Shown here piece after piece: positions 1 to 64,000 of a stretch of 64,000 nt of DNA. The first letter of the stretch is position 1; the number at the start of each line of letters is the position of its first letter. Location: positions 930,001 to 994,000 of the forward strand of contig NZ_CP049298.1 of assembly GCF_011058315.1 (NCBI RefSeq), given 5' to 3'. The position numbers were made by a program, and so were the translations under genes. Below the pieces are notes generated by a model. The model was not told the origin of the DNA and did no database searches. It was given only the letters and a program-made list of their open reading frames with translations. The DNA comes from Chryseobacterium sp. POL2. Lineage in GTDB: Bacteria > Bacteroidota > Bacteroidia > Flavobacteriales > Weeksellaceae.

Positions 1-1
1 A

Positions 2-502
2 GTAAGCTTCCGTGCACCAAAAGAAACGCCTTATGGCGGTTACGCCTGGTATGACATCGACTTTAACAATCAAGAAAAATTTGTGGATGTTCCCCAAGCC
101 GAGGCAGCAATTTCTGGAATTATGGAATCTATTATGAAAATAACGAATCATTACGGATTAGTTAATAACGCTACCCATCTTTGTGGCTTTAGTCAAGGTG
201 GAATTTTGAGTTATGCGTTATCCTTAAGATTCCCACAGTTGTTCAATAAAATAGCTTGTTTGAGCAGTTATCCAGAAGAAAAACTACTAGGCAATATTAA
301 CAAAGATAAAAAGAAACTAGAGCAACTTCGTTTCTTTATTTCTCATGGGACAGATGATGCAGTAATCCCGATGGATTGGGGTCGAAAAGCTGCGGACCTG
401 CTTTATGATTTGGGATGTTATTTTAGTTTTAGAGAATATATGAGCGGGCATGGTGTTAATCAAAAAAATTACATGGATCTTATGACTTTTTTTGAATCAT
501 AA
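2..502 (+). CDS. Alpha/beta-hydrolase, phospholipase/carboxylesterase type (5' end cut off by window edge)
   Basis: The reading frame is open from base 2, so the true start lies outside the window; a GTG at 83 is only an internal codon. The visible 166 residues are the C-terminal part of a serine hydrolase. The nucleophile elbow GFSQGG has its Ser codon at 191-193, the Asp lies in GTDDAVIP and the His in SGHGVN, so the catalytic triad is complete and in the usual order. Family members are cytosolic carboxylesterases or lysophospholipases of about 200-230 residues. The true substrate cannot be read from sequence. The gene ends 20 bases before a bidirectional terminator shared with the convergent aminopeptidase gene. 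Confidence 0.8.
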   Translation, partial: VSFRAPKETPYGGYAWYDIDFNNQEKFVDVPQAEAAISGIMESIMKITNHYGLVNNATHLCGFSQGGILSYALSLRFPQLFNKIACLSSYPEEKLLGNINKDKKKLEQLRFFISHGTDDAVIPMDWGRKAADLLYDLGCYFSFREYMSGHGVNQKNYMDLMTFFES

Positions 503-522
503 ATTTATAGTCAACTAAAAAC

Positions 523-561
523 AAAAAAGCTGCATTTCACCCCTGAACTGCAGCTTTTTTT
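523..561. terminator. Bidirectional rho-independent terminator
   Basis: The arms AGCTGCA and TGCAGCT are flanked by an A run on the left and a T run on the right. The hairpin can therefore end the esterase gene on the plus strand and the aminopeptidase gene on the minus strand. Confidence 0.8.
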
Positions 562-564
562 ATT

Positions 565-1863
565 CTAAGAATTCATTAAGGTCTCTATTTCATCAGCTTC
601 TATGGGTATATTTTTCATTAGATTTTTGGGAGCTCCAGAAGCTTGGATTTCGTAGTCGTCTTCAAGCCGGATTCCGAATTTTTCTTCTGGAATATAAAAA
701 CCGGGCTCGTTAGTAAAGACCATTCCGGCAGCAAAATCATCGGACAAAAGTCCATAGTCATGCGTGTCAAGTCCCATGTGGTGGGATGTCCCGTGCATCA
801 TATACTTTTTGTAAGCTGGCCATTTCGGATCTTGATTTTGCACATCAGCTTTATCAATTAGTCCTAAATCTAGTAATGTCGAGGTATAAACTTCGCCCAT
901 ATCTTTATGGAATTGATGCCAGTTATTTCCAGCAACCAAGCGGTTTTCAGCTTCTTTTTTGCAATTAAGAACTGCGTTATAGATTTGTTTTTGACGTGTT
1001 GTATATATTCCGTTAACAGGAATTGTTCTTGTAAGATCGGACGAATAATTGGCATATTCTGCGGCAACGTCCATCAAGAGAAGATCGCCATCTTTCAGTT
1101 GCATATTATTAGAAATGTAATGTAGGACATTCGCGTTGTTTCCTCCCGCAATAATGGGTCCATAAGCAAAACCTTTACTTCGGTTTCTGATAAATTCGTG
1201 GGCTAATTCTGCTTCCACTTCATACTCCCAAACGCCAGGTTTTACAAAATTAAGAATTCGGCGAAAACCTTTTTCTGTAATATCACAAGCCGTTTGTATC
1301 AAAGCAATTTCTTCGGGCTCTTTAATACTTCTAAGACGTTGCAATATAGGATTGCTACGAAGAATTGTGTGCAAAGGATATTGCTTTTTAACAAATTCGA
1401 TGAAACGGTCTTCGCGGGTTTGGGTTTCTACAACTGCGCGGTAATGTTCATTTTTATTTAAATAAATTTGCTCCGCTTCTGCCATCAAATCATAAAATAC
1501 CTTTTCGAAATCTGATAGCCAAAGTACCGTTTTGATTCCTGAAACTTCTGTTGCATCTTCTTTCGTGAGTTTTTCACCTTCCCAAACTGCAATATGATCA
1601 TTGGTTTCTCTTACAAATAAAATTTCACGGTATTCCTCTTTGTGGGCATCAGGAAATAGCAGCAAAATGCTTTCCTCTTGGTCAACACCTGACAAATAAA
1701 AGATATCGCGATGTTGCTGAAATGGCAAAGTAGAATCTGCACTTATAGGATAAATGTCGTTGGAATTAAAAACTGCCAAAGATTTTGACTTCATCAAAGC
1801 CGTGAATTTTTTTCTGTTTTTAATGAAAAGTGTATTTGAAATTCGGTCGTATTTTGTTGTCAT
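565..1863 (-). CDS. pepP: Xaa-Pro aminopeptidase (aminopeptidase P, M24B)
   Basis: This cytosolic metallopeptidase removes an N-terminal residue that precedes proline. It has 432 residues, the usual length. The N-terminal creatinase-like domain spans about 1-170 and the pita-bread catalytic domain about 175-430. By comparison with the E. coli enzyme the dinuclear metal ligands are D265 and D276, H361 in SHHMGLDTHD, E386 in NEPGFY and E401 in LEDDYEI, and all are present. The gene is transcribed alone, convergent with the upstream esterase, with an exact TAnnTTTG box about 40 bases before the ATG. No signal peptide is seen. Confidence 0.93.
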   Translation of the reverse strand: MTTKYDRISNTLFIKNRKKFTALMKSKSLAVFNSNDIYPISADSTLPFQQHRDIFYLSGVDQEESILLLFPDAHKEEYREILFVRETNDHIAVWEGEKLTKEDATEVSGIKTVLWLSDFEKVFYDLMAEAEQIYLNKNEHYRAVVETQTREDRFIEFVKKQYPLHTILRSNPILQRLRSIKEPEEIALIQTACDITEKGFRRILNFVKPGVWEYEVEAELAHEFIRNRSKGFAYGPIIAGGNNANVLHYISNNMQLKDGDLLLMDVAAEYANYSSDLTRTIPVNGIYTTRQKQIYNAVLNCKKEAENRLVAGNNWHQFHKDMGEVYTSTLLDLGLIDKADVQNQDPKWPAYKKYMMHGTSHHMGLDTHDYGLLSDDFAAGMVFTNEPGFYIPEEKFGIRLEDDYEIQASGAPKNLMKNIPIEADEIETLMNS

Positions 1864-1903
1864 ATTTGATTATTTATTTAATATTAAAATAGAATTTCTT
1901 TTT

Positions 1904-1911
1904 CAAAAATA
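1904..1911 (-). promoter_or_regulatory. -7 box of pepP promoter
   Basis: On the minus strand this reads TATTTTTG, an exact match to the Bacteroidota TAnnTTTG element, 40 bases upstream of the pepP ATG. Confidence 0.5.
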
Positions 1912-2003
1912 CGAATAGAAAGACATTCGAAAATCGTTTAATTCAAAAAATTACAAGAATCATTGATAAGTTAGTTAAAAAAAATAAATTATCTAACATT
2001 TTG

Positions 2004-2011
2004 TATCTTTG
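2004..2011 (+). promoter_or_regulatory. -7 box of the dtxR-family gene, probably leaderless
   Basis: TATCTTTG matches TAnnTTTG exactly and ends only 4 bases before the ATG at 2016. Transcription would begin at or next to the start codon. Confidence 0.6.
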
Positions 2012-2015
2012 AGCT

Positions 2016-2663
2016 ATGAATTCCTTGACAGAAGAAAACTATTTGAAAGCTCTATATCATCTAATGAATGATGACTATGAAGTTTCTGTAAATGATTTGA
2101 GTAAACGTTTGCAAATCAAAATGCCATCTGTAAACAGTATGATTAAAAAATTTGCCGATAAACATTGGGTAATTTATGAATCTTACAAACCGATACGCGT
2201 GACAGAATTGGGAAGAAAAGAAGCGGCATTAATTGTTAGAAAACACCGACTGACAGAGATGTTTTTGGTACAGAAAATGGGCTTTGGTTGGGAAAATGTC
2301 CATGAAATTGCCGAACAGTTGGAGCACATCCATTCGGATGCTTTTTTTGATAAAATGGACGAAATCTTAGATTATCCGAAAGTTGATCCGCACGGAGAGC
2401 CAATTCCTGATAAAGACGGAATTGTAATGCAACCCGAACTAAAAAAATTGAGCCAATGCAAAGTGAATCAAAAAGTAGTTTTGGCTTCTGTAACAACTTC
2501 TGCCGATGATTTTCTGAATTATCTTAACAAACGAGATATCAAACTGGGCACTAGTTTTCAAATATTAAATATCGAAGATTTTGACCAATCGATGTTGATG
2601 GAATTTGATGGACGACAAGAAAGTTTCAGCAAGTTGGTTTGCGAAAAACTTCTGGTTAAATAA
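2016..2663 (+). CDS. DtxR/MntR-family metal-dependent transcriptional regulator
   Basis: The 215-residue protein has the three expected parts. A winged helix-turn-helix spans about 1-62. A metal-binding and dimerisation helix region spans about 63-140 and holds the ligand-rich segments RKHRLTEMFL and HEIAEQLEHIH. A C-terminal FeoA/SH3-like domain spans about 145-215. Family members repress metal uptake genes when loaded with Fe(II) or Mn(II), but which metal applies here cannot be decided. No metal transporter lies next to it, so its targets are elsewhere or include itself. It has its own promoter immediately upstream and a terminator directly after the stop. Confidence 0.9.
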   Translation: MNSLTEENYLKALYHLMNDDYEVSVNDLSKRLQIKMPSVNSMIKKFADKHWVIYESYKPIRVTELGRKEAALIVRKHRLTEMFLVQKMGFGWENVHEIAEQLEHIHSDAFFDKMDEILDYPKVDPHGEPIPDKDGIVMQPELKKLSQCKVNQKVVLASVTTSADDFLNYLNKRDIKLGTSFQILNIEDFDQSMLMEFDGRQESFSKLVCEKLLVK

Positions 2664-2667
2664 TAAC

Positions 2668-2703
2668 AAAAAGCCTTCTAATATTGACTTAGAAGGCTTT
2701 TAT
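2668..2703. terminator. Bidirectional terminator between dtxR-family gene and dnaJ
   Basis: The 12-base arms AAAGCCTTCTAA and TTAGAAGGCTTT form a perfect hairpin with A and T runs on either side. It serves the two convergent genes. Confidence 0.85.
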
Positions 2704-2725
2704 TTTATAATTGAAAAAATTTAAT

Positions 2726-3850
2726 TTAATCAAATAAATCTTTTACTTTTTCAAAGAAAGATTTTTCTTTTCCAGTTGGTTCTGCCGTCATTTCGTTGTT
2801 ATCGATTTGGCTTTGGAAAAATGCTTTTTGTTCTTTGGTCAATTTTTGTGGCGTCCACACGTTGATGTGTACAAACATATCGCCTTTGCCACCATAACCT
2901 TCGATGTTAGGAAGACCTTTTCCAGAAAGTCTCAAGATTTTTCCAGATTGTGTGCCTTCTTCTACTTTTATTTTGACTTTTCCACCAACAACTGGGATTT
3001 CTTTAGAAGTTCCTAAAGCCGCTTCAGCAAAAGAAATAAATAATTCTTGATGAAGATTATCGCCTTCACGCTTGATAAGCTTGTCAACTTCTTCTTCAAC
3101 AACAACTAATAAATCGCCTGGCGTTCCTCCGAATGGTGCATCATTTCCTTTTCCTCTTACATTGAGCTGAATGCCATCTCTAGCGCCTGCAGGAATGTTG
3201 ATGGTAATTTCTTCTTCAGTTTTGATAAGGCCTTGCGCGTTGGCGCCCGCAGGAATTTTGTCGGCAACTTTTCCGATTCCGCCACAAGCACCACAAGTTG
3301 TTTGGGTTTGCATTTGGCCGAACATCGTATTCATAACTTTAACCTGTGCTCCAGAACCGCCACAAGTAGGACATGTTTTTGAAGTCACGCCTTCTGCTAA
3401 CTTCATTTTTTTAACCTTAATGGTTTTTTGTGTACCATTGACCATTTCTTCAAGGTTAAGTTTTATACGGATTCTAAGATTAGTTCCGCGAACTTGTTGC
3501 TGACGATTGCCACCACCAAATCCGCCACCGAAATGTCCACCAAAAATATCTCCAAATTGACTGAAGATATCTTCCATATTCATTCCACCGCCGAAACCGC
3601 CGCCAAATCCACCACCTGCAGCGCCGCCAACACCAGCATGACCGTATTGGTCGTAGCGCGCACGCTTGTTATCATCGCTAAGAATTTCGTAGGCTTCTGC
3701 CGCTTCTTTGAATTTCTCTTCTGCTTCTGCATTACCAGGATTTTTGTCTGGATGGAACTTAATCGCTTGTTTACGATACGCTTTTTTTATCTCTTCGGAA
3801 GTTGCAGTTTTCGTAACTTCTAGTATCTCGTAATAGTCTCTTTTTGCCAT
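2726..3850 (-). CDS. dnaJ: Chaperone DnaJ with a two-repeat (half-size) zinc finger
   Basis: This is the Hsp40 co-chaperone of DnaK, cytosolic, 374 residues. The J domain spans 1-70 with HPD at 33-35. A Gly/Phe-rich linker spans about 75-118, followed by the two C-terminal substrate-binding domains. The zinc-finger region holds only two CxxCxGxG units, at C160/C163 and C186/C189, where the E. coli protein has four. One zinc site could form instead of two. From memory other Flavobacteriia share this, so it is probably a clade trait and not a local deletion. It follows grpE by 26 bases on the same strand, forming a heat-shock operon. Confidence 0.97.
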
Positions 3851-3876
3851 TGTTTTATATTCTGAAAAGCCTTTTA

Positions 3877-4416
3877 TTAAGCGCCTGTCACTACTTTTGT
3901 GAAACGAATAACTTTATCATGCAGTTGGTAACCTCTCTCGATAACATCAACAATTTTACCTTTTAACTCTGGAGCGGGTGCCGGAATCTGTGTCACAGCT
4001 TCATGAAAGTCAACATTGAAATCATCACCAACTTGGACTTCAATAGGTTTTAAACCTTTATCCATTAATTTTGATTTGAATTTCTGATAGATCAATTCAA
4101 CGCCGCGGATATCTTCTTCGTTCCCTGTTTTTGTAATTTCTTTTAATGCTCTTTCGAAATCGTCAAGAATTGCCAACATAGAAATCATCAAATCCTGATT
4201 GGCATAAAGGAAAAACTCATTTTTTTCTTTAGCAGTTCGTCTTTTATAGTTTTCGAATTCTGCATAAAGACGAAGATAACGGTCTTTTTCTTCTGCCAAT
4301 AATTCTTCTGAAGTCTTTTCCACTGCCACATTGTCAGCAACATGTTGGTCAGAATTCTGAGTTTCTTCGTTCGTTAATTGTTCTGTTTCTTCGTGTATAT
4401 CTTTGTTTTCTTCCAT
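3877..4416 (-). CDS. grpE: Nucleotide exchange factor GrpE
   Basis: The 179-residue cytosolic protein releases ADP from DnaK. An acidic N-terminal tail (about 1-35) is followed by the long dimerising helix (about 36-100, with EFENYKRRT) and the C-terminal beta domain ([12 protein letters not shown] and [14 protein letters not shown]). It is the first gene of a grpE-dnaJ operon; dnaK is not in this window. Upstream, 4454-4485 carries two imperfect dyads that could be heat-shock control sites, but this is weak. Confidence 0.97.
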
Positions 4417-4477
4417 TATATTAAGTTATATTACTCGATTGTAGGCAAAGAAACTGCCAAAATGGAAGTTTGGACAA

Positions 4478-6001
4478 TTAGTCAGAATTTTTCTTAATGT
4501 CATTAAGAATCCATTCATATTGAAGATCTTGTTCTTGAAAAACATTAAAAAAATCGGCATCAACTTCTACATCCGGAATGACACCGCGTTTTAGATTTTC
4601 GGGAGTAATGTTAGGTTGTATGAACAGTAAACCAATTGGCAAATCAAGTTTGGAATTTTTAAGCTTTATGGTATTATTAAAACCAGCAACGGCTCCATCA
4701 TTCGCACCGCCAGTTTCTTCTCCTACGATGGTTGCTCGTTTATCAAATTTTAATTTTGAGGATAAAATGGACGAAGCGGAAAAGCTAGCGCCATTTATCA
4801 AAACATATATTTTTCCAGTAAAAGCGTCTTTTTTTACTTTTGATTTTTTAGCTGCCGTTTCTTTAAAAATAGCTTTACCGCTAGCATTTTTCCCAGACAA
4901 CAATTTGTTTCCAAGAATAAAAAATGGATAAGCTCCCGCGGATAAAATCTTGTTAGTAGCAGATAAATTATGGAAAAAATCACGATGAAGCGCAGCGTTC
5001 TCGAATGTCATTTCTGGCATTTTCACCAATGTGAATGGCTGATTGCTGAGATAAGAATATAGATTGTTGATTTCGTCCAAAGAACCACCCAAATTATTTC
5101 TAATATCTAAAATCAAATATTTAGACTTTGCTTTTTTTATAATATTAAAACTTTGTTTATAAAACTTGGAGGATGCCGTATGAGAAAAAGATTTTACTTT
5201 GATATAAGCCACCGAACTATCCGAAGTCGCAAAACGCATACTTCTGTTATAAGTATTGGTTCGGGCATCAAAATCGTAAAGCTTTTTAGTTCCTTTACTC
5301 GGGCTGTATTTTTGTTTTTTTATGTCATCTTTATCAATACGTTTTATAACAACATCGCTAATTTTATTTTCAAATTTTATTCTCAAATTAGCTTCATCAA
5401 AAAGTCCATATTCTGCAGTATAGTAATTGAAAAAAGACTCTGTTAATGCATATTTATAATAGGTTTTATTAAAACCGTCTGCCGTCATTACACTTTGATA
5501 TTTGGCAATAAGATCTGTCACTTTTTTGCCATTAATTTCTAAAATCTCTGTTCCGGGAAGCAGTTTTTGCTCAGAATCTAGTGTTGCTTGTTTTACAATG
5601 ATTCGTTTGTCCGCAACGCGATATGTATATTGTCCAAAAAGAGGTGTTTTTTTATCCCATTTTTTTATTTCGGTTTTTGTGTACAAACGTTGCGGAATTT
5701 TTAATCGCAAATGCCCTTCTCGGATTTTGGCAATAACTGGTGCCAATTTGAAATAAAACTCCTGCTTCGTCAATGGCTCGTTGATATTATGTTTAAGACT
5801 ATCAAATTTCTTTGTTAAATCATTTTCAGAAATATAGCAATTGAGTTCTGGATGGAATTTTTTAAGAGCCAAATAACTTTGATCAATATCTTGTCTCAAA
5901 GCTTCTACAGGAATTTTTTTATCAAATTCAAGATTGGCTTTTTTTACAGATTGACACCCAATGATTAACATCGAAAAAACTAAGAGGTATAGTCTCTGCA
6001 T
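4478..6001 (-). CDS. S41-family peptidase lipoprotein (C-terminal-processing-protease/tricorn-like)
   Basis: The 507-residue protein starts with a lipoprotein signal (lipobox IIGC, C16), so it is probably anchored in the periplasm or outer membrane. A helical N-terminal region (about 30-100) is followed by a PDZ-like stretch (about 125-170, with PGTEILEINGKKV) and the S41 core. LDIRNNLGGS lies at 298-307, and NGASFSAS has the likely nucleophile S408. VGEETGG follows at 427-433. The natural substrate is unknown. The gene is monocistronic, divergent from the GIN-domain gene, and has an exact -7 box 20 bases upstream. No terminator is visible before grpE's upstream region. Confidence 0.88.
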   Translation of the reverse strand: MQRLYLLVFSMLIIGCQSVKKANLEFDKKIPVEALRQDIDQSYLALKKFHPELNCYISENDLTKKFDSLKHNINEPLTKQEFYFKLAPVIAKIREGHLRLKIPQRLYTKTEIKKWDKKTPLFGQYTYRVADKRIIVKQATLDSEQKLLPGTEILEINGKKVTDLIAKYQSVMTADGFNKTYYKYALTESFFNYYTAEYGLFDEANLRIKFENKISDVVIKRIDKDDIKKQKYSPSKGTKKLYDFDARTNTYNRSMRFATSDSSVAYIKVKSFSHTASSKFYKQSFNIIKKAKSKYLILDIRNNLGGSLDEINNLYSYLSNQPFTLVKMPEMTFENAALHRDFFHNLSATNKILSAGAYPFFILGNKLLSGKNASGKAIFKETAAKKSKVKKDAFTGKIYVLINGASFSASSILSSKLKFDKRATIVGEETGGANDGAVAGFNNTIKLKNSKLDLPIGLLFIQPNITPENLKRGVIPDVEVDADFFNVFQEQDLQYEWILNDIKKNSD

Positions 6002-6020
6002 AACTTATTCTTTCTAAAAT

Positions 6021-6028
6021 CAAATGTA
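6021..6028 (-). promoter_or_regulatory. -7 box of the S41 peptidase gene
   Basis: On the minus strand it reads TACATTTG, an exact TAnnTTTG match 19 bases upstream of the ATG. Confidence 0.5.
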
Positions 6029-6151
6029 AGATTTTTATTGAAAAATTTGAAAAATCTATTTATTTGTAAAATTAATTAATTATCATTGCCACTCAAATGT
6101 ACTATGGTACTGTATTTGACGCTATAAAAAAGCTAATAAAGACCCGAAATT

Positions 6152-6820
6152 ATGATAAAACAAATTTTGACCACGCTGGTGATTGCAGCAAGTACGAGCC
6201 TTGCTTTTGGACAAGTTAAAAATGTTGGAAGTTTTACAAAACTTAAAGTTTATGATCAAATCAATGTAGAGCTTATCCCAAGTACCGAATATAAAGCCGA
6301 CATTTCTGGTAAAAACGCAAACAATGTAGAATTTGTCAACAGCGGAAACGAATTAAAAATCCGTATGGTAACTAGCAAAACTTTACAAGGCGAGACCACA
6401 AAAATTGCGCTATACTATAAAAATGTGAACAGTTTGCAAGCCAGTCAAGGTTCTCTTATTACATCAACTTCTCCAATAGAAACATCGAGTCTTAATCTGA
6501 CGTCTAATGAAGGATCTGTTATCGATATTGTCGCAAAAACTTCCGATGTTACGTCCAAAGTTAACACAGGTGGCTTTATCAAAGTTTCTGGGGAAACCTC
6601 GACCCAAAGTGTTGTTGTTAACACAGGCGGACGTTACGATGGAGAAAATTTACAATCCGAAAACACAGGCGTAACCGTAAATGCTGGTGGAGAAGCCAGC
6701 GTATTTGCAAGTCAGGAAGTCACAACCACTACAAGAGCTGGCGGATCAATCACTGTATTTGGAAATCCAGAAAACCGAAATGAGAAAAAAATGATTGGTG
6801 GAAAGGTAATTTATAAATAA
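6152..6820 (+). CDS. Exported GIN-domain (DUF2807) protein
   Basis: A signal peptide of about 20 residues ending near AFGQ precedes about 200 residues rich in Asn, Ser, Thr and Val. Short beta-strand repeats with GG turns (VNTGG twice, VNAGG, TRAGG) are typical of the head-GIN/DUF2807 beta-helix. These periplasmic or surface proteins of Bacteroidota have no known biochemical function. The gene stands alone and is closed by a strong terminator. No lipobox or type IX sorting domain is seen. Confidence 0.8.
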   Translation: MIKQILTTLVIAASTSLAFGQVKNVGSFTKLKVYDQINVELIPSTEYKADISGKNANNVEFVNSGNELKIRMVTSKTLQGETTKIALYYKNVNSLQASQGSLITSTSPIETSSLNLTSNEGSVIDIVAKTSDVTSKVNTGGFIKVSGETSTQSVVVNTGGRYDGENLQSENTGVTVNAGGEASVFASQEVTTTTRAGGSITVFGNPENRNEKKMIGGKVIYK

Positions 6821-6844
6821 TCCAAATTTTAATTATACAAGAGA

Positions 6845-6873
6845 AGCTGCTTGAACTAAGCAGCTTTTTTTAT
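6845..6873 (+). terminator. Terminator of the GIN-domain gene
   Basis: The perfect 8-base arms AGCTGCTT and AAGCAGCT are separated by a 5-base loop and followed by T7. Confidence 0.85.
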
Positions 6874-6904
6874 TTTTCGTTACTGCTCTTTTTTTTATTT
6901 GTAA

Positions 6905-6912
6905 TATCTTTA
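6905..6912 (+). promoter_or_regulatory. Probable -7 box of hutU
   Basis: TATCTTTA matches TAnnTTTG at 7 of 8 positions. With transcription starting near 6918, the ATG at 6923 would be almost leaderless and the ATG at 6947 would have a normal short leader. Confidence 0.4.
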
Positions 6913-6946
6913 AGACTTCAAAATGGACTTTAATTATAAAATAGAA

Positions 6947-8932
6947 ATGACATTCCAAGAACAAATACAACAGGGAATTCCTACTGAACTTCCACAACCA
7001 AAAGCTTACGAACAAAATATCAATCACGCACCAAAGCGTAAAGAAATACTTACTGAAGAAGAAAAAAAACTGGCTTTAAAAAATGCTTTGCGTTATTTCG
7101 AACCAAAATTTCATGCAGAATTAATCCCTGAATTCAAAAAAGAACTTGAGGATTTTGGAAGAATTTATATGTATCGTTTTCGTCCAGATTACGAGATGAA
7201 AGCTCGTGATATTGCTGAATACCCAGGGAAATCTGAACAGGCAAAAGCCATTATGTTGATGATTCAAAACAATTTGGATTATGCGGTAGCTCAACATCCT
7301 CATGAACTCATTACGTACGGTGGAAATGGTGCGGTGTTCAGCAATTGGGCACAGTATCTTTTGACGATGCAATATTTGTCGGAAATGACCGATGAGCAAA
7401 CTTTGGTGATGTATTCTGGACATCCGATGGGACTTTTCCCTTCACACAAAGACGCTCCAAGAGTTGTGGTGACTAATGGAATGATGATTCCAAATTATTC
7501 TAAACCCGATGATTGGGAGAAATTCAATGCGTTGGGCGTTTCACAATACGGACAAATGACGGCGGGAAGCTATATGTACATCGGTCCGCAAGGAATTGTT
7601 CACGGAACAACGATTACCGTTCTCAATGCCTTTAGAAAAATAAATAAAGAACCAAAAGGAGGACTTTTTGTAACGTCTGGCTTAGGTGGAATGTCGGGAG
7701 CGCAGCCAAAAGCGGGAAATATTGCAGGTTGCGTAACGGTTTGTGCAGAAGTAAATCCTAAAATCACCAAAATTCGTCACGATCAGAAATGGGTAAACGA
7801 AATCCATGAAAACCTCAATAAGTTGGTGGCAAGAGTAAGAAAAGCTCAAGAAAACAAGGAAACGGTTTCTTTGGCTTATCTAGGGAATATCGTAGATGTT
7901 TGGGAGAAATTTGATGAAGAAAATTTGAGAATAGATATTGGTTCCGATCAAACTTCATTGCATAATCCTTGGGCGGGAGGTTATTATCCAGTTGGAATTT
8001 CTTTTGAAGAATCCAACAAAATGATGGCAGAAAATCCTGAATTGTTCAAAGAAAAAGTTCAGGAAACCTTGAGAAGACACGCAGCAGCTATCAATAAACA
8101 TACGGATAAAGGAACGTATTTCTTCGATTACGGAAACGCATTTTTGTTGGAAGCTTCTCGTGCGGGAGCAGATGTGATGAATCCAAATCCGACTTTGGGA
8201 AGAGAATTTAAATTTCCTTCTTACGTTCAGGATATTATGGGACCCATGTGTTTCGATTATGGTTTTGGGCCTTTCCGTTGGGTTTGCGCTTCGAATAATC
8301 CTGAAGATTTACAAAAAACGGATGATATCGCTTGTAAAGTTTTAGAAGAAATGATTCAACATTCACCTTCTGAAATTCAGCAACAAATGAAAGACAATAT
8401 CCAATGGATAAAAGGTGCGCAGGAAAATAAATTGGTGGTAGGCTCTCAAGCTCGAATTTTATATGCAGATGCAGAAGGACGAATGAAAATCGCAGAAGCC
8501 TTCAACAATGCTATTAAAGAAGGGAAAATTGGTCCAGTGGTCTTGGGTAGAGATCATCACGATGTTTCGGGAACGGATTCTCCATACCGTGAAACTTCTA
8601 ATATTTATGACGGTTCAAGGTTTACAGCGGATATGGCGATTCACAATGTGATTGGCGATAGTTTCCGTGGAGCGACTTGGGTTTCTATTCACAACGGTGG
8701 TGGCGTTGGTTGGGGCGAAGTAATCAACGGTGGTTTCGGAATGTTATTGGACGGAACTGAAGATGCCGACAGAAGATTAAAATCTATGCTTTTCTGGGAC
8801 GTGAACAACGGAATTTCTCGTAGATCTTGGGCAAGAAATGAAGGAGCGATGTTTGCGATAAAGCGTGCCATGGAGGCAGAACCGAAATTAAAAGTTACGC
8901 TTCCGAATTTGGTGGATGAAAATTTGCTATAG
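6947..8932 (+). CDS. hutU: Urocanate hydratase, long form
   Basis: This cytosolic, NAD-dependent enzyme converts urocanate to imidazolone propionate, the second step of histidine degradation. From the ATG at 6947 it has 661 residues, the long bacterial/animal type and not the 560-residue E. coli-type form. Recognisable blocks are YGGNGAVFSNWAQY, SGHPMGLFPSHKDAPRVV, GLGGMSGAQPKAG and GFGPFRWVC, the last containing the conserved Cys of the family. An in-frame ATG at 6923 adds 8 residues (MDFNYKIE). I prefer 6947 because MTFQEQIQQG is the usual N-terminus and the promoter sits too close to 6923. No other hut genes are in the window. Confidence 0.95.
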   Translation: MTFQEQIQQGIPTELPQPKAYEQNINHAPKRKEILTEEEKKLALKNALRYFEPKFHAELIPEFKKELEDFGRIYMYRFRPDYEMKARDIAEYPGKSEQAKAIMLMIQNNLDYAVAQHPHELITYGGNGAVFSNWAQYLLTMQYLSEMTDEQTLVMYSGHPMGLFPSHKDAPRVVVTNGMMIPNYSKPDDWEKFNALGVSQYGQMTAGSYMYIGPQGIVHGTTITVLNAFRKINKEPKGGLFVTSGLGGMSGAQPKAGNIAGCVTVCAEVNPKITKIRHDQKWVNEIHENLNKLVARVRKAQENKETVSLAYLGNIVDVWEKFDEENLRIDIGSDQTSLHNPWAGGYYPVGISFEESNKMMAENPELFKEKVQETLRRHAAAINKHTDKGTYFFDYGNAFLLEASRAGADVMNPNPTLGREFKFPSYVQDIMGPMCFDYGFGPFRWVCASNNPEDLQKTDDIACKVLEEMIQHSPSEIQQQMKDNIQWIKGAQENKLVVGSQARILYADAEGRMKIAEAFNNAIKEGKIGPVVLGRDHHDVSGTDSPYRETSNIYDGSRFTADMAIHNVIGDSFRGATWVSIHNGGGVGWGEVINGGFGMLLDGTEDADRRLKSMLFWDVNNGISRRSWARNEGAMFAIKRAMEAEPKLKVTLPNLVDENLL

Positions 8933-9076
8933 AAAATAAAATGAGGAAGTTTCGGCGGCGAAACCTATAAGCTTAGAAAAATACTGGAAGTAGCCTCTTT
9001 ATATTAGTTTTAAATTAGATAATTTCCGTGCAGAGGTATGTTATTTGTAAGTTATTAACCATTTAAAATTATAAAT

Positions 9077-9619
9077 ATGAATCAAGAAAATTACAAAAAT
9101 CCTTACAAGTATTGGTATTTACCATTAATCTCAGGAATTCTTTTTATTATTGGTGGAATTTATATTTTCCGAACGCCTTTGGCCTCTTACATGGCATTAG
9201 GGATGATTTTCGCTACCATCTTTTTGGTAACGGGGATTATAGAAATCATTGATGCATTTAGCAACCGACATTATCCGAATTGGGGATGGTCTTTAGCGGG
9301 CGCAATTCTCGATTTAATTTTAGGTATTTTATTAGTCGCATCGCCAGGTTTAACTCTAACATTTTTACCTATTTACGTAGGGGTTACCATTTTGTTGCGT
9401 TCTGTGATTGGTATTGGCGCTTCTCTTTCCCTTAAAAAATTGGGCTTTCCTTGGGGAACGGCAATGTTTTTTAGTGTTTTAGGAGTTTTATTTTCATTAT
9501 TAATGATTTTTAATCCAGCTTTTGGAGGTTTAACGATTGTGTATTACACCGCTATCTCATTCATTATGCTGGGGATTTTACAAATTATGTTGTCTTTTGG
9601 ATTAAAGAAACTGAAATAG
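9077..9619 (+). CDS. HdeD-like (DUF308) six-helix membrane protein
   Basis: The 180-residue protein is almost entirely hydrophobic. Six transmembrane segments are arranged as three hairpin pairs, which is the HdeD/DUF308 pattern; PNWGWSLAGAILDLILGILL is the typical middle block. HdeD protects E. coli against acid at high density, but the role in Bacteroidota is not established. Its 3' end overlaps the convergent thiol peroxidase gene by 35 bases. The 144-base gap after hutU has a small hairpin at 8949-8964 but no clear T run. Confidence 0.8.
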   Translation: MNQENYKNPYKYWYLPLISGILFIIGGIYIFRTPLASYMALGMIFATIFLVTGIIEIIDAFSNRHYPNWGWSLAGAILDLILGILLVASPGLTLTFLPIYVGVTILLRSVIGIGASLSLKKLGFPWGTAMFFSVLGVLFSLLMIFNPAFGGLTIVYYTAISFIMLGILQIMLSFGLKKLK

Positions 9620-10196
9620 AAAATTCTTTCAATAATAATTTAACAGCTGCTAAAACTTTTTCATAATTGGGTTCGTGACTAATATCTGCGACTTGTTCTT
9701 CATAGATGATTTTCCCCTTTGGATCAATGACAACTACCGCGCGACTTAACAAACCACGTGAATTGCCATCTATCATTTCTACACCGTAACGCTTTCCAAA
9801 ATCGGTGCGAAAATCCGATAACATCACAACATTTTTGATACCTTCGGCGCCACAAAAACGTTTTTGAGCAAATGGCAAATCTTTGGAAATACACAACACA
9901 ACAGTGTTTTCTAAATTAGCAGCCAACTCATTAAACTTTCTTACCGACATCGAACAAACGCCCGTGTCAACACTTGGGAAAATATTTAGTATCACATATT
10001 TTCCTTTATAATTGTCGAGTGTTTTGGTTTCCATTTTATCATCGGTCAACTCAAAATTTGGAGCTTCAACATTTATATGAGGAAGTTTTGCAAAGGTTTT
10101 CACTTCTTTCCCGCGCATCAAAACGCTTGCTTGTTGCGCATTGGAAAGTCCAAATACAAGCAACAATCCCAAACTTAATATTTTAAATGATTTCAT
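9585..10196 (-). CDS. Exported thiol peroxidase (Tpx-like atypical 2-Cys peroxiredoxin)
   Basis: A clear signal peptide (MKSFKILSLGLLLVFGLSNA, then QQ) precedes a complete Tpx domain. The peroxidatic Cys is in PSVDTGVCSMSVRKF and the resolving Cys in KRFCGAEG. E. coli Tpx is periplasm-associated without such an obvious leader, while most Bacteroidota Tpx proteins are leaderless, so this copy is probably dedicated to the periplasm. The last 14 or so residues (from KEFSIS) run beyond the usual family end and overlap the 3' end of the HdeD-like gene by 35 bases. A thiol-disulfide partner is not visible nearby. Confidence 0.87.
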   Translation of the reverse strand: MKSFKILSLGLLLVFGLSNAQQASVLMRGKEVKTFAKLPHINVEAPNFELTDDKMETKTLDNYKGKYVILNIFPSVDTGVCSMSVRKFNELAANLENTVVLCISKDLPFAQKRFCGAEGIKNVVMLSDFRTDFGKRYGVEMIDGNSRGLLSRAVVVIDPKGKIIYEEQVADISHEPNYEKVLAAVKLLLKEFSISVSLIQKTT

Positions 10197-10212
10197 ATTC
10201 TTTAATTTTAAT

Positions 10213-10220
10213 CAAATTTA
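10213..10220 (-). promoter_or_regulatory. -7 box of the thiol peroxidase gene
   Basis: On the minus strand it reads TAAATTTG, an exact TAnnTTTG match 16 bases before the ATG at 10196. Confidence 0.5.
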
Positions 10221-10223
10221 AAA

Positions 10224-10246
10224 CAAAAAAACTTCCTTTCGGAAGC
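10224..10246 (-). terminator. Terminator of the 204-residue lipoprotein gene
   Basis: The arms CTTCC and GGAAG enclose a 4-base loop, and on the minus strand the hairpin is followed by a T7 run. It lies just after the stop at 10254. Confidence 0.65.
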
Positions 10247-10253
10247 TTTATAT

Positions 10254-10868
10254 TTATTTTAACGCTGATGTACTAATCGCATCCATGACAGGTTTTAGTT
10301 GATCCAATGTATAGCCATTTCCATCAATTTTCACAGTATATCGATCTTTCAAAATATATTGAATATCGGCATCTACCTCATCGCCCTCTTTTTCTTCAGA
10401 AACGATGGCACGAACATTATTAAAATTGGTTGTTTTTTCAAAACCTTTCGCTGTGCTTTTCTCAGATTCTGCTTTCAGAGCAATCAATAACATCGAAATC
10501 ATGGCGCTGCCTGTTTCCCCTGCACCATCCATAATATTAATTTCGATACGTTTGTTGGCATCGTCAGAATAGGTCGCTTCTGCAGAAACCAATCCCATCA
10601 TCGAGGCATCGCCAACTCTTATTTCGGTTCTTTTGAGTCCCAAAATTGTTTCTGGCAAAGCCGATTTCATTTCCTCATTTGATAGTGGTTTGATGGTTTT
10701 AAGCCTTTCAATATTTTTTTGTATGTCATCCATAGAAGTTGCAATATTGCTATAACTTTGCGCCGCATCGACTGCTTTGCCTATAGATGAAGATTCTGAG
10801 GTTTTGTCTTCGCTTTTTTTACAAGCCATCATACTTAGGACCGCTAATAATAAAATAGATTTTTTCAT
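10254..10868 (-). CDS. Lipoprotein of unknown function
   Basis: The 204-residue product has a lipoprotein signal with lipobox MMAC (C16) followed by KKSEDKTSESS, a polar tether. The rest alternates helices and strands without a domain I recognise. It is not related to its neighbours. Its own exact -7 box lies at 10901-10908 and its own terminator at 10224-10246, so it is monocistronic. Lys directly after the lipid-anchored Cys does not allow a safe call between periplasm and cell surface. Confidence 0.75.
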   Translation of the reverse strand: MKKSILLLAVLSMMACKKSEDKTSESSSIGKAVDAAQSYSNIATSMDDIQKNIERLKTIKPLSNEEMKSALPETILGLKRTEIRVGDASMMGLVSAEATYSDDANKRIEINIMDGAGETGSAMISMLLIALKAESEKSTAKGFEKTTNFNNVRAIVSEEKEGDEVDADIQYILKDRYTVKIDGNGYTLDQLKPVMDAISTSALK

Positions 10869-10900
10869 GATTTCTTTGTTTTAATGATGTTTTGATTTAA

Positions 10901-10908
10901 CAAAGATA
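10901..10908 (-). promoter_or_regulatory. -7 box of the lipoprotein gene at 10254
   Basis: On the minus strand it reads TATCTTTG, an exact match to TAnnTTTG, 32 bases upstream of the ATG. Confidence 0.55.
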
Positions 10909-10964
10909 GCTTTTTGATTTTTAACCTAATGATAATTAAATTTTAACATTTTCTTGATAATCCA

Positions 10965-10990
10965 TAAAAAACCACTTTCGAAAAAGTGGC
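10965..10990 (-). terminator. Terminator of the TonB-dependent receptor gene
   Basis: The arms CCACTTT and AAAGTGG form a tight hairpin. On the minus strand it is followed by T6, 10 bases after the receptor stop codon. Confidence 0.8.
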
Positions 10991-10998
10991 TAGATATT

Positions 10999-13203
10999 TT
11001 AAAAATGATATTTTAAATTAAGTCCTGTAAAAAAATAGGATTTGCTAGGTCCAGGATTGACATCTGTAAAGACATTGGGATTGTTGTACTGGTTATCAGC
11101 ATCGGTGTCGTTAATACTGTTTCCGTAAAATAAGAATGTGTAATTAATTTGATTGGTAAGATTATTTCCCATCACAAAAACGTCCAAATCTACATGTTTG
11201 AAACTGTGTTTGTAACCAATTTTAGAATTCAAAAGTCCAAAACTTTTCACCTTATTCGAATTGGCAAAATCGGTAAAAACCGTTCCCATATAATTAAATG
11301 TATTTTGCCAATACAATCCAATATTCGTATCAAAATCGAGCCCTAAAGTCAATTTCGATTTTGGAACACCCACAACGCTTTTGCCCTGATAATCATTAAT
11401 TGCTGCAGGTTTAGCGTTTTCTTTAAGAAAGGTTTTAAAATCCTTATATTTAAAATCATTGTAGGTATAACTCACAAAAGGCTGAACTTTTTTAAGAAAT
11501 GAAGATTTTGGTTCATAAACATAACCCAAGCTCATTTCAAGACCTTTATTAGACTGATTGCCCGTGTTTGCCCAATAGCTGTAAGGCGTATTTTCCGCAT
11601 TAGACATAATGCCACTAAGCTGCGTCAATTTGTTTTTCACATCGATACTAAACACCGAAAACTGATAGTCTATCGCAGTATCCAGCAACAAACCATGTAC
11701 ACTGAAATCCCACATTTTCGCTTTTTCGGGAATCAAATTATCATTCGTCTGATTAAGCCCAGAAATAAACGACGTCGCCGAAGTTGGTGCATTGTAACCT
11801 TCGCTGTAACTTAAATTAAAAATCTGTTTTTTCCATATTTTTTGAAGAGCAAAATGTGGTGTTGCCACAGCATCAAAACTTTTATCAAAGGATAGATTTT
11901 GACCTTTGTACAAGTCGATACCATTCACAACAAACAATCCCGGCAAAGCCAACATATCTTGGCGATTGTAGGCAATTTTGTTAAGGCTAACACCTGCTAA
12001 AAACATCAAATCCCAAGGTTTGTAAGTCAATTTTTCAATGGCAAAAACACTGGTTTGGTTGTTTAAAATTTTGAAATAAGAACCTTCATAAATTGGACGT
12101 AATATTGGTTGTTCCGAAGGTTTCACACTTTTGAAACGGTAATTTGTAATCAAAGATCGGGATTGTTGATATTCTACTCCAAAATCTGTTTGGCTTTTAA
12201 AACTTCCAAAATCTTTGGTGTAGTTGAAAACGGATCTTACACCATAATTGGGCGCTGAATAGGTTTCGTAAGCGCCCGCCGCAATCCTGTCGCTTGTCGT
12301 CCCAGTATAGAAAATTGTTGTGTTGTTACTAAAATCATCTGTAATCTTCCAAGCATGTGAAATCCCGAATCTGGAAGTCACAAATTTGGTTTTTGCGCCA
12401 CGACGGATATATGCAAAATTGCCCTTGTCAACGCCATTGTAATAATCGTCGTAAGAAATCTGTCCCGAAACTTGTTCTAAAGAATTTCCGTGAGAAGCCA
12501 GAATGCTTAGTTTTTGATTTTTATTGAGTTTGATTTCAGAGTTTATGTTATAAAAATTCTTGATACTTTTCCCGTGTGGACGATAACCATCTGCCCCAAT
12601 GTGTCCATAATTAGCCGATATCGAATAATTGTCGCCAACGCTTGTAAGTCCAGTGGAAGTTTGAAACAAACCAAAAGAACCAGCCATAAAATCTTGAGAA
12701 ATACGATTTCCTTTTTGCGTTTCGGGCCTTGAATAAAAGCGTACAACTCCACCAGTTCCTCCTCCATAAGCAGTTGCAGCAGGTCCTTTAACAACCTCAA
12801 CATGGTTAATAAATCCGAAATTAACATCATCCAAAACTGTTACGCCATCGGCATTGGTTAACGGAATATTATTCCAATACATTTTGATACCCCAATTGTT
12901 AAATTTTTGGTCGTTACCATAGCCACGTAAGATAACCCGTTGTCCCCCCATGATGCTTCTCTTCTCAACTTGGACTCCTGCAATGGTACTAAGCGATTGC
13001 TCAATCATTGCTGGATTATTTCTATTCAATTCATAATTGGAAAGATTTTCGGTAGATTGTGCATTTTTTTTGAATTCTTCTCGTTCTTTAATCACTTTTG
13101 TACGGGCATGGACGGTAACGGCTTCTAACTCATTTTCATCTTGTTGAGCCGATAAGAATCCTGAGCTCAAAACAATTATGGATAACAAATAGTTTTTTTT
13201 CAT
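10999..13203 (-). CDS. TonB-dependent outer membrane receptor
   Basis: The 734-residue protein has a signal peptide ending near LSAQ. A short TonB-box-like segment (ELEAVTVHA) is followed by a plug domain at about 45-160, with GVQVEKRSIMGGQRVILRG and VEVVKGPAATAYGGG. The remainder is a 22-strand barrel ending in an aromatic residue (LNLKYHF). There is no N-terminal carboxypeptidase-like domain and no adjacent SusD, so this is a stand-alone receptor of the siderophore/vitamin type and not a polysaccharide SusC. The ligand is not deducible. It is flanked by terminators on both sides and is monocistronic. Confidence 0.93.
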   Translation of the reverse strand: MKKNYLLSIIVLSSGFLSAQQDENELEAVTVHARTKVIKEREEFKKNAQSTENLSNYELNRNNPAMIEQSLSTIAGVQVEKRSIMGGQRVILRGYGNDQKFNNWGIKMYWNNIPLTNADGVTVLDDVNFGFINHVEVVKGPAATAYGGGTGGVVRFYSRPETQKGNRISQDFMAGSFGLFQTSTGLTSVGDNYSISANYGHIGADGYRPHGKSIKNFYNINSEIKLNKNQKLSILASHGNSLEQVSGQISYDDYYNGVDKGNFAYIRRGAKTKFVTSRFGISHAWKITDDFSNNTTIFYTGTTSDRIAAGAYETYSAPNYGVRSVFNYTKDFGSFKSQTDFGVEYQQSRSLITNYRFKSVKPSEQPILRPIYEGSYFKILNNQTSVFAIEKLTYKPWDLMFLAGVSLNKIAYNRQDMLALPGLFVVNGIDLYKGQNLSFDKSFDAVATPHFALQKIWKKQIFNLSYSEGYNAPTSATSFISGLNQTNDNLIPEKAKMWDFSVHGLLLDTAIDYQFSVFSIDVKNKLTQLSGIMSNAENTPYSYWANTGNQSNKGLEMSLGYVYEPKSSFLKKVQPFVSYTYNDFKYKDFKTFLKENAKPAAINDYQGKSVVGVPKSKLTLGLDFDTNIGLYWQNTFNYMGTVFTDFANSNKVKSFGLLNSKIGYKHSFKHVDLDVFVMGNNLTNQINYTFLFYGNSINDTDADNQYNNPNVFTDVNPGPSKSYFFTGLNLKYHF

Positions 13204-13218
13204 TTACAAATATTGAAT

Positions 13219-13251
13219 ATAAAAAGGTAAAGCTGTTCCTGCTTTACCTTT
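13219..13251 (-). terminator. Terminator of the 933-residue type IX cargo gene
   Basis: The 11-base perfect arms AAAGGTAAAGC and GCTTTACCTTT are separated by 7 bases, with a T run on the minus-strand side. Confidence 0.85.
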
Positions 13252-13272
13252 AGTTTTAATAAAATTTATTTT

Positions 13273-16074
13273 TTATCGTTTGAGAATTACAGATGAATAA
13301 AGAATAATACCATCCTGAATAACCTTCACAACATAATTGGCTTTTGGTAGCTCACCGATGTTAAACTCTTCATCAGACTTTACTGCTTTTTTGCTGAATA
13401 CCAGTTTCCCCGAAGTATCATAAACTTCCACATCTACTTTGTCGGATACTTTAGAATCAAACTTCACCTGGAGAGGTCCTCTTGTTGGATTTGGATAGAT
13501 ACGATTGTTTAATAATTTATGTTCGACATTATCAGTTGGTAAGAATATATCTTCTTTTTGAGTCGTAAAAGCACCACGTCCGTAGGTAACTGCCAAAATT
13601 GTTTTATCAGTAGGTCTATAATCAAAATGCGTGATTTTAAACTTACCTAAACCGTTAGAATACATCGACCATGTTGGTGATGCCGCTTGGAAATTAGATG
13701 TTCCCCAAACGCCAAAATGTGTTCCAATGATAACTTCGTTGTTATTTTCAGGATTCATCAGAATTGCTCTAACAGGAATATCTGGAAGATTACCTTCTTT
13801 CATGCTCCAAGATGTTCCGCCATTTGTTGAATAAAATATGCTTTCCGTATTATAGTTTGATACGACTACCATAATTTCGTTTTCGGAAGCACCAAGTTTA
13901 ATATCGGAAATGTTTCCTGGAAATACAAAGCTATAAAGAGAAGTATTTGGTGTTGCATTCGCATTGGTTACTTTATACAATTTACCGGTTGAAAGTCCGA
14001 CAAACATTGTTGTACTTGTTGTTGTATAAGGAGAGACATATAATCTAGAAATATTTTCTCCCGATGCAACGTTTGCAATCGTTATTTGCGAACGCGTTAA
14101 TTGTAATGGCGAACTTGCCAATCCAGACACTCTGTTCAAAACGACTTTGGTTGTTCCGTTAGAATTGGCGTTTGTATAGGCTATATCAAGATTTCTGTCA
14201 ACAACTAATGGGTTGATAAATTGTCCTGCATTTTGCTGCGCTGAATTTGATAATAAATAAGTAGCACCTCCTTGATGAAATAAAATATGGAAATTGTACA
14301 CATAAGAAGCAATCAAATATTTATCTTGATCATCAAAAGCTGTAAAAGCACCATCGCCGCCATAGACTTCAGAATCGTCATAAAATCCGTTTGGCAAAAC
14401 AGCACCAGAAAGACGTTGCGTTCCGTTATCTTGTGCGCCCAAGATCATTTCCTCATCATTAAAATTAGCTGTTGGGTTGAGAGTTCCGTGATAAAACTGC
14501 GTGATATTTAGTTTTTTATTTCTCATTTGGACCGTATTGCTAGCCGCCAAATTGTTTTTATTAGCAGCGAAGAAAATGCCACCATCATTCCCCATCACAA
14601 ATTGATTAGGATTCTTTGGATTAAATACCAGCGCATGTTGATCTGCATGGACAAGAGAAATGTTTGTGCTTCCTAAAGCATTATTATTTGACCATTTTGT
14701 ATATTGTTTCCAAGTTGCACCACCGTCTGTTGATTTGTACGAATCTACACCGCCAACATAGACATGATCATCGTTGGCAGGATCTGTTTCGATAACCAAA
14801 TCATAGAAAGATTGCCCTCTGGTAAAGTCGTTATCGGGTTGTCCTGTGTCAATTGGATTGGGTAATGTAATTCCTGAGCCGGCTACATTGGTAGAAATCC
14901 AACTTACGCCGCCATCTGTAGTTTTTGCGATTCTAATGGGTTCAGACGTATTAGCGCCTTGCATGAGTGCATAAGCTTTCAACGGATTGGTTTCAGAAAC
15001 TTCTACCATAACTCTTGCGCCAGAATTGCCTACATTATAAACTTCAGTAAAATTAGCCCCAAGATTAGTAGATTTAAAAATCTTTCCTCCAGATGTTGAA
15101 TTGCCATAACTGCTGCGTCTTGTCGCAACCCAAATCGAATTGTCTTTTCCGACTTCAATATCCTGAATATTATAACCATTATTGGAATTCCATAAAAGAT
15201 TGTTTAACCTTGTAAAATTAACACCATCTGTAGATTTATAAAGTCCTGACTGGCCGATTCCCATAAAAGCCATCGCATCACTCAGGTAAGTACCAGCTAC
15301 GCCAGCATATACTTCTGAAACCCCATTGTTATTAACAACTCTTATAGATGGAATATGGTAATTTCCATTTCTTACATTTCCTGATTGTCCATCTTCAAAA
15401 GTGAAAATCTGTGTCCATGTTTGCCCACCATCTATGGTTTTCCAAATTCCTAAACCGCTGATGTCGCCAGTCTCCACCTCGCCAGTTCCGACATAGAAAA
15501 CCTGTGAATTGTTAGGGTCTGACACGATACAAGAAATAGAAGTATTTGCCCAAAAACCATCAACCAAAGTCCACTCCGAGTTGGCATTGCTAATATCATT
15601 ATTATACCACAATCCACCAGAAACACCGCCAGCCCAAACTTTTTTGCCAGTAGCATCATTAGGATCAAACATAATACCTCTAACTCTACCACCAACATCA
15701 TAAGGACCACGCTCTATCCACTGATTAGCAATTCCTTTAGCATTAATATTTTTATCACCACCAAAAAGTTTTAGGTTTTTATTTGCCTTGTACTTACCCG
15801 CTTTAACTTCGGCTTCTAGCTTTACATAATTTTGGTTATGTAATTCTCCTGTATTAGGATCCATTGTCGCAATATATTCTGCTAGATTATATTCTTCGGG
15901 AGGTTTTTGGTTATTTTCTTTAGCAAATTGTATATCCTTCTTATGCGTTTTCATTGCATTTTGGATATGTTCCAGATACTTTTTATTGATGCTAGGTTCT
16001 TTCTGCCTTTGTTGCGCATTAAGGTAAAGAGAAGCTATAGAAAGCCCAACTCCAAGAATAATTTTCATTTTCAT
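13273..16074 (-). CDS. Secreted BNR/VPS10-type beta-propeller protein with type IX sorting domain
   Basis: The 933-residue protein has a signal peptide (about 1-20, ending LNAQ). A large region contains Asp-box/sortilin-type repeats (GIWKTIDGGQTWTQ, GLYKSTDGVNF, KSTDGGATWKQY, YSTNGGTSWSM). The C-terminal type A sorting domain spans about 855-933, beginning RIYPNPTRGPLQV and ending VILKR. The repeats predict one or two beta-propellers, as in sialidases and the exo-glucanase-like VPS10 fold, but I see no convincing catalytic set. It should be exported by Sec and then by the type IX system to the surface or medium. An exact -7 box lies upstream. Confidence 0.9.
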   Translation of the reverse strand: MKMKIILGVGLSIASLYLNAQQRQKEPSINKKYLEHIQNAMKTHKKDIQFAKENNQKPPEEYNLAEYIATMDPNTGELHNQNYVKLEAEVKAGKYKANKNLKLFGGDKNINAKGIANQWIERGPYDVGGRVRGIMFDPNDATGKKVWAGGVSGGLWYNNDISNANSEWTLVDGFWANTSISCIVSDPNNSQVFYVGTGEVETGDISGLGIWKTIDGGQTWTQIFTFEDGQSGNVRNGNYHIPSIRVVNNNGVSEVYAGVAGTYLSDAMAFMGIGQSGLYKSTDGVNFTRLNNLLWNSNNGYNIQDIEVGKDNSIWVATRRSSYGNSTSGGKIFKSTNLGANFTEVYNVGNSGARVMVEVSETNPLKAYALMQGANTSEPIRIAKTTDGGVSWISTNVAGSGITLPNPIDTGQPDNDFTRGQSFYDLVIETDPANDDHVYVGGVDSYKSTDGGATWKQYTKWSNNNALGSTNISLVHADQHALVFNPKNPNQFVMGNDGGIFFAANKNNLAASNTVQMRNKKLNITQFYHGTLNPTANFNDEEMILGAQDNGTQRLSGAVLPNGFYDDSEVYGGDGAFTAFDDQDKYLIASYVYNFHILFHQGGATYLLSNSAQQNAGQFINPLVVDRNLDIAYTNANSNGTTKVVLNRVSGLASSPLQLTRSQITIANVASGENISRLYVSPYTTTSTTMFVGLSTGKLYKVTNANATPNTSLYSFVFPGNISDIKLGASENEIMVVVSNYNTESIFYSTNGGTSWSMKEGNLPDIPVRAILMNPENNNEVIIGTHFGVWGTSNFQAASPTWSMYSNGLGKFKITHFDYRPTDKTILAVTYGRGAFTTQKEDIFLPTDNVEHKLLNNRIYPNPTRGPLQVKFDSKVSDKVDVEVYDTSGKLVFSKKAVKSDEEFNIGELPKANYVVKVIQDGIILYSSVILKR

Positions 16075-16095
16075 AATCTTCTTATTTTATAAATA

Positions 16096-16103
16096 CAAAA
16101 GTA
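16096..16103 (-). promoter_or_regulatory. -7 box of the 933-residue cargo gene
   Basis: On the minus strand it reads TACTTTTG, an exact TAnnTTTG match 21 bases upstream of the ATG at 16074. Confidence 0.5.
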
Positions 16104-16193
16104 ACTTTTTTAAAGAATTATTGAAATAAAATAAAAAATAAGAGAATACTATTTCAATTCCATTAAAAAATGAAAATCATAAATATTAAAAAC

Positions 16194-16634
16194 CTATTGT
16201 GGAAGCGCTTCAGTTGTAATTATATTATTCTCTTTGGGTTTTGTAAGTTTTATTTTTCGCTTGATTAATTTATTCGATTTAAGTTTTTTCAATACTAAAA
16301 TCAATTTATCCCAAATTGGTATTTTAGCCATTGGATAAGGATTATCGGTCGTTGGAAAATTGTCTTGTGCGGAATGCAAAATGGCTGTTAATACAAGCTT
16401 ATCATCAACAATCGTTTTCGAAAAATCAACTTTCTTTTGGTCGATTAAAAAATAAAGAGGTTCAAGCTTTTTATTTTCTTTTAGTTCTACTTTCAAGATT
16501 TCTTGTCGCGACTCTTCTCTGCCACCCATTTGATATCCTTGCGTTGCGCTAATAACTTTGACACATTGTGCTTGGCCACAATATACACCACAACATGCCG
16601 CTAATAGTATTATTTTATAAAAGGATTTCATCAT
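16194..16634 (-). CDS. Small exported protein of unknown function
   Basis: The 146-residue product begins with a Cys-rich signal peptide (LLAACCGVYCGQAQ, probable cleavage after AQ). The mature part is basic and has a Lys-rich C-terminal half (KLKSNKLIKRKIKLTKPK). No domain is recognised. Two adjacent Met codons make the start MM or M. It is divergent from the ECF sigma gene, whose promoter lies in the 98-base gap. It could be part of the sigma factor's regulon, but only position suggests this. Confidence 0.6.
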   Translation of the reverse strand: MMKSFYKIILLAACCGVYCGQAQCVKVISATQGYQMGGREESRQEILKVELKENKKLEPLYFLIDQKKVDFSKTIVDDKLVLTAILHSAQDNFPTTDNPYPMAKIPIWDKLILVLKKLKSNKLIKRKIKLTKPKENNIITTEALPQ

Positions 16635-16732
16635 ACGTTTATTTGGTGTTAAATTTAAACAATTTAAATTTCAGAATATTGTTTTGTAACAAAAACCAAA
16701 ATCTTCTACTTACTAATCGAGAAACAAAAGTT

Positions 16733-17227
16733 ATGGATGGACGCCATCGCGAGTTTTTAGAGAAAATCGAAAAACATAAAGGCATTATTTTCAAAATTTC
16801 GAAAATGTATATGGACAATCGGGAAGATCAGGAAGATCTTTTCCAGGAAATTACATTTCAAGTTTGGAAGGCTTTTGCGAGCTTCAAAGGCGACAGCAAA
16901 TTCTCCACTTGGCTCTATCGCGTCTCACTAAACACAGCCATTGTATTTTTAAAATCGGAGAAAAAAAGAAGTTTTATTGAGCATTCCGAACTATCGGATT
17001 TTAAAATCGCTCAAGAAGACTATGACCACGAAAAGGAAGAAAAACTTCATAAAATGTATGAAGCCATCCAACAGCTTAATCCCATTGACAAAGCTTTTAT
17101 ATTCTATTATCTAGAAGATTTTTCTGGACGAGAAATTGCACAACAAATGGGAATTTCTGAAGCCAACATCCGCGTGAAAATGAACCGCGCCAAAAACAAA
17201 TTAAAAGACATTTTATCCAACTCTTAA
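16733..17227 (+). CDS. ECF-type RNA polymerase sigma factor
   Basis: From the ATG at 16733 the product has 164 residues. Region 2 covers about 20-75 (EDQEDLFQEITFQVWKAF, FSTWLYRVSLNTA) and region 4 about 110-160 (IAQQMGISEANIRVKMNRAK helix-turn-helix). The open frame extends upstream to 16568, but that part overlaps the divergent gene and its promoter and encodes an unnatural hydrophobic stretch, so 16733 is chosen. It is followed after 11 bases by a membrane protein gene, the usual place for a cognate anti-sigma factor. Confidence 0.92.
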   Translation: MDGRHREFLEKIEKHKGIIFKISKMYMDNREDQEDLFQEITFQVWKAFASFKGDSKFSTWLYRVSLNTAIVFLKSEKKRSFIEHSELSDFKIAQEDYDHEKEEKLHKMYEAIQQLNPIDKAFIFYYLEDFSGREIAQQMGISEANIRVKMNRAKNKLKDILSNS

Positions 17228-17238
17228 GCAACAGCATT

Positions 17239-17832
17239 ATGAATATCGATGAATTAAAAAATATCTGGGACAACGACACTGCCGAAAATACGCCCGAAGT
17301 CAGCCTAGAACAAAGAAAAAGCCTAAACTTACCGCTTGAAAAAATCCGAAAAAACATGCGCTGGGAATTTTGGTCAACCATCATTCTTCTTGCCTTTGTT
17401 TTGGTCGCTATTTGGGGTATTGAGATGCCTTTCCGATTCCGATTGTACCTCGATATTTTGGTAGGATCGATGACCTTGGTAACCTTATTTTTTTATCATA
17501 AATTTTTTAAACTTTACAAAGAAATTAGCAATCCCGAGTTGGAAACACTAGCCTCGCTACAAGATTTGTTGCACCAGTTCCATCTTAACAAACAATATTA
17601 TTTATCTTTCTACATCAGCTTTGTCCCTTTCATCGTTGCAGAAATGATAATTATTCTAGAATCCATACCCTACACACATCAATACTCTAATTTGCATTTG
17701 GTTTGCGTGTTTTTGGGCGCCGTGTTTGCGGGATTAGTTTTCTTATGGATTTTGGGGAAATTCTGGTTCAATTATTATTACGGAAAATACATCAAGAAAG
17801 TTGAAGATCTTGTCAAAGAATTAAGAAACTAA
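17239..17832 (+). CDS. Four-helix membrane protein, candidate regulator of the adjacent sigma factor
   Basis: The 197-residue protein has a hydrophilic N-terminus of about 45 residues (MNIDELKNIWDND...) and four predicted membrane helices at about 46-66, 74-93, 127-147 and 157-180. It ends in a short basic cytoplasmic tail. It starts 11 bases after the ECF sigma stop, so the two are cotranscribed. The architecture (cytosolic N-terminus, membrane body) suits an anti-sigma factor, but there is no recognisable zinc-binding ASD motif (HxxxCxxC) or FecR-like periplasmic domain. The regulatory role is therefore inference from position. Confidence 0.75.
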   Translation: MNIDELKNIWDNDTAENTPEVSLEQRKSLNLPLEKIRKNMRWEFWSTIILLAFVLVAIWGIEMPFRFRLYLDILVGSMTLVTLFFYHKFFKLYKEISNPELETLASLQDLLHQFHLNKQYYLSFYISFVPFIVAEMIIILESIPYTHQYSNLHLVCVFLGAVFAGLVFLWILGKFWFNYYYGKYIKKVEDLVKELRN

Positions 17833-17867
17833 AATTATTTTTTAAAATCAAACTCATTTAAAAATAA

Positions 17868-17896
17868 AAAGCGATGCCGTTTGACATCGTTTTATT
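17868..17896. terminator. Bidirectional terminator
   Basis: The arms CGATG and CATCG lie between an A-rich flank and a T-rich flank. The hairpin sits between the sigma-operon membrane protein and the convergent ABC ATPase gene. Confidence 0.65.
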
Positions 17897-17905
17897 TTTT
17901 TTCTT

Positions 17906-18604
17906 TTAAGCTTCGGTATAACTTTGGAAAGCTTGTTCCAGACTTTCGTATTTTCCTTTGAACTCGGATATTGGCGAATCCTGAATGATATTTCCTTTAT
18001 GAATCAAAATCACGCGCGAGCACAAAGCTTCCACTTCTTGCATAATATGTGTTGATAGAATTACCGTTTTTTCTTTACCAATTTCTTTAATAACATTTCG
18101 GATTTCCACAATTTGGTTAGGATCAAGCCCATTCGTAGGTTCATCCAAAATCAATAAATCTGGCTGATGGAGAATTGCTTGTGCCAGTCCTACACGTTGC
18201 TTGTAACCTTTGGAAAGTTGACTTATTTTTTTTGATTTTTCTGGCGTTATGCCTACCAATTCGATAACTTCGTTTACTCTATTTTTCCCAACATTATGAA
18301 TATTAGCAACAAATTGTAGATACTCTTTCACGAACATGTCTTGGTACAATGGATTATTTTCTGGAAGAAAACCCATTTTGCGTTTGCATTCGATATCGTG
18401 TTTTGTAATGTCTTTTTGATCCAACAAAATTTGACCTTCATCCAACTTCAGCGCCCCAACAATAGACTTCATCAAAGTTGATTTTCCAGCGCCGTTGGGC
18501 CCTAGCAAACCAATAATTTCGTTTTTGTTAATTGAAATATTAACGCTATTAAGCGCAGTTTGTTCTCCGAATTTTTTTGTCAGATTTATAATATCTAAAG
18601 CCAT
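17906..18604 (-). CDS. ABC transporter ATP-binding protein (drug/GldA-like class)
   Basis: The 232-residue ATPase has Walker A GPNGAGKS (about 35-42), Q/E-loop PENNPLY, signature LSKGYKQRVGLAQ, Walker B LLILDEPTNGLD and switch His in STHIMQEV. It belongs to the ABC-2 exporter class and resembles GldA. It is shorter than the roughly 300-residue gliding proteins and lacks the C-terminal extension. No permease gene is adjacent, so the membrane partner must be encoded elsewhere. A terminator lies downstream and an exact -7 box upstream. Confidence 0.9.
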   Translation of the reverse strand: MALDIINLTKKFGEQTALNSVNISINKNEIIGLLGPNGAGKSTLMKSIVGALKLDEGQILLDQKDITKHDIECKRKMGFLPENNPLYQDMFVKEYLQFVANIHNVGKNRVNEVIELVGITPEKSKKISQLSKGYKQRVGLAQAILHQPDLLILDEPTNGLDPNQIVEIRNVIKEIGKEKTVILSTHIMQEVEALCSRVILIHKGNIIQDSPISEFKGKYESLEQAFQSYTEA

Positions 18605-18623
18605 TGTTCACAATTATCTAGGG

Positions 18624-18631
18624 CAAAAATA
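18624..18631 (-). promoter_or_regulatory. -7 box of the ABC ATPase gene
   Basis: On the minus strand it reads TATTTTTG, an exact TAnnTTTG match 19 bases upstream of the ATG. Confidence 0.5.
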
Positions 18632-18694
18632 CTAAATCTAATTCTTAAAATCATTTCTCTTTTAAAACTAATTTTATAAGCCTAATTTTTTTTG

Positions 18695-18702
18695 TAAATT
18701 TG
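18695..18702 (+). promoter_or_regulatory. -7 box of the ruvX-def operon
   Basis: TAAATTTG is an exact TAnnTTTG match ending 7 bases before the ruvX ATG, so the mRNA has almost no leader. Confidence 0.6.
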
Positions 18703-18709
18703 CAATCCT

Positions 18710-19120
18710 ATGGGACAAATCCTAGCAATAGACTATGGCAAAGCAAGAACAGGACTTGCTGCAACCGATGATTTTAAGATTATCGCGAGTGCGTTAACGA
18801 CTGTAGAAACGCCAAAATTATTGGATTTTCTCAAAGATTATTTCAGCAAAAATAATGTGGAAAGTATTGTTGTTGGATTACCAACCGACCTTAAAGGTCA
18901 AATGTCTGAAATAGAAACCGATATTCAGAAGTTTTTAAATGTTTTTGCAACTGAATTTCCATTAATAAAAATTCATCGTTTAGATGAACGTTTTACTTCC
19001 AAAATGGCATCATATTTTATTAGTCAAAGTGGGAAAAATAAAAAACAAAGACAGGAAAAGGGTCTTATAGACCGTGTAAGTGCAACCATAATTTTGCAAA
19101 ATTTTTTAGATCAACAATGA
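18710..19120 (+). CDS. ruvX: RuvX/YqgF-type putative pre-16S rRNA nuclease
   Basis: The 136-residue RNase H-fold protein has the usual family length. Key blocks are LAIDYGKARTGLA (first catalytic Asp), SIVVGLPTDL, HRLDERFTSKMA (catalytic Glu) and the late Asp of KGLIDRVSATIIL. Family members process the 5' end of 16S rRNA and were earlier called Holliday-junction resolvases. Its stop overlaps the def start in an ATGA tetranucleotide, so the two are translationally coupled. Confidence 0.93.
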   Translation: MGQILAIDYGKARTGLAATDDFKIIASALTTVETPKLLDFLKDYFSKNNVESIVVGLPTDLKGQMSEIETDIQKFLNVFATEFPLIKIHRLDERFTSKMASYFISQSGKNKKQRQEKGLIDRVSATIILQNFLDQQ

Positions 19121-19689
19121 TTTTACCAATACGCGCCTTCGGCGATCCAGTATTAAGAAAAGTAGCTCATGATATCGACAAAGATTATCCAGAACTACCA
19201 AGTTTAATAGAAAACATGTTCGAAACCATGCATGGTGCTAATGGCATTGGCCTTGCTGCGCCACAAATTGGCTTGGACATTCGTCTTTTTGTAATCGACA
19301 TTACGCCTCTTGCAGAAGATGAAGATTATGAAGATATAGCAGAAGAACTCAAAGACTTCAAAAAAGTATTTATCAACGCACAAATATTAGAAGAAAGTGG
19401 CGAAGAATGGAAGTTCAACGAAGGTTGTCTCTCGATTCCAGACGTTCGCGAAGATGTAAAACGCAAAGAAACTATCAAAATTGAATATTTTGATGAAAAT
19501 TTTGTTAAACATATCGATACTTTTTCAGATATTCGTGCGCGCGTTATTCAACATGAATATGACCATATAGATGGTATCCTTTTCACGGATCATCTCAGCG
19601 CCTTAAAAAAGAAATTGGTTAAAGGAAAATTACAAAAAATCGCAAATGGCGATGTAGGTGTCAGCTACAAGATGCGATTTCCAAAATAA
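19117..19689 (+). CDS. def: Peptide deformylase
   Basis: The 190-residue Fe(II) enzyme removes the N-formyl group from nascent proteins. All three motifs are present: GIGLAAPQIG, EGCLSIPDV (metal Cys) and QHEYDHIDG (two metal His and the catalytic Glu). An acidic insertion of about 15 residues (AEDEDYEDIAEELKDF) after motif 1 is common in Bacteroidota. The ATG overlaps the ruvX stop by four bases. A DUF5606 gene follows 44 bases later and is probably cotranscribed. Confidence 0.97.
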   Translation: MILPIRAFGDPVLRKVAHDIDKDYPELPSLIENMFETMHGANGIGLAAPQIGLDIRLFVIDITPLAEDEDYEDIAEELKDFKKVFINAQILEESGEEWKFNEGCLSIPDVREDVKRKETIKIEYFDENFVKHIDTFSDIRARVIQHEYDHIDGILFTDHLSALKKKLVKGKLQKIANGDVGVSYKMRFPK

Positions 19690-19733
19690 AATATAAACTA
19701 AGAAAAAATTAACAACGACTAAACATTGAAACA

Positions 19734-20276
19734 ATGCAGTTAGAAAAAATAATTTCGATCTCTGGAAAACCAGGACTTTACAAATTAGTTTCGCAATTAA
19801 GAAACGGATTCATCGTTGAAGATATCTCAACTAAGAAAAAGGCAAGTATCTCCAATTCTAGCCAAGTAAGCTTGCTAGACAACATCGCGATGTTCACTTT
19901 CGACAAAGAAGTTCCCTTATTCGAAGTATTCGAAAATATCGCTAAAAAATACGATTACAAACCAACCATCAACCATAAGTCAAAAAGCGAAGAGCTAAAA
20001 GCTTTCATGGAAGAATCTCTTCCAAATTATGATACAGAAAGGGTTTATGAGTCTGATATCAAAAAATTGGCACAATGGTATAACTTATTACAAAAAGCAG
20101 GTTACATCACACCAGAAAGTTTTATAAAAGTTGAAGAAGTTGTTGAAGAAGCGCCAGTTGACGAAGAAAAGCCAGCAAAGAAAACAACTAAAAAAGCAGC
20201 AGAAAAAACTGAAACGTCAGCAGAGAAACCTGCTAAAAAACCTGCAGCTAAAAAAACTACTAAAAAAGAAGATTAA
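19734..20276 (+). CDS. DUF5606-family protein with Lys/Ala-rich tail
   Basis: The 180-residue cytosolic protein has a conserved N-terminal domain (about 1-125, starting LEKIISISGKPGLYKLV) that I recognise as the Bacteroidota-restricted DUF5606. It ends in a low-complexity tail (about 145-180) of KKTTKKAAEK-like repeats, reminiscent of histone H1-like or nucleic-acid-binding tails. The function is unknown. Its regular position behind def suggests a link to translation or ribosome-associated processes, but that is inference. A strong terminator follows. Confidence 0.82.
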   Translation: MQLEKIISISGKPGLYKLVSQLRNGFIVEDISTKKKASISNSSQVSLLDNIAMFTFDKEVPLFEVFENIAKKYDYKPTINHKSKSEELKAFMEESLPNYDTERVYESDIKKLAQWYNLLQKAGYITPESFIKVEEVVEEAPVDEEKPAKKTTKKAAEKTETSAEKPAKKPAAKKTTKKED

Positions 20277-20300
20277 TCCATTTTAATCTCAACAATAGTA

Positions 20301-20345
20301 AAAACTCCATCAAAAAATACTAATTTTGATGGAGTTTCTTTTTAT
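20301..20345 (+). terminator. Terminator of the ruvX-def-DUF5606 operon
   Basis: The arms ACTCCATCAAAA and TTTTGATGGAGT are perfect over 12 bases and are followed by TTCTTTTT. The next ATG is only about 10 bases further on. Confidence 0.88.
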
Positions 20346-20354
20346 AAATACATT

Positions 20355-21083
20355 ATGAAAATTGTTTCGTTGGTTCCGTCTTTGACCGAAATTCTGTTTG
20401 ATTTCGGATTAAGTTCTGAAGAAGTTATCGGGAGAACCAAATTCTGTATTCATCCCAAAAGCCTCGTTGAAGATGTCGAAATAATTGGTGGAACCAAAAA
20501 TATTGATATCGAAAAAATAAAATCATTAAATCCCGATATTATCCTAGCCAACAAAGAGGAAAACGTTAAAGAACAGGTTGAGGAATTAATGAATACGCAC
20601 AAAGTTGTAGTCACCCATGTGGAAACCTTGGAAGACAACTATTATTTACTAAAAAACCTTGGAAATCTTCTTAACAAAAAGGAAACCGCACAACAATTTA
20701 ATTTAAAAATTCAGGAGCAATTTAATTTTGCTAAACCCGAAAAAAAACTAAAAGCTGCATATCTCATTTGGAAAAATCCGTACATGAGTATTGGTCGCGA
20801 CACTTTTATTCATCATATTTTAGAAGAAATTGGTTTTGAAAATATCTTTAAAAATCAAAAACGTTATCCGACTTTCGAACTTAACGAATTAGCCATAGCT
20901 GATGTTATTTTCTTATCCTCCGAACCTTATCCTTTTAAAGAAAAACACATCGAACTAATGCGCGATGTGTTTCCTGATAAAATAATTCGTATTGTTGATG
21001 GTGAAGCTTTTTCTTGGTATGGCACCCGAATTTCAAAACTCGGAACTTACTACCAAGATTTAATCAAAAGTCTCCAACTTTAG
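20355..21083 (+). CDS. Helical-backbone metal receptor (BtuF/FhuD-like) without signal peptide
   Basis: The 242-residue protein has the periplasmic-binding fold of cobalamin and ferri-siderophore receptors (IVSLVPSLTEILFDFG, DIILANKEEN, GEAFSWYGTRI). It starts directly with the first strand and has no signal peptide or lipobox. No upstream start is possible because a terminator hairpin ends about 10 bases before the ATG. It may act in the cytoplasm, or the family may have changed role. Many Bacteroidota carry similar leaderless copies, as far as I recall. No ABC permease lies nearby. Confidence 0.82.
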   Translation: MKIVSLVPSLTEILFDFGLSSEEVIGRTKFCIHPKSLVEDVEIIGGTKNIDIEKIKSLNPDIILANKEENVKEQVEELMNTHKVVVTHVETLEDNYYLLKNLGNLLNKKETAQQFNLKIQEQFNFAKPEKKLKAAYLIWKNPYMSIGRDTFIHHILEEIGFENIFKNQKRYPTFELNELAIADVIFLSSEPYPFKEKHIELMRDVFPDKIIRIVDGEAFSWYGTRISKLGTYYQDLIKSLQL

Positions 21084-21086
21084 TGA

Positions 21087-21536
21087 TTACATTTTCTTTC
21101 CTACTTCTTGACAAATCCACTCCAGAAGCGCTTCATCAGCTTTTGTAAACGGATTAACTTTGTGACTGTCAATATCGATTTGTCCTATATTTTTTCCATC
21201 TTTAAGAATCGGAACAACAATCTCCGATTTGGTATCCATAGAACAAGACAAATAATTATCTTGCTGATGAACGTCTGGTACGACAAAAGTTTGTCCAGAA
21301 ACGGCAACTTGTCCACAAATTCCCTTCCCAAAAGGAATAGTAGTATGGTCTGTCTTTGCACCTACATAAGGTCCCAACACCAATTCTTCTTTATCTCCAT
21401 TTCTAAAGTAAAAACCTGTCCAATTGTAATATTCTATCTCTTGATCGAGGAGTTGACAGATTTTCAGAAGTTTTGTATTAATATCTGCTTCGGGTGCTTC
21501 TAGTATAACGCTGATGCGTTTTTTTAATTCGCTCAT
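21087..21536 (-). CDS. GAF-domain protein, likely free methionine-(R)-sulfoxide reductase
   Basis: The ATG at 21536 gives 149 residues (MSELKKRISV...). A longer open frame starting at 21638 would run 92 bases into the preceding gene and is rejected. The GAF domain aligns with E. coli MsrC: GKGICGQVAVSGQTFVVPDV and DNYLSCS keep two of the catalytic cysteines, followed by SEIVVPI and IGQIDIDS. The enzyme would reduce free Met-R-O with thioredoxin. It starts 10 bases after the upstream gene's stop and is cotranscribed with it. Confidence 0.85.
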   Translation of the reverse strand: MSELKKRISVILEAPEADINTKLLKICQLLDQEIEYYNWTGFYFRNGDKEELVLGPYVGAKTDHTTIPFGKGICGQVAVSGQTFVVPDVHQQDNYLSCSMDTKSEIVVPILKDGKNIGQIDIDSHKVNPFTKADEALLEWICQEVGKKM

Positions 21537-21546
21537 AAGTTTTGTA

Positions 21547-22974
21547 TTAATCGATAAGACTAACTTCTTTGTAACCAAACATGCCACGTTCTTTGATAAT
21601 GTCGGCAACACCATCTGGCAATTGCTCTTCCCAACCACATTCTTGACATGTAATTTTTTTAAGAATCTCTCTGGAATAGATTTCTAAAAATTGAGGATTA
21701 TAATCTTTAATATCCACAATTCTCTTATTCAGTTTAAAATATTTGTAAAGCTCTTTTAGGTTGGCCTGGACTTTAAGATTCTCAGAATTCAACAATAAGC
21801 CTGTTTCTGCATCTTTGTATGGATAAAGGTAAAGGCGCATATCTTGTTTGAAAAATTTACCAAAAGCTTCCAAAATTCCGCCTGGCAAATTTTTATAATA
21901 TTCTTCATCGAAAACATCCAAAAGATTGTTAACCCCCATTGCCACACCAATATTTTGATTGGTATAGGCTGAGAAGTAATCAACCATTCGGTAATATTCT
22001 GAGAAGTTCGAAATCATTATGGTATAGCCCAATTTGGCTAAAACATCGACGCGATCTAGGAAATCTCTTTCGTCAATATCGCCGTCTGCACGAAGATTGG
22101 CAATGGTAATTTCGAAAAGTACTTGTGTATCCTCGTTGGTACAGCCAACATCTCTGAGGAACATATTAAGACCATTTTCGAACATATCGATGTTGACCTT
22201 TGTTACAGGGCGGAAACTTCCTCTTACCGCAAAAATATTTTTTTTGTAAAGAATATCTGCGGGTAACATATTGTTCCCTTCCGAATTAAAAATAACGGCA
22301 TCTGTCATTCCTCTTTTCACCAATTGCAAACTCATCAATCGGTTATCAACATAGGCGAATGAAGGCCCGCTAAAGTCAATCATGTCAATCTCCACGCGGT
22401 CTGTAGATAGATCATCATATAAAGAATCTATTAATCTTCTTGGATTATCCGCATAATTGAAAGCGCCATAAATCAGGTTAACACCAAGGCTCCCTAAAGT
22501 TTCTTGTTGTAAAGTGGCATCATTTTCATTAAATTTAACATGAATAACGATTTCATTATAATCCTCGTTTTCACCCATTTGGTAACGAATACCCACCCAA
22601 CCATGTCCTTTCATGGTTTTATCGAAGTTAATGGTTGTTACGGTATTAGCATAGGAAAAGAATTTCTTTCCAGGATTGTTGTCTCGAGAAATACGCTCTT
22701 CTACCAAGCCCACTTCATAACGAAGCATCTTGCGAAGGCGGTTTTGGGTAACGTAGCGGTTTTTAGTTTCTTTTCCATAAATAGCATCACTAAAATCTTT
22801 ATCATAAGCTGACATTGCTTTTGCGATAGTTTGTGATGCTGCCCCTGCACGGAAAAAATATCTCACTGTCTCTTGTCCCGCTCCAATTTCGGCAAAAGTC
22901 CCATAAATTGAACTATCTAAATTAATGGCTAAGGCCTTTTGCTTTGGCGTTAATTTTTGATGAATAACAGACAT
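21547..22974 (-). CDS. Large conserved Bacteroidota protein of unknown function
   Basis: The 475-residue cytosolic protein has no signal peptide or membrane helix. Notable segments are LTPKQKALAINLDSSIYGTF near the N-terminus, VTTINFDKTMKGHGWVGIRY in the middle and a C-terminal CQECGWEEQ that may bind metal. From memory, close homologues are very conserved across Flavobacteriia and carry unreliable names such as TonB-dependent receptor or nicotinate-nucleotide adenylyltransferase. I see neither a plug/barrel nor an HxGH nucleotidyltransferase motif, so no function is assigned. It is cotranscribed with the downstream methionine-sulfoxide reductase-like gene. Confidence 0.85.
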   Translation of the reverse strand: MSVIHQKLTPKQKALAINLDSSIYGTFAEIGAGQETVRYFFRAGAASQTIAKAMSAYDKDFSDAIYGKETKNRYVTQNRLRKMLRYEVGLVEERISRDNNPGKKFFSYANTVTTINFDKTMKGHGWVGIRYQMGENEDYNEIVIHVKFNENDATLQQETLGSLGVNLIYGAFNYADNPRRLIDSLYDDLSTDRVEIDMIDFSGPSFAYVDNRLMSLQLVKRGMTDAVIFNSEGNNMLPADILYKKNIFAVRGSFRPVTKVNIDMFENGLNMFLRDVGCTNEDTQVLFEITIANLRADGDIDERDFLDRVDVLAKLGYTIMISNFSEYYRMVDYFSAYTNQNIGVAMGVNNLLDVFDEEYYKNLPGGILEAFGKFFKQDMRLYLYPYKDAETGLLLNSENLKVQANLKELYKYFKLNKRIVDIKDYNPQFLEIYSREILKKITCQECGWEEQLPDGVADIIKERGMFGYKEVSLID

Positions 22975-23019
22975 TTAGAATTTTTTGTAAATTTACCAAA
23001 ATAAATCCAAAACCAAAGA

Positions 23020-23784
23020 ATGCGGCTTAAATTTTTAGGCACCGGAACTTCACAAGGAATCCCTGTTATAGGCAGTCAACATCCCGTTTGTTTATCAACC
23101 AATCCAAAGGATAAAAGGTTGCGTACATCGGCACTTATCAGCCTAGATAATGGCAAAAAAATACTTATTGACTGCGGGCCAGACTTTCGTCAACAAATGC
23201 TCGCTAATCACGAAGGCCAAATCGATGCGGTTCTTATAACCCACGAACATAATGACCATGTCATCGGGCTTGACGATTTGCGCCCACTGATCTTCAAAAA
23301 TAAAATGGAAATGCCTATCTACTGCCAAGAACGTGTTGGTAAAGAGATAAAATTCCGTTTTCCGTATGCATTTGCTGAGAAAAAATATCCAGGTTCACCC
23401 TCATTTGAAATTGTAACAGCAAGAGAAAATTTTGAACTTTTCGATGAGAAGATTACTTCTATTAATGTCATGCATGGCGCACTGCCTATTTTAGGTTATA
23501 AAATTAAAAACATGGCCTACATCACAGATGCTAGTCAAATTTCAAATTCCGAAAAAGAAAAATTAAAACATCTGGATTTTTTTATCATCAATTGTCTTCG
23601 TAAAGAACAATCCCATCATTCACACTATATATTGCCTGAAGTCTTAGATCTGGTTGAAGAGCTACAGCCGAAGATGACTTATTTGACACATATTTCTCAT
23701 TTGTTAGGCTTTCATGATGATTTATTAGAAGAGCTTCCAATGCATATTCAGCCTGGATATGATGGATTGGAAATAGAATTTTAA
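23020..23784 (+). CDS. MBL-fold metallo-hydrolase (PhnP-like phosphodiesterase family)
   Basis: The 254-residue protein carries the metallo-beta-lactamase signature THEHNDHVIGLDD (about 75-88). The other ligand positions are GTGTSQGIP near the N-terminus, the Asp in YITDAS and the His in THISHLLG. This arrangement fits the PhnP/cyclic-phosphate phosphodiesterase branch more than beta-lactamases or RNase Z. The substrate is unknown. It is divergent from the 475-residue gene across a 45-base gap that contains the palindrome GGTAAATTTACC-like element at 22987-22997. Confidence 0.88.
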   Translation: MRLKFLGTGTSQGIPVIGSQHPVCLSTNPKDKRLRTSALISLDNGKKILIDCGPDFRQQMLANHEGQIDAVLITHEHNDHVIGLDDLRPLIFKNKMEMPIYCQERVGKEIKFRFPYAFAEKKYPGSPSFEIVTARENFELFDEKITSINVMHGALPILGYKIKNMAYITDASQISNSEKEKLKHLDFFIINCLRKEQSHHSHYILPEVLDLVEELQPKMTYLTHISHLLGFHDDLLEELPMHIQPGYDGLEIEF

Positions 23785-23866
23785 TTTTTTTTAATTGATT
23801 TTCAAACAAATAGAAAATACACTTTAAAAAATATTTGAAAACATTTTTAATAAAGCAAAATCTTTG

Positions 23867-23874
23867 TATATTTG
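23867..23874 (+). promoter_or_regulatory. -7 box of tRNA-Leu
   Basis: TATATTTG is an exact TAnnTTTG match 16 bases upstream of the tRNA 5' end. Confidence 0.6.
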
Positions 23875-23890
23875 CACACCTCAATACAAC

Positions 23891-23970
23891 GCTCGGATGG
23901 CGGAATTGGTAGACGCGCACGACTCAAACTCGTGTTCCTAGGAGTGTGGGTTCGATTCCCACTCCGAGTA
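23891..23970 (+). tRNA. tRNA-Leu (anticodon CAA)
   Basis: The acceptor stem GCTCGGA pairs with TCCGAGT (the first pair is G-U). The anticodon arm is CACGA-CTCAAAC-TCGTG, giving anticodon CAA. An 11-base variable arm marks it as class II. The T arm is GTGGG-TTCGATT-CCCAC and the discriminator is A. CCA is not encoded. It reads UUG codons. Confidence 0.95.
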
Positions 23971-23971
23971 C

Positions 23972-24002
23972 AAAAAGCAATCATAAAATGGTTGCTTTTT
24001 TA
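23972..24002 (+). terminator. Terminator of tRNA-Leu
   Basis: The arms AAAAAGCAA and TTGCTTTTT close a 13-base loop two bases after the tRNA, and the T run continues to about 24002. Confidence 0.75.
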
Positions 24003-24211
24003 TTTGATGTAATTCTAAAGTTTTTCTTTTCATTTTCAACTCCTATTTTTTATATCCATTTTCAGATTATAATAATTTAAAACTCATAGAAGTTCAAATT
24101 AAGCTCAGCATCTAGAATAAATATTAGAAAAACAATATCTCCGTATTTATTTTACAAAAAAACAGCTAAAAGAACGATTTTTGTACTGATAATAAAATTA
24201 AAACAATTATT

Positions 24212-24358
24212 ATGGAAAATTCAAAAAATAAACCACCTCTATTCGTTATCATTTTATTTTTATTAATCGTTATTATGATAATAGGCTACTTCGTTATCAG
24301 TGCCATGTTCCCAGAAATTTTGAACGATCTTGATAAAACTGACCTCATATCAAAATAA
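24212..24358 (+). CDS. Small single-pass membrane protein, 48 residues
   Basis: A clean ATG-to-TAA frame of 48 codons encodes a polar N-terminus (MENSKNKPP), one strong hydrophobic helix at about residues 10-33 (LFVIILFLLIVIMIIGYFV) and an acidic tail (PEILNDLDKTDLISK). The organisation is typical of a bacterial membrane microprotein. A hairpin with T run follows the stop by 33 bases, so it is a discrete transcription unit. No homologue is recognised. The stretches around it (24003-24211 and 24445-24504) hold nothing else that I can identify. Confidence 0.6.
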   Translation: MENSKNKPPLFVIILFLLIVIMIIGYFVISAMFPEILNDLDKTDLISK

Positions 24359-24390
24359 GTATTTGCCATAACTAAAAAGTTTAAAATGGG

Positions 24391-24444
24391 ACACTTTCCA
24401 AAATCTAGGCTATGCCTAATTGTAGGTCTCCAAAAGTGTTTTTT
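24391..24444 (+). terminator. Probable terminator of the 48-residue gene
   Basis: The arms ACACTTT and AAAGTGT are separated by 35 bases that can fold further (CTAGGCTATGCCTA), and are followed by T6. Confidence 0.55.
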
Positions 24445-24504
24445 AATAAGAATTGAAAGAAATTAGAATTTTTAGCACAAACATAAACACCTGATAATCA
24501 ACAA

Positions 24505-24533
24505 TAAAAAAGGAGACTCATTTCTGAATCTCC
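24505..24533 (-). terminator. Terminator of the initiator tRNA pair
   Basis: The arms GGAGA-c-TCA and TGA-a-TCTCC enclose a 4-base loop. On the minus strand the hairpin follows the tRNA by a few bases and ends in T6. Confidence 0.8.
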
Positions 24534-24536
24534 TGT

Positions 24537-24612
<76 letters not shown>

Positions 24613-24649
24613 GTATATTGTTTGAAAAGCCTACCGAAAGCTTTCTTAG

Positions 24650-24722
<73 letters not shown>

Positions 24723-24925
24723 ATATTGGATTGCAAATATACAACAATATTATTACAATCCAAATAAAACCTCGAAAAACTTCCTATTCATCAACATTAC
24801 AAAACATTAACAACTATCAATCAACAACTTAACAAGCCATTTTTTTACAATTTTATAGACTCAACTAAGCGTTTACAATAAATATTAGTTATAATTCTTA
24901 ACTAAAAAATTAAAATAGATTTCCG

Positions 24926-24933
24926 TAACTTTG
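24926..24933 (+). promoter_or_regulatory. -7 box of tsaC, probably leaderless
   Basis: TAACTTTG is an exact TAnnTTTG match ending 4 bases before the ATG at 24938. Confidence 0.6.
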
Positions 24934-24937
24934 TTGT

Positions 24938-25549
24938 ATGGCAAAAATTCTGAAAATATATCCAGACAATCCGCAAGAAAACTATATCGATCAAGTTGTA
25001 AAAAGCTTGCGAGACGGTGGGCTCATCATCTATCCTTCCGACACTATTTATGCACTAGGTTGCGACATCAACAACCTAAAAGCGATGGAAAAACTTGCAA
25101 GCGTAAAAGGTGTAAAACTCGAAAAAGCACACTTTTCCATTATTTGTAACAACCTGAGCCATCTGTCAGAATTTACTCGCCCTATAGAAACCTCGACATT
25201 TAGATTTCTAAAAAACCATTTGCCTGGACCATTCACTTTTATTTTGGATGCTAACAAGAATCTTCCTTTGGCTTACAAAGGCGCTAAGACAGTAGGTATC
25301 CGCGTGCCAGACCATAGCATTCCACAACTTATTGTTGAAAAACTGGGCCATCCCATCGCTTCGACTTCCATCCGTGATGACGATGAAATTTTAGAATATT
25401 CTACCGATCCAGAACTTATTGCAGAAAAATACGACCACCTTGTCGATATCGTTATAGACAGCGGTTATGGCGATAACGTCGCATCGACTATTGTCGATTT
25501 AACCTCTGGAGAACCCGAAATTATCCGTCAAGGAAAAGGTGAAATTTAA
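24938..25549 (+). CDS. tsaC: L-threonylcarbamoyladenylate synthase
   Basis: The 203-residue YrdC/Sua5-family enzyme makes threonylcarbamoyl-AMP from threonine, bicarbonate and ATP for the t6A37 modification of ANN-decoding tRNAs. The typical blocks are GGLIIYPSDTIYALGCD, KRKxK-like KGVKLEKAHFSI, PGPFTFIL, VGIRVPDH and the STS of PIASTSIR. It is the short TsaC-type form without the Sua5 C-terminal domain. It lies next to the initiator tRNA genes but on the other strand, with its own promoter. Confidence 0.94.
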   Translation: MAKILKIYPDNPQENYIDQVVKSLRDGGLIIYPSDTIYALGCDINNLKAMEKLASVKGVKLEKAHFSIICNNLSHLSEFTRPIETSTFRFLKNHLPGPFTFILDANKNLPLAYKGAKTVGIRVPDHSIPQLIVEKLGHPIASTSIRDDDEILEYSTDPELIAEKYDHLVDIVIDSGYGDNVASTIVDLTSGEPEIIRQGKGEI

Positions 25550-25558
25550 TTATTTTTT

Positions 25559-25639
25559 GGGCGCCATTTCCGTCTCCGTCTCCCACTCTTTTGCTCGGCA
25601 TAGCCTCTCGCAAAAGGAGTTCCGACTACGCCGGGGCGC
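25559..25639. repeat. GC-rich palindromic intergenic element (REP-like)
   Basis: This 81-base block is about 60% G+C inside a region near 33%. The outer arms GCGCC (25561-25565) and GGCGC (25635-25639) enclose inner arms ACTCTTTTGC (25585-25594) and GCAAAAGGAGT (25610-25620). It has no coding potential and no T run. It looks like a dispersed extragenic palindrome, which cannot be confirmed from one copy. Confidence 0.5.
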
Positions 25640-25689
25640 AAAAACACATTATTGTATTATTTTAGATTTATAGAAAAAGAAGTCACAGC

Positions 25690-26451
25690 ATGAAGATACT
25701 TAGCTCACCAGCCAAATTAATGAACATCGAAAACCACACCGATCTTTTGCGGACGACAACACCAAAATTCATTAACGAAGCTGCCGAAATACAATCGCAT
25801 CTCAAAGAGAAAGATCCAAAATTCTTGTCAAGCCTTATGGAAATTTCCTCAAAACTAGCTGATGAAAACTGGGAGCGCAACCAAAACTGGAAAGCCAATC
25901 CTAAAACAAAAGAATCTGCACCCGCCATGTTTGCCTTTGTTGGAGAAGTGTACCGCGGTCTGGACGCCAAAACTCTGGACAAAACAGCGATCGATTATCT
26001 CCAAAAAAACTACCGAATGCTATCTGGACTTTATGGATTGTTGAAACCATCTGACCGTATTATGCTTTATCGTTTAGAAATGGGAAGAGCTTTTGCTTTT
26101 GACAAGTACAAAAACCTGTACGATTTTTGGCGAGATAAAGTTACCGAACAACTGAACACTGAACTGAAAGCCAAAGATATCATCCTCAACTTAGCTAGTA
26201 ATGAATATGTAAAAGTCATCGATCGTAAAAAAATAAATACACCAATTATCGACTTCGATTTTCGCCAAATACAACCCGATGGAACACTAAAAACCATCGT
26301 GGTCTATACCAAACACGCAAGAGGGTTGATGATTCGTTTTTGTGCTGAAACAAAGGCTAAAACACTTAACGATGTCAAAGCTTTTAACTACGAAAATTAT
26401 TTGCTAGACGAGAAACTTTCCACTGATACCAATTTGGTTTTCACAAGATAA
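25690..26451 (+). CDS. yaaA: Peroxide-stress protein YaaA (UPF0246)
   Basis: The 253-residue protein matches the YaaA family along its length: MKILSSPAKLMN, FVGEVYRGLDA, YGLLKPSDRIMLYRLEMG, FWRDKVTEQLN, NLASNEYVKVID and HARGLMIRF. In E. coli it limits free iron and protects DNA and proteins during hydrogen peroxide stress. The fold binds DNA, but the exact reaction is not settled. It follows the GC-rich palindromic element by about 50 bases and is followed by prmC on the same strand. Confidence 0.95.
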   Translation: MKILSSPAKLMNIENHTDLLRTTTPKFINEAAEIQSHLKEKDPKFLSSLMEISSKLADENWERNQNWKANPKTKESAPAMFAFVGEVYRGLDAKTLDKTAIDYLQKNYRMLSGLYGLLKPSDRIMLYRLEMGRAFAFDKYKNLYDFWRDKVTEQLNTELKAKDIILNLASNEYVKVIDRKKINTPIIDFDFRQIQPDGTLKTIVVYTKHARGLMIRFCAETKAKTLNDVKAFNYENYLLDEKLSTDTNLVFTR

Positions 26452-26498
26452 TTATTGATTATTGGTTTTGAGGATATAGATAATTCATAAATAAAAAA

Positions 26499-27353
26499 GT
26501 GACAATTTCTGATTTAAAAAAAAGCTTCCAAGTAGAACTATCCGAGTTATATTCAAGCTCGGAAAGTCTGATGCTATATTATATTTTTACTGAAAAGACA
26601 TTTGGTTTCACAAAACATCAACTTAGAAAATTTGAAAACCAATCGATTTTAGAATCAGATATTGAGGTTTTTAATTCTATTTTAAACCAATTAAAATCTG
26701 GAAAACCCTATCAACAAATTACGGGTGAAGCCGAGTTTTATGGAAAACGCTTTTTTGTAAATGAACATGTTTTAATACCACGACCAGAGACGGAAGAACT
26801 TCTGGAATTGGCTTCGCATTACATTCAAGAATATCAAAAAGAAGAAAATCTAGAAAATGTCAAGATTCTTGATATCGGCACAGGAAGTGGCGTTATTCCT
26901 ATTATTTTGAAAAAGATGTTTTCCCATGCCGAAGTCCATGCGGTTGATGTATCAGCAGATGCTTTAGAGATTGCACAAAAAAATGCCGACTTTCATCAAA
27001 CAGAAATCCAGTTTCACCAAATGGATATTTTAACAAAAATACCGAATATGGAATTCGATGTTATCATCAGCAATCCGCCGTATATCGGACAAGATGAGCT
27101 AATAGACATCAAAGATTCCGTGAAATCTTATGAGCCCAATCTCGCCTTATTCTCGCCCACAGAAGATGCGCTTCTTTTCTATCGTAGAATCGCCGAAATC
27201 TCGATTACCAATCTTAAAAAAGGTGGTTTGATCTTTTTAGAAATTAATCAAAAACTTGGTCTCGAAACTTTAGCTTTGTATCAGAATTTTAGTGTTTCAA
27301 AACTTATTAAAGATATTTCTGACAATGACAGAATGATCTATGCAAAAAAATAA
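26499..27353 (+). CDS. prmC: Peptide chain release factor N5-glutamine methyltransferase
   Basis: The 284-residue enzyme uses S-adenosylmethionine to methylate the GGQ glutamine of RF1 and RF2. A helical N-terminal domain spans about 1-90. The methyltransferase core has motif I DIGTGSGVIPI and the catalytic NPPYIG. The frame starts with GTG at 26499, which gives MTISDLKKSF, the expected N-terminus. It lies 47 bases after yaaA and could be read from the same transcript. Confidence 0.94.
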   Translation: MTISDLKKSFQVELSELYSSSESLMLYYIFTEKTFGFTKHQLRKFENQSILESDIEVFNSILNQLKSGKPYQQITGEAEFYGKRFFVNEHVLIPRPETEELLELASHYIQEYQKEENLENVKILDIGTGSGVIPIILKKMFSHAEVHAVDVSADALEIAQKNADFHQTEIQFHQMDILTKIPNMEFDVIISNPPYIGQDELIDIKDSVKSYEPNLALFSPTEDALLFYRRIAEISITNLKKGGLIFLEINQKLGLETLALYQNFSVSKLIKDISDNDRMIYAKK

Positions 27354-27378
27354 AGCGACCCAAATTGAATCGCCTTTA
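27352..27378. terminator. Weak bidirectional terminator
   Basis: The arms AAAGCGA and TCGCCTTT (one bulge) surround an 11-base loop between convergent prmC and the ferredoxin-like gene, with A and T runs on the sides. Confidence 0.45.
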
Positions 27379-27381
27379 TTT

Positions 27382-27603
27382 TTAAGAATTATTTTCGATA
27401 ATATAGCCTAAAGCGCCAGATGGACAAGCGTCAATCTGCGCAATCAATTGTTCTTTAGTTGCCAATTCTGGTTTTATCCAAGGTTTGGCTTTAGGATCAT
27501 AAACTTTGTGTAGCATTTTCACACAAACACCTGCATGTTTGCACTTGCTAGGTGTCCAAAGTACTGTAATGTCTTTGTTATTGGTATATTTTTTTGTTTC
27601 CAT
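27382..27603 (-). CDS. Divergent 4Fe-4S mono-cluster protein (YjdI-like, Fer4_19)
   Basis: The 73-residue protein has cysteines in PSKCKHAGVCVKMLH and IDACPSGALGY, with a KPWIKPE segment between them. This is the pattern of the small PF06902 mono-cluster family (E. coli YjdI). It probably carries one iron-sulfur cluster and transfers electrons in the cytoplasm. Only three cysteines are obvious, so a non-Cys ligand or a 3Fe-4S cluster is possible. It is followed by no partner; the rhomboid gene lies upstream on the same strand. Confidence 0.85.
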   Translation of the reverse strand: METKKYTNNKDITVLWTPSKCKHAGVCVKMLHKVYDPKAKPWIKPELATKEQLIAQIDACPSGALGYIIENNS

Positions 27604-27640
27604 ATTCTATATTTTTCATTGGTTAATCATTAAAGTAAAG

Positions 27641-28297
27641 TTAACCAATTTTCTTTTTTGAAAAAATATGATACGCCAAATACACCAAAGGAAGCGACAT
27701 AATTCCCAAATATTGGGCATTTTCTATTACCAAATCCAAATGGAAAATAATAGCATACAGAAGCCCAAATGCGGCACCACCAAGATGCGCTGCATGACCA
27801 AGATTGTCCCATTGTTTCGGATTCAGCATCATATAAACGGAATAGGCAAAATACAATGCTCCGAAAATATATCCAGGAATTGGTAATGGAATGAACATAA
27901 TCCCGATACCTAAATGCGGAAATGCTGCAATTGCGGCAAACAATATCCCAGAAACACCGCCACTAGCTCCAATTGCTGAATAATAGCCCTGATGTTTATA
28001 AATATACAAACTGAATAAATTTCCAAGCAATATTGAACCAAAATATACAATCAAAAATCCTACAGCACCAAAAACTTGTAACACAATTGGTCCAAAGAAA
28101 TACAGGGTGAACATGTTAAAAAACAAGTGCATAAAATCGCCATGCAAAAATCCCGCAGACAACAATCTTATATACTCTTTACGATGCTGTACAGCACCAA
28201 CATTGAATTTGTATTTCTCAAAAAAAGCTTGATTCTGGAATCCATAAATACTGATTCCACAAGTTATAACGATAATTAGTAAAAGTAAACTCGGCAT
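27641..28297 (-). CDS. Rhomboid-family intramembrane serine protease
   Basis: The 218-residue inner-membrane protein has six predicted helices. The catalytic Ser is in IGASGGVSGIL and the catalytic His in GHAAHLGGAAFG, and the HxxxN-like HLFFNMFTLYFFG motif lies between helices 1 and 2. Substrates are unknown. Its ATG overlaps the parC stop (TAATG), so it is the last, translationally coupled gene of a parE-parC operon. This unusual grouping is likely coexpression and not a joint function. Confidence 0.92.
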   Translation of the reverse strand: MPSLLLLIIVITCGISIYGFQNQAFFEKYKFNVGAVQHRKEYIRLLSAGFLHGDFMHLFFNMFTLYFFGPIVLQVFGAVGFLIVYFGSILLGNLFSLYIYKHQGYYSAIGASGGVSGILFAAIAAFPHLGIGIMFIPLPIPGYIFGALYFAYSVYMMLNPKQWDNLGHAAHLGGAAFGLLYAIIFHLDLVIENAQYLGIMSLPLVYLAYHIFSKKKIG

Positions 28298-30897
28298 TAT
28301 TCTTCTGTATTTTCTTCTGGTTCTGACTCATCAAAAAGATCCCCAATCGTTCCGCCTTCATCGTAATCTGCCGAATTGACAGTTTCGTTCTCGTTATCTT
28401 CCTCCGCTTCGGGTTCTTCTTCAGGTTCTGGAATAATGATATTAATACTTTTTACTTTATCTTTTATAAACTGATTGCCCATTGCCTTAATACCTTTAAC
28501 AGATATAAACTCGTCAAGATTTATAGTTTCTGCTTCTTTCTCTTTTCCTGATTTGTCTTTAGCAAAATTAATTTCAGCCACGCAATTATCACTTGTTCCT
28601 ACAAATTCTATAAAGGATTTCGGATGTTCCGAAGGCATGAAGGTTTGTACACTCGGTGTATTTTCGAACAGGAAACGTTTGATAAAATAAATGGATTTTT
28701 CACCATCAAAATAGATACAAGTCACAGCTTGCTCGGGTTTCCATTTTTCTAAAATTAAATACTCGTCATCGAAACGGTTACTCAAATCGAAGGACACCAA
28801 CTTGGCTTCACCCTGGGTATTAATGATCAAGATTTTATCTTCTCCTTTAAAACTTCCTAACAAAGTCCCACGACCATCTGCATTGAGACGTCTTACACTT
28901 TCATCAAACCAAATTTTACGAGGCGCCAATGTTGAAACGCCTTCTTCTTTTAGATCCACTTTTTTCACGGCATATTTCGTCACGAGATTTCCACGAGAGT
29001 CGCGACCTTTGATTCCCAACTCAGAAAAATCAACTTCAATTCTATTTTTACGAATGCGCGCGTTTGGTTTTAATAATACAGAAACGACTTCTGCTTCACC
29101 ATTTGGATTTGCAGAAAAATATAAAACTTCTGAGCCTTTTTTATCCGAAGCTAATTTGTAATCATTAGCTCTAATAACGCCTGTTACCGCAAAACGCTTC
29201 ATATAATAAGGGCCTTCTTTGCCCTCGCGATATATCATGTTATAAACGGTTCTTTTATCATTCTTTTTCCAAATACCGATATGCAAAAGATTTTTGCCAA
29301 CAAAGGTTTTGCTCTCCACTTTTGTCACCTGCATACCACCATCTTTTCGGAAGGTGATAATATCGTCAATATCGGAACAGTCAAACACATATTCGTCTTT
29401 TTTGAGTGATGTTCCAATAAAACCTTCTTCGCGATTAACATAGAATTTTTCGTTGGCAACGGCTACTTTTGTCGCATCAATCGTATCAAAAACGCGAAGT
29501 TCTGTACGGCGTTCTTTATCTTTTCCATATTTTTTTTGAATATTTACAAAATAGTCAATGGCATAAGCAATTAGATTATCCAGATGATGTTTAACCTGTT
29601 CTATTTTGCCTTCCAAAGCCGCAATATTATCTAAAGCTTTGTCCTGATCGTAACGCGAAATTCTCATAAACGGCAATTCGGTTAATCGGACAATGTCATC
29701 GGTGGTCACCGCACGCATCAGATGTTTTGTAAAAGGTTTTAAGGCTTTATCAATCGCTGCATAGACTTCTTCTTTGGATGTTCTGTTTTTGATTTCTTGG
29801 TAAATTTCGTTTTCGATGAAGATTTTTTCAAGAGAAGCAAAATGCCATTTTTCCTCTAGTTCGCCAAGCTCAAGTTCCAGCTCAAGTTTCAAAAGTGAAA
29901 CGGTGTGATCGGTATTGCGCTTCAGAATTTCGGAAGCCGACAAAAACATAGGTCTGTCGCCAACAATGACACAAGCGTTGGGCGAAATGGCCACTTCGCA
30001 ATCTGTAAAGGCGTACAAAGCGTCAATCATTTTATCTGGTGACACATCGTTGGTCAACTGAATAAGAATCTCGACTTTGTCCGAGGTATTATCTTCAATC
30101 TTTTTGATTTTGATTTTTCCTTTTTCATTGGCTTTAATAATACTATCGATAAGGTCGCCTGTATTTTTGGAAAAAGGAAGTTCATTAATACAAAGTGTAT
30201 GTTTATCTTTTTGAATAATTCTTGCTCTGGCTCTTAGCTTTCCACCACGATGGCCATCGTTATAATTGCTAACGTCCAACATTCCGCCCGTTAAAAAATC
30301 GGGGAAAATTTCAAACTTTTTCCCTTTGAGATATGCGACAGAGGCATTGATTAATTCATTAAAATTATGGGGCATAATCTTCGTTGAAAGTCCTACACCA
30401 ATCCCTTCGGCACCTTGTGCTAACAGCATTGGAAACTTTACGGGAAGATCAACAGGTTCGTTATTACGACCATCATAAGATTTTACCCAATCTGTTGTTT
30501 TAGGGTTAAAAACCACTTCCAAAGCAAAGGGCGTCAAGCGGGCTTCTATGTAACGTGCCGCCGCTGCGGAGTCGCCAGTATAGACATTTCCCCAGTTACC
30601 TTGGGTGTCAATAAGCAATTCTTTTTGACCAATTTGCACCATAGCATCCGTAATGGAAGCATCGCCATGCGGATGGTATTTCATCGTATTTCCGACGATG
30701 TTAGCCACTTTATTGTAACGACCGTCCTCTAGCTCCCGCATGGAGTGCAAAATTCGGCGCTGTACAGGCTTAAACCCATCAAAAACAGATGGAATTGCAC
30801 GGTCCAAAATTACATACGATGCATAATCTAAAAACCAATCTTTATATAATCCCGAAACTTTTTTCAGGCTTTCTTCTTGATAGTTATTCTCTTCCAT
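28297..30897 (-). CDS. parC: DNA topoisomerase IV subunit A (type IIA, GyrA/ParC family)
   Basis: The 866-residue subunit breaks and rejoins DNA. The N-terminal winged-helix domain has the active-site Tyr in AAARYIEARLTP and the quinolone-determining segment near HPHGDASITDAM. A tower and coiled-coil follow, then a beta-pinwheel C-terminal domain that lacks an obvious GyrA-box. The end is very acidic (EPEEEPEAEEDNENE). Assignment to topoisomerase IV and not gyrase rests on the operon with parE and the missing GyrA box. Its ATG overlaps the stop of the small membrane protein gene. Confidence 0.9.
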   Translation of the reverse strand: MEENNYQEESLKKVSGLYKDWFLDYASYVILDRAIPSVFDGFKPVQRRILHSMRELEDGRYNKVANIVGNTMKYHPHGDASITDAMVQIGQKELLIDTQGNWGNVYTGDSAAAARYIEARLTPFALEVVFNPKTTDWVKSYDGRNNEPVDLPVKFPMLLAQGAEGIGVGLSTKIMPHNFNELINASVAYLKGKKFEIFPDFLTGGMLDVSNYNDGHRGGKLRARARIIQKDKHTLCINELPFSKNTGDLIDSIIKANEKGKIKIKKIEDNTSDKVEILIQLTNDVSPDKMIDALYAFTDCEVAISPNACVIVGDRPMFLSASEILKRNTDHTVSLLKLELELELGELEEKWHFASLEKIFIENEIYQEIKNRTSKEEVYAAIDKALKPFTKHLMRAVTTDDIVRLTELPFMRISRYDQDKALDNIAALEGKIEQVKHHLDNLIAYAIDYFVNIQKKYGKDKERRTELRVFDTIDATKVAVANEKFYVNREEGFIGTSLKKDEYVFDCSDIDDIITFRKDGGMQVTKVESKTFVGKNLLHIGIWKKNDKRTVYNMIYREGKEGPYYMKRFAVTGVIRANDYKLASDKKGSEVLYFSANPNGEAEVVSVLLKPNARIRKNRIEVDFSELGIKGRDSRGNLVTKYAVKKVDLKEEGVSTLAPRKIWFDESVRRLNADGRGTLLGSFKGEDKILIINTQGEAKLVSFDLSNRFDDEYLILEKWKPEQAVTCIYFDGEKSIYFIKRFLFENTPSVQTFMPSEHPKSFIEFVGTSDNCVAEINFAKDKSGKEKEAETINLDEFISVKGIKAMGNQFIKDKVKSINIIIPEPEEEPEAEEDNENETVNSADYDEGGTIGDLFDESEPEENTEE

Positions 30898-31391
30898 TAT
30901 ACTGTTTCAGTACGTGACTGGTTTTCTTCTTTATTAGCTTTTATAACCTTTCTTAAGGATAATTTTAAATCTTTAACTTCTTTATTACTTAGATAAGAAA
31001 TATCGTACTTCAAAATCAATTGATGACTTTTTTTGCTGTGAATGTTAATTAGAACTTTTTTAAAAAAAATAAAATTAACCACTTCAAAATTCTTTAATTT
31101 ATATTTCGGAAATTCATCTTTTTTTTGATTTTTAAAAGGAGTAACAATGCTATAATTATTAAAAGTTAGCGTTTCGCCATCGCTATCATATTCAAAAATT
31201 TGCTTACCTCGCAGCCAGAACAAACACAGCAATAGAAGGGGAATAAGAATCAACAGATAGCTTCCAGAATTTAAAAAATCCATCTTATACTTTTCAATAA
31301 AAAAAAGCACAATTCCAAAAATAAGACCCATCCAAAAAAGAATTTGAAAGAAGTTATAAATTGGAATTTTCTTTTTATTACTTAATCTCAT
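30897..31391 (-). CDS. PH-like two-helix membrane protein between parE and parC
   Basis: The 164-residue protein has two adjacent membrane helices at about 12-31 and 42-60. A cytosolic domain of about 100 residues is rich in beta strands and could be a bacterial PH-like domain (YDSDGETLTFNNYSIVTPF, KYKLKNFEVVNF). The tail is charged. No catalytic residues are seen and the function is unknown. It starts 15 bases after parE and its stop overlaps the parC ATG as TAATG, so its expression is locked to topoisomerase IV. Confidence 0.75.
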   Translation of the reverse strand: MRLSNKKKIPIYNFFQILFWMGLIFGIVLFFIEKYKMDFLNSGSYLLILIPLLLLCLFWLRGKQIFEYDSDGETLTFNNYSIVTPFKNQKKDEFPKYKLKNFEVVNFIFFKKVLINIHSKKSHQLILKYDISYLSNKEVKDLKLSLRKVIKANKEENQSRTETV

Positions 31392-31406
31392 CTTAAAAAT
31401 TAAATT

Positions 31407-33266
31407 TTATTTCTTATCAATATCGTCATTTTCCACCACCAAATTGTCAAGAATAAACAATTGTCTTTCTGGTGTGTTTTTCCCCATATAGAACTCTAAC
31501 AATTGATCAATAGTCTGATCTTTTCCAAGTACAACAGGCTCTAGCCGAATATCTTTGCCAATAAAATGTTTGAACTCATCAGGTGAAATCTCCCCCAAAC
31601 CTTTGAATCGTGTAATTTCAGGATTTTTTCCGAGCTCACTAAGGGCGTTAATCCGTTCTTCTTCGTTATAACAATACCTTGTTTCTTTTTTATTTCTAAC
31701 TCTGAAAAGTGGCGTCTGCAAAATATACAAATGTCCATTTTTGATAACATCTGGAAAAAACTGAAGGAAAAAAGTAATCATTAATAAACGAATATGCATC
31801 CCATCAACATCGGCATCGGTAGCGATAATCACATGATTGTAGCGCAAATCTTCGAGACTTTCTTCAATATTTAAGGCAGCCTGCAGAAGATTGAATTCTT
31901 CATTTTCATATACAATTTTCTTGGTTAAACCATAGCTATTAAGCGGTTTACCTTTAAGAGAAAAAACGGCTTGCGTCTCAACATCACGTGACTTGGTGAT
32001 AGAACCTGACGCAGAATCTCCCTCGGTAATGAAAATCATGGTTTCCGCTTTTCTTTGGGCTTTTTGATCGTTATAATGCTGACGACAATCTCTAAGTTTT
32101 TTGTTATGAAGCGAAACTTTTTTAGCACGCTCCCGCGCTAGTTTTTGGATTCCTGAAAGTTCTTTACGTTCTCTTTCAGAAATTAAAATTTTACGTAAAA
32201 TGGCTTCTGCAACTTCAGGGTTTTTATGAAGAAAATTATCCAATTGATTTTTCATAAAATCCATCACAAAAGTTCGCACCGTCGTTCCGCCAGGCTCCAT
32301 TTCGTTAGAGCCTAATTTGGTTTTCGTTTGTGATTCAAAAACAGGTTCGATAACCTTCACAGCTACAGCAGCAATAATGGCTTTTCTAATATCTGCAGCT
32401 TCGAAATTTTTATTATAAAAATCACGTATTGTTTTTACAAAAGCTTCTCGAAAAGCATTGAGGTGCGTACCACCTTGCGTTGTATTTTGCCCGTTAACAA
32501 AAGAGAAATAGGTTTCTGTTTGTGATTTATCAGAATGTGTAATTGCCACTTCGATATCTTCATCTTTTAAGTGAACAATTGGATACAAAATATCGCCTTC
32601 TAATTCCTCCTCCAAAAGGTCGCGAAGACCATTCTCAGAGTAAAAAGTTTCACCATTAAAAATAATTTTCAAACCAGGATTCAGATACGCATAATTGCGG
32701 AGCATACGTTCGATATACTCTTTTCTGAATTTATAATTGATAAAGATTTCTGTATCTGGCGTAAAACTAATTTCGGTACCGTTACGATCAGAAGACTCTG
32801 TTTCTGGAAAATCTTCTATGATGACACCTCTCGAAAATTCAGCCATTTTCATACGACCATCGCGTACAGATTTTACACGAAAATAGTCGGAAAGGGCATT
32901 TACAGCTTTTGTACCAACCCCGTTAAGACCAACCGATTTTTTGAAGGCTTTGCTGTCATACTTCCCTCCGGTGTTCATTTTAGAAACAGCGTCAACGACT
33001 TTTCCTAAAGGAATACCTCGCCCGAAATCTCGAATGACAACTTTCTTTTCATCAATCTTAATTTCGATACGTTTACCCGCTTTCATGACAAATTCGTCAA
33101 TCGAGTTGTCGATAATTTCTTTTAAAAGAATGTAAATACCATCATCGGCCGATGAGCCATCTCCCAATTTCCCGATATACATCCCAGGACGCAATCTGAT
33201 GTGCTCTTGCCAATCGAGCGTCCTAATATTGTCTTCGGAATAATTAACTGCGTTGTTTTCTACCAT
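31407..33266 (-). CDS. parE: DNA topoisomerase IV subunit B (GyrB/ParE family)
   Basis: The 619-residue ATPase subunit carries GHKL motifs ([34 protein letters not shown]) and a Gln/Lys transducer loop. The TOPRIM domain has EGDSASGS and DADVDGMHI, and the C-terminus carries FKGLGE. It is the first gene of the parE-(membrane protein)-parC-rhomboid operon. An exact -7 box lies about 60 bases upstream. Confidence 0.93.
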
Positions 33267-33325
33267 ATTGTTAGCTATCGTGCTTATTTCCGTTTAGATT
33301 TCTAAAAAAATAAAGACACTCCTTA

Positions 33326-33333
33326 CAAAAATA
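33326..33333 (-). promoter_or_regulatory. -7 box of the parE operon
   Basis: On the minus strand it reads TATTTTTG, an exact TAnnTTTG match 59 bases upstream of the parE ATG. Confidence 0.5.
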
Positions 33334-33372
33334 ATGATTAAGTTTTAGAATCAAAAATAATTGTTAAAAAAA

Positions 33373-34835
33373 TCATAACAAAGGCGAAAACAATCTGGCT
33401 AAATGTTCAAAAAAAGACTTCAATTTTGGACGCGATTTCCAATGTTTAAGATTGATTTCTTCGCTAGATTTTAAATCTTCAAAAAAAACGTCTGCTAACT
33501 GATTGGCAATAGTTTTATCATAAACCAAAGTATTGACTTCAAAATTAAGCTCCTGACTACGGACATCCATATTGGCAGTTCCAACAATGGAAAGTTCATC
33601 AACAATCAAAATTGTTTTGGCATGTAAAAATCCTTTTTTATAAAAATAAATTTTGACACCAGCCTCCAAAAGCTCTTCATAATGTGAATATGCCGCAGCG
33701 TTCACCAACATAGAATCTCCTTTTTCGGGCACTAAAAGCCGAACATCTGTTCCGGAAAGGGACATTTGTTTTATCGCTTGCAAAACTGCTTCGACAGGAA
33801 TAAAATAAGGGGTTGTTATAAAAATTCTTTTCTTGGCAGAATATATAGCCGACACAGTTGACATCATAATGGCGGGATTGGTATCTGGTCCACTTGCTGC
33901 ACATTGCAAAACTTGCTTTCCGTCGATATTTTCATAATCAAAATAAGAATGGTCAATCTGTGGAATTTTTTTTGTCGAAAACACCCAATTGCTCAAAAAT
34001 AAAAATTGATAATAAAAAGCACCCGTCCCTTTGAAATAAAGATGCGTATCGCGCCAATACATCTTGCTCGCATTATCGTTAACATATTTTTGCGAAACAT
34101 TGATCCCGCCTGTGAAAACCTTGTTAGCATCTACAATGATAATCTTTCTGTGATCGCGATAGTTAACGCGATTAGCAAAAAGTCGGAAATTAATTTTATT
34201 AACTGGAGACAATTCCACACCAGCATTTTTTAATTCGGTTTTCAAAGTTTTAGTCAATTTTCCACTTCCCAAATCATCATAAAGCAATCGCACCATAACG
34301 CCAGATTTTGCTTTTTCAATTAAAATTTGACACAATTCTCGCGCAATATAATCGTCTTCAAAAATGTAATATTCTAGATGGATATGATGTTTTGCTGATT
34401 TTAAAATTTCAAAAACTTTAGGGAATTTTTGTTCGCCATTGATTAATAATTCTACCGAATTTTGTTCTGTAAGTGGCGAATTTGTTGCATTAAATAAAAA
34501 AGAAGTCGTCGAAAAATACTTTTGTAATTCCTCCTGATGCGATGCTAAAACTTTATGATGCGAAGCTTGTACAAACTGCTGTATTTCATTATAAATTGTC
34601 TCATTACGTTCTATTTTAAAATCATAAAATTTGTTTTTGCGGTAATTAACACCAAAGAAAAAATAAATTAAAATCCCAACGAAAGGCAAAAAAATAATAA
34701 GAAGCAAATACGCCAAAGTCTTACTCGTTGTTTTGGTATCCGTAATTATTTTTGCTGAAAGAAGAATTACCCCAACAAAATATAAAAATTCCAAACCAGA
34801 AGAATATAACGATGTTGTTCTAAAAATTCTTTCAT
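33373..34835 (-). CDS. cls: Cardiolipin synthase, probable frameshift near the 5' end
   Basis: The phospholipase-D-family inner-membrane enzyme joins two phosphatidylglycerols. Two HKD motifs are present, YRDHRKIIIVDANKVFTGG and LHAKTILIVDELSIVGTANM, after two membrane helices. The main frame has no ATG for its first 200 codons; it opens only at a TTG (34908) inside a terminator hairpin. In the next frame an ATG at 34835 begins MKEFLEQHRYILLVWNFYI, a perfect family N-terminus that stops after 22 codons. Adding one base in the homopolymers at 34777-34788 joins the two. The range given is the expected full gene, one base short of a multiple of three. Confidence 0.85.
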
Positions 34836-34882
34836 AATAGGATTTTGATTTTAAAATTAATAAATAATCTTTTAAAAAACAG

Positions 34883-34906
34883 AAAAAACCGCCAATTGAC
34901 GGTTTC
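34883..34906 (-). terminator. Terminator of the lipoprotein gene at 34929
   Basis: The arms AAACCG and CGGTTT enclose 8 bases and on the minus strand are followed by T6. It overlaps the TTG that opens the long cls frame, which argues against that start. Confidence 0.75.
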
Positions 34907-34928
34907 AAAAAATTTACGAAACGTGAGT

Positions 34929-35795
34929 TTACTTGTTTAATTTCAAACGATACAAGAAAGATTCGCCTTTCTTTTGGGCTTCATCGGTTATCAAAATACT
35001 ATCGTTATTTTCAAAAGTTAAACCTTCTTTTTGCGAAAAATGCCCCAACTCGATCATCTGAGATTTTCCAGAGAAAAAATCATCACCTTTAAAGTCTGTA
35101 AAAATCCAAACTTTATCCGAGCTCAGAAGTGCTACTTTTTTCTTATCTGGACTTATCGCTGCACTTGTCACCGCGCATTGGTTAAAATTACCACAAGTCA
35201 CAAAACTCGATATTTTTTGGGCAGGCAACTTTTGCCCAGACTTGTTTTCTACGCGATACAAAACCGTTGTTCCATCGAATTTTGAGCTTCTATTTTTTGT
35301 AAACAAATAAAATTGATTATTCAAAATAAAGAAAGATTCTACATCAAAAACACGGTCTTTTTTCTTTGGCGGAAATTCGGTTTGCTCAGGATAAAAGAAT
35401 TCTACTATTGCCGTAGCTTTTGCCTCATTTTTGGAAAGATCCGCAGCATTAATTTTATAAATGGCCAAATTTTCTCTTAAATTATCATTGTTTCCAAAGT
35501 CCCCGACATAGATATTGCCAGCATCATCCGATGACAAATCTTCCCAATCGTTGTTCTCAACATTAGAAATTCGGATTTCTTTTTTAAGTTCTCCTTTTGT
35601 GGTAAAACCAAATAAAATATTTTCATTCTTCTGATCCTCGATCGTCCAAATAAGATCCGACGCTTTAGAAATTTCCGCAGCAGAAGCTTCTTTTATTAAT
35701 TTTGGAAGTGTTGTCACCACTTCTACTTTATCTGTGGCCGATTTTTGACAAGAGAAAAGTCCGACTGTCAAAACGCTCAATATTAATCCTCTCAT
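34929..35795 (-). CDS. Beta-propeller-like lipoprotein, paralogue of the gene at 62177
   Basis: The 288-residue product has a lipoprotein signal (VGLFSC, C16). The body shows propeller-like repeats, including DWEDLSSDDAGNIYVGDFGN followed by NDNLRENLAIYKI. The gene at 62177 has the same block (DWEAVTKDSTSVYIGDFGNN, RKDLKIYKI) and the same overall plan. Members may bind or hydrolyse extracytoplasmic ligands, but no catalytic residues are clear. It is monocistronic, with a promoter box at 35839 and its own terminator. Confidence 0.78.
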   Translation of the reverse strand: MRGLILSVLTVGLFSCQKSATDKVEVVTTLPKLIKEASAAEISKASDLIWTIEDQKNENILFGFTTKGELKKEIRISNVENNDWEDLSSDDAGNIYVGDFGNNDNLRENLAIYKINAADLSKNEAKATAIVEFFYPEQTEFPPKKKDRVFDVESFFILNNQFYLFTKNRSSKFDGTTVLYRVENKSGQKLPAQKISSFVTCGNFNQCAVTSAAISPDKKKVALLSSDKVWIFTDFKGDDFFSGKSQMIELGHFSQKEGLTFENNDSILITDEAQKKGESFLYRLKLNK

Positions 35796-35838
35796 ATTAT
35801 ATTATCAATTAAATTAAACCTAAAAAAACTAAGTATTT

Positions 35839-35846
35839 CAAATGTA
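35839..35846 (-). promoter_or_regulatory. -7 box of the lipoprotein gene at 34929
   Basis: On the minus strand it reads TACATTTG, an exact TAnnTTTG match, directly after the queA terminator. Confidence 0.45.
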
Positions 35847-35853
35847 GTAAATA

Positions 35854-35886
35854 AAAATGCACAGCTTTTCTAAACTGTGCATTTTG
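35854..35886 (-). terminator. Terminator of queA
   Basis: The perfect 11-base arms AAAATGCACAG and CTGTGCATTTT are separated by 10 bases and followed on the minus strand by a T-rich stretch, 22 bases after the stop. Confidence 0.85.
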
Positions 35887-35907
35887 TATCAAATATGTGA
35901 CCAAATC

Positions 35908-36957
35908 TTACAAAATCAACATAGCGTCGCCGTAAGAATAGAATCTGTATTTTTCTTTAATCGCTTCCTCATAAGCGCGCATGATAAAATCGCGGTCTGC
36001 AAAAGCAGCAATCATCATCATCAATGTTGATTTTGGCGTATGGAAGTTTGTTATCATCGCACTAGCAACACCAAAATCATGTGGTGGATAGATAAATTTG
36101 TTCGTCCATCCATTAAAAGGTCCTATCTTACGATTTGACGAAACTGAAGTTTCTATAGCACGCATGGTTGTTGTCCCAACTGCACAAATTCTTCTTTTTT
36201 CCTCAACCGCTTTGTTAATGATATCCGCATTTTTTTGGTCGATGATAACTTCTTCGGATTCCATTTTATGTTTAGAAAGATCTTCCACCTCGATAGGGTT
36301 GAAAGTTCCTAAACCGACGTGAAGTGTAATTTCTGCAAAGTCAATACCTTTAATTTCTAAACGCTTCATCAAATGTTTTGAGAAGTGAAGTCCTGCCGTT
36401 GGCGCAGCAACAGCGCCTTCTACTTTTGCATAAATGGTTTGGTAACGCTCGGCATCTTCTGGCTCAACATCTCTTTTGATGTATTTCGGAAGTGGCGTTT
36501 CTCCAAGTTCATTCAGTTTAGTACGGAATTCTTCATAAGATCCATCGTATAAGAATCTCAAAGTTCTACCTCTAGAAGTGGTATTATCGATAACCTCAGC
36601 TACCAAAGATTCGTCTTCTGTAAAGAAGAGTTTGTTCCCGATTCTAATTTTTCTAGCGGGATCAACCAAAACATCCCAAACTCTGGTTTCTTTGTCCAGT
36701 TCTCTCAATAAGAAAACCTCAATTTTGGCACCAGTTTTTTCTTTGTTTCCGTATAGTCTTGCAGGAAAAACTTTAGTATTATTAAAAATAAACAAATCAT
36801 GTTCGTCAAAATAATCAATAACGTCTTTGAAAAGTTTATGCTCTATTGTTTGTGTTTTACGATCCAAAACCATCAATCTGGCTTCGTCACGATGTTCTGA
36901 TGGGTGTTCTGCCAATAGTTCTTCTGGCAAGTCGAAATTAAAATCTGAAGTTTTCAT
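35908..36957 (-). CDS. queA: S-adenosylmethionine:tRNA ribosyltransferase-isomerase
   Basis: The 349-residue enzyme transfers the ribosyl group of AdoMet to preQ1 in tRNA, giving epoxyqueuosine. Family blocks are [57 protein letters not shown] and [12 protein letters not shown]. Length is normal. It is a single-gene unit with a good promoter and terminator. Other queuosine genes are not in the window. Confidence 0.97.
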
Positions 36958-36999
36958 TTTTTTAAATTACGGTTTAAAAATTTGTGAATTATCGATTTG

Positions 37000-37029
37000 C
37001 AAAGATACAATATAAAAAAGCCTTTGTCA
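37000..37029 (-). promoter_or_regulatory. Promoter of queA
   Basis: On the minus strand TATCTTTG (37000-37007) is an exact -7 box, with a TTG about 20 bases further upstream that fits the Bacteroidota -33 element. Confidence 0.6.
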
Positions 37030-37098
37030 AGGGAACTAAGACTTATTAATATTTTTTAATAAATTTAAGTTAATAAAGAATAATTTATTTATTTTTAG

Positions 37099-39405
<2,307 letters not shown>

Positions 39406-39415
<10 letters not shown>

Positions 39416-40428
39416 ATTATATTATTGCTCAGTTTTTACCTGATGTCAACACCCAAAACATCACGCCACTCGGCAATGGATTGATACACCAGACTTTTCT
39501 TGTTGAAACGTCAGGAAAATCCTATGTGCTGCAACACATCAACGATTCCATTTTTGAAAAACCCGACGTTTTGGTAAGTAATCATCTGAAAGTCAATGAA
39601 AATTTAAAACTAAACAATTATAAATTAGCATTAGCAGAACCTATAAAAACTATCGATGGACAACTTGTTTTTGAAATCGAAAAGCAGTTTTGGCGTGTTA
39701 CAGAATTCATCAACGGAAGTATGACATATCAAAAAGTGCTTTCACCAGAGATGGCTTACAACGCATCTGAAGCACTGAGTTATTTTCATTATTGTATTAA
39801 TTCTGGGGACAAAGTTCAGTTGGAGGAAAGTATTCCTGGATTTACAAATTTTGAAAAGCGTTTTGATGATTTTTCGCAAGGAACAAAAAAAAACAAGCCT
39901 TCAAATCGACTTAAAAACTGTTTGGAAGAACTGATTTTTCTTCAAAAATATATGCATCTAGGAAAGCTTTGGATTGACCTTATCCATAATGGAATGCCCA
40001 ACAAAATTATTCATGCTGATCCAAAAATCAGTAATATTTTATTTGATTCCAACCAAAAAGCCATTGCAATTATCGATCTAGACACGGTACTTTCTGGCCC
40101 AATATTATATGATTTTGGAGATATGATTCGTTCTTTTACCAACCGTTTGGCAGAAGATGACATTAGTACAAATGATAATTTTGACCCCGAAATTTATCAT
40201 GCGGTCAAAGAAGGTTTTCTGAAACATTCCAAAGATATTTTAACAAATCTGGAGTTGGAACATTTGGATTATGCTGCAAAAATTGTTGTGCATGTTCAGG
40301 CCTTACGATTTTTGTTGGATTACTTAAAAGGTGATATCTATTATGATGTGAGCTACGAGGATCAAAATCTGAATCGAGCAAAAAACCAAATTAACCTTCT
40401 GAAGGCTTTAATAAAAATGGATGTTTGA
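39406..40428 (+). CDS. Phosphotransferase, N-acetylhexosamine 1-kinase (NahK)-like
   Basis: The 340-residue cytosolic kinase has the choline/aminoglycoside-kinase fold: GNGLIHQTFLV near the N-terminus, Brenner motif IIHADPKISNILFD, metal-binding IDLDTVLSGP and DFGDMIRS. Its length and motifs match bifidobacterial NahK and the Bacteroidota proteins once annotated mucin-desulfating MdsC. It would make GalNAc/GlcNAc-1-phosphate. The start overlaps the previous stop by 10 bases, and the 3' end overlaps the convergent glycosylase gene by 38 bases. The substrate is inferred. Confidence 0.8.
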
Positions 40429-40900
40429 TTTGCTTCCAAATTTCGAATTTATTTTGAAATGGAATTGTATGCAAAGGACTTGTGGAAGGCAACGCAACAA
40501 TTGGTATTGCAAAGTTTTTTCCTAAAATTTTAATTAGATTTTTATATGATTTTTGACCATTGCAAGCTATCATTTTGATGTTAGGATAATCTTCCAGAAG
40601 TCGCAAAATATCGTTGGCGTTTTCATTTTTTATTTCAGAATCTAGGCTGCCTTTACGCTCGCAACTGTCGATAACATCCCAAAGTGCGATTTTATGCTTC
40701 TTAAGAATTTCAAGTTTTTCTTGGTAATCGTCTGTGACATTTTCTGCAAATAATTCAAAAATAATTTTCCAAAATACATTTTGTGGATGTCCATAATACT
40801 CTTGTTTTTCTAAAGATTTGACACCTGGAATTGAACCTAAAATAAGGACCTCGCTAGATTCGTCTATTATTGGAGCAAAAGAGAAAATTCGGTTTGACAT
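40391..40900 (-). CDS. DNA-deoxyinosine (hypoxanthine) glycosylase, UDG superfamily
   Basis: The 169-residue protein has the family-6 uracil/hypoxanthine glycosylase motifs VLILGSIPGVKSLEKQEYYG, HPQNVFWKII and LPSTSPLHT. It should remove hypoxanthine formed by adenine deamination. Residue blocks match the mismatch-specific glycosylase subgroup. It is 2 bases upstream (in transcription order, after) of dacB on the same strand, so the two may be cotranscribed. The 3' end overlaps the kinase gene on the opposite strand. Confidence 0.88.
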   Translation of the reverse strand: MSNRIFSFAPIIDESSEVLILGSIPGVKSLEKQEYYGHPQNVFWKIIFELFAENVTDDYQEKLEILKKHKIALWDVIDSCERKGSLDSEIKNENANDILRLLEDYPNIKMIACNGQKSYKNLIKILGKNFAIPIVALPSTSPLHTIPFQNKFEIWKQIKHPFLLKPSEG

Positions 40901-40902
40901 AT

Positions 40903-42276
40903 TTATTTCAAATTATCTAAAACCTTGAACAAAGCTTGACTGATATCTGCGCTTTGATAGTTGTTAAGAATAATCGAAAAGACGTATTTTTTGCCAGATT
41001 TCGACGTATGATAACCGGCAAAAGATTTTATATTTCGGATGGTTCCGCTCTTCATCTTCATAGCATTTTGTGTTGGAAATCCGTCGAAATAGTCAGAAAA
41101 CCAAGGCTGTTTTTGCGCATACAAAAGTGCCTGCACTTCGGCTTTGGCAGAAACGTAATTCTGAGGTGAAAGTCCGCTTCCATCAGCAAAATTAATCATA
41201 GACGCATTGATGCCTTTTGACTTCCAAAAATCTTTCAAAAACTGAACGCCCACTTTGTAAGACGAATTTCCCTTTTTCTCTTTGGCCATCGTTTTTACAA
41301 ATGTTTCCCCATAAAAATTGATGCTTTTTCTTAGAAACCAATAGACCATTTTGTCCAATGTTGGCGATTGGTATTCGAAGAAGTTATTTTTTTCAGGATA
41401 AGAAGTCATTTTCTTTCCAGAAAGTTGATTGTTGTAATAGGTTTCTACATTTCCGCGGACAGCAATATTTTTAGAATTTAAAAAAGATTTGACCTCCACG
41501 CCCAATTGCAAAGGCGGATTGGGCACCGATCCCGAAACCGTCATCGCTTTCCCTGCTGGCAAACTTCCATTAATTAAAGCAACATCCGAATGTGGTGCGG
41601 TAAAAATCAAACTCTGATCCGACGATCCAGAAGCTTTGAGCTCGTTAATCCATTTAACATTTTCCAAATCGTAAGAAAAACTTTTGAACTGCGTGCCATT
41701 GGTATTGATATCAAACTGATTTTCGCGCCAATTGATTCCCCAAGTTCCAGCACCATAATAATTCCCGATATCATCCCAAGGCCATCCGCCTGGCACCGAC
41801 TGAAAATCGAAATACGAATCGTCAATTATAATATTTCCAGTAATAGACTTGATGTTTTTTTGTTGCAAAGCTTGAAGAAGTTTTTCTTTAAACTTTTCGG
41901 GTTTGTAATCTTCATAGCGCCAACTTCCAAGCGTTGGATCGCCGTTTGAGCTTATCCAAAGGTCGCCTTCCAAAATGCCATTTTTAATCTGCCCAGAATA
42001 ACTTGCCGTCGTTGTATAGAGGTAATCTTTTCCCAAGGTTTCTAATGCTGCCGCCGCAGTAAAAATCTTCTGCGTACTTGCTGTCGAAAGCCCCTTATTG
42101 GGCTGATATTCGTACACCAAGTTTCCATTGTCATCGGTAACATAAAACGATAAATTTGCAGAATATGCACCTGTAGAATTGAGAAGTTTTTGTGTGGATT
42201 GATCCAATTGATTGGCGACATTTTGAGAAAATAGTAGTTGTGACCCTACAACGAAGGCTAAGAAAATCCTTTTCAT
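40903..42276 (-). CDS. dacB: D-alanyl-D-alanine carboxypeptidase/endopeptidase (PBP4)
   Basis: The 457-residue periplasmic protein trims and cleaves peptidoglycan cross-links. A signal peptide (LAFVVGSQLLFSQN) is followed by the SxxK active site STQK in STASTQKIFTAAA, the SxN motif in GSGLSPQN and the KTG equivalent KSG in MKSGTIRN. The long insertion between SxxK and SxN is typical of PBP4. An exact -7 box sits 19 bases upstream. Confidence 0.94.
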   Translation of the reverse strand: MKRIFLAFVVGSQLLFSQNVANQLDQSTQKLLNSTGAYSANLSFYVTDDNGNLVYEYQPNKGLSTASTQKIFTAAAALETLGKDYLYTTTASYSGQIKNGILEGDLWISSNGDPTLGSWRYEDYKPEKFKEKLLQALQQKNIKSITGNIIIDDSYFDFQSVPGGWPWDDIGNYYGAGTWGINWRENQFDINTNGTQFKSFSYDLENVKWINELKASGSSDQSLIFTAPHSDVALINGSLPAGKAMTVSGSVPNPPLQLGVEVKSFLNSKNIAVRGNVETYYNNQLSGKKMTSYPEKNNFFEYQSPTLDKMVYWFLRKSINFYGETFVKTMAKEKKGNSSYKVGVQFLKDFWKSKGINASMINFADGSGLSPQNYVSAKAEVQALLYAQKQPWFSDYFDGFPTQNAMKMKSGTIRNIKSFAGYHTSKSGKKYVFSIILNNYQSADISQALFKVLDNLK

Positions 42277-42294
42277 TATAAAACTTTATAAAGT

Positions 42295-42302
42295 CAAATA
42301 TA
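42295..42302 (-). promoter_or_regulatory. -7 box of dacB
   Basis: On the minus strand it reads TATATTTG, an exact TAnnTTTG match. Confidence 0.55.
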
Positions 42303-42381
42303 AGGAATCATCTATAGAACTAGAATTTTAGAAACAATTTATTATATGATGTTTTTCAAAACGCTTTTTTTTCAACAAAAA

Positions 42382-42485
42382 AAGAGGCTGTCTCAAAAGG
42401 TAAACCAATACTCTGAGAATCTTCTAAATGACAAAATTTGTCAGACAGGAGTCCGAGAGATGGGGTACTTTTGAGACAGCCTCTT
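42382..42485. repeat. 104-bp element with perfect 18-bp terminal inverted repeats (MITE-like)
   Basis: The ends AAGAGGCTGTCTCAAAAG (42382-42399) and its exact complement (42468-42485) bracket 68 bases with an inner palindrome GACAAA-A-TTTGTC. There is no coding potential. The ends resemble transposon tips of the kind I recall for Bacteroidota insertion sequences, so this may be a non-autonomous element. No clear target duplication is visible, and a long hairpin terminator is the alternative. Confidence 0.55.
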
Positions 42486-42564
42486 GGTAATTTTTATCTA
42501 AAAAACTTTTATTAGTTTTTGATGATTTTAAACTGAATTAAATAATTAAAAAACTTTTTTTGAT

Positions 42565-43244
42565 CTAATAATACTTTACACTCATCCTTATAAAAGCATA
42601 AGAAGGAATACACAATAAACTTTCCCTGTAAATAATAACAGCAGCAATTCTAATTGGCGCTCCTGTAGGCGAATGAATACCCTTCATGTTATTTTTAAAA
42701 TAATGTAAAACAGCATTAGCATTATTATTTGTCATATAACGAGAAGCAACCCCATCTGCCCAAAGTCCATAGCCTGTACTTGGATCGTCTCCCATTGTAA
42801 ACTCTACAGTTTCTAGTGGTACTCCATCTATCTTAAAAGCATTAAATTCATTTATTTCATCATATCCAGAAAATTGTCCAAATCTTTGTATCGATTCGGC
42901 ACTAGAACTTCCAGAAATATAAGCACCTTTTCTAAGTAAAAAAGCACTAATACTTAAACACTGCTTATTATTCGAAGGACAATTATTAACATTATCATAC
43001 TTAGACACATTAAAATCATCATAATAAGGTAATGTAGGATTCAAGTCTAGAGAAACCGATGAACCCTCTCCACATTTTAAAGATGAATTAGATATTGCTT
43101 GCATAGAAAAAGCTTGTGATTTTTTTTGAACTTTTTCAATTTTATTTCCAGCATCGGCTGAAGATACAACATCATTATCTTCCACTCTATCGCAAGAGTA
43201 AAAAAATCCAAACATAATTGAAGATAAAAGTAATTTTTAATCAT
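42565..43244 (-). CDS. Small lipoprotein of unknown function, probable frameshift in the signal peptide
   Basis: The intact frame from 43215 gives 216 residues starting MFGFFYSCDRVED, too short before the Cys for a signal peptide. An ATG at 43244 lies in another frame. One extra A in the run at 43234-43238 (T5 on the plus strand) would give MIKKLLLSSIMFGFFYSCDR, a perfect lipoprotein signal with lipobox FYSC. I therefore place the true start at 43244 and call a one-base loss. The mature part is a Ser/Asn-rich secreted domain with no known relative. It shares no gene neighbourhood logic with pruA. Confidence 0.65.
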
Positions 43245-43405
43245 AGATTTAAATTTTGTAAATTAATTCGGTGCTGAAATAGATATTTTATCTAGAAATC
43301 AAAAGGTAAAATCGAAATTCTTTGAAAATTTAACAACAAAACCACACTTAAGATACTTCTATTAAAGTATCGATGTTTTAATTTTTTCTTTAATTAAATA
43401 TTGAA

Positions 43406-43413
43406 TAAATTTG
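43406..43413 (+). promoter_or_regulatory. -7 box of pruA
   Basis: TAAATTTG is an exact TAnnTTTG match 36 bases upstream of the ATG. Confidence 0.55.
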
Positions 43414-43449
43414 TAGGAACTTAAATTTTTAATATTAAATACTACAAAT

Positions 43450-45075
43450 ATGTCTAAAGCAATTTCACAAGTTCCTATTGCTATTAACGAACCTGTTAAT
43501 TCCTATGAACCTGGATCTAAAGAAGTAAAAAGTCTTATCGCAACCTACAAAAAAATGTGGGATCAAAAGATTGAAATCCCAATGGTTATCGATGGCAAAG
43601 AGGTTACAACTGGTAAACATGTAAAATTACAATCGCCACAAGACCATCAACACGATTTTGGTTTTTATCATCAAGGTGATATGTCGCATGTTGACCAGGC
43701 TATCGACTCTGCTTTGGCAGCAAAAGACAAATGGAATGCTTTGGGTTGGGAACAAAGAGTTTCTATCTTCTTAAAAGCCGCTGACCTTATCGCTGGTCCA
43801 TACAGAGACACCATCAATGCTGCGACAATGATAGGTCAGTCAAAAAACGTTCATCAAGCTGAAATAGATGCGGCGTGCGAGTTTATCGATTTCTTGAGAT
43901 TTAATGCAGAGTTTATGACAGAAATGTATGCTGAACAGCCCATTTCGGATAATGGCATTTGGAATCGCGTAGAATACAGACCACTAGAAGGATTTTGTTT
44001 TGCCGTAACGCCGTTTAACTTTACAGCAATCTCTGGTAATTTACCTGCTTGTATGGCCATGATGGGAAATGTTGTGGTTTGGAAACCTTCTGACAAACAA
44101 ATCTACTCTGCTAAAGTGATTATGGATGTATTAACAGAAGCTGGACTTCCTGCGGGGGTTATCAATATGATCTTTACAGACGGGAAAGAAACTGCTGAAA
44201 AAGTAATGGCTCACAAAGATTTTGCAGGCTTACACTTTACAGGTTCTACAAAGGTTTTCCAAGGTATGTGGAAAATGATTGGCGATAACATCCATAACTA
44301 CAGAACTTACCCAAGAATCGTGGGAGAAACTGGTGGTAAAGATTTTGTAATTGCACATCCTTCTGCCAATGTTGAAGCTGTAGCAACGGCTTTGGTAAGA
44401 GGTTCTTTCGAATATCAAGGTCAAAAATGTTCTGCGGCATCTAGAGCTTATATTCCTAAATCACTTTGGAACGATATTAAAAAAGTAATGGAAAACCAAA
44501 TGTCAACAATTAAAGTTGGTTCTCCTGAAGATCCTTCCAATTTTGTAAATGCGGTGATCGATAAAAATTCTTTCGAAAAATGTAAAGGTTATATCGACAG
44601 AGCCAATGCATCTAGCGAAGCCAAGGTTGTTATCGGTGGTACATATGACGATGCTAAAGGTTGGTTTGTTCATCCAACTGTTATCGAAACGAGCAATCCT
44701 CAATACGAAAGTATGATTGAAGAAATCTTCGGTCCTATCCTTTCCATCTACGTTTACGAAGATGATAAATGGGCAGAAACTTTAAAATTGGTGGATTCTT
44801 CTTCGCCATATTCTTTGACAGGATCTGTATTTTCACAATGTCGCTATGCAATTGACGAGGCTTATAAAGCTTTAGAAAATGCTTCTGGTAATTTCTACAT
44901 CAATGACAAACCAACTGGAGCCGTTGTTGGTCAACAGCCATTCGGTGGTGGTAGAGCTTCTGGAACAAATGATAAAGCGGGTTCTAAAATGAATCTTCTA
45001 CGTTGGGTATCTGTACGTAGTATAAAAGAAACATTTGTTTCTCCAAAAGATTATAAATATCCATATCTAGGCTAA
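43450..45075 (+). CDS. pruA: L-glutamate gamma-semialdehyde (P5C) dehydrogenase
   Basis: The 541-residue NAD-dependent enzyme oxidises glutamate semialdehyde from proline degradation to glutamate. The fold is ALDH4A1-like: TPFNFTAISGNLP, the catalytic Glu in IVGETGGKDF and the nucleophile Cys in YQGQKCSAASR, with QQPFGGGRASGTNDKAG near the end. Proline dehydrogenase (putA/prodh) is not in the window. The gene stands alone with its own promoter and a very strong terminator. Confidence 0.97.
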   Translation: MSKAISQVPIAINEPVNSYEPGSKEVKSLIATYKKMWDQKIEIPMVIDGKEVTTGKHVKLQSPQDHQHDFGFYHQGDMSHVDQAIDSALAAKDKWNALGWEQRVSIFLKAADLIAGPYRDTINAATMIGQSKNVHQAEIDAACEFIDFLRFNAEFMTEMYAEQPISDNGIWNRVEYRPLEGFCFAVTPFNFTAISGNLPACMAMMGNVVVWKPSDKQIYSAKVIMDVLTEAGLPAGVINMIFTDGKETAEKVMAHKDFAGLHFTGSTKVFQGMWKMIGDNIHNYRTYPRIVGETGGKDFVIAHPSANVEAVATALVRGSFEYQGQKCSAASRAYIPKSLWNDIKKVMENQMSTIKVGSPEDPSNFVNAVIDKNSFEKCKGYIDRANASSEAKVVIGGTYDDAKGWFVHPTVIETSNPQYESMIEEIFGPILSIYVYEDDKWAETLKLVDSSSPYSLTGSVFSQCRYAIDEAYKALENASGNFYINDKPTGAVVGQQPFGGGRASGTNDKAGSKMNLLRWVSVRSIKETFVSPKDYKYPYLG

Positions 45076-45082
45076 TATAAAA

Positions 45083-45135
45083 TGTTTTAAATAAAATCGG
45101 CGGGCTCAAAGAGCCCGCCGATTTTATTTAAAACA
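45083..45135. terminator. Very long perfect hairpin terminator (25-base arms)
   Basis: The arms at 45083-45107 and 45111-45135 are perfectly complementary over 25 bases with an AAA loop. The core is GGCGGGCTC/GAGCCCGCC, edged by A- and T-rich steps. It lies between convergent pruA and the lipoprotein gene and can stop both. Confidence 0.88.
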
Positions 45136-45148
45136 AACCTCCTTAGTA

Positions 45149-45835
45149 TCATCTATGCTGTATAGATCGAACAGATTTTCCATTATCATAATCATCAATA
45201 TTAACGTTCCAAAATTTTGCTACGGCTGCATCGATAGCCTGTTGTGTCGGTTTATCATTTTGTTCGGTATTATTATAATTGTCATAAGCCCAAACAACAG
45301 CATTATCCGCTTCAACACGTTTTGGCAAAGCGTTCAAAATAGCATTGTTGGCAGATTGTTTTATTTTATTAATGCTATAATCTATATAAGTTAGTTTTGT
45401 ATTTTTAGAAATGTCCAAACTTGTTAATTCATTTTTATACAAGTCAAGATTATCAAGTTCTATTGCATTTTTCACATCAATACTAGCTATTTTCATATTA
45501 TTAGCCTCAAATTTCGTAATACTGTTAGCATTGGGCGCGTAGATTTTAATTTCTTTTCCTTTTACTTTGGAAGAAATTTTAATCTCATTACTATTTGACG
45601 GTTTTTCATATTTAATCTTTTTACCATCTCCAAAATCAACCTCAACATAATCTTTTGAGTTGATGTCAAAATCTATAATTTCTTCATTAGCTAAATTGCT
45701 TACAAAACTAATTTTTGCAAGACTAGAATCATTTGGATTAAAAGGATTATCATCGTCATCATCGCGACAAGACATCATGCTAACTCCCAACACAAACAAG
45801 AATAGCAGATAAATAATTCTGTTACTTTTTTTCAT
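45149..45835 (-). CDS. Lipoprotein with leucine-rich-repeat-like segment
   Basis: The 228-residue product has a lipoprotein signal (VSMMSC, C23) followed by the acidic tether RDDDDDNPFNPND. This resembles the acidic lipoprotein export signal that places lipoproteins on the outer surface in Bacteroidota. The middle (about 105-165) has degenerate leucine-rich repeats such as ELDNLDLYKNELTSLDIS. A ligand-binding surface role is likely, but the partner is unknown. It is convergent with pruA. The 238 bases between this gene and prfC are AT-rich and hold only the prfC terminator. Confidence 0.8.
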   Translation of the reverse strand: MKKSNRIIYLLFLFVLGVSMMSCRDDDDDNPFNPNDSSLAKISFVSNLANEEIIDFDINSKDYVEVDFGDGKKIKYEKPSNSNEIKISSKVKGKEIKIYAPNANSITKFEANNMKIASIDVKNAIELDNLDLYKNELTSLDISKNTKLTYIDYSINKIKQSANNAILNALPKRVEADNAVVWAYDNYNNTEQNDKPTQQAIDAAVAKFWNVNIDDYDNGKSVRSIQHR

Positions 45836-46018
45836 TACTTTTTTATTTTTAGTTACTGAATGATAACAAAATCATGTTATGTATTATTATTTATTTTGTT
45901 CTATTTTATAATAATTTAAAAAATTTTATGAATTTTTAACAACAAAAACCATTAGTCCTTTTAATATAATTTTTGACTTTAAAACAATATTTTTTTGATA
46001 AATTCTTTTCTAAATCAT

Positions 46019-46049
46019 AAAAAAACCAACCTGTTTTACAAGTTGGTTT
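46019..46049 (-). terminator. Terminator of prfC
   Basis: The arms AACCAAC and GTTGGTT with a 11-base loop are followed on the minus strand by T6. Confidence 0.75.
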
Positions 46050-46073
46050 AATATATTTAAAAATGTAAACTTC

Positions 46074-47669
46074 TTAATCTTGATGTCTAAACTCACTAAT
46101 AAAGTGAAGTTTTACATTTGGGAACTTTTCCTGCGTCATGTGAATTGTAAATGACGAATCCGCTAAAAACACCAATTGATCATATTTATCTTTCGCCAAG
46201 AAACGCTGTTTCAATCTTGCAAACTCCTGGAATTCCGCAGACTTTTCATCCGCTTCTACCCAACAAGCTTTGTGAATCGAGATAGGCTCATACGTACATT
46301 TTGCGCCATATTCGTGCTCCAGACGATATTGGATAACTTCAAACTGAAGTGCTCCAACGGTACCGATGATTTTACGACCATTCATCTCCATAACGAATAA
46401 TTGTGCCACGCCTTCGTCCATCAACTGGTCAATACCTTTAGCCAATTGCTTAGCTTTAAGAGGATCATCATTGTTAATAAATCTGAAATGCTCTGGCGAG
46501 AAACTCGGAATTCCTTTGAAACTTAATTTTTCTCCCGAAGTTAATGTATCACCAATGCGGAAGTTACCCGTATCGTGCAATCCTACAATATCGCCAGGAT
46601 AACTCTCCTCAACAACTTCTTTTTTATCTGCAAAAAAAGCATTAGGTGAAGAAAATTTCAACTTTTTACCTTCTCTTACTAAAAGATAATTTTCATTTCT
46701 CTTAAAAGTTCCTGACACAATTTTCACGAAGGCCAAACGATCACGGTGCTTCGGATCCATATTCGCGTGGATTTTGAACACAAAACCTGTAAAGTTTTTT
46801 TCCTCTGGCTTTACAATTCTTTGGTCAGATTCTTTTGGTTGTGGCATTGGTGCAATCTCGATAAAAGCATCCAAAAGCTCACGAACGCCAAAATTATTTA
46901 ATGCTGAACCAAAAAATACAGGTTGCTGGTTGCCGTTGATGTATGCCTCGCGATCAAAAGCAGGATATACAGATTCTATAAGCTCCAACTCTTCACGAAG
47001 TTGAGCAGCGGCTTTGGCACCAATCATTCCGTCAATTTTCGGATCATTAATATCTTCAAATTTTACCGTGTCGCCTACCTTTTGCTTTTTTTCTTCTAAA
47101 AACAACTGAATATTGTTTTCCCAAATATTATAAATCCCCTGGAAGTCGCTACCCATACCAATTGGTAAAGATAATGGTACAACATTAAGACCTAGTTTTT
47201 GTTCCACTTCGTCCAAAAGGTCAAAAGCATCTTTCCCTTCTCTATCCAACTTGTTGATAAATACCAACATTGGAATATTTCTCATTTGACAAACCTTAAC
47301 CAATTTTTCAGTTTGTTCCTCCACACCTTTTGCAACATCGACAACAACAATTACAGAATCTACCGCCGTCAATGTACGGTATGTATCTTCCGCAAAATCT
47401 TTGTGACCAGGCGTATCGAGAATATTAATCTTATGATCTTTATACTCGAATGCCAAAACCGAAGTCGCCACCGAGATTCCTCTTTGGCGTTCTATTTCCA
47501 TAAAGTCGGAGGTTGCTCCTTTTTTTATCTTGTTGGACTTCACCGCACCCGCTTCTTGAATTGCTCCTCCGAAAAGAAGCAGTTTCTCTGTCAAAGTCGT
47601 TTTTCCGGCATCCGGGTGGGCAATAATCCCAAATGTTTTTCTTTTGCTAATTTCTTGTTCTAAAGACAT
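46074..47669 (-). CDS. prfC: Peptide chain release factor 3
   Basis: The 531-residue translational GTPase recycles RF1/RF2 after peptide release. G motifs are AHPDAGKTTLTEKLL (G1), RGISVATSV (G2), DTPGHKDFAED (G3) and NKLDREGKD (G4). Domains II and III follow. It is monocistronic, divergent from mtgA. Confidence 0.97.
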   Translation of the reverse strand: MSLEQEISKRKTFGIIAHPDAGKTTLTEKLLLFGGAIQEAGAVKSNKIKKGATSDFMEIERQRGISVATSVLAFEYKDHKINILDTPGHKDFAEDTYRTLTAVDSVIVVVDVAKGVEEQTEKLVKVCQMRNIPMLVFINKLDREGKDAFDLLDEVEQKLGLNVVPLSLPIGMGSDFQGIYNIWENNIQLFLEEKKQKVGDTVKFEDINDPKIDGMIGAKAAAQLREELELIESVYPAFDREAYINGNQQPVFFGSALNNFGVRELLDAFIEIAPMPQPKESDQRIVKPEEKNFTGFVFKIHANMDPKHRDRLAFVKIVSGTFKRNENYLLVREGKKLKFSSPNAFFADKKEVVEESYPGDIVGLHDTGNFRIGDTLTSGEKLSFKGIPSFSPEHFRFINNDDPLKAKQLAKGIDQLMDEGVAQLFVMEMNGRKIIGTVGALQFEVIQYRLEHEYGAKCTYEPISIHKACWVEADEKSAEFQEFARLKQRFLAKDKYDQLVFLADSSFTIHMTQEKFPNVKLHFISEFRHQD

Positions 47670-47777
47670 AATAAAAATTGAGATTGCAAAAATCGTGATT
47701 TTTATTTAAAAACTAAAATTAGATTCTGTAAGAATTTTTCTTGACATTTTATCATTTGGAAATATTGAAAATGTGAT

Positions 47778-47785
47778 TACTTTTG
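47778..47785 (+). promoter_or_regulatory. -7 box of mtgA
   Basis: TACTTTTG is an exact TAnnTTTG match 19 bases upstream of the ATG at 47805. Confidence 0.55.
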
Positions 47786-47804
47786 TGCACGAAAACAGTA
47801 TTCA

Positions 47805-48452
47805 ATGTTCAAATTTATAAAGCGACTTGTATTAGTCATTATTATCGCCAACATCTTGTTTATCACACTTGGGATTTTCTTTAATCCTCCCATTACATGG
47901 ACACAATTGGGCGGTATTATGAAATATGGAAAACTAGATCGCGATTATATTTCCTATGACGATATGGGGAACAATGTTAAAAAAGCGGTGATAGCTTCCG
48001 AAGATCAACTTTTTTTTGAACATAATGGTTTTGACGTAAAAGCGATTAAAAAAGCATTAGAACACAACGAAAAGAAAGGAAAAGTGAAACGCGGTGGAAG
48101 TACCATTTCTCAACAAACCGCCAAAAATGTATTTCTGTGGCAAGGTAGAAGCTGGTTCCGAAAAGGATTAGAAACCGTCTATACATTTATTATCGAAAAA
48201 GTTTGGGGAAAAGATATCATCCTGGAGCGCTATCTCAACTCAATAGAAATGGGGCAAGGGGTTTTTGGTGTGGAAGCGGCATCCAAATATTATTTTGGGA
48301 AATCTTCTAAAGACCTTAGCAAAAGTGAGGCAGCTTGGATAGCTGTCGTACTTCCTAATCCGCAAAAATATGATCCTAAAAATCCGACACCTTATCTCAA
48401 CAAAAAACACAACTGGGTGATGCGTCAAATGAATAACATTGTTCTGAAATAA
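47805..48452 (+). CDS. mtgA: Monofunctional peptidoglycan glycosyltransferase
   Basis: The 215-residue GT51 enzyme polymerises lipid II into glycan strands at the outer face of the inner membrane. One N-terminal helix (about 8-28) anchors it. Motifs are SEDQLFFEHNGFD (catalytic Glu), GGSTISQQTAKNVFLW, RKGLETVYTFIIE and ERYLNSIEMGQGVFG. No transpeptidase domain is present. The following gene starts 17 bases later but has its own promoter box in the gap. Confidence 0.95.
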   Translation: MFKFIKRLVLVIIIANILFITLGIFFNPPITWTQLGGIMKYGKLDRDYISYDDMGNNVKKAVIASEDQLFFEHNGFDVKAIKKALEHNEKKGKVKRGGSTISQQTAKNVFLWQGRSWFRKGLETVYTFIIEKVWGKDIILERYLNSIEMGQGVFGVEAASKYYFGKSSKDLSKSEAAWIAVVLPNPQKYDPKNPTPYLNKKHNWVMRQMNNIVLK

Positions 48453-48453
48453 T

Positions 48454-48461
48454 TATATTTG
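48454..48461 (+). promoter_or_regulatory. -7 box of the Gcr-type gene
   Basis: TATATTTG is an exact TAnnTTTG match right after the mtgA stop, 8 bases before the ATG at 48470. Confidence 0.55.
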
Positions 48462-48469
48462 CAGAACTT

Positions 48470-50506
48470 ATGCCTTTAAGATTAAAAAACAAAGACAACT
48501 TCAGTACGGTTCTAAAAAAATATTTTAGTGCCCAAAATGAAACTTTTTCTCTTGATCCACTCGCTGAATTAATAGGTGCTGTGAAGAAGGAAGACTTGGG
48601 TGTTTTCGTAGCTTATCTCAAAGACAATCAGGATATTACTGATAATTTAAGTTATTATATTCAAAATATTTTTAAAGATAAACCCTTTAATTTATCTTTA
48701 ACAGAAGCAGATATCTTATCCGAAAATGCTTTTTTTCCAGAACTAAAGAAAAGACTTCTTAACAAAGTACTACCAAATATAGAAAACGAAAATACAATCT
48801 GGTACCTCGTTGATTTCGTATCCGTTACACCAAAAAAAGACCTTGATTTTTTTCTTAACTCCGAGGAAGATAAATTGAGCGAACTTTTCAAACTTCTAAA
48901 GATTGATCGTCTGGTTGCCAATACGCATGTCAAAAAAGAATTGCTTTTCGCTTTCAATGTTTTGGCTTGGCGTGTCATCGGAAATGCGATGGATGTTGAG
49001 GTTATGAAAATGGTTCCTAAATATCGAAATCTTGACAATCCTTTTTTGGCTTTGCAAAATGAATTGGATATTTTGATAACCAACTTCAAAGATGAGCCCA
49101 ACTTTCAACTCAATTCTAAAGATGAAGTTTATAAACAAATAAAAGTGTACCTTCAACAATGCCAGGAATTTGTAAATATCGCTTTTAAAAACAGTAGTAA
49201 ATACGGAATTTCCAGTAAGATTAATCTCTATCTTCTCAAAATTCGTCAGCAGTTGACAAGAATGTCCGAGATACTTCAAATCTTTGTTATTGATGATGAC
49301 AGCGATTATGTTGTCCGCTCCAAGCAATTATTTTTGAATATACTTCGTTACAAATCGCACAAGAATAATGTCCAAGATTTGCTTTCTGACAACACAAGGT
49401 TGATATCGCACCTGATTACCAATCATACCGCTGAAACGGGCACACATTATATCACCTCGTCCCAGAAGGATTATCTGAAAATGCTATGGAAAGCTAGTGC
49501 GGCAGGTGTTATTATCGGTGCATGCAGTATTCTTAAGATTTTATACGGCGATTTGGATTCCAGCGAATTTGGTCATGCTGCCATCTATGCTTTCAATTAT
49601 GCAATGTGTTTTGTTATCATCTATTTGATGGGTTATACGATAGCGACCAAACAGCCTGCAATGACCGCCGCAACGATGGCAAAAGTCCTTTCTGATAAAA
49701 ATAACACTCAAAAAAACTATGTTGACTTTGCACACTTTGTTTCAAAACTTTTTAGAAGTCAGTTCATCGCATTTGTAGGAAATGTTTTTTTAACGTTTGC
49801 ATCTGCACTCGCAGTTGTGTATGCACTGGATATTTTGCTCAATCATAATTATGGTACCGAAAAGGCTGACAAGCTGTTCCACAACATTAATATGTTCGAG
49901 TCCAAAGCCCTTTTACACGCAAGTATTGCTGGAGTATTTTTGTTTATATCTGGGATTATATCTGGAAATATTGCCAACAATTCGGTATTTTTTCAAATTC
50001 CGAAAAGGATTGCCAAAAATCCCTTTATCAATTATTTTTTCGGACAAAAATTCGCTGAAAACCTTTCCATATATTATTATAAAAACTGGGCAGGCATTAT
50101 GTCCAACTTTTGGTTTGGTGTTTTTTTAGGCATTACGGGGCCCATTGGTATATTTCTGGGCTTGGATATTGACATTCGACACATCACTTTTTCTACTGGA
50201 TATTTTGCTGTAGCACTTTATGGTAAAGGATTTTCGGTTGGTATGTACACCTTTTGGGTTTCTTTTGTCACTATTGGATTGATTGGCTTTTTTAACTTTA
50301 TCGTAAGTTTTGGTCTGTCTATGATGCTAGCTTTCCGTTCCAGAAAGATGAATACAACAGAGATTGGCGCTATATTTCAGGAAATTTTCAAATATTTTCT
50401 TAAAAACCCTTTGCGCTTTTTTATTCCGATTCGCTCAAGATTGGACGGAAAAGCACAAGAACTTATGGAAAAGTCTAAAGCTCCTACAAAACCAAAAGAT
50501 CTTTAA
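48470..50506 (+). CDS. Gcr/SpecificRecomb-family (PF10136) membrane protein
   Basis: The 678-residue protein has a helical, hydrophilic N-terminal half (about 1-320) and several membrane helices from about 335 onward (AGVIIGACSILKIL, FAYNYAMCFVIIYLMG-type segments, FWFGVFLGITGPIGIFLGL). This plan fits the family named after the gonococcal crossover-recombinase gene gcr. Despite the name, nothing resembles a tyrosine or serine recombinase and the membrane segments argue against one, so I use the family name only. It is not evidence of a mobile element. The 3' end overlaps the convergent DUF721 gene by 23 bases. Confidence 0.78.
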   Translation: MPLRLKNKDNFSTVLKKYFSAQNETFSLDPLAELIGAVKKEDLGVFVAYLKDNQDITDNLSYYIQNIFKDKPFNLSLTEADILSENAFFPELKKRLLNKVLPNIENENTIWYLVDFVSVTPKKDLDFFLNSEEDKLSELFKLLKIDRLVANTHVKKELLFAFNVLAWRVIGNAMDVEVMKMVPKYRNLDNPFLALQNELDILITNFKDEPNFQLNSKDEVYKQIKVYLQQCQEFVNIAFKNSSKYGISSKINLYLLKIRQQLTRMSEILQIFVIDDDSDYVVRSKQLFLNILRYKSHKNNVQDLLSDNTRLISHLITNHTAETGTHYITSSQKDYLKMLWKASAAGVIIGACSILKILYGDLDSSEFGHAAIYAFNYAMCFVIIYLMGYTIATKQPAMTAATMAKVLSDKNNTQKNYVDFAHFVSKLFRSQFIAFVGNVFLTFASALAVVYALDILLNHNYGTEKADKLFHNINMFESKALLHASIAGVFLFISGIISGNIANNSVFFQIPKRIAKNPFINYFFGQKFAENLSIYYYKNWAGIMSNFWFGVFLGITGPIGIFLGLDIDIRHITFSTGYFAVALYGKGFSVGMYTFWVSFVTIGLIGFFNFIVSFGLSMMLAFRSRKMNTTEIGAIFQEIFKYFLKNPLRFFIPIRSRLDGKAQELMEKSKAPTKPKDL

Positions 50507-50783
50507 AATCGAAATTTTCCCCAAGACTATTTTTAATTTTGCTTAAATAAAAACTTTTGCGAAGTCTAAAATCATTTTTAAGAAGTGGTGATTTTATTTT
50601 GATTAAAAGATTCCCTTGGTCGATATTAACAGACTCTATCTCATTGAACAAATCTGCAGAGAGATAATCTTCCAAAAAATCTTTAATCTCAAAAGCCTGA
50701 AGTTTGGATTCAAAACCATGAATTTTTGCAAAACTTTGTACCAATTCTGACGACAAAAACTCTCTTTTCTTTTTCTTTCCCAT
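50484..50783 (-). CDS. DUF721/DciA-like protein
   Basis: The 99-residue basic cytosolic protein (MGKKKKREFLSSELVQSFAK start) has the short DUF721 fold related to DciA, the ancestral helicase loader. Conserved features are ESVNIDQGNLLIKIKSPLLKN-type central strands and FRLRKSFYLSKIKNSL. Bacteroidota members lack the long DciA tail, and their role in DnaB loading is untested. The end overlaps the convergent gene by 23 bases. Confidence 0.8.
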   Translation of the reverse strand: MGKKKKREFLSSELVQSFAKIHGFESKLQAFEIKDFLEDYLSADLFNEIESVNIDQGNLLIKIKSPLLKNDFRLRKSFYLSKIKNSLGENFDFKDLLVL

Positions 50784-50863
50784 AATTATTAATCTCGCAA
50801 ATACATCATTAGAATTAGTTTTGCTAAGTAAATGTAAAATTAAAATTTAAAAAACAAAATCAC

Positions 50864-50871
50864 TATCTTTG
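50864..50871 (+). promoter_or_regulatory. -7 box of ychF
   Basis: TATCTTTG is an exact TAnnTTTG match; the leader to the ATG at 50939 is about 60 bases. Confidence 0.6.
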
Positions 50872-50938
50872 CCCGCGATAATTTGGTAAAAAACACTTTA
50901 TCGAAACTAATTAATAACAAAACAAATATCACGATATA

Positions 50939-52030
50939 ATGAAATGTGGCATTGTAGGTTTACCTAATGTTGGAAAATCAACTCTTTTTAACTGTCTTAG
51001 TAACGCAAAAGCACAATCTGCAAACTATCCATTCTGTACGATAGAGCCCAATTTAGGGACTGTTTCTGTACCAGATCCACGTCTTTTTGAGCTGGAAAAA
51101 ATAGTAAATCCAGAGCGCGTTTTGCCAGCTGTTGTAGAGATTGTTGACATCGCAGGCCTTGTAAAAGGGGCTAGCAAAGGCGAAGGTCTTGGCAACCAAT
51201 TCTTAGCCAATATCCGCGAATGTGAAGCTATCATCCATGTTTTGAGATGTTTCGATAACGGTAACATCATCCATGTGGAAGGTTCTGTTGATCCAATGCG
51301 TGATAAAGAAATTATTGATATAGAACTTCAATTAAAAGATCTTGAAACGATAGGAAAAGCAGTTGACAAAGCAAAAAAATTCATCAAATCTGGTAAAAAA
51401 GAAGATATCTTAGCTTACGAAACTTTACAAAATCTTCAAAAATTTGTTGAAGACGGAAAGAATTCTAGAGAATTTCCTGTAAATGATTTGACAGCTCCAA
51501 TTATAAATGAAGTGCAATTATTGACAAACAAACCTGTACTTTATGTTTGTAATGTCGATGAAAGCTCGATCAAAAATGGTAACCAATGGATTGCTAAGAT
51601 TGAAGAAATGGCAAAAAATGAAGGTGCTGAAGTTGTGGTTTTAGCAGCTCAGATTGAGGCGGATATCAACGAGCTAGAATCTTATGAAGAACGCCAAATG
51701 TTTTTAGAAGAACTAGGTCTTGAAGAGCCAGGCGTTAATCGATTAATCCGTCAAGCTTATGCTTTATTAAAACTACAAACTTATTTCACAGCGGGTGTTA
51801 AAGAAGTGCGTGCATGGACAATTGGTAAAGGTTGGACAGCTCCACAAGCGGCTGGGGTTATCCATACAGATTTTGAAAAAGGATTTATCCGTGCAGAAGT
51901 TATCAAATATGATGACTATATGACCTATGGCTCCGAGGCTAAAGTGAAAGAAGCTGGAAAGCTTTCGGTAGAAGGTAAAGAATACATTGTACAAGATGGT
52001 GATATTATGCACTTTAGATTCAATGTTTAA
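50939..52030 (+). CDS. ychF: Redox-regulated ATPase YchF (Obg family)
   Basis: The 363-residue P-loop protein prefers ATP over GTP and binds the ribosome. G1 is GLPNVGKSTLFN and G3 is VDIAGLVKGASKGEGLG; a helical domain and a C-terminal TGS domain (about 275-363) follow. Length and order match E. coli YchF. It is transcribed alone and ends at a terminator. Confidence 0.97.
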   Translation: MKCGIVGLPNVGKSTLFNCLSNAKAQSANYPFCTIEPNLGTVSVPDPRLFELEKIVNPERVLPAVVEIVDIAGLVKGASKGEGLGNQFLANIRECEAIIHVLRCFDNGNIIHVEGSVDPMRDKEIIDIELQLKDLETIGKAVDKAKKFIKSGKKEDILAYETLQNLQKFVEDGKNSREFPVNDLTAPIINEVQLLTNKPVLYVCNVDESSIKNGNQWIAKIEEMAKNEGAEVVVLAAQIEADINELESYEERQMFLEELGLEEPGVNRLIRQAYALLKLQTYFTAGVKEVRAWTIGKGWTAPQAAGVIHTDFEKGFIRAEVIKYDDYMTYGSEAKVKEAGKLSVEGKEYIVQDGDIMHFRFNV

Positions 52031-52059
52031 TTGAATTTAAGGCTTCTAAATAAATTTTA

Positions 52060-52089
52060 AAAACACTCCTAAAACGGGTGTTTTTTTTA
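52060..52089 (+). terminator. Terminator of ychF
   Basis: A 9-base stem AAAACACTC/GGGTGTTTT (one G-U) with a 6-base loop is followed by T8. The -7 box of the next gene begins 4 bases later. Confidence 0.75.
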
Positions 52090-52092
52090 TTG

Positions 52093-52100
52093 TACATTTG
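52093..52100 (+). promoter_or_regulatory. -7 box of the choice-of-anchor J cargo gene
   Basis: TACATTTG is an exact TAnnTTTG match 19 bases upstream of the ATG. Confidence 0.5.
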
Positions 52101-52119
52101 ACCAATTAAATATTTAAAT

Positions 52120-52917
52120 ATGATTAAAAAACTACTTCTTACAGCCTCTTTGGCGACTTGTATTTCTGGATTTTCTCAAACATCAATTTTTAAAGAAGAT
52201 TTTGAAACAGAAGCTGGACGCAATTCTTGGATTAACACAGACAGAGATGGAGATGGAGAAAAATGGGAATTTGACAATTCCGAAATTGATAGTTTCACTG
52301 GTTTTTATGCCACATCTTGGTCTTGGTTTTTTGATGCTTTTACGCCAGATAATACATTAACAAGCCCTAGTATTATCTTACCAAATAATGCTGACAAAAA
52401 ATTAACATTAAAATTCGATATCGGCGCTTTTGATGAAGAAGTATTTCAAGAACATTATGCAGTATATGTCATCCCTGCCAACACTGAATTTGCAGGAACC
52501 GAAATACCTATTTTTGAAGAAACACTAGATGCTGGCTATATGGACGAGGCAAAACATGTGAATATTGATATTAGCGAATATGCAGGACAAGATGTGAGAT
52601 TGGTATTTAGACATTATGATTGTACAGATTTGTTGGTTTTACTATTAGATAATATTGAAGTTTTGGAAGAACCAAAGCTAGCCATTTCTGATATCAACAA
52701 AACGTCTGTTAAAATCTATCCTAATCCAACTTCTGATATTTTAAAAGTTTCTGGATTAAATAAAATTGAAAAAATAAGAATTTTTGATATGAATGGACAC
52801 AAAGTTTTGGAAACTCAAAATTCTGAAACTAATCTTAAAAATCTACTTCCTGGCTCTTATATTGTGAATATCTATTCTGAAAACAATGTAATATCCAGAA
52901 AGATTATTAAAAAGTAA
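52120..52917 (+). CDS. Cleaved-adhesin/MAM-like protein with type IX sorting domain
   Basis: The 265-residue product has a signal peptide ending near GFSQ. A jelly-roll domain (about 20-185) opens with FKEDFETEAG and closes with VRLVFRHYDCTDLLVLLLDN, as in cleaved-adhesin domains. The C-terminal type A sorting domain spans about 195-265 (VKIYPNPTSDILKVSG ... VISRKIIKK). It should be secreted by the type IX system and probably binds a ligand or anchors a protein. It lies between ychF and the curli operon but is not part of either. Confidence 0.9.
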   Translation: MIKKLLLTASLATCISGFSQTSIFKEDFETEAGRNSWINTDRDGDGEKWEFDNSEIDSFTGFYATSWSWFFDAFTPDNTLTSPSIILPNNADKKLTLKFDIGAFDEEVFQEHYAVYVIPANTEFAGTEIPIFEETLDAGYMDEAKHVNIDISEYAGQDVRLVFRHYDCTDLLVLLLDNIEVLEEPKLAISDINKTSVKIYPNPTSDILKVSGLNKIEKIRIFDMNGHKVLETQNSETNLKNLLPGSYIVNIYSENNVISRKIIKK

Positions 52918-52993
52918 TTTTAATAAATCCTTGGATTTAATTAGATTTAATACTATCTAAATTCAAAAGACTTTTAATAAAGGTTAGCATTAT

Positions 52994-53026
52994 AAAAAAG
53001 CGAACCTCTTCATACGAAGAGGTTCC
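52994..53026 (-). terminator. Terminator of the curli operon
   Basis: The perfect 9-base arms AACCTCTTC and GAAGAGGTT with a 4-base loop are followed on the minus strand by T6, 17 bases after the last stop. Confidence 0.85.
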
Positions 53027-53043
53027 TCTGAAAAAAATGTAAC

Positions 53044-54540
53044 CTATTCCCAGTCGGGCATCCAGGCGTTGCTGAAAAGCAACTTTCTAGAATCCTCGTC
53101 GGTAATAGAAAGTCTATAGACATCTTTCTGAGATATTCCATCGTTAGAAGTTTGGGTAAAAATAACCTCTGCTTCATTAGGTGAGAATCTAGGATCAATG
53201 TCAATATAGCCGGCTGGGATTTTCGTTTTAGTGGATACATCCAAAACTGTATCGTCTGTTAAATCGTATATAAAAATATGTGTATTGAGTTGTCTGTAGT
53301 CACTATTTTCAAAACCAGAGATATCTCGTGTATAGAGAATCTTAGTCCCTTCAACCGAGAAGTCTAAACCTCCAGCTGCTCCAGTAACATTTTCTAATAT
53401 GGTTTTGAGAACATTTCCTAACATATCTATTACATAAATCTTAACATTGTAACCATTGATATTATTAGTTTTCAATGCAATTTTTGTCCCATCAGCAGAC
53501 CATGCACATTCAGAAATAAAACTGCCATCTGTAGTTTGATAAACAAGCTGTGTGCCGCTACCATCTTTGTTGACACGGTATATTTTATCAAAGCTTGGGT
53601 ATAATATTTCTTTTCCATTGGCACTCCATGAAAAATCAACTTCATTAATATTAAAGCCTGAAATCGGAATTGATGTTACTTTAAACAATTCTGAGCCATC
53701 TGGTTTTACTGTAAAAATATGAGGATTACCTTCTACAACTTTAATAAATGCAATAACACCAGCTGCATTGCTCTTACGAGGTCGTATTGCACTTGTATTA
53801 TCTTTAGTAAGTTGAAAATTTTTGCCAAGTTCATCTGATGAGAGAATACCTAGGTTATCACCTATTTTTCTTACAAAATGATATCTATTTTCTGGTATTT
53901 TGATGGTTGTAAACTTATTAGTTTTACTAAAAACTTCCTCGTTAATGCCATCTGATGCCACGACCTGCCAAAAATAACTTGTTCCAAAAACCAAACTATC
54001 CAATGTCAAGGATTTTTCAGTTAGATTCTTATAGGTTTTAATATCATTATTCTTATTATTTTTAAGAATAACTCTATAAGTAATCGAATCCTCATCTGGA
54101 TCTGTACAATTCCAACTTAGTTTAAGGGACAAAGCTTGATTTTCTGCATTATCAGCAGGTGTTACAAGCTCCGGAACAGATGGCGGAGAATTAAGTGTAT
54201 TATCATCTTTCATTTCGAATACGACACTTACGGTCTGACCATCGTCTTTTAGGTTAGCACCTTTTATTTCCATAATGTAGCCTTCTAGCTCTGCTTTAAC
54301 GGAGTAATCTCCAATAGGAACATCTTTTATTATAAAACTTCCATCCGCAGCCGTAAAAATTGTTTCTGTTGTAGGTGCCGTCGTTATTTTCACATTCTGA
54401 AGAGGCTCATTGGTTTTATACTTCACTGCTACGCCTTTGATGTTTGCTTTATAGGTTTTTTCCACCAGATCTTCGCTACATCCTGTCAATATTAATATCA
54501 AAAAAAGGAATAGAAACTTTATATATTTATATGAATTCAT
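53044..54540 (-). CDS. Multi-domain propeller lipoprotein at the end of the curli operon
   Basis: From the ATG at 54540 (498 residues) the N-terminus is a lipoprotein signal with lipobox LTGC. A carboxypeptidase regulatory-like beta sandwich (about 20-115) leads to a fibronectin-III-like domain (about 120-215, PSVPELVTPADNAENQALSL) and a TolB-like beta-propeller (about 220-498, SWSANGKEILYPS, WSADGTKIAL). An upstream ATG (54582) would overlap csgG by 20 bases and spoil the signal. It lies 22 bases after csgG. It may anchor or organise curli at the surface; no known csg gene resembles it. Confidence 0.83.
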   Translation of the reverse strand: MNSYKYIKFLFLFLILILTGCSEDLVEKTYKANIKGVAVKYKTNEPLQNVKITTAPTTETIFTAADGSFIIKDVPIGDYSVKAELEGYIMEIKGANLKDDGQTVSVVFEMKDDNTLNSPPSVPELVTPADNAENQALSLKLSWNCTDPDEDSITYRVILKNNKNNDIKTYKNLTEKSLTLDSLVFGTSYFWQVVASDGINEEVFSKTNKFTTIKIPENRYHFVRKIGDNLGILSSDELGKNFQLTKDNTSAIRPRKSNAAGVIAFIKVVEGNPHIFTVKPDGSELFKVTSIPISGFNINEVDFSWSANGKEILYPSFDKIYRVNKDGSGTQLVYQTTDGSFISECAWSADGTKIALKTNNINGYNVKIYVIDMLGNVLKTILENVTGAAGGLDFSVEGTKILYTRDISGFENSDYRQLNTHIFIYDLTDDTVLDVSTKTKIPAGYIDIDPRFSPNEAEVIFTQTSNDGISQKDVYRLSITDEDSRKLLFSNAWMPDWE

Positions 54541-54562
54541 GATTTTAAAGTTTAAGGTTTGA

Positions 54563-55969
54563 TTAGTTTTTAGGTTTTCCAAAATAATAATTAAGACTTA
54601 GTCCTATTCTAAAAAGGTTATCATTCCTTTTACCACTAACTAAATTGTCCCAATCATCATTCATTCCGAAATCATATTCACCATACAATCTTAGTCCAAA
54701 TTTTGGCATTGGTAGATATTCTATACCTGCACCAGCATTTATTTTAGTTTTAATATTATTAAAAAATGAATGGCTAGAACCTATCATTCCAACACCTCCA
54801 TACACATATGGCGAGACGTTGTCATTAGGCATTATCAGGTATTCAACATTAAAATCTAGACTATTAAACTTTCGCTTGAAAATATTAGAATTCACTAAAT
54901 AGAAATCGGCAACATTAGCATCCAAGCTAATATTATTGCTGACATATATTTTCATTCCAAAATTATATCCAATTTTGGCTTTTCCATCAGGATAATCTCC
55001 TTTTATGGTATTGGACATCAATCCACCAAACAGTCCAAAGCTTCCGCGTTTAGGTGCTATCAATCTGTTATCAATTCTAAAGTCTTCATTAATTTGCTCT
55101 TCTGTTTTTTGCTTTGCAATAAGACTATCCACTACTTTTTTATTAGATTCATCAGATTCCCAAAGACCATCTTTAACACCTTCTAAAACCAATGAAAAGA
55201 CTGCTTTTTCAATAGCTTCTTTCACTGCAAGGTGTACAGGTTCATTTTTTGTCACACCAATTTCTGCCTCCATAAGTCTTTCTGTGTCAACATATCGGAA
55301 GAAACTACCGCTAAGAGATTGTGATAAAATAGTTTTGGAAGTATAAATGGTTTTTAAAATTTTGCCATTATTGGTAGAAACAGCGCGCAGATATACCGAA
55401 ATGCGATCTTGTCGATATTGCGAACTAGCACCGATTCCAAAATAGCGCGCCCCTGCACCACCTGTCATTATATTAGTATCATAGGAAATAATTCCGCCTT
55501 CGATAATTACTCCAGCGAATAAAAGAGGTGGTAATGGCGTAGCAGAACTTTTTTGACCATTTGCTTGGTTTTGTAAAGCTGCATACTCTTGTCTTGTAGA
55601 TTTTATGATTTGTCTTTCATTGAGCAAATCACTAATATTTTCTCTTTCAATTGTAGTAAACCATTTTGAGTCTTCTAAAGCTTTTAGTAGAATAGAAGTA
55701 GTACCTTGAGGAATTGCGGTACTCCAGTTAGAAATATTCTCTGATGCTTTATACTGACCTGTTTGGTCTTTAAACTTATAGACTGCTACCACTGCTTTTT
55801 CTTTAGGTTCCGGCAAAGTTTTTAGCAACTTAGTATAAGGCGTTACTTCACCTAAAGTAGAACTTTGATAACCTGTAGGAGCTTTGAATAATGCACTACA
55901 GCTATTAAGTATTAATAAAGGAATTGAAAAGAGAAAATGTACTTTTTTTAGGTTACGTTTAAAATACAT
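54563..55969 (-). CDS. csgG: Curli secretion channel CsgG with extra C-terminal beta-barrel-like domain
   Basis: The 468-residue lipoprotein (lipobox LNSC, C24) aligns with E. coli CsgG over about 30-270: VAVYKFKDQTGQYK, LLNERQIIKS, MTGGAGARYFGIG, YTSKTILSQSL and DGLWES. In the channel-constriction loop the Asn is kept (N81) and the following aromatic is W82 instead of F56. After a linker (270-307) come about 160 extra residues with the alternating pattern of an eight-strand OmpA/OmpX-type barrel, ending LSLNYYFGK. E. coli CsgG (277 residues) lacks this. Confidence 0.93.
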   Translation of the reverse strand: MYFKRNLKKVHFLFSIPLLILNSCSALFKAPTGYQSSTLGEVTPYTKLLKTLPEPKEKAVVAVYKFKDQTGQYKASENISNWSTAIPQGTTSILLKALEDSKWFTTIERENISDLLNERQIIKSTRQEYAALQNQANGQKSSATPLPPLLFAGVIIEGGIISYDTNIMTGGAGARYFGIGASSQYRQDRISVYLRAVSTNNGKILKTIYTSKTILSQSLSGSFFRYVDTERLMEAEIGVTKNEPVHLAVKEAIEKAVFSLVLEGVKDGLWESDESNKKVVDSLIAKQKTEEQINEDFRIDNRLIAPKRGSFGLFGGLMSNTIKGDYPDGKAKIGYNFGMKIYVSNNISLDANVADFYLVNSNIFKRKFNSLDFNVEYLIMPNDNVSPYVYGGVGMIGSSHSFFNNIKTKINAGAGIEYLPMPKFGLRLYGEYDFGMNDDWDNLVSGKRNDNLFRIGLSLNYYFGKPKN

Positions 55970-55996
55970 TTTTTCAGATTTTGGTTATGTTAATTT

Positions 55997-56425
55997 TTAG
56001 TTAGTATTAGGAAGATTAATATTGGTTTGTTCTCCAGTATTCATATCTATAATACCTATGTTAAGGCCTCCAAAATATTCAGAGATTGTAACATTTAGCG
56101 ACCCCATATTGTAAACACCTGGCGTTAAGTTCGAATCTCCTAAGTCTCCACCAAATAAATTTCTCGAAATTTGATTAAGCAGTTGACGATTAAGATTTTC
56201 TTGAAAACTACCTATTGCTGTAGGTTGTTTGAAGCCTGGAGTTTTATTATCATCAAACTGGTTTTGCGCATTAGCTGAATTTAACAACCAACTGTAGTTA
56301 AAATAATCTCCTCCCAAAGCAGGGTTAATTGGTTTGTAAGCCATCTGTTGGGATTTTATGGAGGTATATCCTAAAATAAAAAGGATAACTAGCAAAACCT
56401 TTGGAACAGGACAAATTGTTTTCAT
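55997..56425 (-). CDS. csgF: Curli assembly protein CsgF
   Basis: The 142-residue exported protein matches CsgF. After the signal peptide (ending about KSQQ) come MAYKPINPALGGDYFNYSWLL and NSANAQNQF, the part of CsgF that inserts into the CsgG channel mouth. FQENLNRQLLNQISRNLFGG and a C-terminal VTISEYFGGLNIGIIDMNTGEQTNI domain follow. It couples secretion to nucleation. It lies 27 bases upstream of csgG and 3 bases after the csgE-like gene. Confidence 0.92.
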   Translation of the reverse strand: MKTICPVPKVLLVILFILGYTSIKSQQMAYKPINPALGGDYFNYSWLLNSANAQNQFDDNKTPGFKQPTAIGSFQENLNRQLLNQISRNLFGGDLGDSNLTPGVYNMGSLNVTISEYFGGLNIGIIDMNTGEQTNINLPNTN

Positions 56426-56428
56426 GTT

Positions 56429-57193
56429 TCAGGGAGCTCTTAACTCCTTATCTAATAGTTTGCTTTCCCTATAATAATTATTAAGATACCGCATTGTTAT
56501 CTGTGCTTGTGCAATGATGTAATCATCATTTGGAACCACACGAAAACTGTAGATATTTTTATCACTTGTATCAATATTTATTATACCATTTCTACCTATT
56601 GAAGGTAATTCGTTAATATTAATTACAAAAGCGAATTGATCAGTAGAATCTTTATATATATTATAAAATGCCTCAAAAAAATCTTTTCCAATTTTACTTT
56701 TGGTATTGTCCACTACAAGACCTTTCAATTCAAAATCTTCTTCTTTAACAATTTCATCTTTCTCATTACTAAAGTTATTTTTATGGCTTAGTAACTCGTC
56801 TGACTTTACATTAAAAAACAAAGAGTCTTTGGAAACTAATTGATTTTCTTTTTCATTTCTAATAAACAAATAAATTTTTACTTGATCATCATTGGCATAA
56901 TTAATTGTTATTTGTGATAAATCTTTTCTCTCATCTGGACTGATAATAAACCGCCCTTCTTGCTTGTTATTTGAAATATTGCCGTTAGAAGAACGCTTGA
57001 TACTTATCAAAAGATAATTAAGAGCATGCACAATGTCGTCATTATTAATGGCCTTAGCATGAATCGAAATCATATTCTCGGCATTTTTAACTTCTATAGC
57101 AGCTTTCACATCAATAGTATTTTCAATTTGAGAAAAAAATAGTATAGGGGAAAAAATTAATAAACAAGAAAACAAGTAAAACAAATTTTTCAT
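56429..57193 (-). CDS. csgE: CsgE-family curli secretion factor with N-terminal CsgC/CsgH-like domain
   Basis: The 254-residue exported protein has two parts. The C-terminal half (about 155-254) aligns with E. coli CsgE: LKGLVVDNTKSKIGKDFFEA, VININELPSIGRNG and NIYSFRVVPNDDYI. The N-terminal half (about 22-132) is a predicted beta sandwich with a pattern like CsgH/CsgC (ALNYLLISIKRSSNGN, EGRFIISPDERKDLSQI), proteins that block premature curlin aggregation. CsgE caps the CsgG channel in the periplasm. The CsgE part is firm, the N-terminal assignment tentative. Confidence 0.85.
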   Translation of the reverse strand: MKNLFYLFSCLLIFSPILFFSQIENTIDVKAAIEVKNAENMISIHAKAINNDDIVHALNYLLISIKRSSNGNISNNKQEGRFIISPDERKDLSQITINYANDDQVKIYLFIRNEKENQLVSKDSLFFNVKSDELLSHKNNFSNEKDEIVKEEDFELKGLVVDNTKSKIGKDFFEAFYNIYKDSTDQFAFVININELPSIGRNGIINIDTSDKNIYSFRVVPNDDYIIAQAQITMRYLNNYYRESKLLDKELRAP

Positions 57194-57204
57194 TACATAT
57201 TTTT

Positions 57205-57597
57205 TTATCTGTTTTCTATAAATATACTTTTATTACTTCCAATTATTTCAACACTCATTCCATTAGAAATAGAATTGCTACCATCTACTACAATGATATT
57301 ATTATTACCAATTGTTCTTATCGTCATCTCTGACATTTGGTTTCTGTTATAATCAATATAATTTGCTACATTGTTATTACCCATCTGCAAACTATAAAGC
57401 TTATCATCTATTAAGCTTGCTTCTAGCAAATTATTATCACCTAGTTGGATAACATTGCTTAAACTACCAATATCTGCCGATTGTGATGATGTGAGAAACT
57501 GTAAAACATTTTGAGAATTAAGGTCTTTAAATGATTGTGTTTTAGCAATTATAAAAAAGCTAAAACTAAACATTATAAAAAGAAACTTTGTTCTCAT
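57205..57597 (-). CDS. Second curlin-like subunit, possible nucleator (CsgB-like)
   Basis: The 130-residue exported protein (signal peptide ending KTQ) carries a few degenerate curlin-type units: VIQLGDNNLLEASLID, LQMGNNNVANYI, RTIGNNNIIVVDG and EIIGSNKSIFIEN. Fewer repeats, much sequence variation and position after the major curlin suggest a minor or nucleating subunit. It is separated from csgA by a strong hairpin and from csgE by 11 bases. Confidence 0.78.
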   Translation of the reverse strand: MRTKFLFIMFSFSFFIIAKTQSFKDLNSQNVLQFLTSSQSADIGSLSNVIQLGDNNLLEASLIDDKLYSLQMGNNNVANYIDYNRNQMSEMTIRTIGNNNIIVVDGSNSISNGMSVEIIGSNKSIFIENR

Positions 57598-57618
57598 TTT
57601 GATAGAAATAATAAAAGA

Positions 57619-57658
57619 TAAAAAGGAGGAAGCAGCTTATTAATAAGTCTTCCTCCTT
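57619..57658 (-). terminator. Strong intra-operon hairpin after csgA
   Basis: The perfect 10-base arms AAGGAGGAAG and CTTCCTCCTT bracket an inner palindrome CTTATTAATAAG, with a T-rich stretch on the minus strand. It lies between csgA and the second curlin gene and probably lets only part of transcription continue. Confidence 0.8.
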
Positions 57659-57676
57659 ACATACTAAACTAATCCC

Positions 57677-58429
57677 CTAGTTACTTTGATTAACAACCAT
57701 TGAGTTGCCTACTCCAACTTGAGTTCCCACATGACTATGTGCATCACCTAGTTGAGTTACAACAGAAGAGTTAAAAAGTCCTGTTTGCATATCAAGAGCA
57801 CTATTGCCATTTCCATCTTGATATTGTTCTGCATAATTTGCCAAACCATCCTGCAGAACTATAGCAATATTATCATCTCCTAATTGGGTCTGTACTGACT
57901 CATTTAAAATTCCTGTTTGGCTAGCGAATGCAATATTGCCATCTCCTAATTGTCCTTGAGTTGCTGAATTACCCAGACCATCTTGTACAGCCCAAGCAAT
58001 ATTATCATTTCCCATAGAAACTTGTGTGCTTTCATTAAAAGCTCCAACTTGTGATACACGAGTATCATTATCATTTCCAATTTGTACTTGGAAACTAGAG
58101 TTGAATGCTCCTGATTGAGAAACCCAAGCATAATTAGAATTACCTAGTTGACCTGAATAATTTTCGTTACCAAGGCCTACTTGAGTTACATCGATTTCGT
58201 TATCGTTTCCATAACTTTCAGACTCATTCATATTACCAATACCTGTTTGAGTTGTACTAGCAATGTTATCATCACCTTGTTGGTGAATAGAGTTGTCGTT
58301 CATTAACCCTACTTGGTTTACTGTAGCTGAGTTCCCGTTACCTAATTGTGTAGTAACATCATTGTTAGCTTGAGCGAATGCAAAACTTGTTGCAAAAACT
58401 GCACATGCAGTTAAAATTAACTTTTTCAT
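57677..58429 (-). CDS. csgA: Major curlin subunit (CsgA-like) with ten 22-residue repeats
   Basis: After a signal peptide (about 1-20, ending AFAQ) and a short N-terminal segment, residues 28-247 are ten tandem units of exactly 22 residues, each made of two 11-residue halves of form Q-x-G-x-x-N-x5. This matches the curlin consensus (QxGxxN ladders) that builds the amyloid beta-solenoid. E. coli CsgA has five units, so this fibre rung count is doubled. The gene starts the curli operon, with an exact -7 box 32 bases upstream. Confidence 0.92.
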   Translation of the reverse strand: MKKLILTACAVFATSFAFAQANNDVTTQLGNGNSATVNQVGLMNDNSIHQQGDDNIASTTQTGIGNMNESESYGNDNEIDVTQVGLGNENYSGQLGNSNYAWVSQSGAFNSSFQVQIGNDNDTRVSQVGAFNESTQVSMGNDNIAWAVQDGLGNSATQGQLGDGNIAFASQTGILNESVQTQLGDDNIAIVLQDGLANYAEQYQDGNGNSALDMQTGLFNSSVVTQLGDAHSHVGTQVGVGNSMVVNQSN

Positions 58430-58460
58430 GATAAAACGTTTTTTTAATGGTTTAACAGTC

Positions 58461-58488
58461 CAAAGATATGTTTGTCAACCCCTTCAAA
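58461..58488 (-). promoter_or_regulatory. Promoter of the curli operon
   Basis: On the minus strand TATCTTTG (58461-58468) is an exact -7 box, with a TTTG about 16 bases further upstream as a possible -33 element. It predicts a leader of roughly 25 bases. Confidence 0.6.
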
Positions 58489-58809
58489 AAATCGCTTTTA
58501 TATATGATTTTTGAATATCACTATTTTCCGTTACCCCATCATATCCCCCTTGTAATTTTTGATCTTATCATAAATATCTATAAATAAAAGATTTACACAA
58601 ACCCAATAAGAAAACATTTATCTAGAAAGTATAACAAAAACTTAATCTAAGTTGAAAAATTTATCCAACTAGTTAGAATTAACAATGGCTATTTTATTCA
58701 AAATGGCTAAAAAAATTATTTTTTGACTATCATTAGTAGATGAAATTCAAACAAAAAACTTAACTATGCTTAAAATTAAACAAATTTAATTTCATTAATA
58801 TAATATATA
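58489..58809. other. Long AT-rich intergenic region between curli operon and pheA
   Basis: Together with the curli promoter this gap is 380 bases, the longest without a gene in the window. No coding frame, tRNA or terminator is seen. It contains two nearby copies of AATGGCTA (about 58684 and 58702) and several short A/T dyads. It is the natural place for binding of a curli regulator, but no specific operator is recognisable. Confidence 0.5.
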
Positions 58810-59661
58810 ATGAAAATAGCATTTCTTGGACCAAAAGCTTCTTTCACCCAGCTAGCGACAACACAATTATTTCCTAACGAGTTACTAATTCCAGAAACTA
58901 GTATTCTGGATTGCTTCAAAGCTGTCGAAAATGATAAAGTCGAAAAAGCAGTTGTTCCACTCGAAAACTCAATAGAAGGCACCGTTTCCATGACTTTGGA
59001 TTATCTTTATAAAACGCCAAATGTCAAAATCGAAGCCGAAGCTGTAATGCCCATTGCACATCACCTTATGGTTATTCCTGAAAACAGAAACGAAACTGAT
59101 TTTGAAAAAATATACTCGCATCCACAAGCCCTTGCGCAAAGTTTTCATTTTCTGAATAGCCATTTTCCAAATATTGTCAAACAAGATTTTTCTTCTACAG
59201 CAGCCGCAGCAAAGTATGTTTCCGAAAACAAAAATCGAAAAATTGCTGCCGTAGCCAATCAGTTTACTGCCAAACTTTATGGTTTAGAAATCATACATCG
59301 TAACATTCATGATTTTGAGCAAAACCATACACGTTTCATTATTATATCAAAAAATCAAGATACTTATCATAATATTTCGTTAGAAAATATCGGTAAAAAA
59401 TCTGGCCTTTTGGTCAGCTTACCCGAAGATTATGCTGGAGGATTGCATCAAGTTTTATCGGTTTTTGCGTGGCGCAATATGAACCTCAGCAAAATCGAGT
59501 CAAGAACTTTGAAAACAGGTCTTGGTAATTATTTTTTCTTCCTAAATATTGTTGGCGAATGGCATCCTATTTTGCATGAAAATGCACTTGAAGAGTTAAA
59601 AGCTTTAGGAACTAAAGTCGATTTTCTTGGAAATTATAACGAATATCTATTGGAAAGTTAA
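58810..59661 (+). CDS. pheA: Prephenate dehydratase
   Basis: The 283-residue cytosolic enzyme converts prephenate to phenylpyruvate in phenylalanine synthesis. The catalytic domain (about 1-180) has FLGPKASFTQLA, PLENSIEGTVSMTLD and HTRFIII with the catalytic Thr of the TRF motif. The C-terminal ACT domain (about 192-275) has ESRTLKTGLGNYFFFLNI, the phenylalanine-binding block for feedback inhibition. There is no chorismate mutase domain. It is divergent from the curli operon. Confidence 0.95.
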   Translation: MKIAFLGPKASFTQLATTQLFPNELLIPETSILDCFKAVENDKVEKAVVPLENSIEGTVSMTLDYLYKTPNVKIEAEAVMPIAHHLMVIPENRNETDFEKIYSHPQALAQSFHFLNSHFPNIVKQDFSSTAAAAKYVSENKNRKIAAVANQFTAKLYGLEIIHRNIHDFEQNHTRFIIISKNQDTYHNISLENIGKKSGLLVSLPEDYAGGLHQVLSVFAWRNMNLSKIESRTLKTGLGNYFFFLNIVGEWHPILHENALEELKALGTKVDFLGNYNEYLLES

Positions 59662-59711
59662 CAGCAGTATTCTATTTTTTAAGGCTTAATAAATTTCACC
59701 CAAAATATTAA

Positions 59712-60992
59712 CTACTCATACCGATTTCCCCATTTTTTTTGGAGCTGGTCTTTTATTTTTTGCTCAGTGGAATTTTGCCCAGGTTGGTACAAATGAACAC
59801 CTGAAATCTCTTCTGGTAAAAACTCCTGTTCTATAAAATTACCTGCGTGTGCATGCGCATATTGGTAATCTTTTCCATAATCCATATCTTTCATAAGCTT
59901 GGTCGGTGCATTGCGCAAATGTAATGGTACAGGAAGATTTCCTGTTTTTTTAACTAAAGCTATTGCATCGTTTATAGCGACGTAAGCAGTGTTACTTTTA
60001 GGCGATACAGCCAGATAAATAGCAGTTTCACTAAGGATAATTCTAGCTTCTGGATTACCGATGATATTAATAGCTTGGAAACAATTATTTGCTACAACCA
60101 AGGCATTTGGATTTGCTAATCCAATGTCTTCAGAAGCAAGAATCACTAGACGTCGTGCAATAAATTTGATATCTTCACCACCAACTAACATTCGCGCCAA
60201 CCAATACACAGCAGCATTGGGATCGCTACCCCGAATAGATTTGATAAAAGCCGAAATTATATCGTAATGTTGTTCGCCATTTTTATCATAAAGTGCCATA
60301 TTTTCTTGTAAAACAGAAAGCACATCATCGTTATTAATATGTTCGGTTTTTGAATTTTTAAATTGATTAAGAACCAACTCTATTGAATTAATCAACTTAC
60401 GTGCATCGCCTCCAGAATATTGAATAAACGCGGCCTTGTCATCCAAAACGAATTGGGAAAGATTGAGTTCGTTATATTTCTTGAGACTTGTATCAGCCAG
60501 GTCTTCCAACTTTTCAAACGTCAAAGCTTTAAGAACATAGACTTGACTTCTCGATAACAATGCAGAGACCACTTCAAAACTCGGATTTTCTGTTGTCGCA
60601 CCTATCAAAACAATCCAGCCTTTTTCAACAGCATGCAACAACGAATCTTGTTGAGATTTATTAAACCGGTGTATCTCATCAATAAATAGAATCGGCGATT
60701 TTCCGGAGAATAAATTTTGTTTTTTAGCATCTTCAATAACATCACGAACATCTTTAACCCCAGAAGTTACGGCACTTAATTTGTAAAACTTTCGTTTGGA
60801 TTGTTCCGAAATTATTTCTGCTAAAGTCGTTTTTCCTGTACCTGGAGGTCCCCAAAATATCAACGAATTGATAGTATCATTTTGCAACATACGACGTATT
60901 GGTCCTTGTGGACCTGTCAAATGTTCTTGTCCTACAACTTCATCTAGTGTTTTCGGGCGCAAAATTTCTGCTAAAGGCGAATTGCTATTCAT
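59712..60992 (-). CDS. rarA: Replication-associated recombination protein A (RarA/MgsA)
   Basis: The 426-residue AAA+ ATPase acts at stalled replication forks. Walker A is GPPGTGKTT, Walker B LFIDEIHRFN, sensor 1 GATTENPSF and the Arg finger is in SRSQVYVL. A C-terminal tetramerisation domain (about 250-426) with SIRGSDPNAAVYWLARML follows. Its -7 box is 4 bases before the ATG, so the mRNA is probably leaderless. Confidence 0.95.
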   Translation of the reverse strand: MNSNSPLAEILRPKTLDEVVGQEHLTGPQGPIRRMLQNDTINSLIFWGPPGTGKTTLAEIISEQSKRKFYKLSAVTSGVKDVRDVIEDAKKQNLFSGKSPILFIDEIHRFNKSQQDSLLHAVEKGWIVLIGATTENPSFEVVSALLSRSQVYVLKALTFEKLEDLADTSLKKYNELNLSQFVLDDKAAFIQYSGGDARKLINSIELVLNQFKNSKTEHINNDDVLSVLQENMALYDKNGEQHYDIISAFIKSIRGSDPNAAVYWLARMLVGGEDIKFIARRLVILASEDIGLANPNALVVANNCFQAINIIGNPEARIILSETAIYLAVSPKSNTAYVAINDAIALVKKTGNLPVPLHLRNAPTKLMKDMDYGKDYQYAHAHAGNFIEQEFLPEEISGVHLYQPGQNSTEQKIKDQLQKKWGNRYE

Positions 60993-60996
60993 AGCT

Positions 60997-61004
60997 CAAA
61001 ATTA
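60997..61004 (-). promoter_or_regulatory. -7 box of rarA, probably leaderless
   Basis: On the minus strand it reads TAATTTTG, an exact TAnnTTTG match ending 4 bases before the ATG. The following GAGCTATG is the same as at the dtxR-family gene. Confidence 0.55.
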
Positions 61005-61096
61005 CGAAATAGAATGATAAAGAAAAATGACGATTCTTAAATTAAAAGCTTTGTATGAACTTGAATTTCTAAAAGATTTAACTATTTTAAAGTCAA

Positions 61097-61120
61097 TAAA
61101 AAAAACTTCTAAATTGAAGG
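61097..61120 (-). terminator. Terminator of the polyprenyl synthase gene
   Basis: The arms CTTC and GAAG are short, but on the minus strand they are followed by T8, 20 bases after the stop. Confidence 0.5.
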
Positions 61121-61139
61121 CTTTTATATGTATGAACAA

Positions 61140-62117
61140 TTAAAGTTTTCTACTAATAACGTAATCTAGCATTATTTGTAAAGATTTTTTCGCCTCTGAA
61201 TCTGGAAACTCAGCAAGTATATCCAAAGCTTTTTGTTGATAGTCTTTCATCACTTTTATGGCGTAATCCATTCCACCAGAAGTTTTAACATATTCGACCA
61301 ACTCACGAACTTTTTTAGTATCGTTATTATAGCGCTTTATGGTATTAAAATATTTTTTATAATTCTCTGGTGTCGAATTTTTTAAAGTATAAATTAAAGG
61401 TAGCGTCATCTTTTGCTCTTTGATATCGATGCCTACAGGTTTTCCAATAATATTACTACTTGTATAATCGAACAAATCATCTTTAATCTGAAAAGCCATT
61501 CCTGTATAGGTGCCAAAATCTTGCATTTTCTTAGCCAAAACCTCATCAGCATTGTTTGACAAAACACCAACTTCGCAACATGCTGCTATAAGTGTGGCTG
61601 TTTTTTGACGAATAATTTCGTAATAAACCTCTTCGGTAATATCTAGTTTTCTAGCTTTTTCCAATTGAAGCAGCTCTCCTTCCGCCATCTCGCGAATCGT
61701 TCTGGAAATCACCGAAAGCAAGTCGAAATCTTTGTTATCCGTAGAAAGCAACACCGATTTTGACAACAAATAATCGCCCACCAAAACAGCAATTTTGTTT
61801 TTCCAAAGCGCGTTGATGGAAAAGAAATTTCGTCTTTTAAAACTCTCATCAACAACATCGTCGTGTACCAAAGTCGCGGTGTGGATCAACTCAATCATAG
61901 AAGCGCCACGATAGGTTTTTTCATTAACATCCCCCACTAATTTTGCACATAGAAATACAAACATCGGACGCATCTGTTTTCCTTTGGTTGTCACGATAAA
62001 ACGGGTAACTTTATCCAATAAGGACACATTACTTTTCATCGATTCATAAAACTTTTCTTCAAAAAGTTTCATTTCAGAATTTATAGGACGTTTGATTTCT
62101 TCTACGATATTAGCCAA
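61140..62117 (-). CDS. Trans-polyprenyl diphosphate synthase
   Basis: The 325-residue cytosolic enzyme elongates allylic diphosphates with isopentenyl diphosphate, probably for the menaquinone side chain. The first Asp-rich motif is LVHDDVVDESFKRR and the second FQIKDDLFDY; GKQMRPMFVFL precedes them. The frame begins with TTG at 62117 (MANIVEEIK, the family N-terminus as I remember it), directly after an in-frame stop. An ATG at 62069 is the alternative. An exact -7 box lies 23 bases upstream of the TTG. Chain length cannot be predicted. Confidence 0.92.
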   Translation of the reverse strand: MANIVEEIKRPINSEMKLFEEKFYESMKSNVSLLDKVTRFIVTTKGKQMRPMFVFLCAKLVGDVNEKTYRGASMIELIHTATLVHDDVVDESFKRRNFFSINALWKNKIAVLVGDYLLSKSVLLSTDNKDFDLLSVISRTIREMAEGELLQLEKARKLDITEEVYYEIIRQKTATLIAACCEVGVLSNNADEVLAKKMQDFGTYTGMAFQIKDDLFDYTSSNIIGKPVGIDIKEQKMTLPLIYTLKNSTPENYKKYFNTIKRYNNDTKKVRELVEYVKTSGGMDYAIKVMKDYQQKALDILAEFPDSEAKKSLQIMLDYVISRKL

Positions 62118-62139
62118 TGTAAGTTATATTATATGATAG

Positions 62140-62147
62140 CAAAGATA
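62140..62147 (-). promoter_or_regulatory. -7 box of the polyprenyl synthase gene
   Basis: On the minus strand it reads TATCTTTG, an exact TAnnTTTG match. Confidence 0.6.
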
Positions 62148-62176
62148 ATTTTTTATTAGCGAGAAACGAAATTTCG

Positions 62177-63052
62177 TTATTCTAATTTTTCTTTTGGGAT
62201 AAAATATAGTCTAGGTTTGACCGTTCCTAGTGGCGTTTTGAATAATTCACTTGAGAGATAAACGCCTTCAGTATTTACTGCAATTCCTTCTATCTGACCA
62301 ACTGATAACGCGCTGCCCAAATGGTATTTTTTAGGTATTTTACTAAAAAACATCTGATTATCCGACTCATCGAAAATCATTAAATAGACCTGCGTCATCT
62401 TAGTATAGCCAACTAGATATAGTTTTTTTTCAAAATAAGCCGCATCTGTCACGACAAAACCCGTATTGTAAGATTCTATTTTTGTAGCTTCTTGAGAATT
62501 AAAATTATCGGGATCGATTTCGTAACGCGAGACACTTCTACTCGCCCATTCTTTCGTAAAAATCTGAATTTTTTGATTATAAAAAATCATAGCTTCAGCA
62601 TCAAAATCGGTATTAAGATTATTAGATATAAAATCTTTTTGTTCAGGATATTGAAATGAAATAACTTTCGTCGAATCAGTTTTAAAGTCAAAATCCTGAT
62701 ACGGAATTTTATATATTTTTAAATCCTTTCGTGTACCATTATTATTCCCAAAGTCTCCAATATAGACAGAAGTAGAATCCTTTGTTACGGCTTCCCAATC
62801 GCGATTTGGAAGTTGCGTCGGGATAAATTTTTCAATCTTTCCGTCTTTTGGATTTAATAAAAATAAATCGCCTGAATGCCCGCTGTCATTAAAGCTTAAA
62901 AGTTGATCTCCCAAAAAGTCTAAACCAGAGCCTTCACGAAGCGAATCTGACAAATCCGCAATTTTAAAACTTCGAATTTTAAAAACATCTGTTTGTTGGG
63001 CAAAAACAAAATTTGCACAAAAAACAAACATAAACAAAACCCGAAATCTCAT
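62177..63052 (-). CDS. Exported beta-propeller-like protein, paralogue of the gene at 34929
   Basis: The 291-residue product has a cleavable signal peptide (VFCANFVFAQ). The body shares with the 34929 lipoprotein the block DWEAVTKDSTSVYIGDFGNN followed by RKDLKIYKIPYQ, and several later strand pairs (FDAEAMIFYNQKIQIFTKEW). Unlike its paralogue it has no lipobox, so it is periplasmic or secreted. The function is unknown. It lies 6 bases after the sterol-desaturase-family gene and is cotranscribed with it. Confidence 0.78.
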   Translation of the reverse strand: MRFRVLFMFVFCANFVFAQQTDVFKIRSFKIADLSDSLREGSGLDFLGDQLLSFNDSGHSGDLFLLNPKDGKIEKFIPTQLPNRDWEAVTKDSTSVYIGDFGNNNGTRKDLKIYKIPYQDFDFKTDSTKVISFQYPEQKDFISNNLNTDFDAEAMIFYNQKIQIFTKEWASRSVSRYEIDPDNFNSQEATKIESYNTGFVVTDAAYFEKKLYLVGYTKMTQVYLMIFDESDNQMFFSKIPKKYHLGSALSVGQIEGIAVNTEGVYLSSELFKTPLGTVKPRLYFIPKEKLE

Positions 63053-63058
63053 TTAATA

Positions 63059-63997
63059 TTAAGCTGTTTTGGATTCTTTTTTAGCAGTCTGAGCATTTTT
63101 CTTTGCCCAATATTCGCGTTGGTAATCTTTCACGGTTTTTCCTTTTCCGTCATGTCGCCAACCTGGTGAATTAAAAATATAATTGAATCTATCTTTTATC
63201 GTAAGATTGGGTTGGCGGAGATCATTTGCAATTTTTCGCCATTCATATAACAAAGTCGTAACTGGCCCATCATCTGGCATTTTGGGATAAATCCCAAACT
63301 TTACGGGTACTTTTGGATCTTCGGGCTCGAACGTTCCAAAAATCTTGTCCCAGATAATAAATACCATTCCCATATTTCTGTCAAGATATTTGATATTACA
63401 TCCATGATGAACACGGTGGTGAGATGGCGTTACCATAATATATTCTAAAAATCCCATTTTCTTAACCGTTTGTGTATGCACCCAAGTTCCATAGACTTGT
63501 CCTACAGCATAACACACCATAATTGACCAAGGATTAAATCCTAAAAATGCCAATGGGGAAAAGAATAAATATCGGTATAATGGCTGGAAAACTGGACTTC
63601 TAAATCCTGTTGTCAAATTAAAATATTCGGAATTGTGGTGTGTAATATGGACTGCCCAAAAGGCTCTGGATTTGTGATCGACAACGTGATGAAAATAATA
63701 AGCTAAATCGGTCATCAAAAAGCACAATACCCAATAATACCAAGTTCCCATATCGAAATCGATCAATCGGAAACTATAGAAGAAAAACATAACGCCCATG
63801 GCGAAAGCTTTCATAATTAAATCAAGGCTAAAGTTCATCAATCCAAGATAGACATTGGTAAACAAATCTTTTTTACTGTAGAGTTTAGCTTGTGCCACGC
63901 TACTGTATATCATTTCTGCCAAAATAACGGTTGCATGTAACGGAATCGACCATGCATACACACTTTCTAAAGCGTTTTCTCCAAATACAAAATCCAT
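63059..63997 (-). CDS. Sterol desaturase/fatty acid hydroxylase-family membrane enzyme
   Basis: The 312-residue integral membrane protein has the eight-histidine pattern of the family: HHVVDHKSRAFWAVHITHHN and SHHRVHHGCN plus a middle HTQTVKK. These bind a di-iron centre that hydroxylates or desaturates lipids. Four to five membrane helices lie in the first 200 residues. The frame starts with an ATG at 63997, three bases from the window edge, so a longer start outside cannot be excluded. In Bacteroidota the substrate could be a hydroxy fatty acid or carotenoid. Confidence 0.9.
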   Translation of the reverse strand: MDFVFGENALESVYAWSIPLHATVILAEMIYSSVAQAKLYSKKDLFTNVYLGLMNFSLDLIMKAFAMGVMFFFYSFRLIDFDMGTWYYWVLCFLMTDLAYYFHHVVDHKSRAFWAVHITHHNSEYFNLTTGFRSPVFQPLYRYLFFSPLAFLGFNPWSIMVCYAVGQVYGTWVHTQTVKKMGFLEYIMVTPSHHRVHHGCNIKYLDRNMGMVFIIWDKIFGTFEPEDPKVPVKFGIYPKMPDDGPVTTLLYEWRKIANDLRQPNLTIKDRFNYIFNSPGWRHDGKGKTVKDYQREYWAKKNAQTAKKESKTA

Positions 63998-64000
63998 TTT

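Follow-up and report, generated by a model that had tools for sequence, protein, structure and literature searches.

Curli of Escherichia coli are encoded by csgBAC and csgDEFG, and in this bacterium CsgE caps the CsgG pore. CsgC carries a CxC disulfide, and in CsgH a disulfide staples the N- and C-terminal strands. An open question in functional amyloid biology is by what means cells prevent a toxic, self-assembling subunit from folding and deliver it to its pore. CsgC and CsgH (2XSK and 2N59) are amyloid inhibitors that adopt a seven-strand sandwich, and their genes neighbor the subunit genes within the operon (PMC4838910). CsgH-like sequences in Bacteroidetes were pointed out by Taylor et al. 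(PMC4838910), and the survey of Dueholm et al. 2012 describes csgA/B, E, F, and G in this phylum without csgC or csgD, the latter being absent except in Spirosoma (PMC3521004). Neither a CsgE fusion nor slippage is mentioned in the main text of PMC4838910 or in the later review PMC5135000. Slippage has been described in other secretion genes, namely tssM of C. rodentium, with A11 (PMC4256274), and spa13 and mxiE of Shigella (PMC5009743), in which a long A run with a stop just past it lets one gene produce a secretion component in two lengths.

The window analyzed here, a stretch of 64,000 nucleotides from Chryseobacterium sp. POL2 (NZ_CP049298.1, positions 930,001 to 994,000), contains six open reading frames on the minus strand in the order csgA, second curlin-like subunit, csgE, csgF, csgG, and propeller lipoprotein (Table 1). 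The sequence-only reading had claimed a six-gene curli operon in one leftward run with small gaps, and this holds, with intervals of 79, 11, 3, 27, and 22 bases in the order of transcription. The profile searches that it proposed for CsgE, CsgF, and CsgG all return matches (E 5e-12, 9e-32, and 4e-63, the last to PF03783), as does that for Curlin_rpt (E 5e-18, seven stretches); PF10627 (CsgE) and PF10614 (CsgF) both exceed their gathering cut-offs, and the two genes lie within one operon. Judged from these matches, the locus encodes a type VIII (curli) secretion system and belongs to the flavobacterial type of such operons. Neither the layout nor the lack of CsgD, both of which had been taken as unusual, is a surprise: the gene order is identical in almost all of roughly 100 flavobacterial loci of operon size and is thus order-wide, and csgD is usually missing in Bacteroidetes (PMC3521004). 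The suspicion of modified secretion parts, on the other hand, is borne out: CsgE carries a CsgC/H-like domain, and CsgG an outer-membrane barrel. According to the same sequence-only reading, the cell would probably make a functional amyloid.

Table 1. Features of the curli locus, with positions counted within the window
Feature	Position	Strand	Description
Intrinsic terminator	53002..53025	-	stem 53025-53002, ten pairs; z -3.3
Lipoprotein	53044..54540	-	498 aa; CarboxypepD_reg-like, fn3-like, and TolB-like propeller parts
csgG	54563..55969	-	468 aa; lipoprotein signal, CsgG domain (52-272), helix, C-terminal barrel
CsgG C-terminal eight-stranded outer-membrane barrel	54581-55039	-	residues 311-463; PF13505 E 2e-4; AlphaFold2
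csgF	55997..56425	-	142 aa; PF10614 E 9e-32
csgE	56429..57193	-	254 aa; signal peptide, CsgC/CsgH-like domain (29-128), linker (135-154), CsgE domain (156-252)
csgE interdomain linker codons (about residues 132-152)	56738..56800	-	in frame, no long A run; A9-A11 here in relatives
Second curlin-like subunit (CsgB-like position)	57205..57597	-	130 aa; orthologs at same place in 20/20 family loci
csgA-csgA2 gap with terminator-like hairpin	57598..57676	-	AAGGAGGAAG...CTTCCTCCTT, then T-rich; RNA fold
csgA, curlin subunit	57677..58429	-	250 aa, signal peptide; PF07012 E 5.4e-18, 7 stretches
Candidate Bacteroidota -7 box TATCTTTG	58461..58468	-	about 32 bases upstream of csgA; read from sequence

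Like the E. coli system, the locus has CsgA repeats, the CsgE, CsgF, and CsgG domains, and the same secretion logic, but it forms one operon without CsgD and without a separate CsgC, carries a chaperone-like domain inside CsgE and an added barrel on CsgG, and has an additional propeller lipoprotein and a probable attenuator after csgA. That it is an ordinary curli operon with nothing more to explain is improbable: every core Csg profile matches, the layout is common across the order, and the absence of csgD is usual in the phylum (PMC3521004), yet the literature searched describes neither the two extra domains nor the conserved junction run of relatives, and the data on domains and frames that follow contradict this reading.

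The N-terminal part of the window CsgE (residues 31-119) matches the NCBIfam profiles for CsgH (E 1.3e-7) and CsgC (E 8e-5). Its CsgH score of 31.6 bits falls just below the curated cut-off of 35, and relatives score 43.2, 35.2, or lower, with one relative (E 3e-11) over that cut-off. In the AlphaFold2 model, this part is a seven-strand sandwich (pLDDT about 95) followed by a disordered linker, and Foldseek places CsgH 2N59 and CsgC 2XSK at ranks 1 and 2 of 350,542 PDB chains, while a PDB profile search with the protein matches CsgE 2na4 and, weakly, CsgC. The profiles and the predicted model together show a CsgE of two domains, one of CsgC/CsgH fold and one of CsgE, with a flexible linker between them. 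The first is labeled CsgC/H-like, rather than CsgC or CsgH, because the sole cysteine of the window CsgE sits in the signal peptide and the mature domain has none. Unlike the stand-alone CsgC and CsgH, moreover, it is fused to CsgE, and where csgC was reported absent from Bacteroidetes (PMC3521004), a domain of this kind is present inside csgE. A phylum-wide distribution of the CsgC/H-like domain on CsgE was ruled out, as the family HMM finds none outside Flavobacteriales, where CsgE extensions are LysM, in L055 (Pfam) and similar sequences, or short. Within these bounds, the curli operon with a chaperone-fused CsgE is genuine and widely conserved among flavobacteria. No description of the chaperone-CsgE fusion with a junction run was found in the literature searched.

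Of the 173 distinct csgE genes from relatives, 42 encode the chaperone half and the CsgE half in separate frames, and the shift needed to join the halves is -1 in all 42 and +1 in none. Every split gene has a run of A exactly at the junction (A10 in 41, A9 in one), compared with 18/131 of the in-frame genes (Fisher 3e-26, uncorrected for kinship); elsewhere in the coding DNA of the loci, there are only five runs of at least nine A in a total of 821 kb. In 60/60 run-bearing csgE genes, both non-CsgE frames hit a stop within 2-13 codons, the median distance being 4 codons with the run versus 16 without. Median dN/dS in split genes is 0.054 for the CsgE half, a sign of purifying selection, and 0.075 for the chaperone half. 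The split state occurs in many Flavobacterium and, within the family to which the window belongs, in two genera, and the csgE tree requires 10 changes of state, at least five of them forced by well-supported branches; a kinship-corrected sign test of split state against run has only five supported independent pairs, too few for significance. Because all 42 genes need the -1 shift, carry A9 or A10 at the junction, and keep the CsgE half under purifying selection, these comparisons indicate programmed recoding that would yield a free chaperone as well as the fusion. A separate start for the CsgE half is ruled out for 29/42 split genes, which have no CsgE-frame start codon ahead of the CsgE domain, and elsewhere would give a product without a signal peptide. 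In the window itself, A runs at the junction reach a length of 5 at most and csgE is in frame, so only the fusion product is expected.

An alternative account of the split genes, that they are homopolymer sequencing errors, pseudogenes, or phase-variable DNA tracts, would fit with the proneness of homopolymers to errors on some platforms and with the finding that close relatives can differ between an out-of-frame A10 and an in-frame A11 (L157 next to L108/L115, L158 next to L088). It is very improbable, however, as 42 distinct sequences share the tract and the -1 direction and come from many assemblies, some of them one-contig genomes (G509, G691, G718, G685, G822, G055, G069), the remaining genes are intact in operon-sized loci, dN/dS is 0.05, and the +1 frame occurs in no gene. 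In addition, in-frame A10 genes (L105, L125, L155) retain the tract and differ in the downstream frame. Sequencing error and decay into pseudogenes were rejected on the recurrent -1 shift, the intact operons, and the dN/dS.

As for the route of recoding, Baranov et al. use as the criterion for slippage a run of at least nine A or T, conserved in length and at the same place in homologs (PMC1088944), and the split relatives show A9 or A10 in 42/42 together with conserved coding in the shifted frame at the low median dN/dS given above. Transcriptional slippage is the most likely route. The same proteins would also arise by -1 programmed ribosomal frameshifting at A_AAA_AAG, as in dnaX. In 40/42 split genes, the run ends in AAG and gives the A AAA AAG heptamer in frame, and the downstream RNA structure is slightly stronger than in controls (z -1.17 vs -0.48), a signal too weak for the strong stimulatory structure that was considered 3' of the run. 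Frameshifting on the ribosome is nevertheless unlikely: 6-7 A would suffice for it, yet every split gene has at least nine, the length by which slippage of RNA polymerase is diagnosed (PMC1088944), the A10 is followed by C in the other two genes, and Shine-Dalgarno-like stimulators are found in just 5/42. Unlike the runs of tssM, spa13, and mxiE, the putative slippage run of csgE divides an amyloid exporter component between a chaperone-like and an adaptor domain, both of known function, and it is found again in several lineages. If slippage does recur right at the boundary of two domains, few cellular genes would illustrate recoding as cleanly.

We favor, at a probability of roughly 75%, a chaperone-adaptor fusion that hands curlin to the pore, with split relatives recoding at the A run to set the ratio of free to fused forms. 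In the periplasm, the CsgC/H-like domain would hold curlin subunits disordered and, because it is tethered to CsgE, could pass them directly to the pore, such that holdase and gatekeeper would be one part. In split genes, normal reading would meet a stop within a few codons of the run and release the free chaperone, while one A added in transcription (or a -1 ribosomal shift) would produce the fusion; a single csgE gene would then set the ratio of chaperone to chaperone-adaptor, and the window's lineage would make the fusion only. A fuller version, somewhat less probable but still more likely than not, is a split-or-fuse switch of amyloid export, in which RNA polymerase slippage at the conserved A10 would balance free holdase against pore-bound holdase-CsgE; it would have arisen several times and been locked in the fused state in window-type lineages, and satellite outer-membrane barrels round the CsgG pore would set this secretion complex further apart. 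It is doubtful that the N-terminal domain serves only to space or scaffold the CsgE ring and has lost amyloid inhibition. Its missing disulfide and its low identity to CsgC and CsgH (15-16%) fit such a role, as does the finding that elsewhere in the phylum this position of CsgE is taken by LysM or by a short extension. Split genes, however, would release the domain as a separate protein, and there its conservation comes close to that of the CsgE half, in keeping with a function of its own; in addition, CsgH inhibits CsgA though less than 20% identical to CsgC (PMC4838910). In the favored hand-over model, the natural fusion of an inhibitor-like domain to the pore adaptor indicates the site of hand-over, and split and fused relatives offer a ready-made comparison of free and tethered chaperone roles. 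Gene callers will tend to cut such csgE genes in two, and therefore Flavobacterium curli may be annotated without an intact CsgE.

The single-copy csgG is the second modified part. Foldseek on its model returns CsgG 4UV2 for the pore part and NspA/OmpA for the barrel, and profile and predicted structure together show that CsgG bears an extra eight-stranded OmpA/NspA-like outer-membrane barrel. The lipoprotein, the sixth gene in 20/20 family loci, matches PF13620 (E 4e-9), fn3 (E 5e-4), and the TolB propeller (E 1e-11). Its start is most likely ATG 54540; an alternative TTG-started frame (to 54582) overlaps csgG.

The promoter and terminator that had been proposed at the two ends fared differently, as the terminator stands on its ten-pair stem and z-score, whereas a sigma-70-like promoter scan gives 33 matches against 29.8 expected by chance, that is, chance level. 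The sequence TATCTTTG is no more than a candidate for a box of the Bacteroidota-type -7 consensus, TAnnTTTG. The first gene downstream, csgA, encodes 17 minimal Q-x-G-x-x-N motifs in an 11-residue register (motif count), the curlin repeat being x6QxGx2Nx10. The second subunit has only two such motifs and no Pfam or NCBIfam match, including the curlin profile, which does detect its Flavobacterium orthologs. Between the two genes lies a hairpin that was overlooked in the sequence-only reading; comparable hairpins occur in the csgA-csgA2 gaps of 84/98 relatives versus 0-3 in shuffles, and it is probably an attenuator.

The six curli genes proposed in the sequence-only reading lie at the positions assigned to them, all on the minus strand, and the HMM searches suggested there give Pfam matches well over the cut-offs for CsgE, CsgF and CsgG, as well as for the curlin repeats. 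CsgG has one copy in the genome, a strong intrinsic terminator is found at the operon end, where one had been placed, and the flanking genes (YchF GTPase, prephenate dehydratase and MgsA-type AAA ATPase) are unrelated housekeeping genes by Pfam. The layout had been taken as a surprise, but it is the standard flavobacterial arrangement, because the order csgA, second subunit, csgE, csgF, csgG and lipoprotein is common to 20/20 loci of the window's family and recurs unchanged in almost every one of some 80 larger loci (Flavobacterium, Aquimarina and others). CsgE is present in 75 of the 200 sampled genomes of this family. Hairpins comparable to that between csgA and the second subunit occur in 84/98 of the corresponding gaps of relatives, compared with 0–3 in shuffled gaps; the hairpin is a probable attenuator, by which csgA transcripts would probably outnumber those of the export machinery. 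Adjoining the operon is a convergent adhesin-like gene (window 52120-52917, plus strand) that encodes a Cleaved_Adhesin domain and a type IX secretion C-terminal tail.

Features of the curli operon, with positions in the window
Feature	Position	Description
Terminator-like hairpin between csgA and second subunit	within the gap 57598-57676	found by folding
CsgG C-terminal eight-stranded outer-membrane barrel	54581-55039 (strands at residues 311-463)	model confidence mostly 80-95
Lipoprotein, last gene of the operon		carboxypeptidase-regulatory-like domain, fn3-like domain and TolB-like propeller

Both components described earlier as enlarged carry an additional domain. In CsgE, this is an N-terminal CsgC/H-like domain: residues 31-119 match NCBIfam CsgH (E 1.3e-7) and CsgC (E 8e-5), residues 156-246 match the CsgE profile, and the structure model, with 35 sequences as alignment input, shows a seven-strand sandwich at high confidence, followed by a disordered linker (135-154) and then the CsgE fold. 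Foldseek against the PDB ranks CsgH (2N59) first and CsgC (2XSK, TM 0.80 of target) second. Because of these profile matches, the modelled fold and the Foldseek ranks, the ‘missing’ CsgC/H is, as judged from sequence and model, present in fused form on CsgE. Taylor et al. distinguish CsgC from CsgH by a disulfide (PMC4838910), which the domain lacks, hence the label CsgC/H-like. Its chaperone activity, as well as fibre formation by the operon, is predicted. The fusion occurs in the Flavobacteriales examined, whereas the CsgE extension elsewhere in Bacteroidota is either short or LysM, the latter in the csg locus L055 and sequences resembling it. At L055:1041-1794, a LysM-like peptidoglycan-binding domain (Pfam LysM E 2e-12) replaces the CsgC/H-like domain, and LysM-like N-termini are judged by eye in L052, L056, L058, L061 and L064-L066; thus, module types have been exchanged at the N-terminus of CsgE. 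The main texts of papers on curli diversity and CsgC/CsgH do not mention the fusion.

CsgG, the other enlarged component, gains a C-terminal barrel, which matches those of NspA, OmpA and OprF, while the CsgG domain proper is poorly modelled as a monomer. CsgG measures 446-518 residues in all larger flavobacterial loci, compared with 277 in an E. coli-type PDB chain. Should the protein assemble into a nonamer like its E. coli counterpart, the pore would be ringed by nine small barrels, which may serve in anchoring or spacing.

In some relatives, the chaperone and CsgE halves lie in different frames. Such two-frame CsgE occurs in two genera of the window's family, represented by four genomes, and in roughly half of the sampled CsgE-bearing genomes of the Flavobacterium-like genus g34. 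Among the named carriers of a split gene are Flavobacterium hibernum, F. chilense, F. pectinovorum, F. aquidurense, F. frigoris and F. bizetiae. The split form accounts for 42 of 173 distinct sequences, the other 131 being in frame; all 42 need a −1 shift, none +1, and all carry nine or ten A's precisely at the end of the chaperone domain, mostly as NNA AAA AAA AAG, followed by a frame 0 stop at 1–5 codons with one gene excepted. Elsewhere such tracts are very scarce, with five runs of nine or more A's in 821 kb of the loci's other coding sequence. The split state changes 10 times on the two-domain tree, at least five counting only well-supported branches, and by count its association with the run is overwhelmingly strong (Fisher 3e-26), with fully independent pairs too few for a kinship-corrected test. 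In split genes, purifying selection acts strongly on the chaperone half and on the CsgE half alike. A separately started CsgE was considered and rejected, as most split genes have no start codon able to yield it and the product would lack a signal peptide.

Two products are probably made from split csgE, a prediction from sequence and model: with RNA polymerase slippage on the tract as the probable step, A10 messages would yield free chaperone and A11 messages the chaperone–CsgE fusion. Ribosomal frameshifting is a less likely alternative, consistent with the AAG ending of the tract and slight additional RNA structure downstream, but the minimum of nine A's exceeds the six or seven that suffice for a ribosomal −1 site and favours the polymerase. 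Nine is the diagnostic length according to Baranov et al., who regard conservation of such a run across homologues as an indication that slippage is purposeful (PMC1088944), and secretion genes offer good precedents in tssM (PMC4256274) and in spa13 and mxiE (PMC5009743). Each of the 60 tract-bearing csgE genes, 18 of them in frame and 42 split, has a single frame that continues into CsgE, and the remaining two stop within 13 codons, far earlier than without a tract. In-frame relatives with A11 (F. turcicum, F. poyangense) or A10 (F. endophyticum, F. microcysteis) are what one would predict were the tract itself, not any single frame, being preserved. The csgE junction of the window is in frame with a longest A run of five, so the fusion alone is expected there. 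No paper combining csgE, frameshift and slippage was found among the open-access papers searched, so priority is not certain, and curli are absent from the recoding surveys consulted.

Several loci of relatives are unusual in other respects. Flavobacteriaceae bacterium RhTr2 has, on one contig, a tandem pair of curli operons (L174 and L217) whose csgE genes differ, an in-frame A10 run being present in one of them. In Flavobacterium sp. KJJ (L150 / L223), the sixth gene, which encodes the lipoprotein, has an A9 run within an intact frame, possibly slippery too. An Allomuricauda MAG (L185) encodes a 939-aa curlin-like protein amid unusual subunit content, and the csgE–csgF interval of Aquimarina intermedia (L208) holds two additional large curlin genes.
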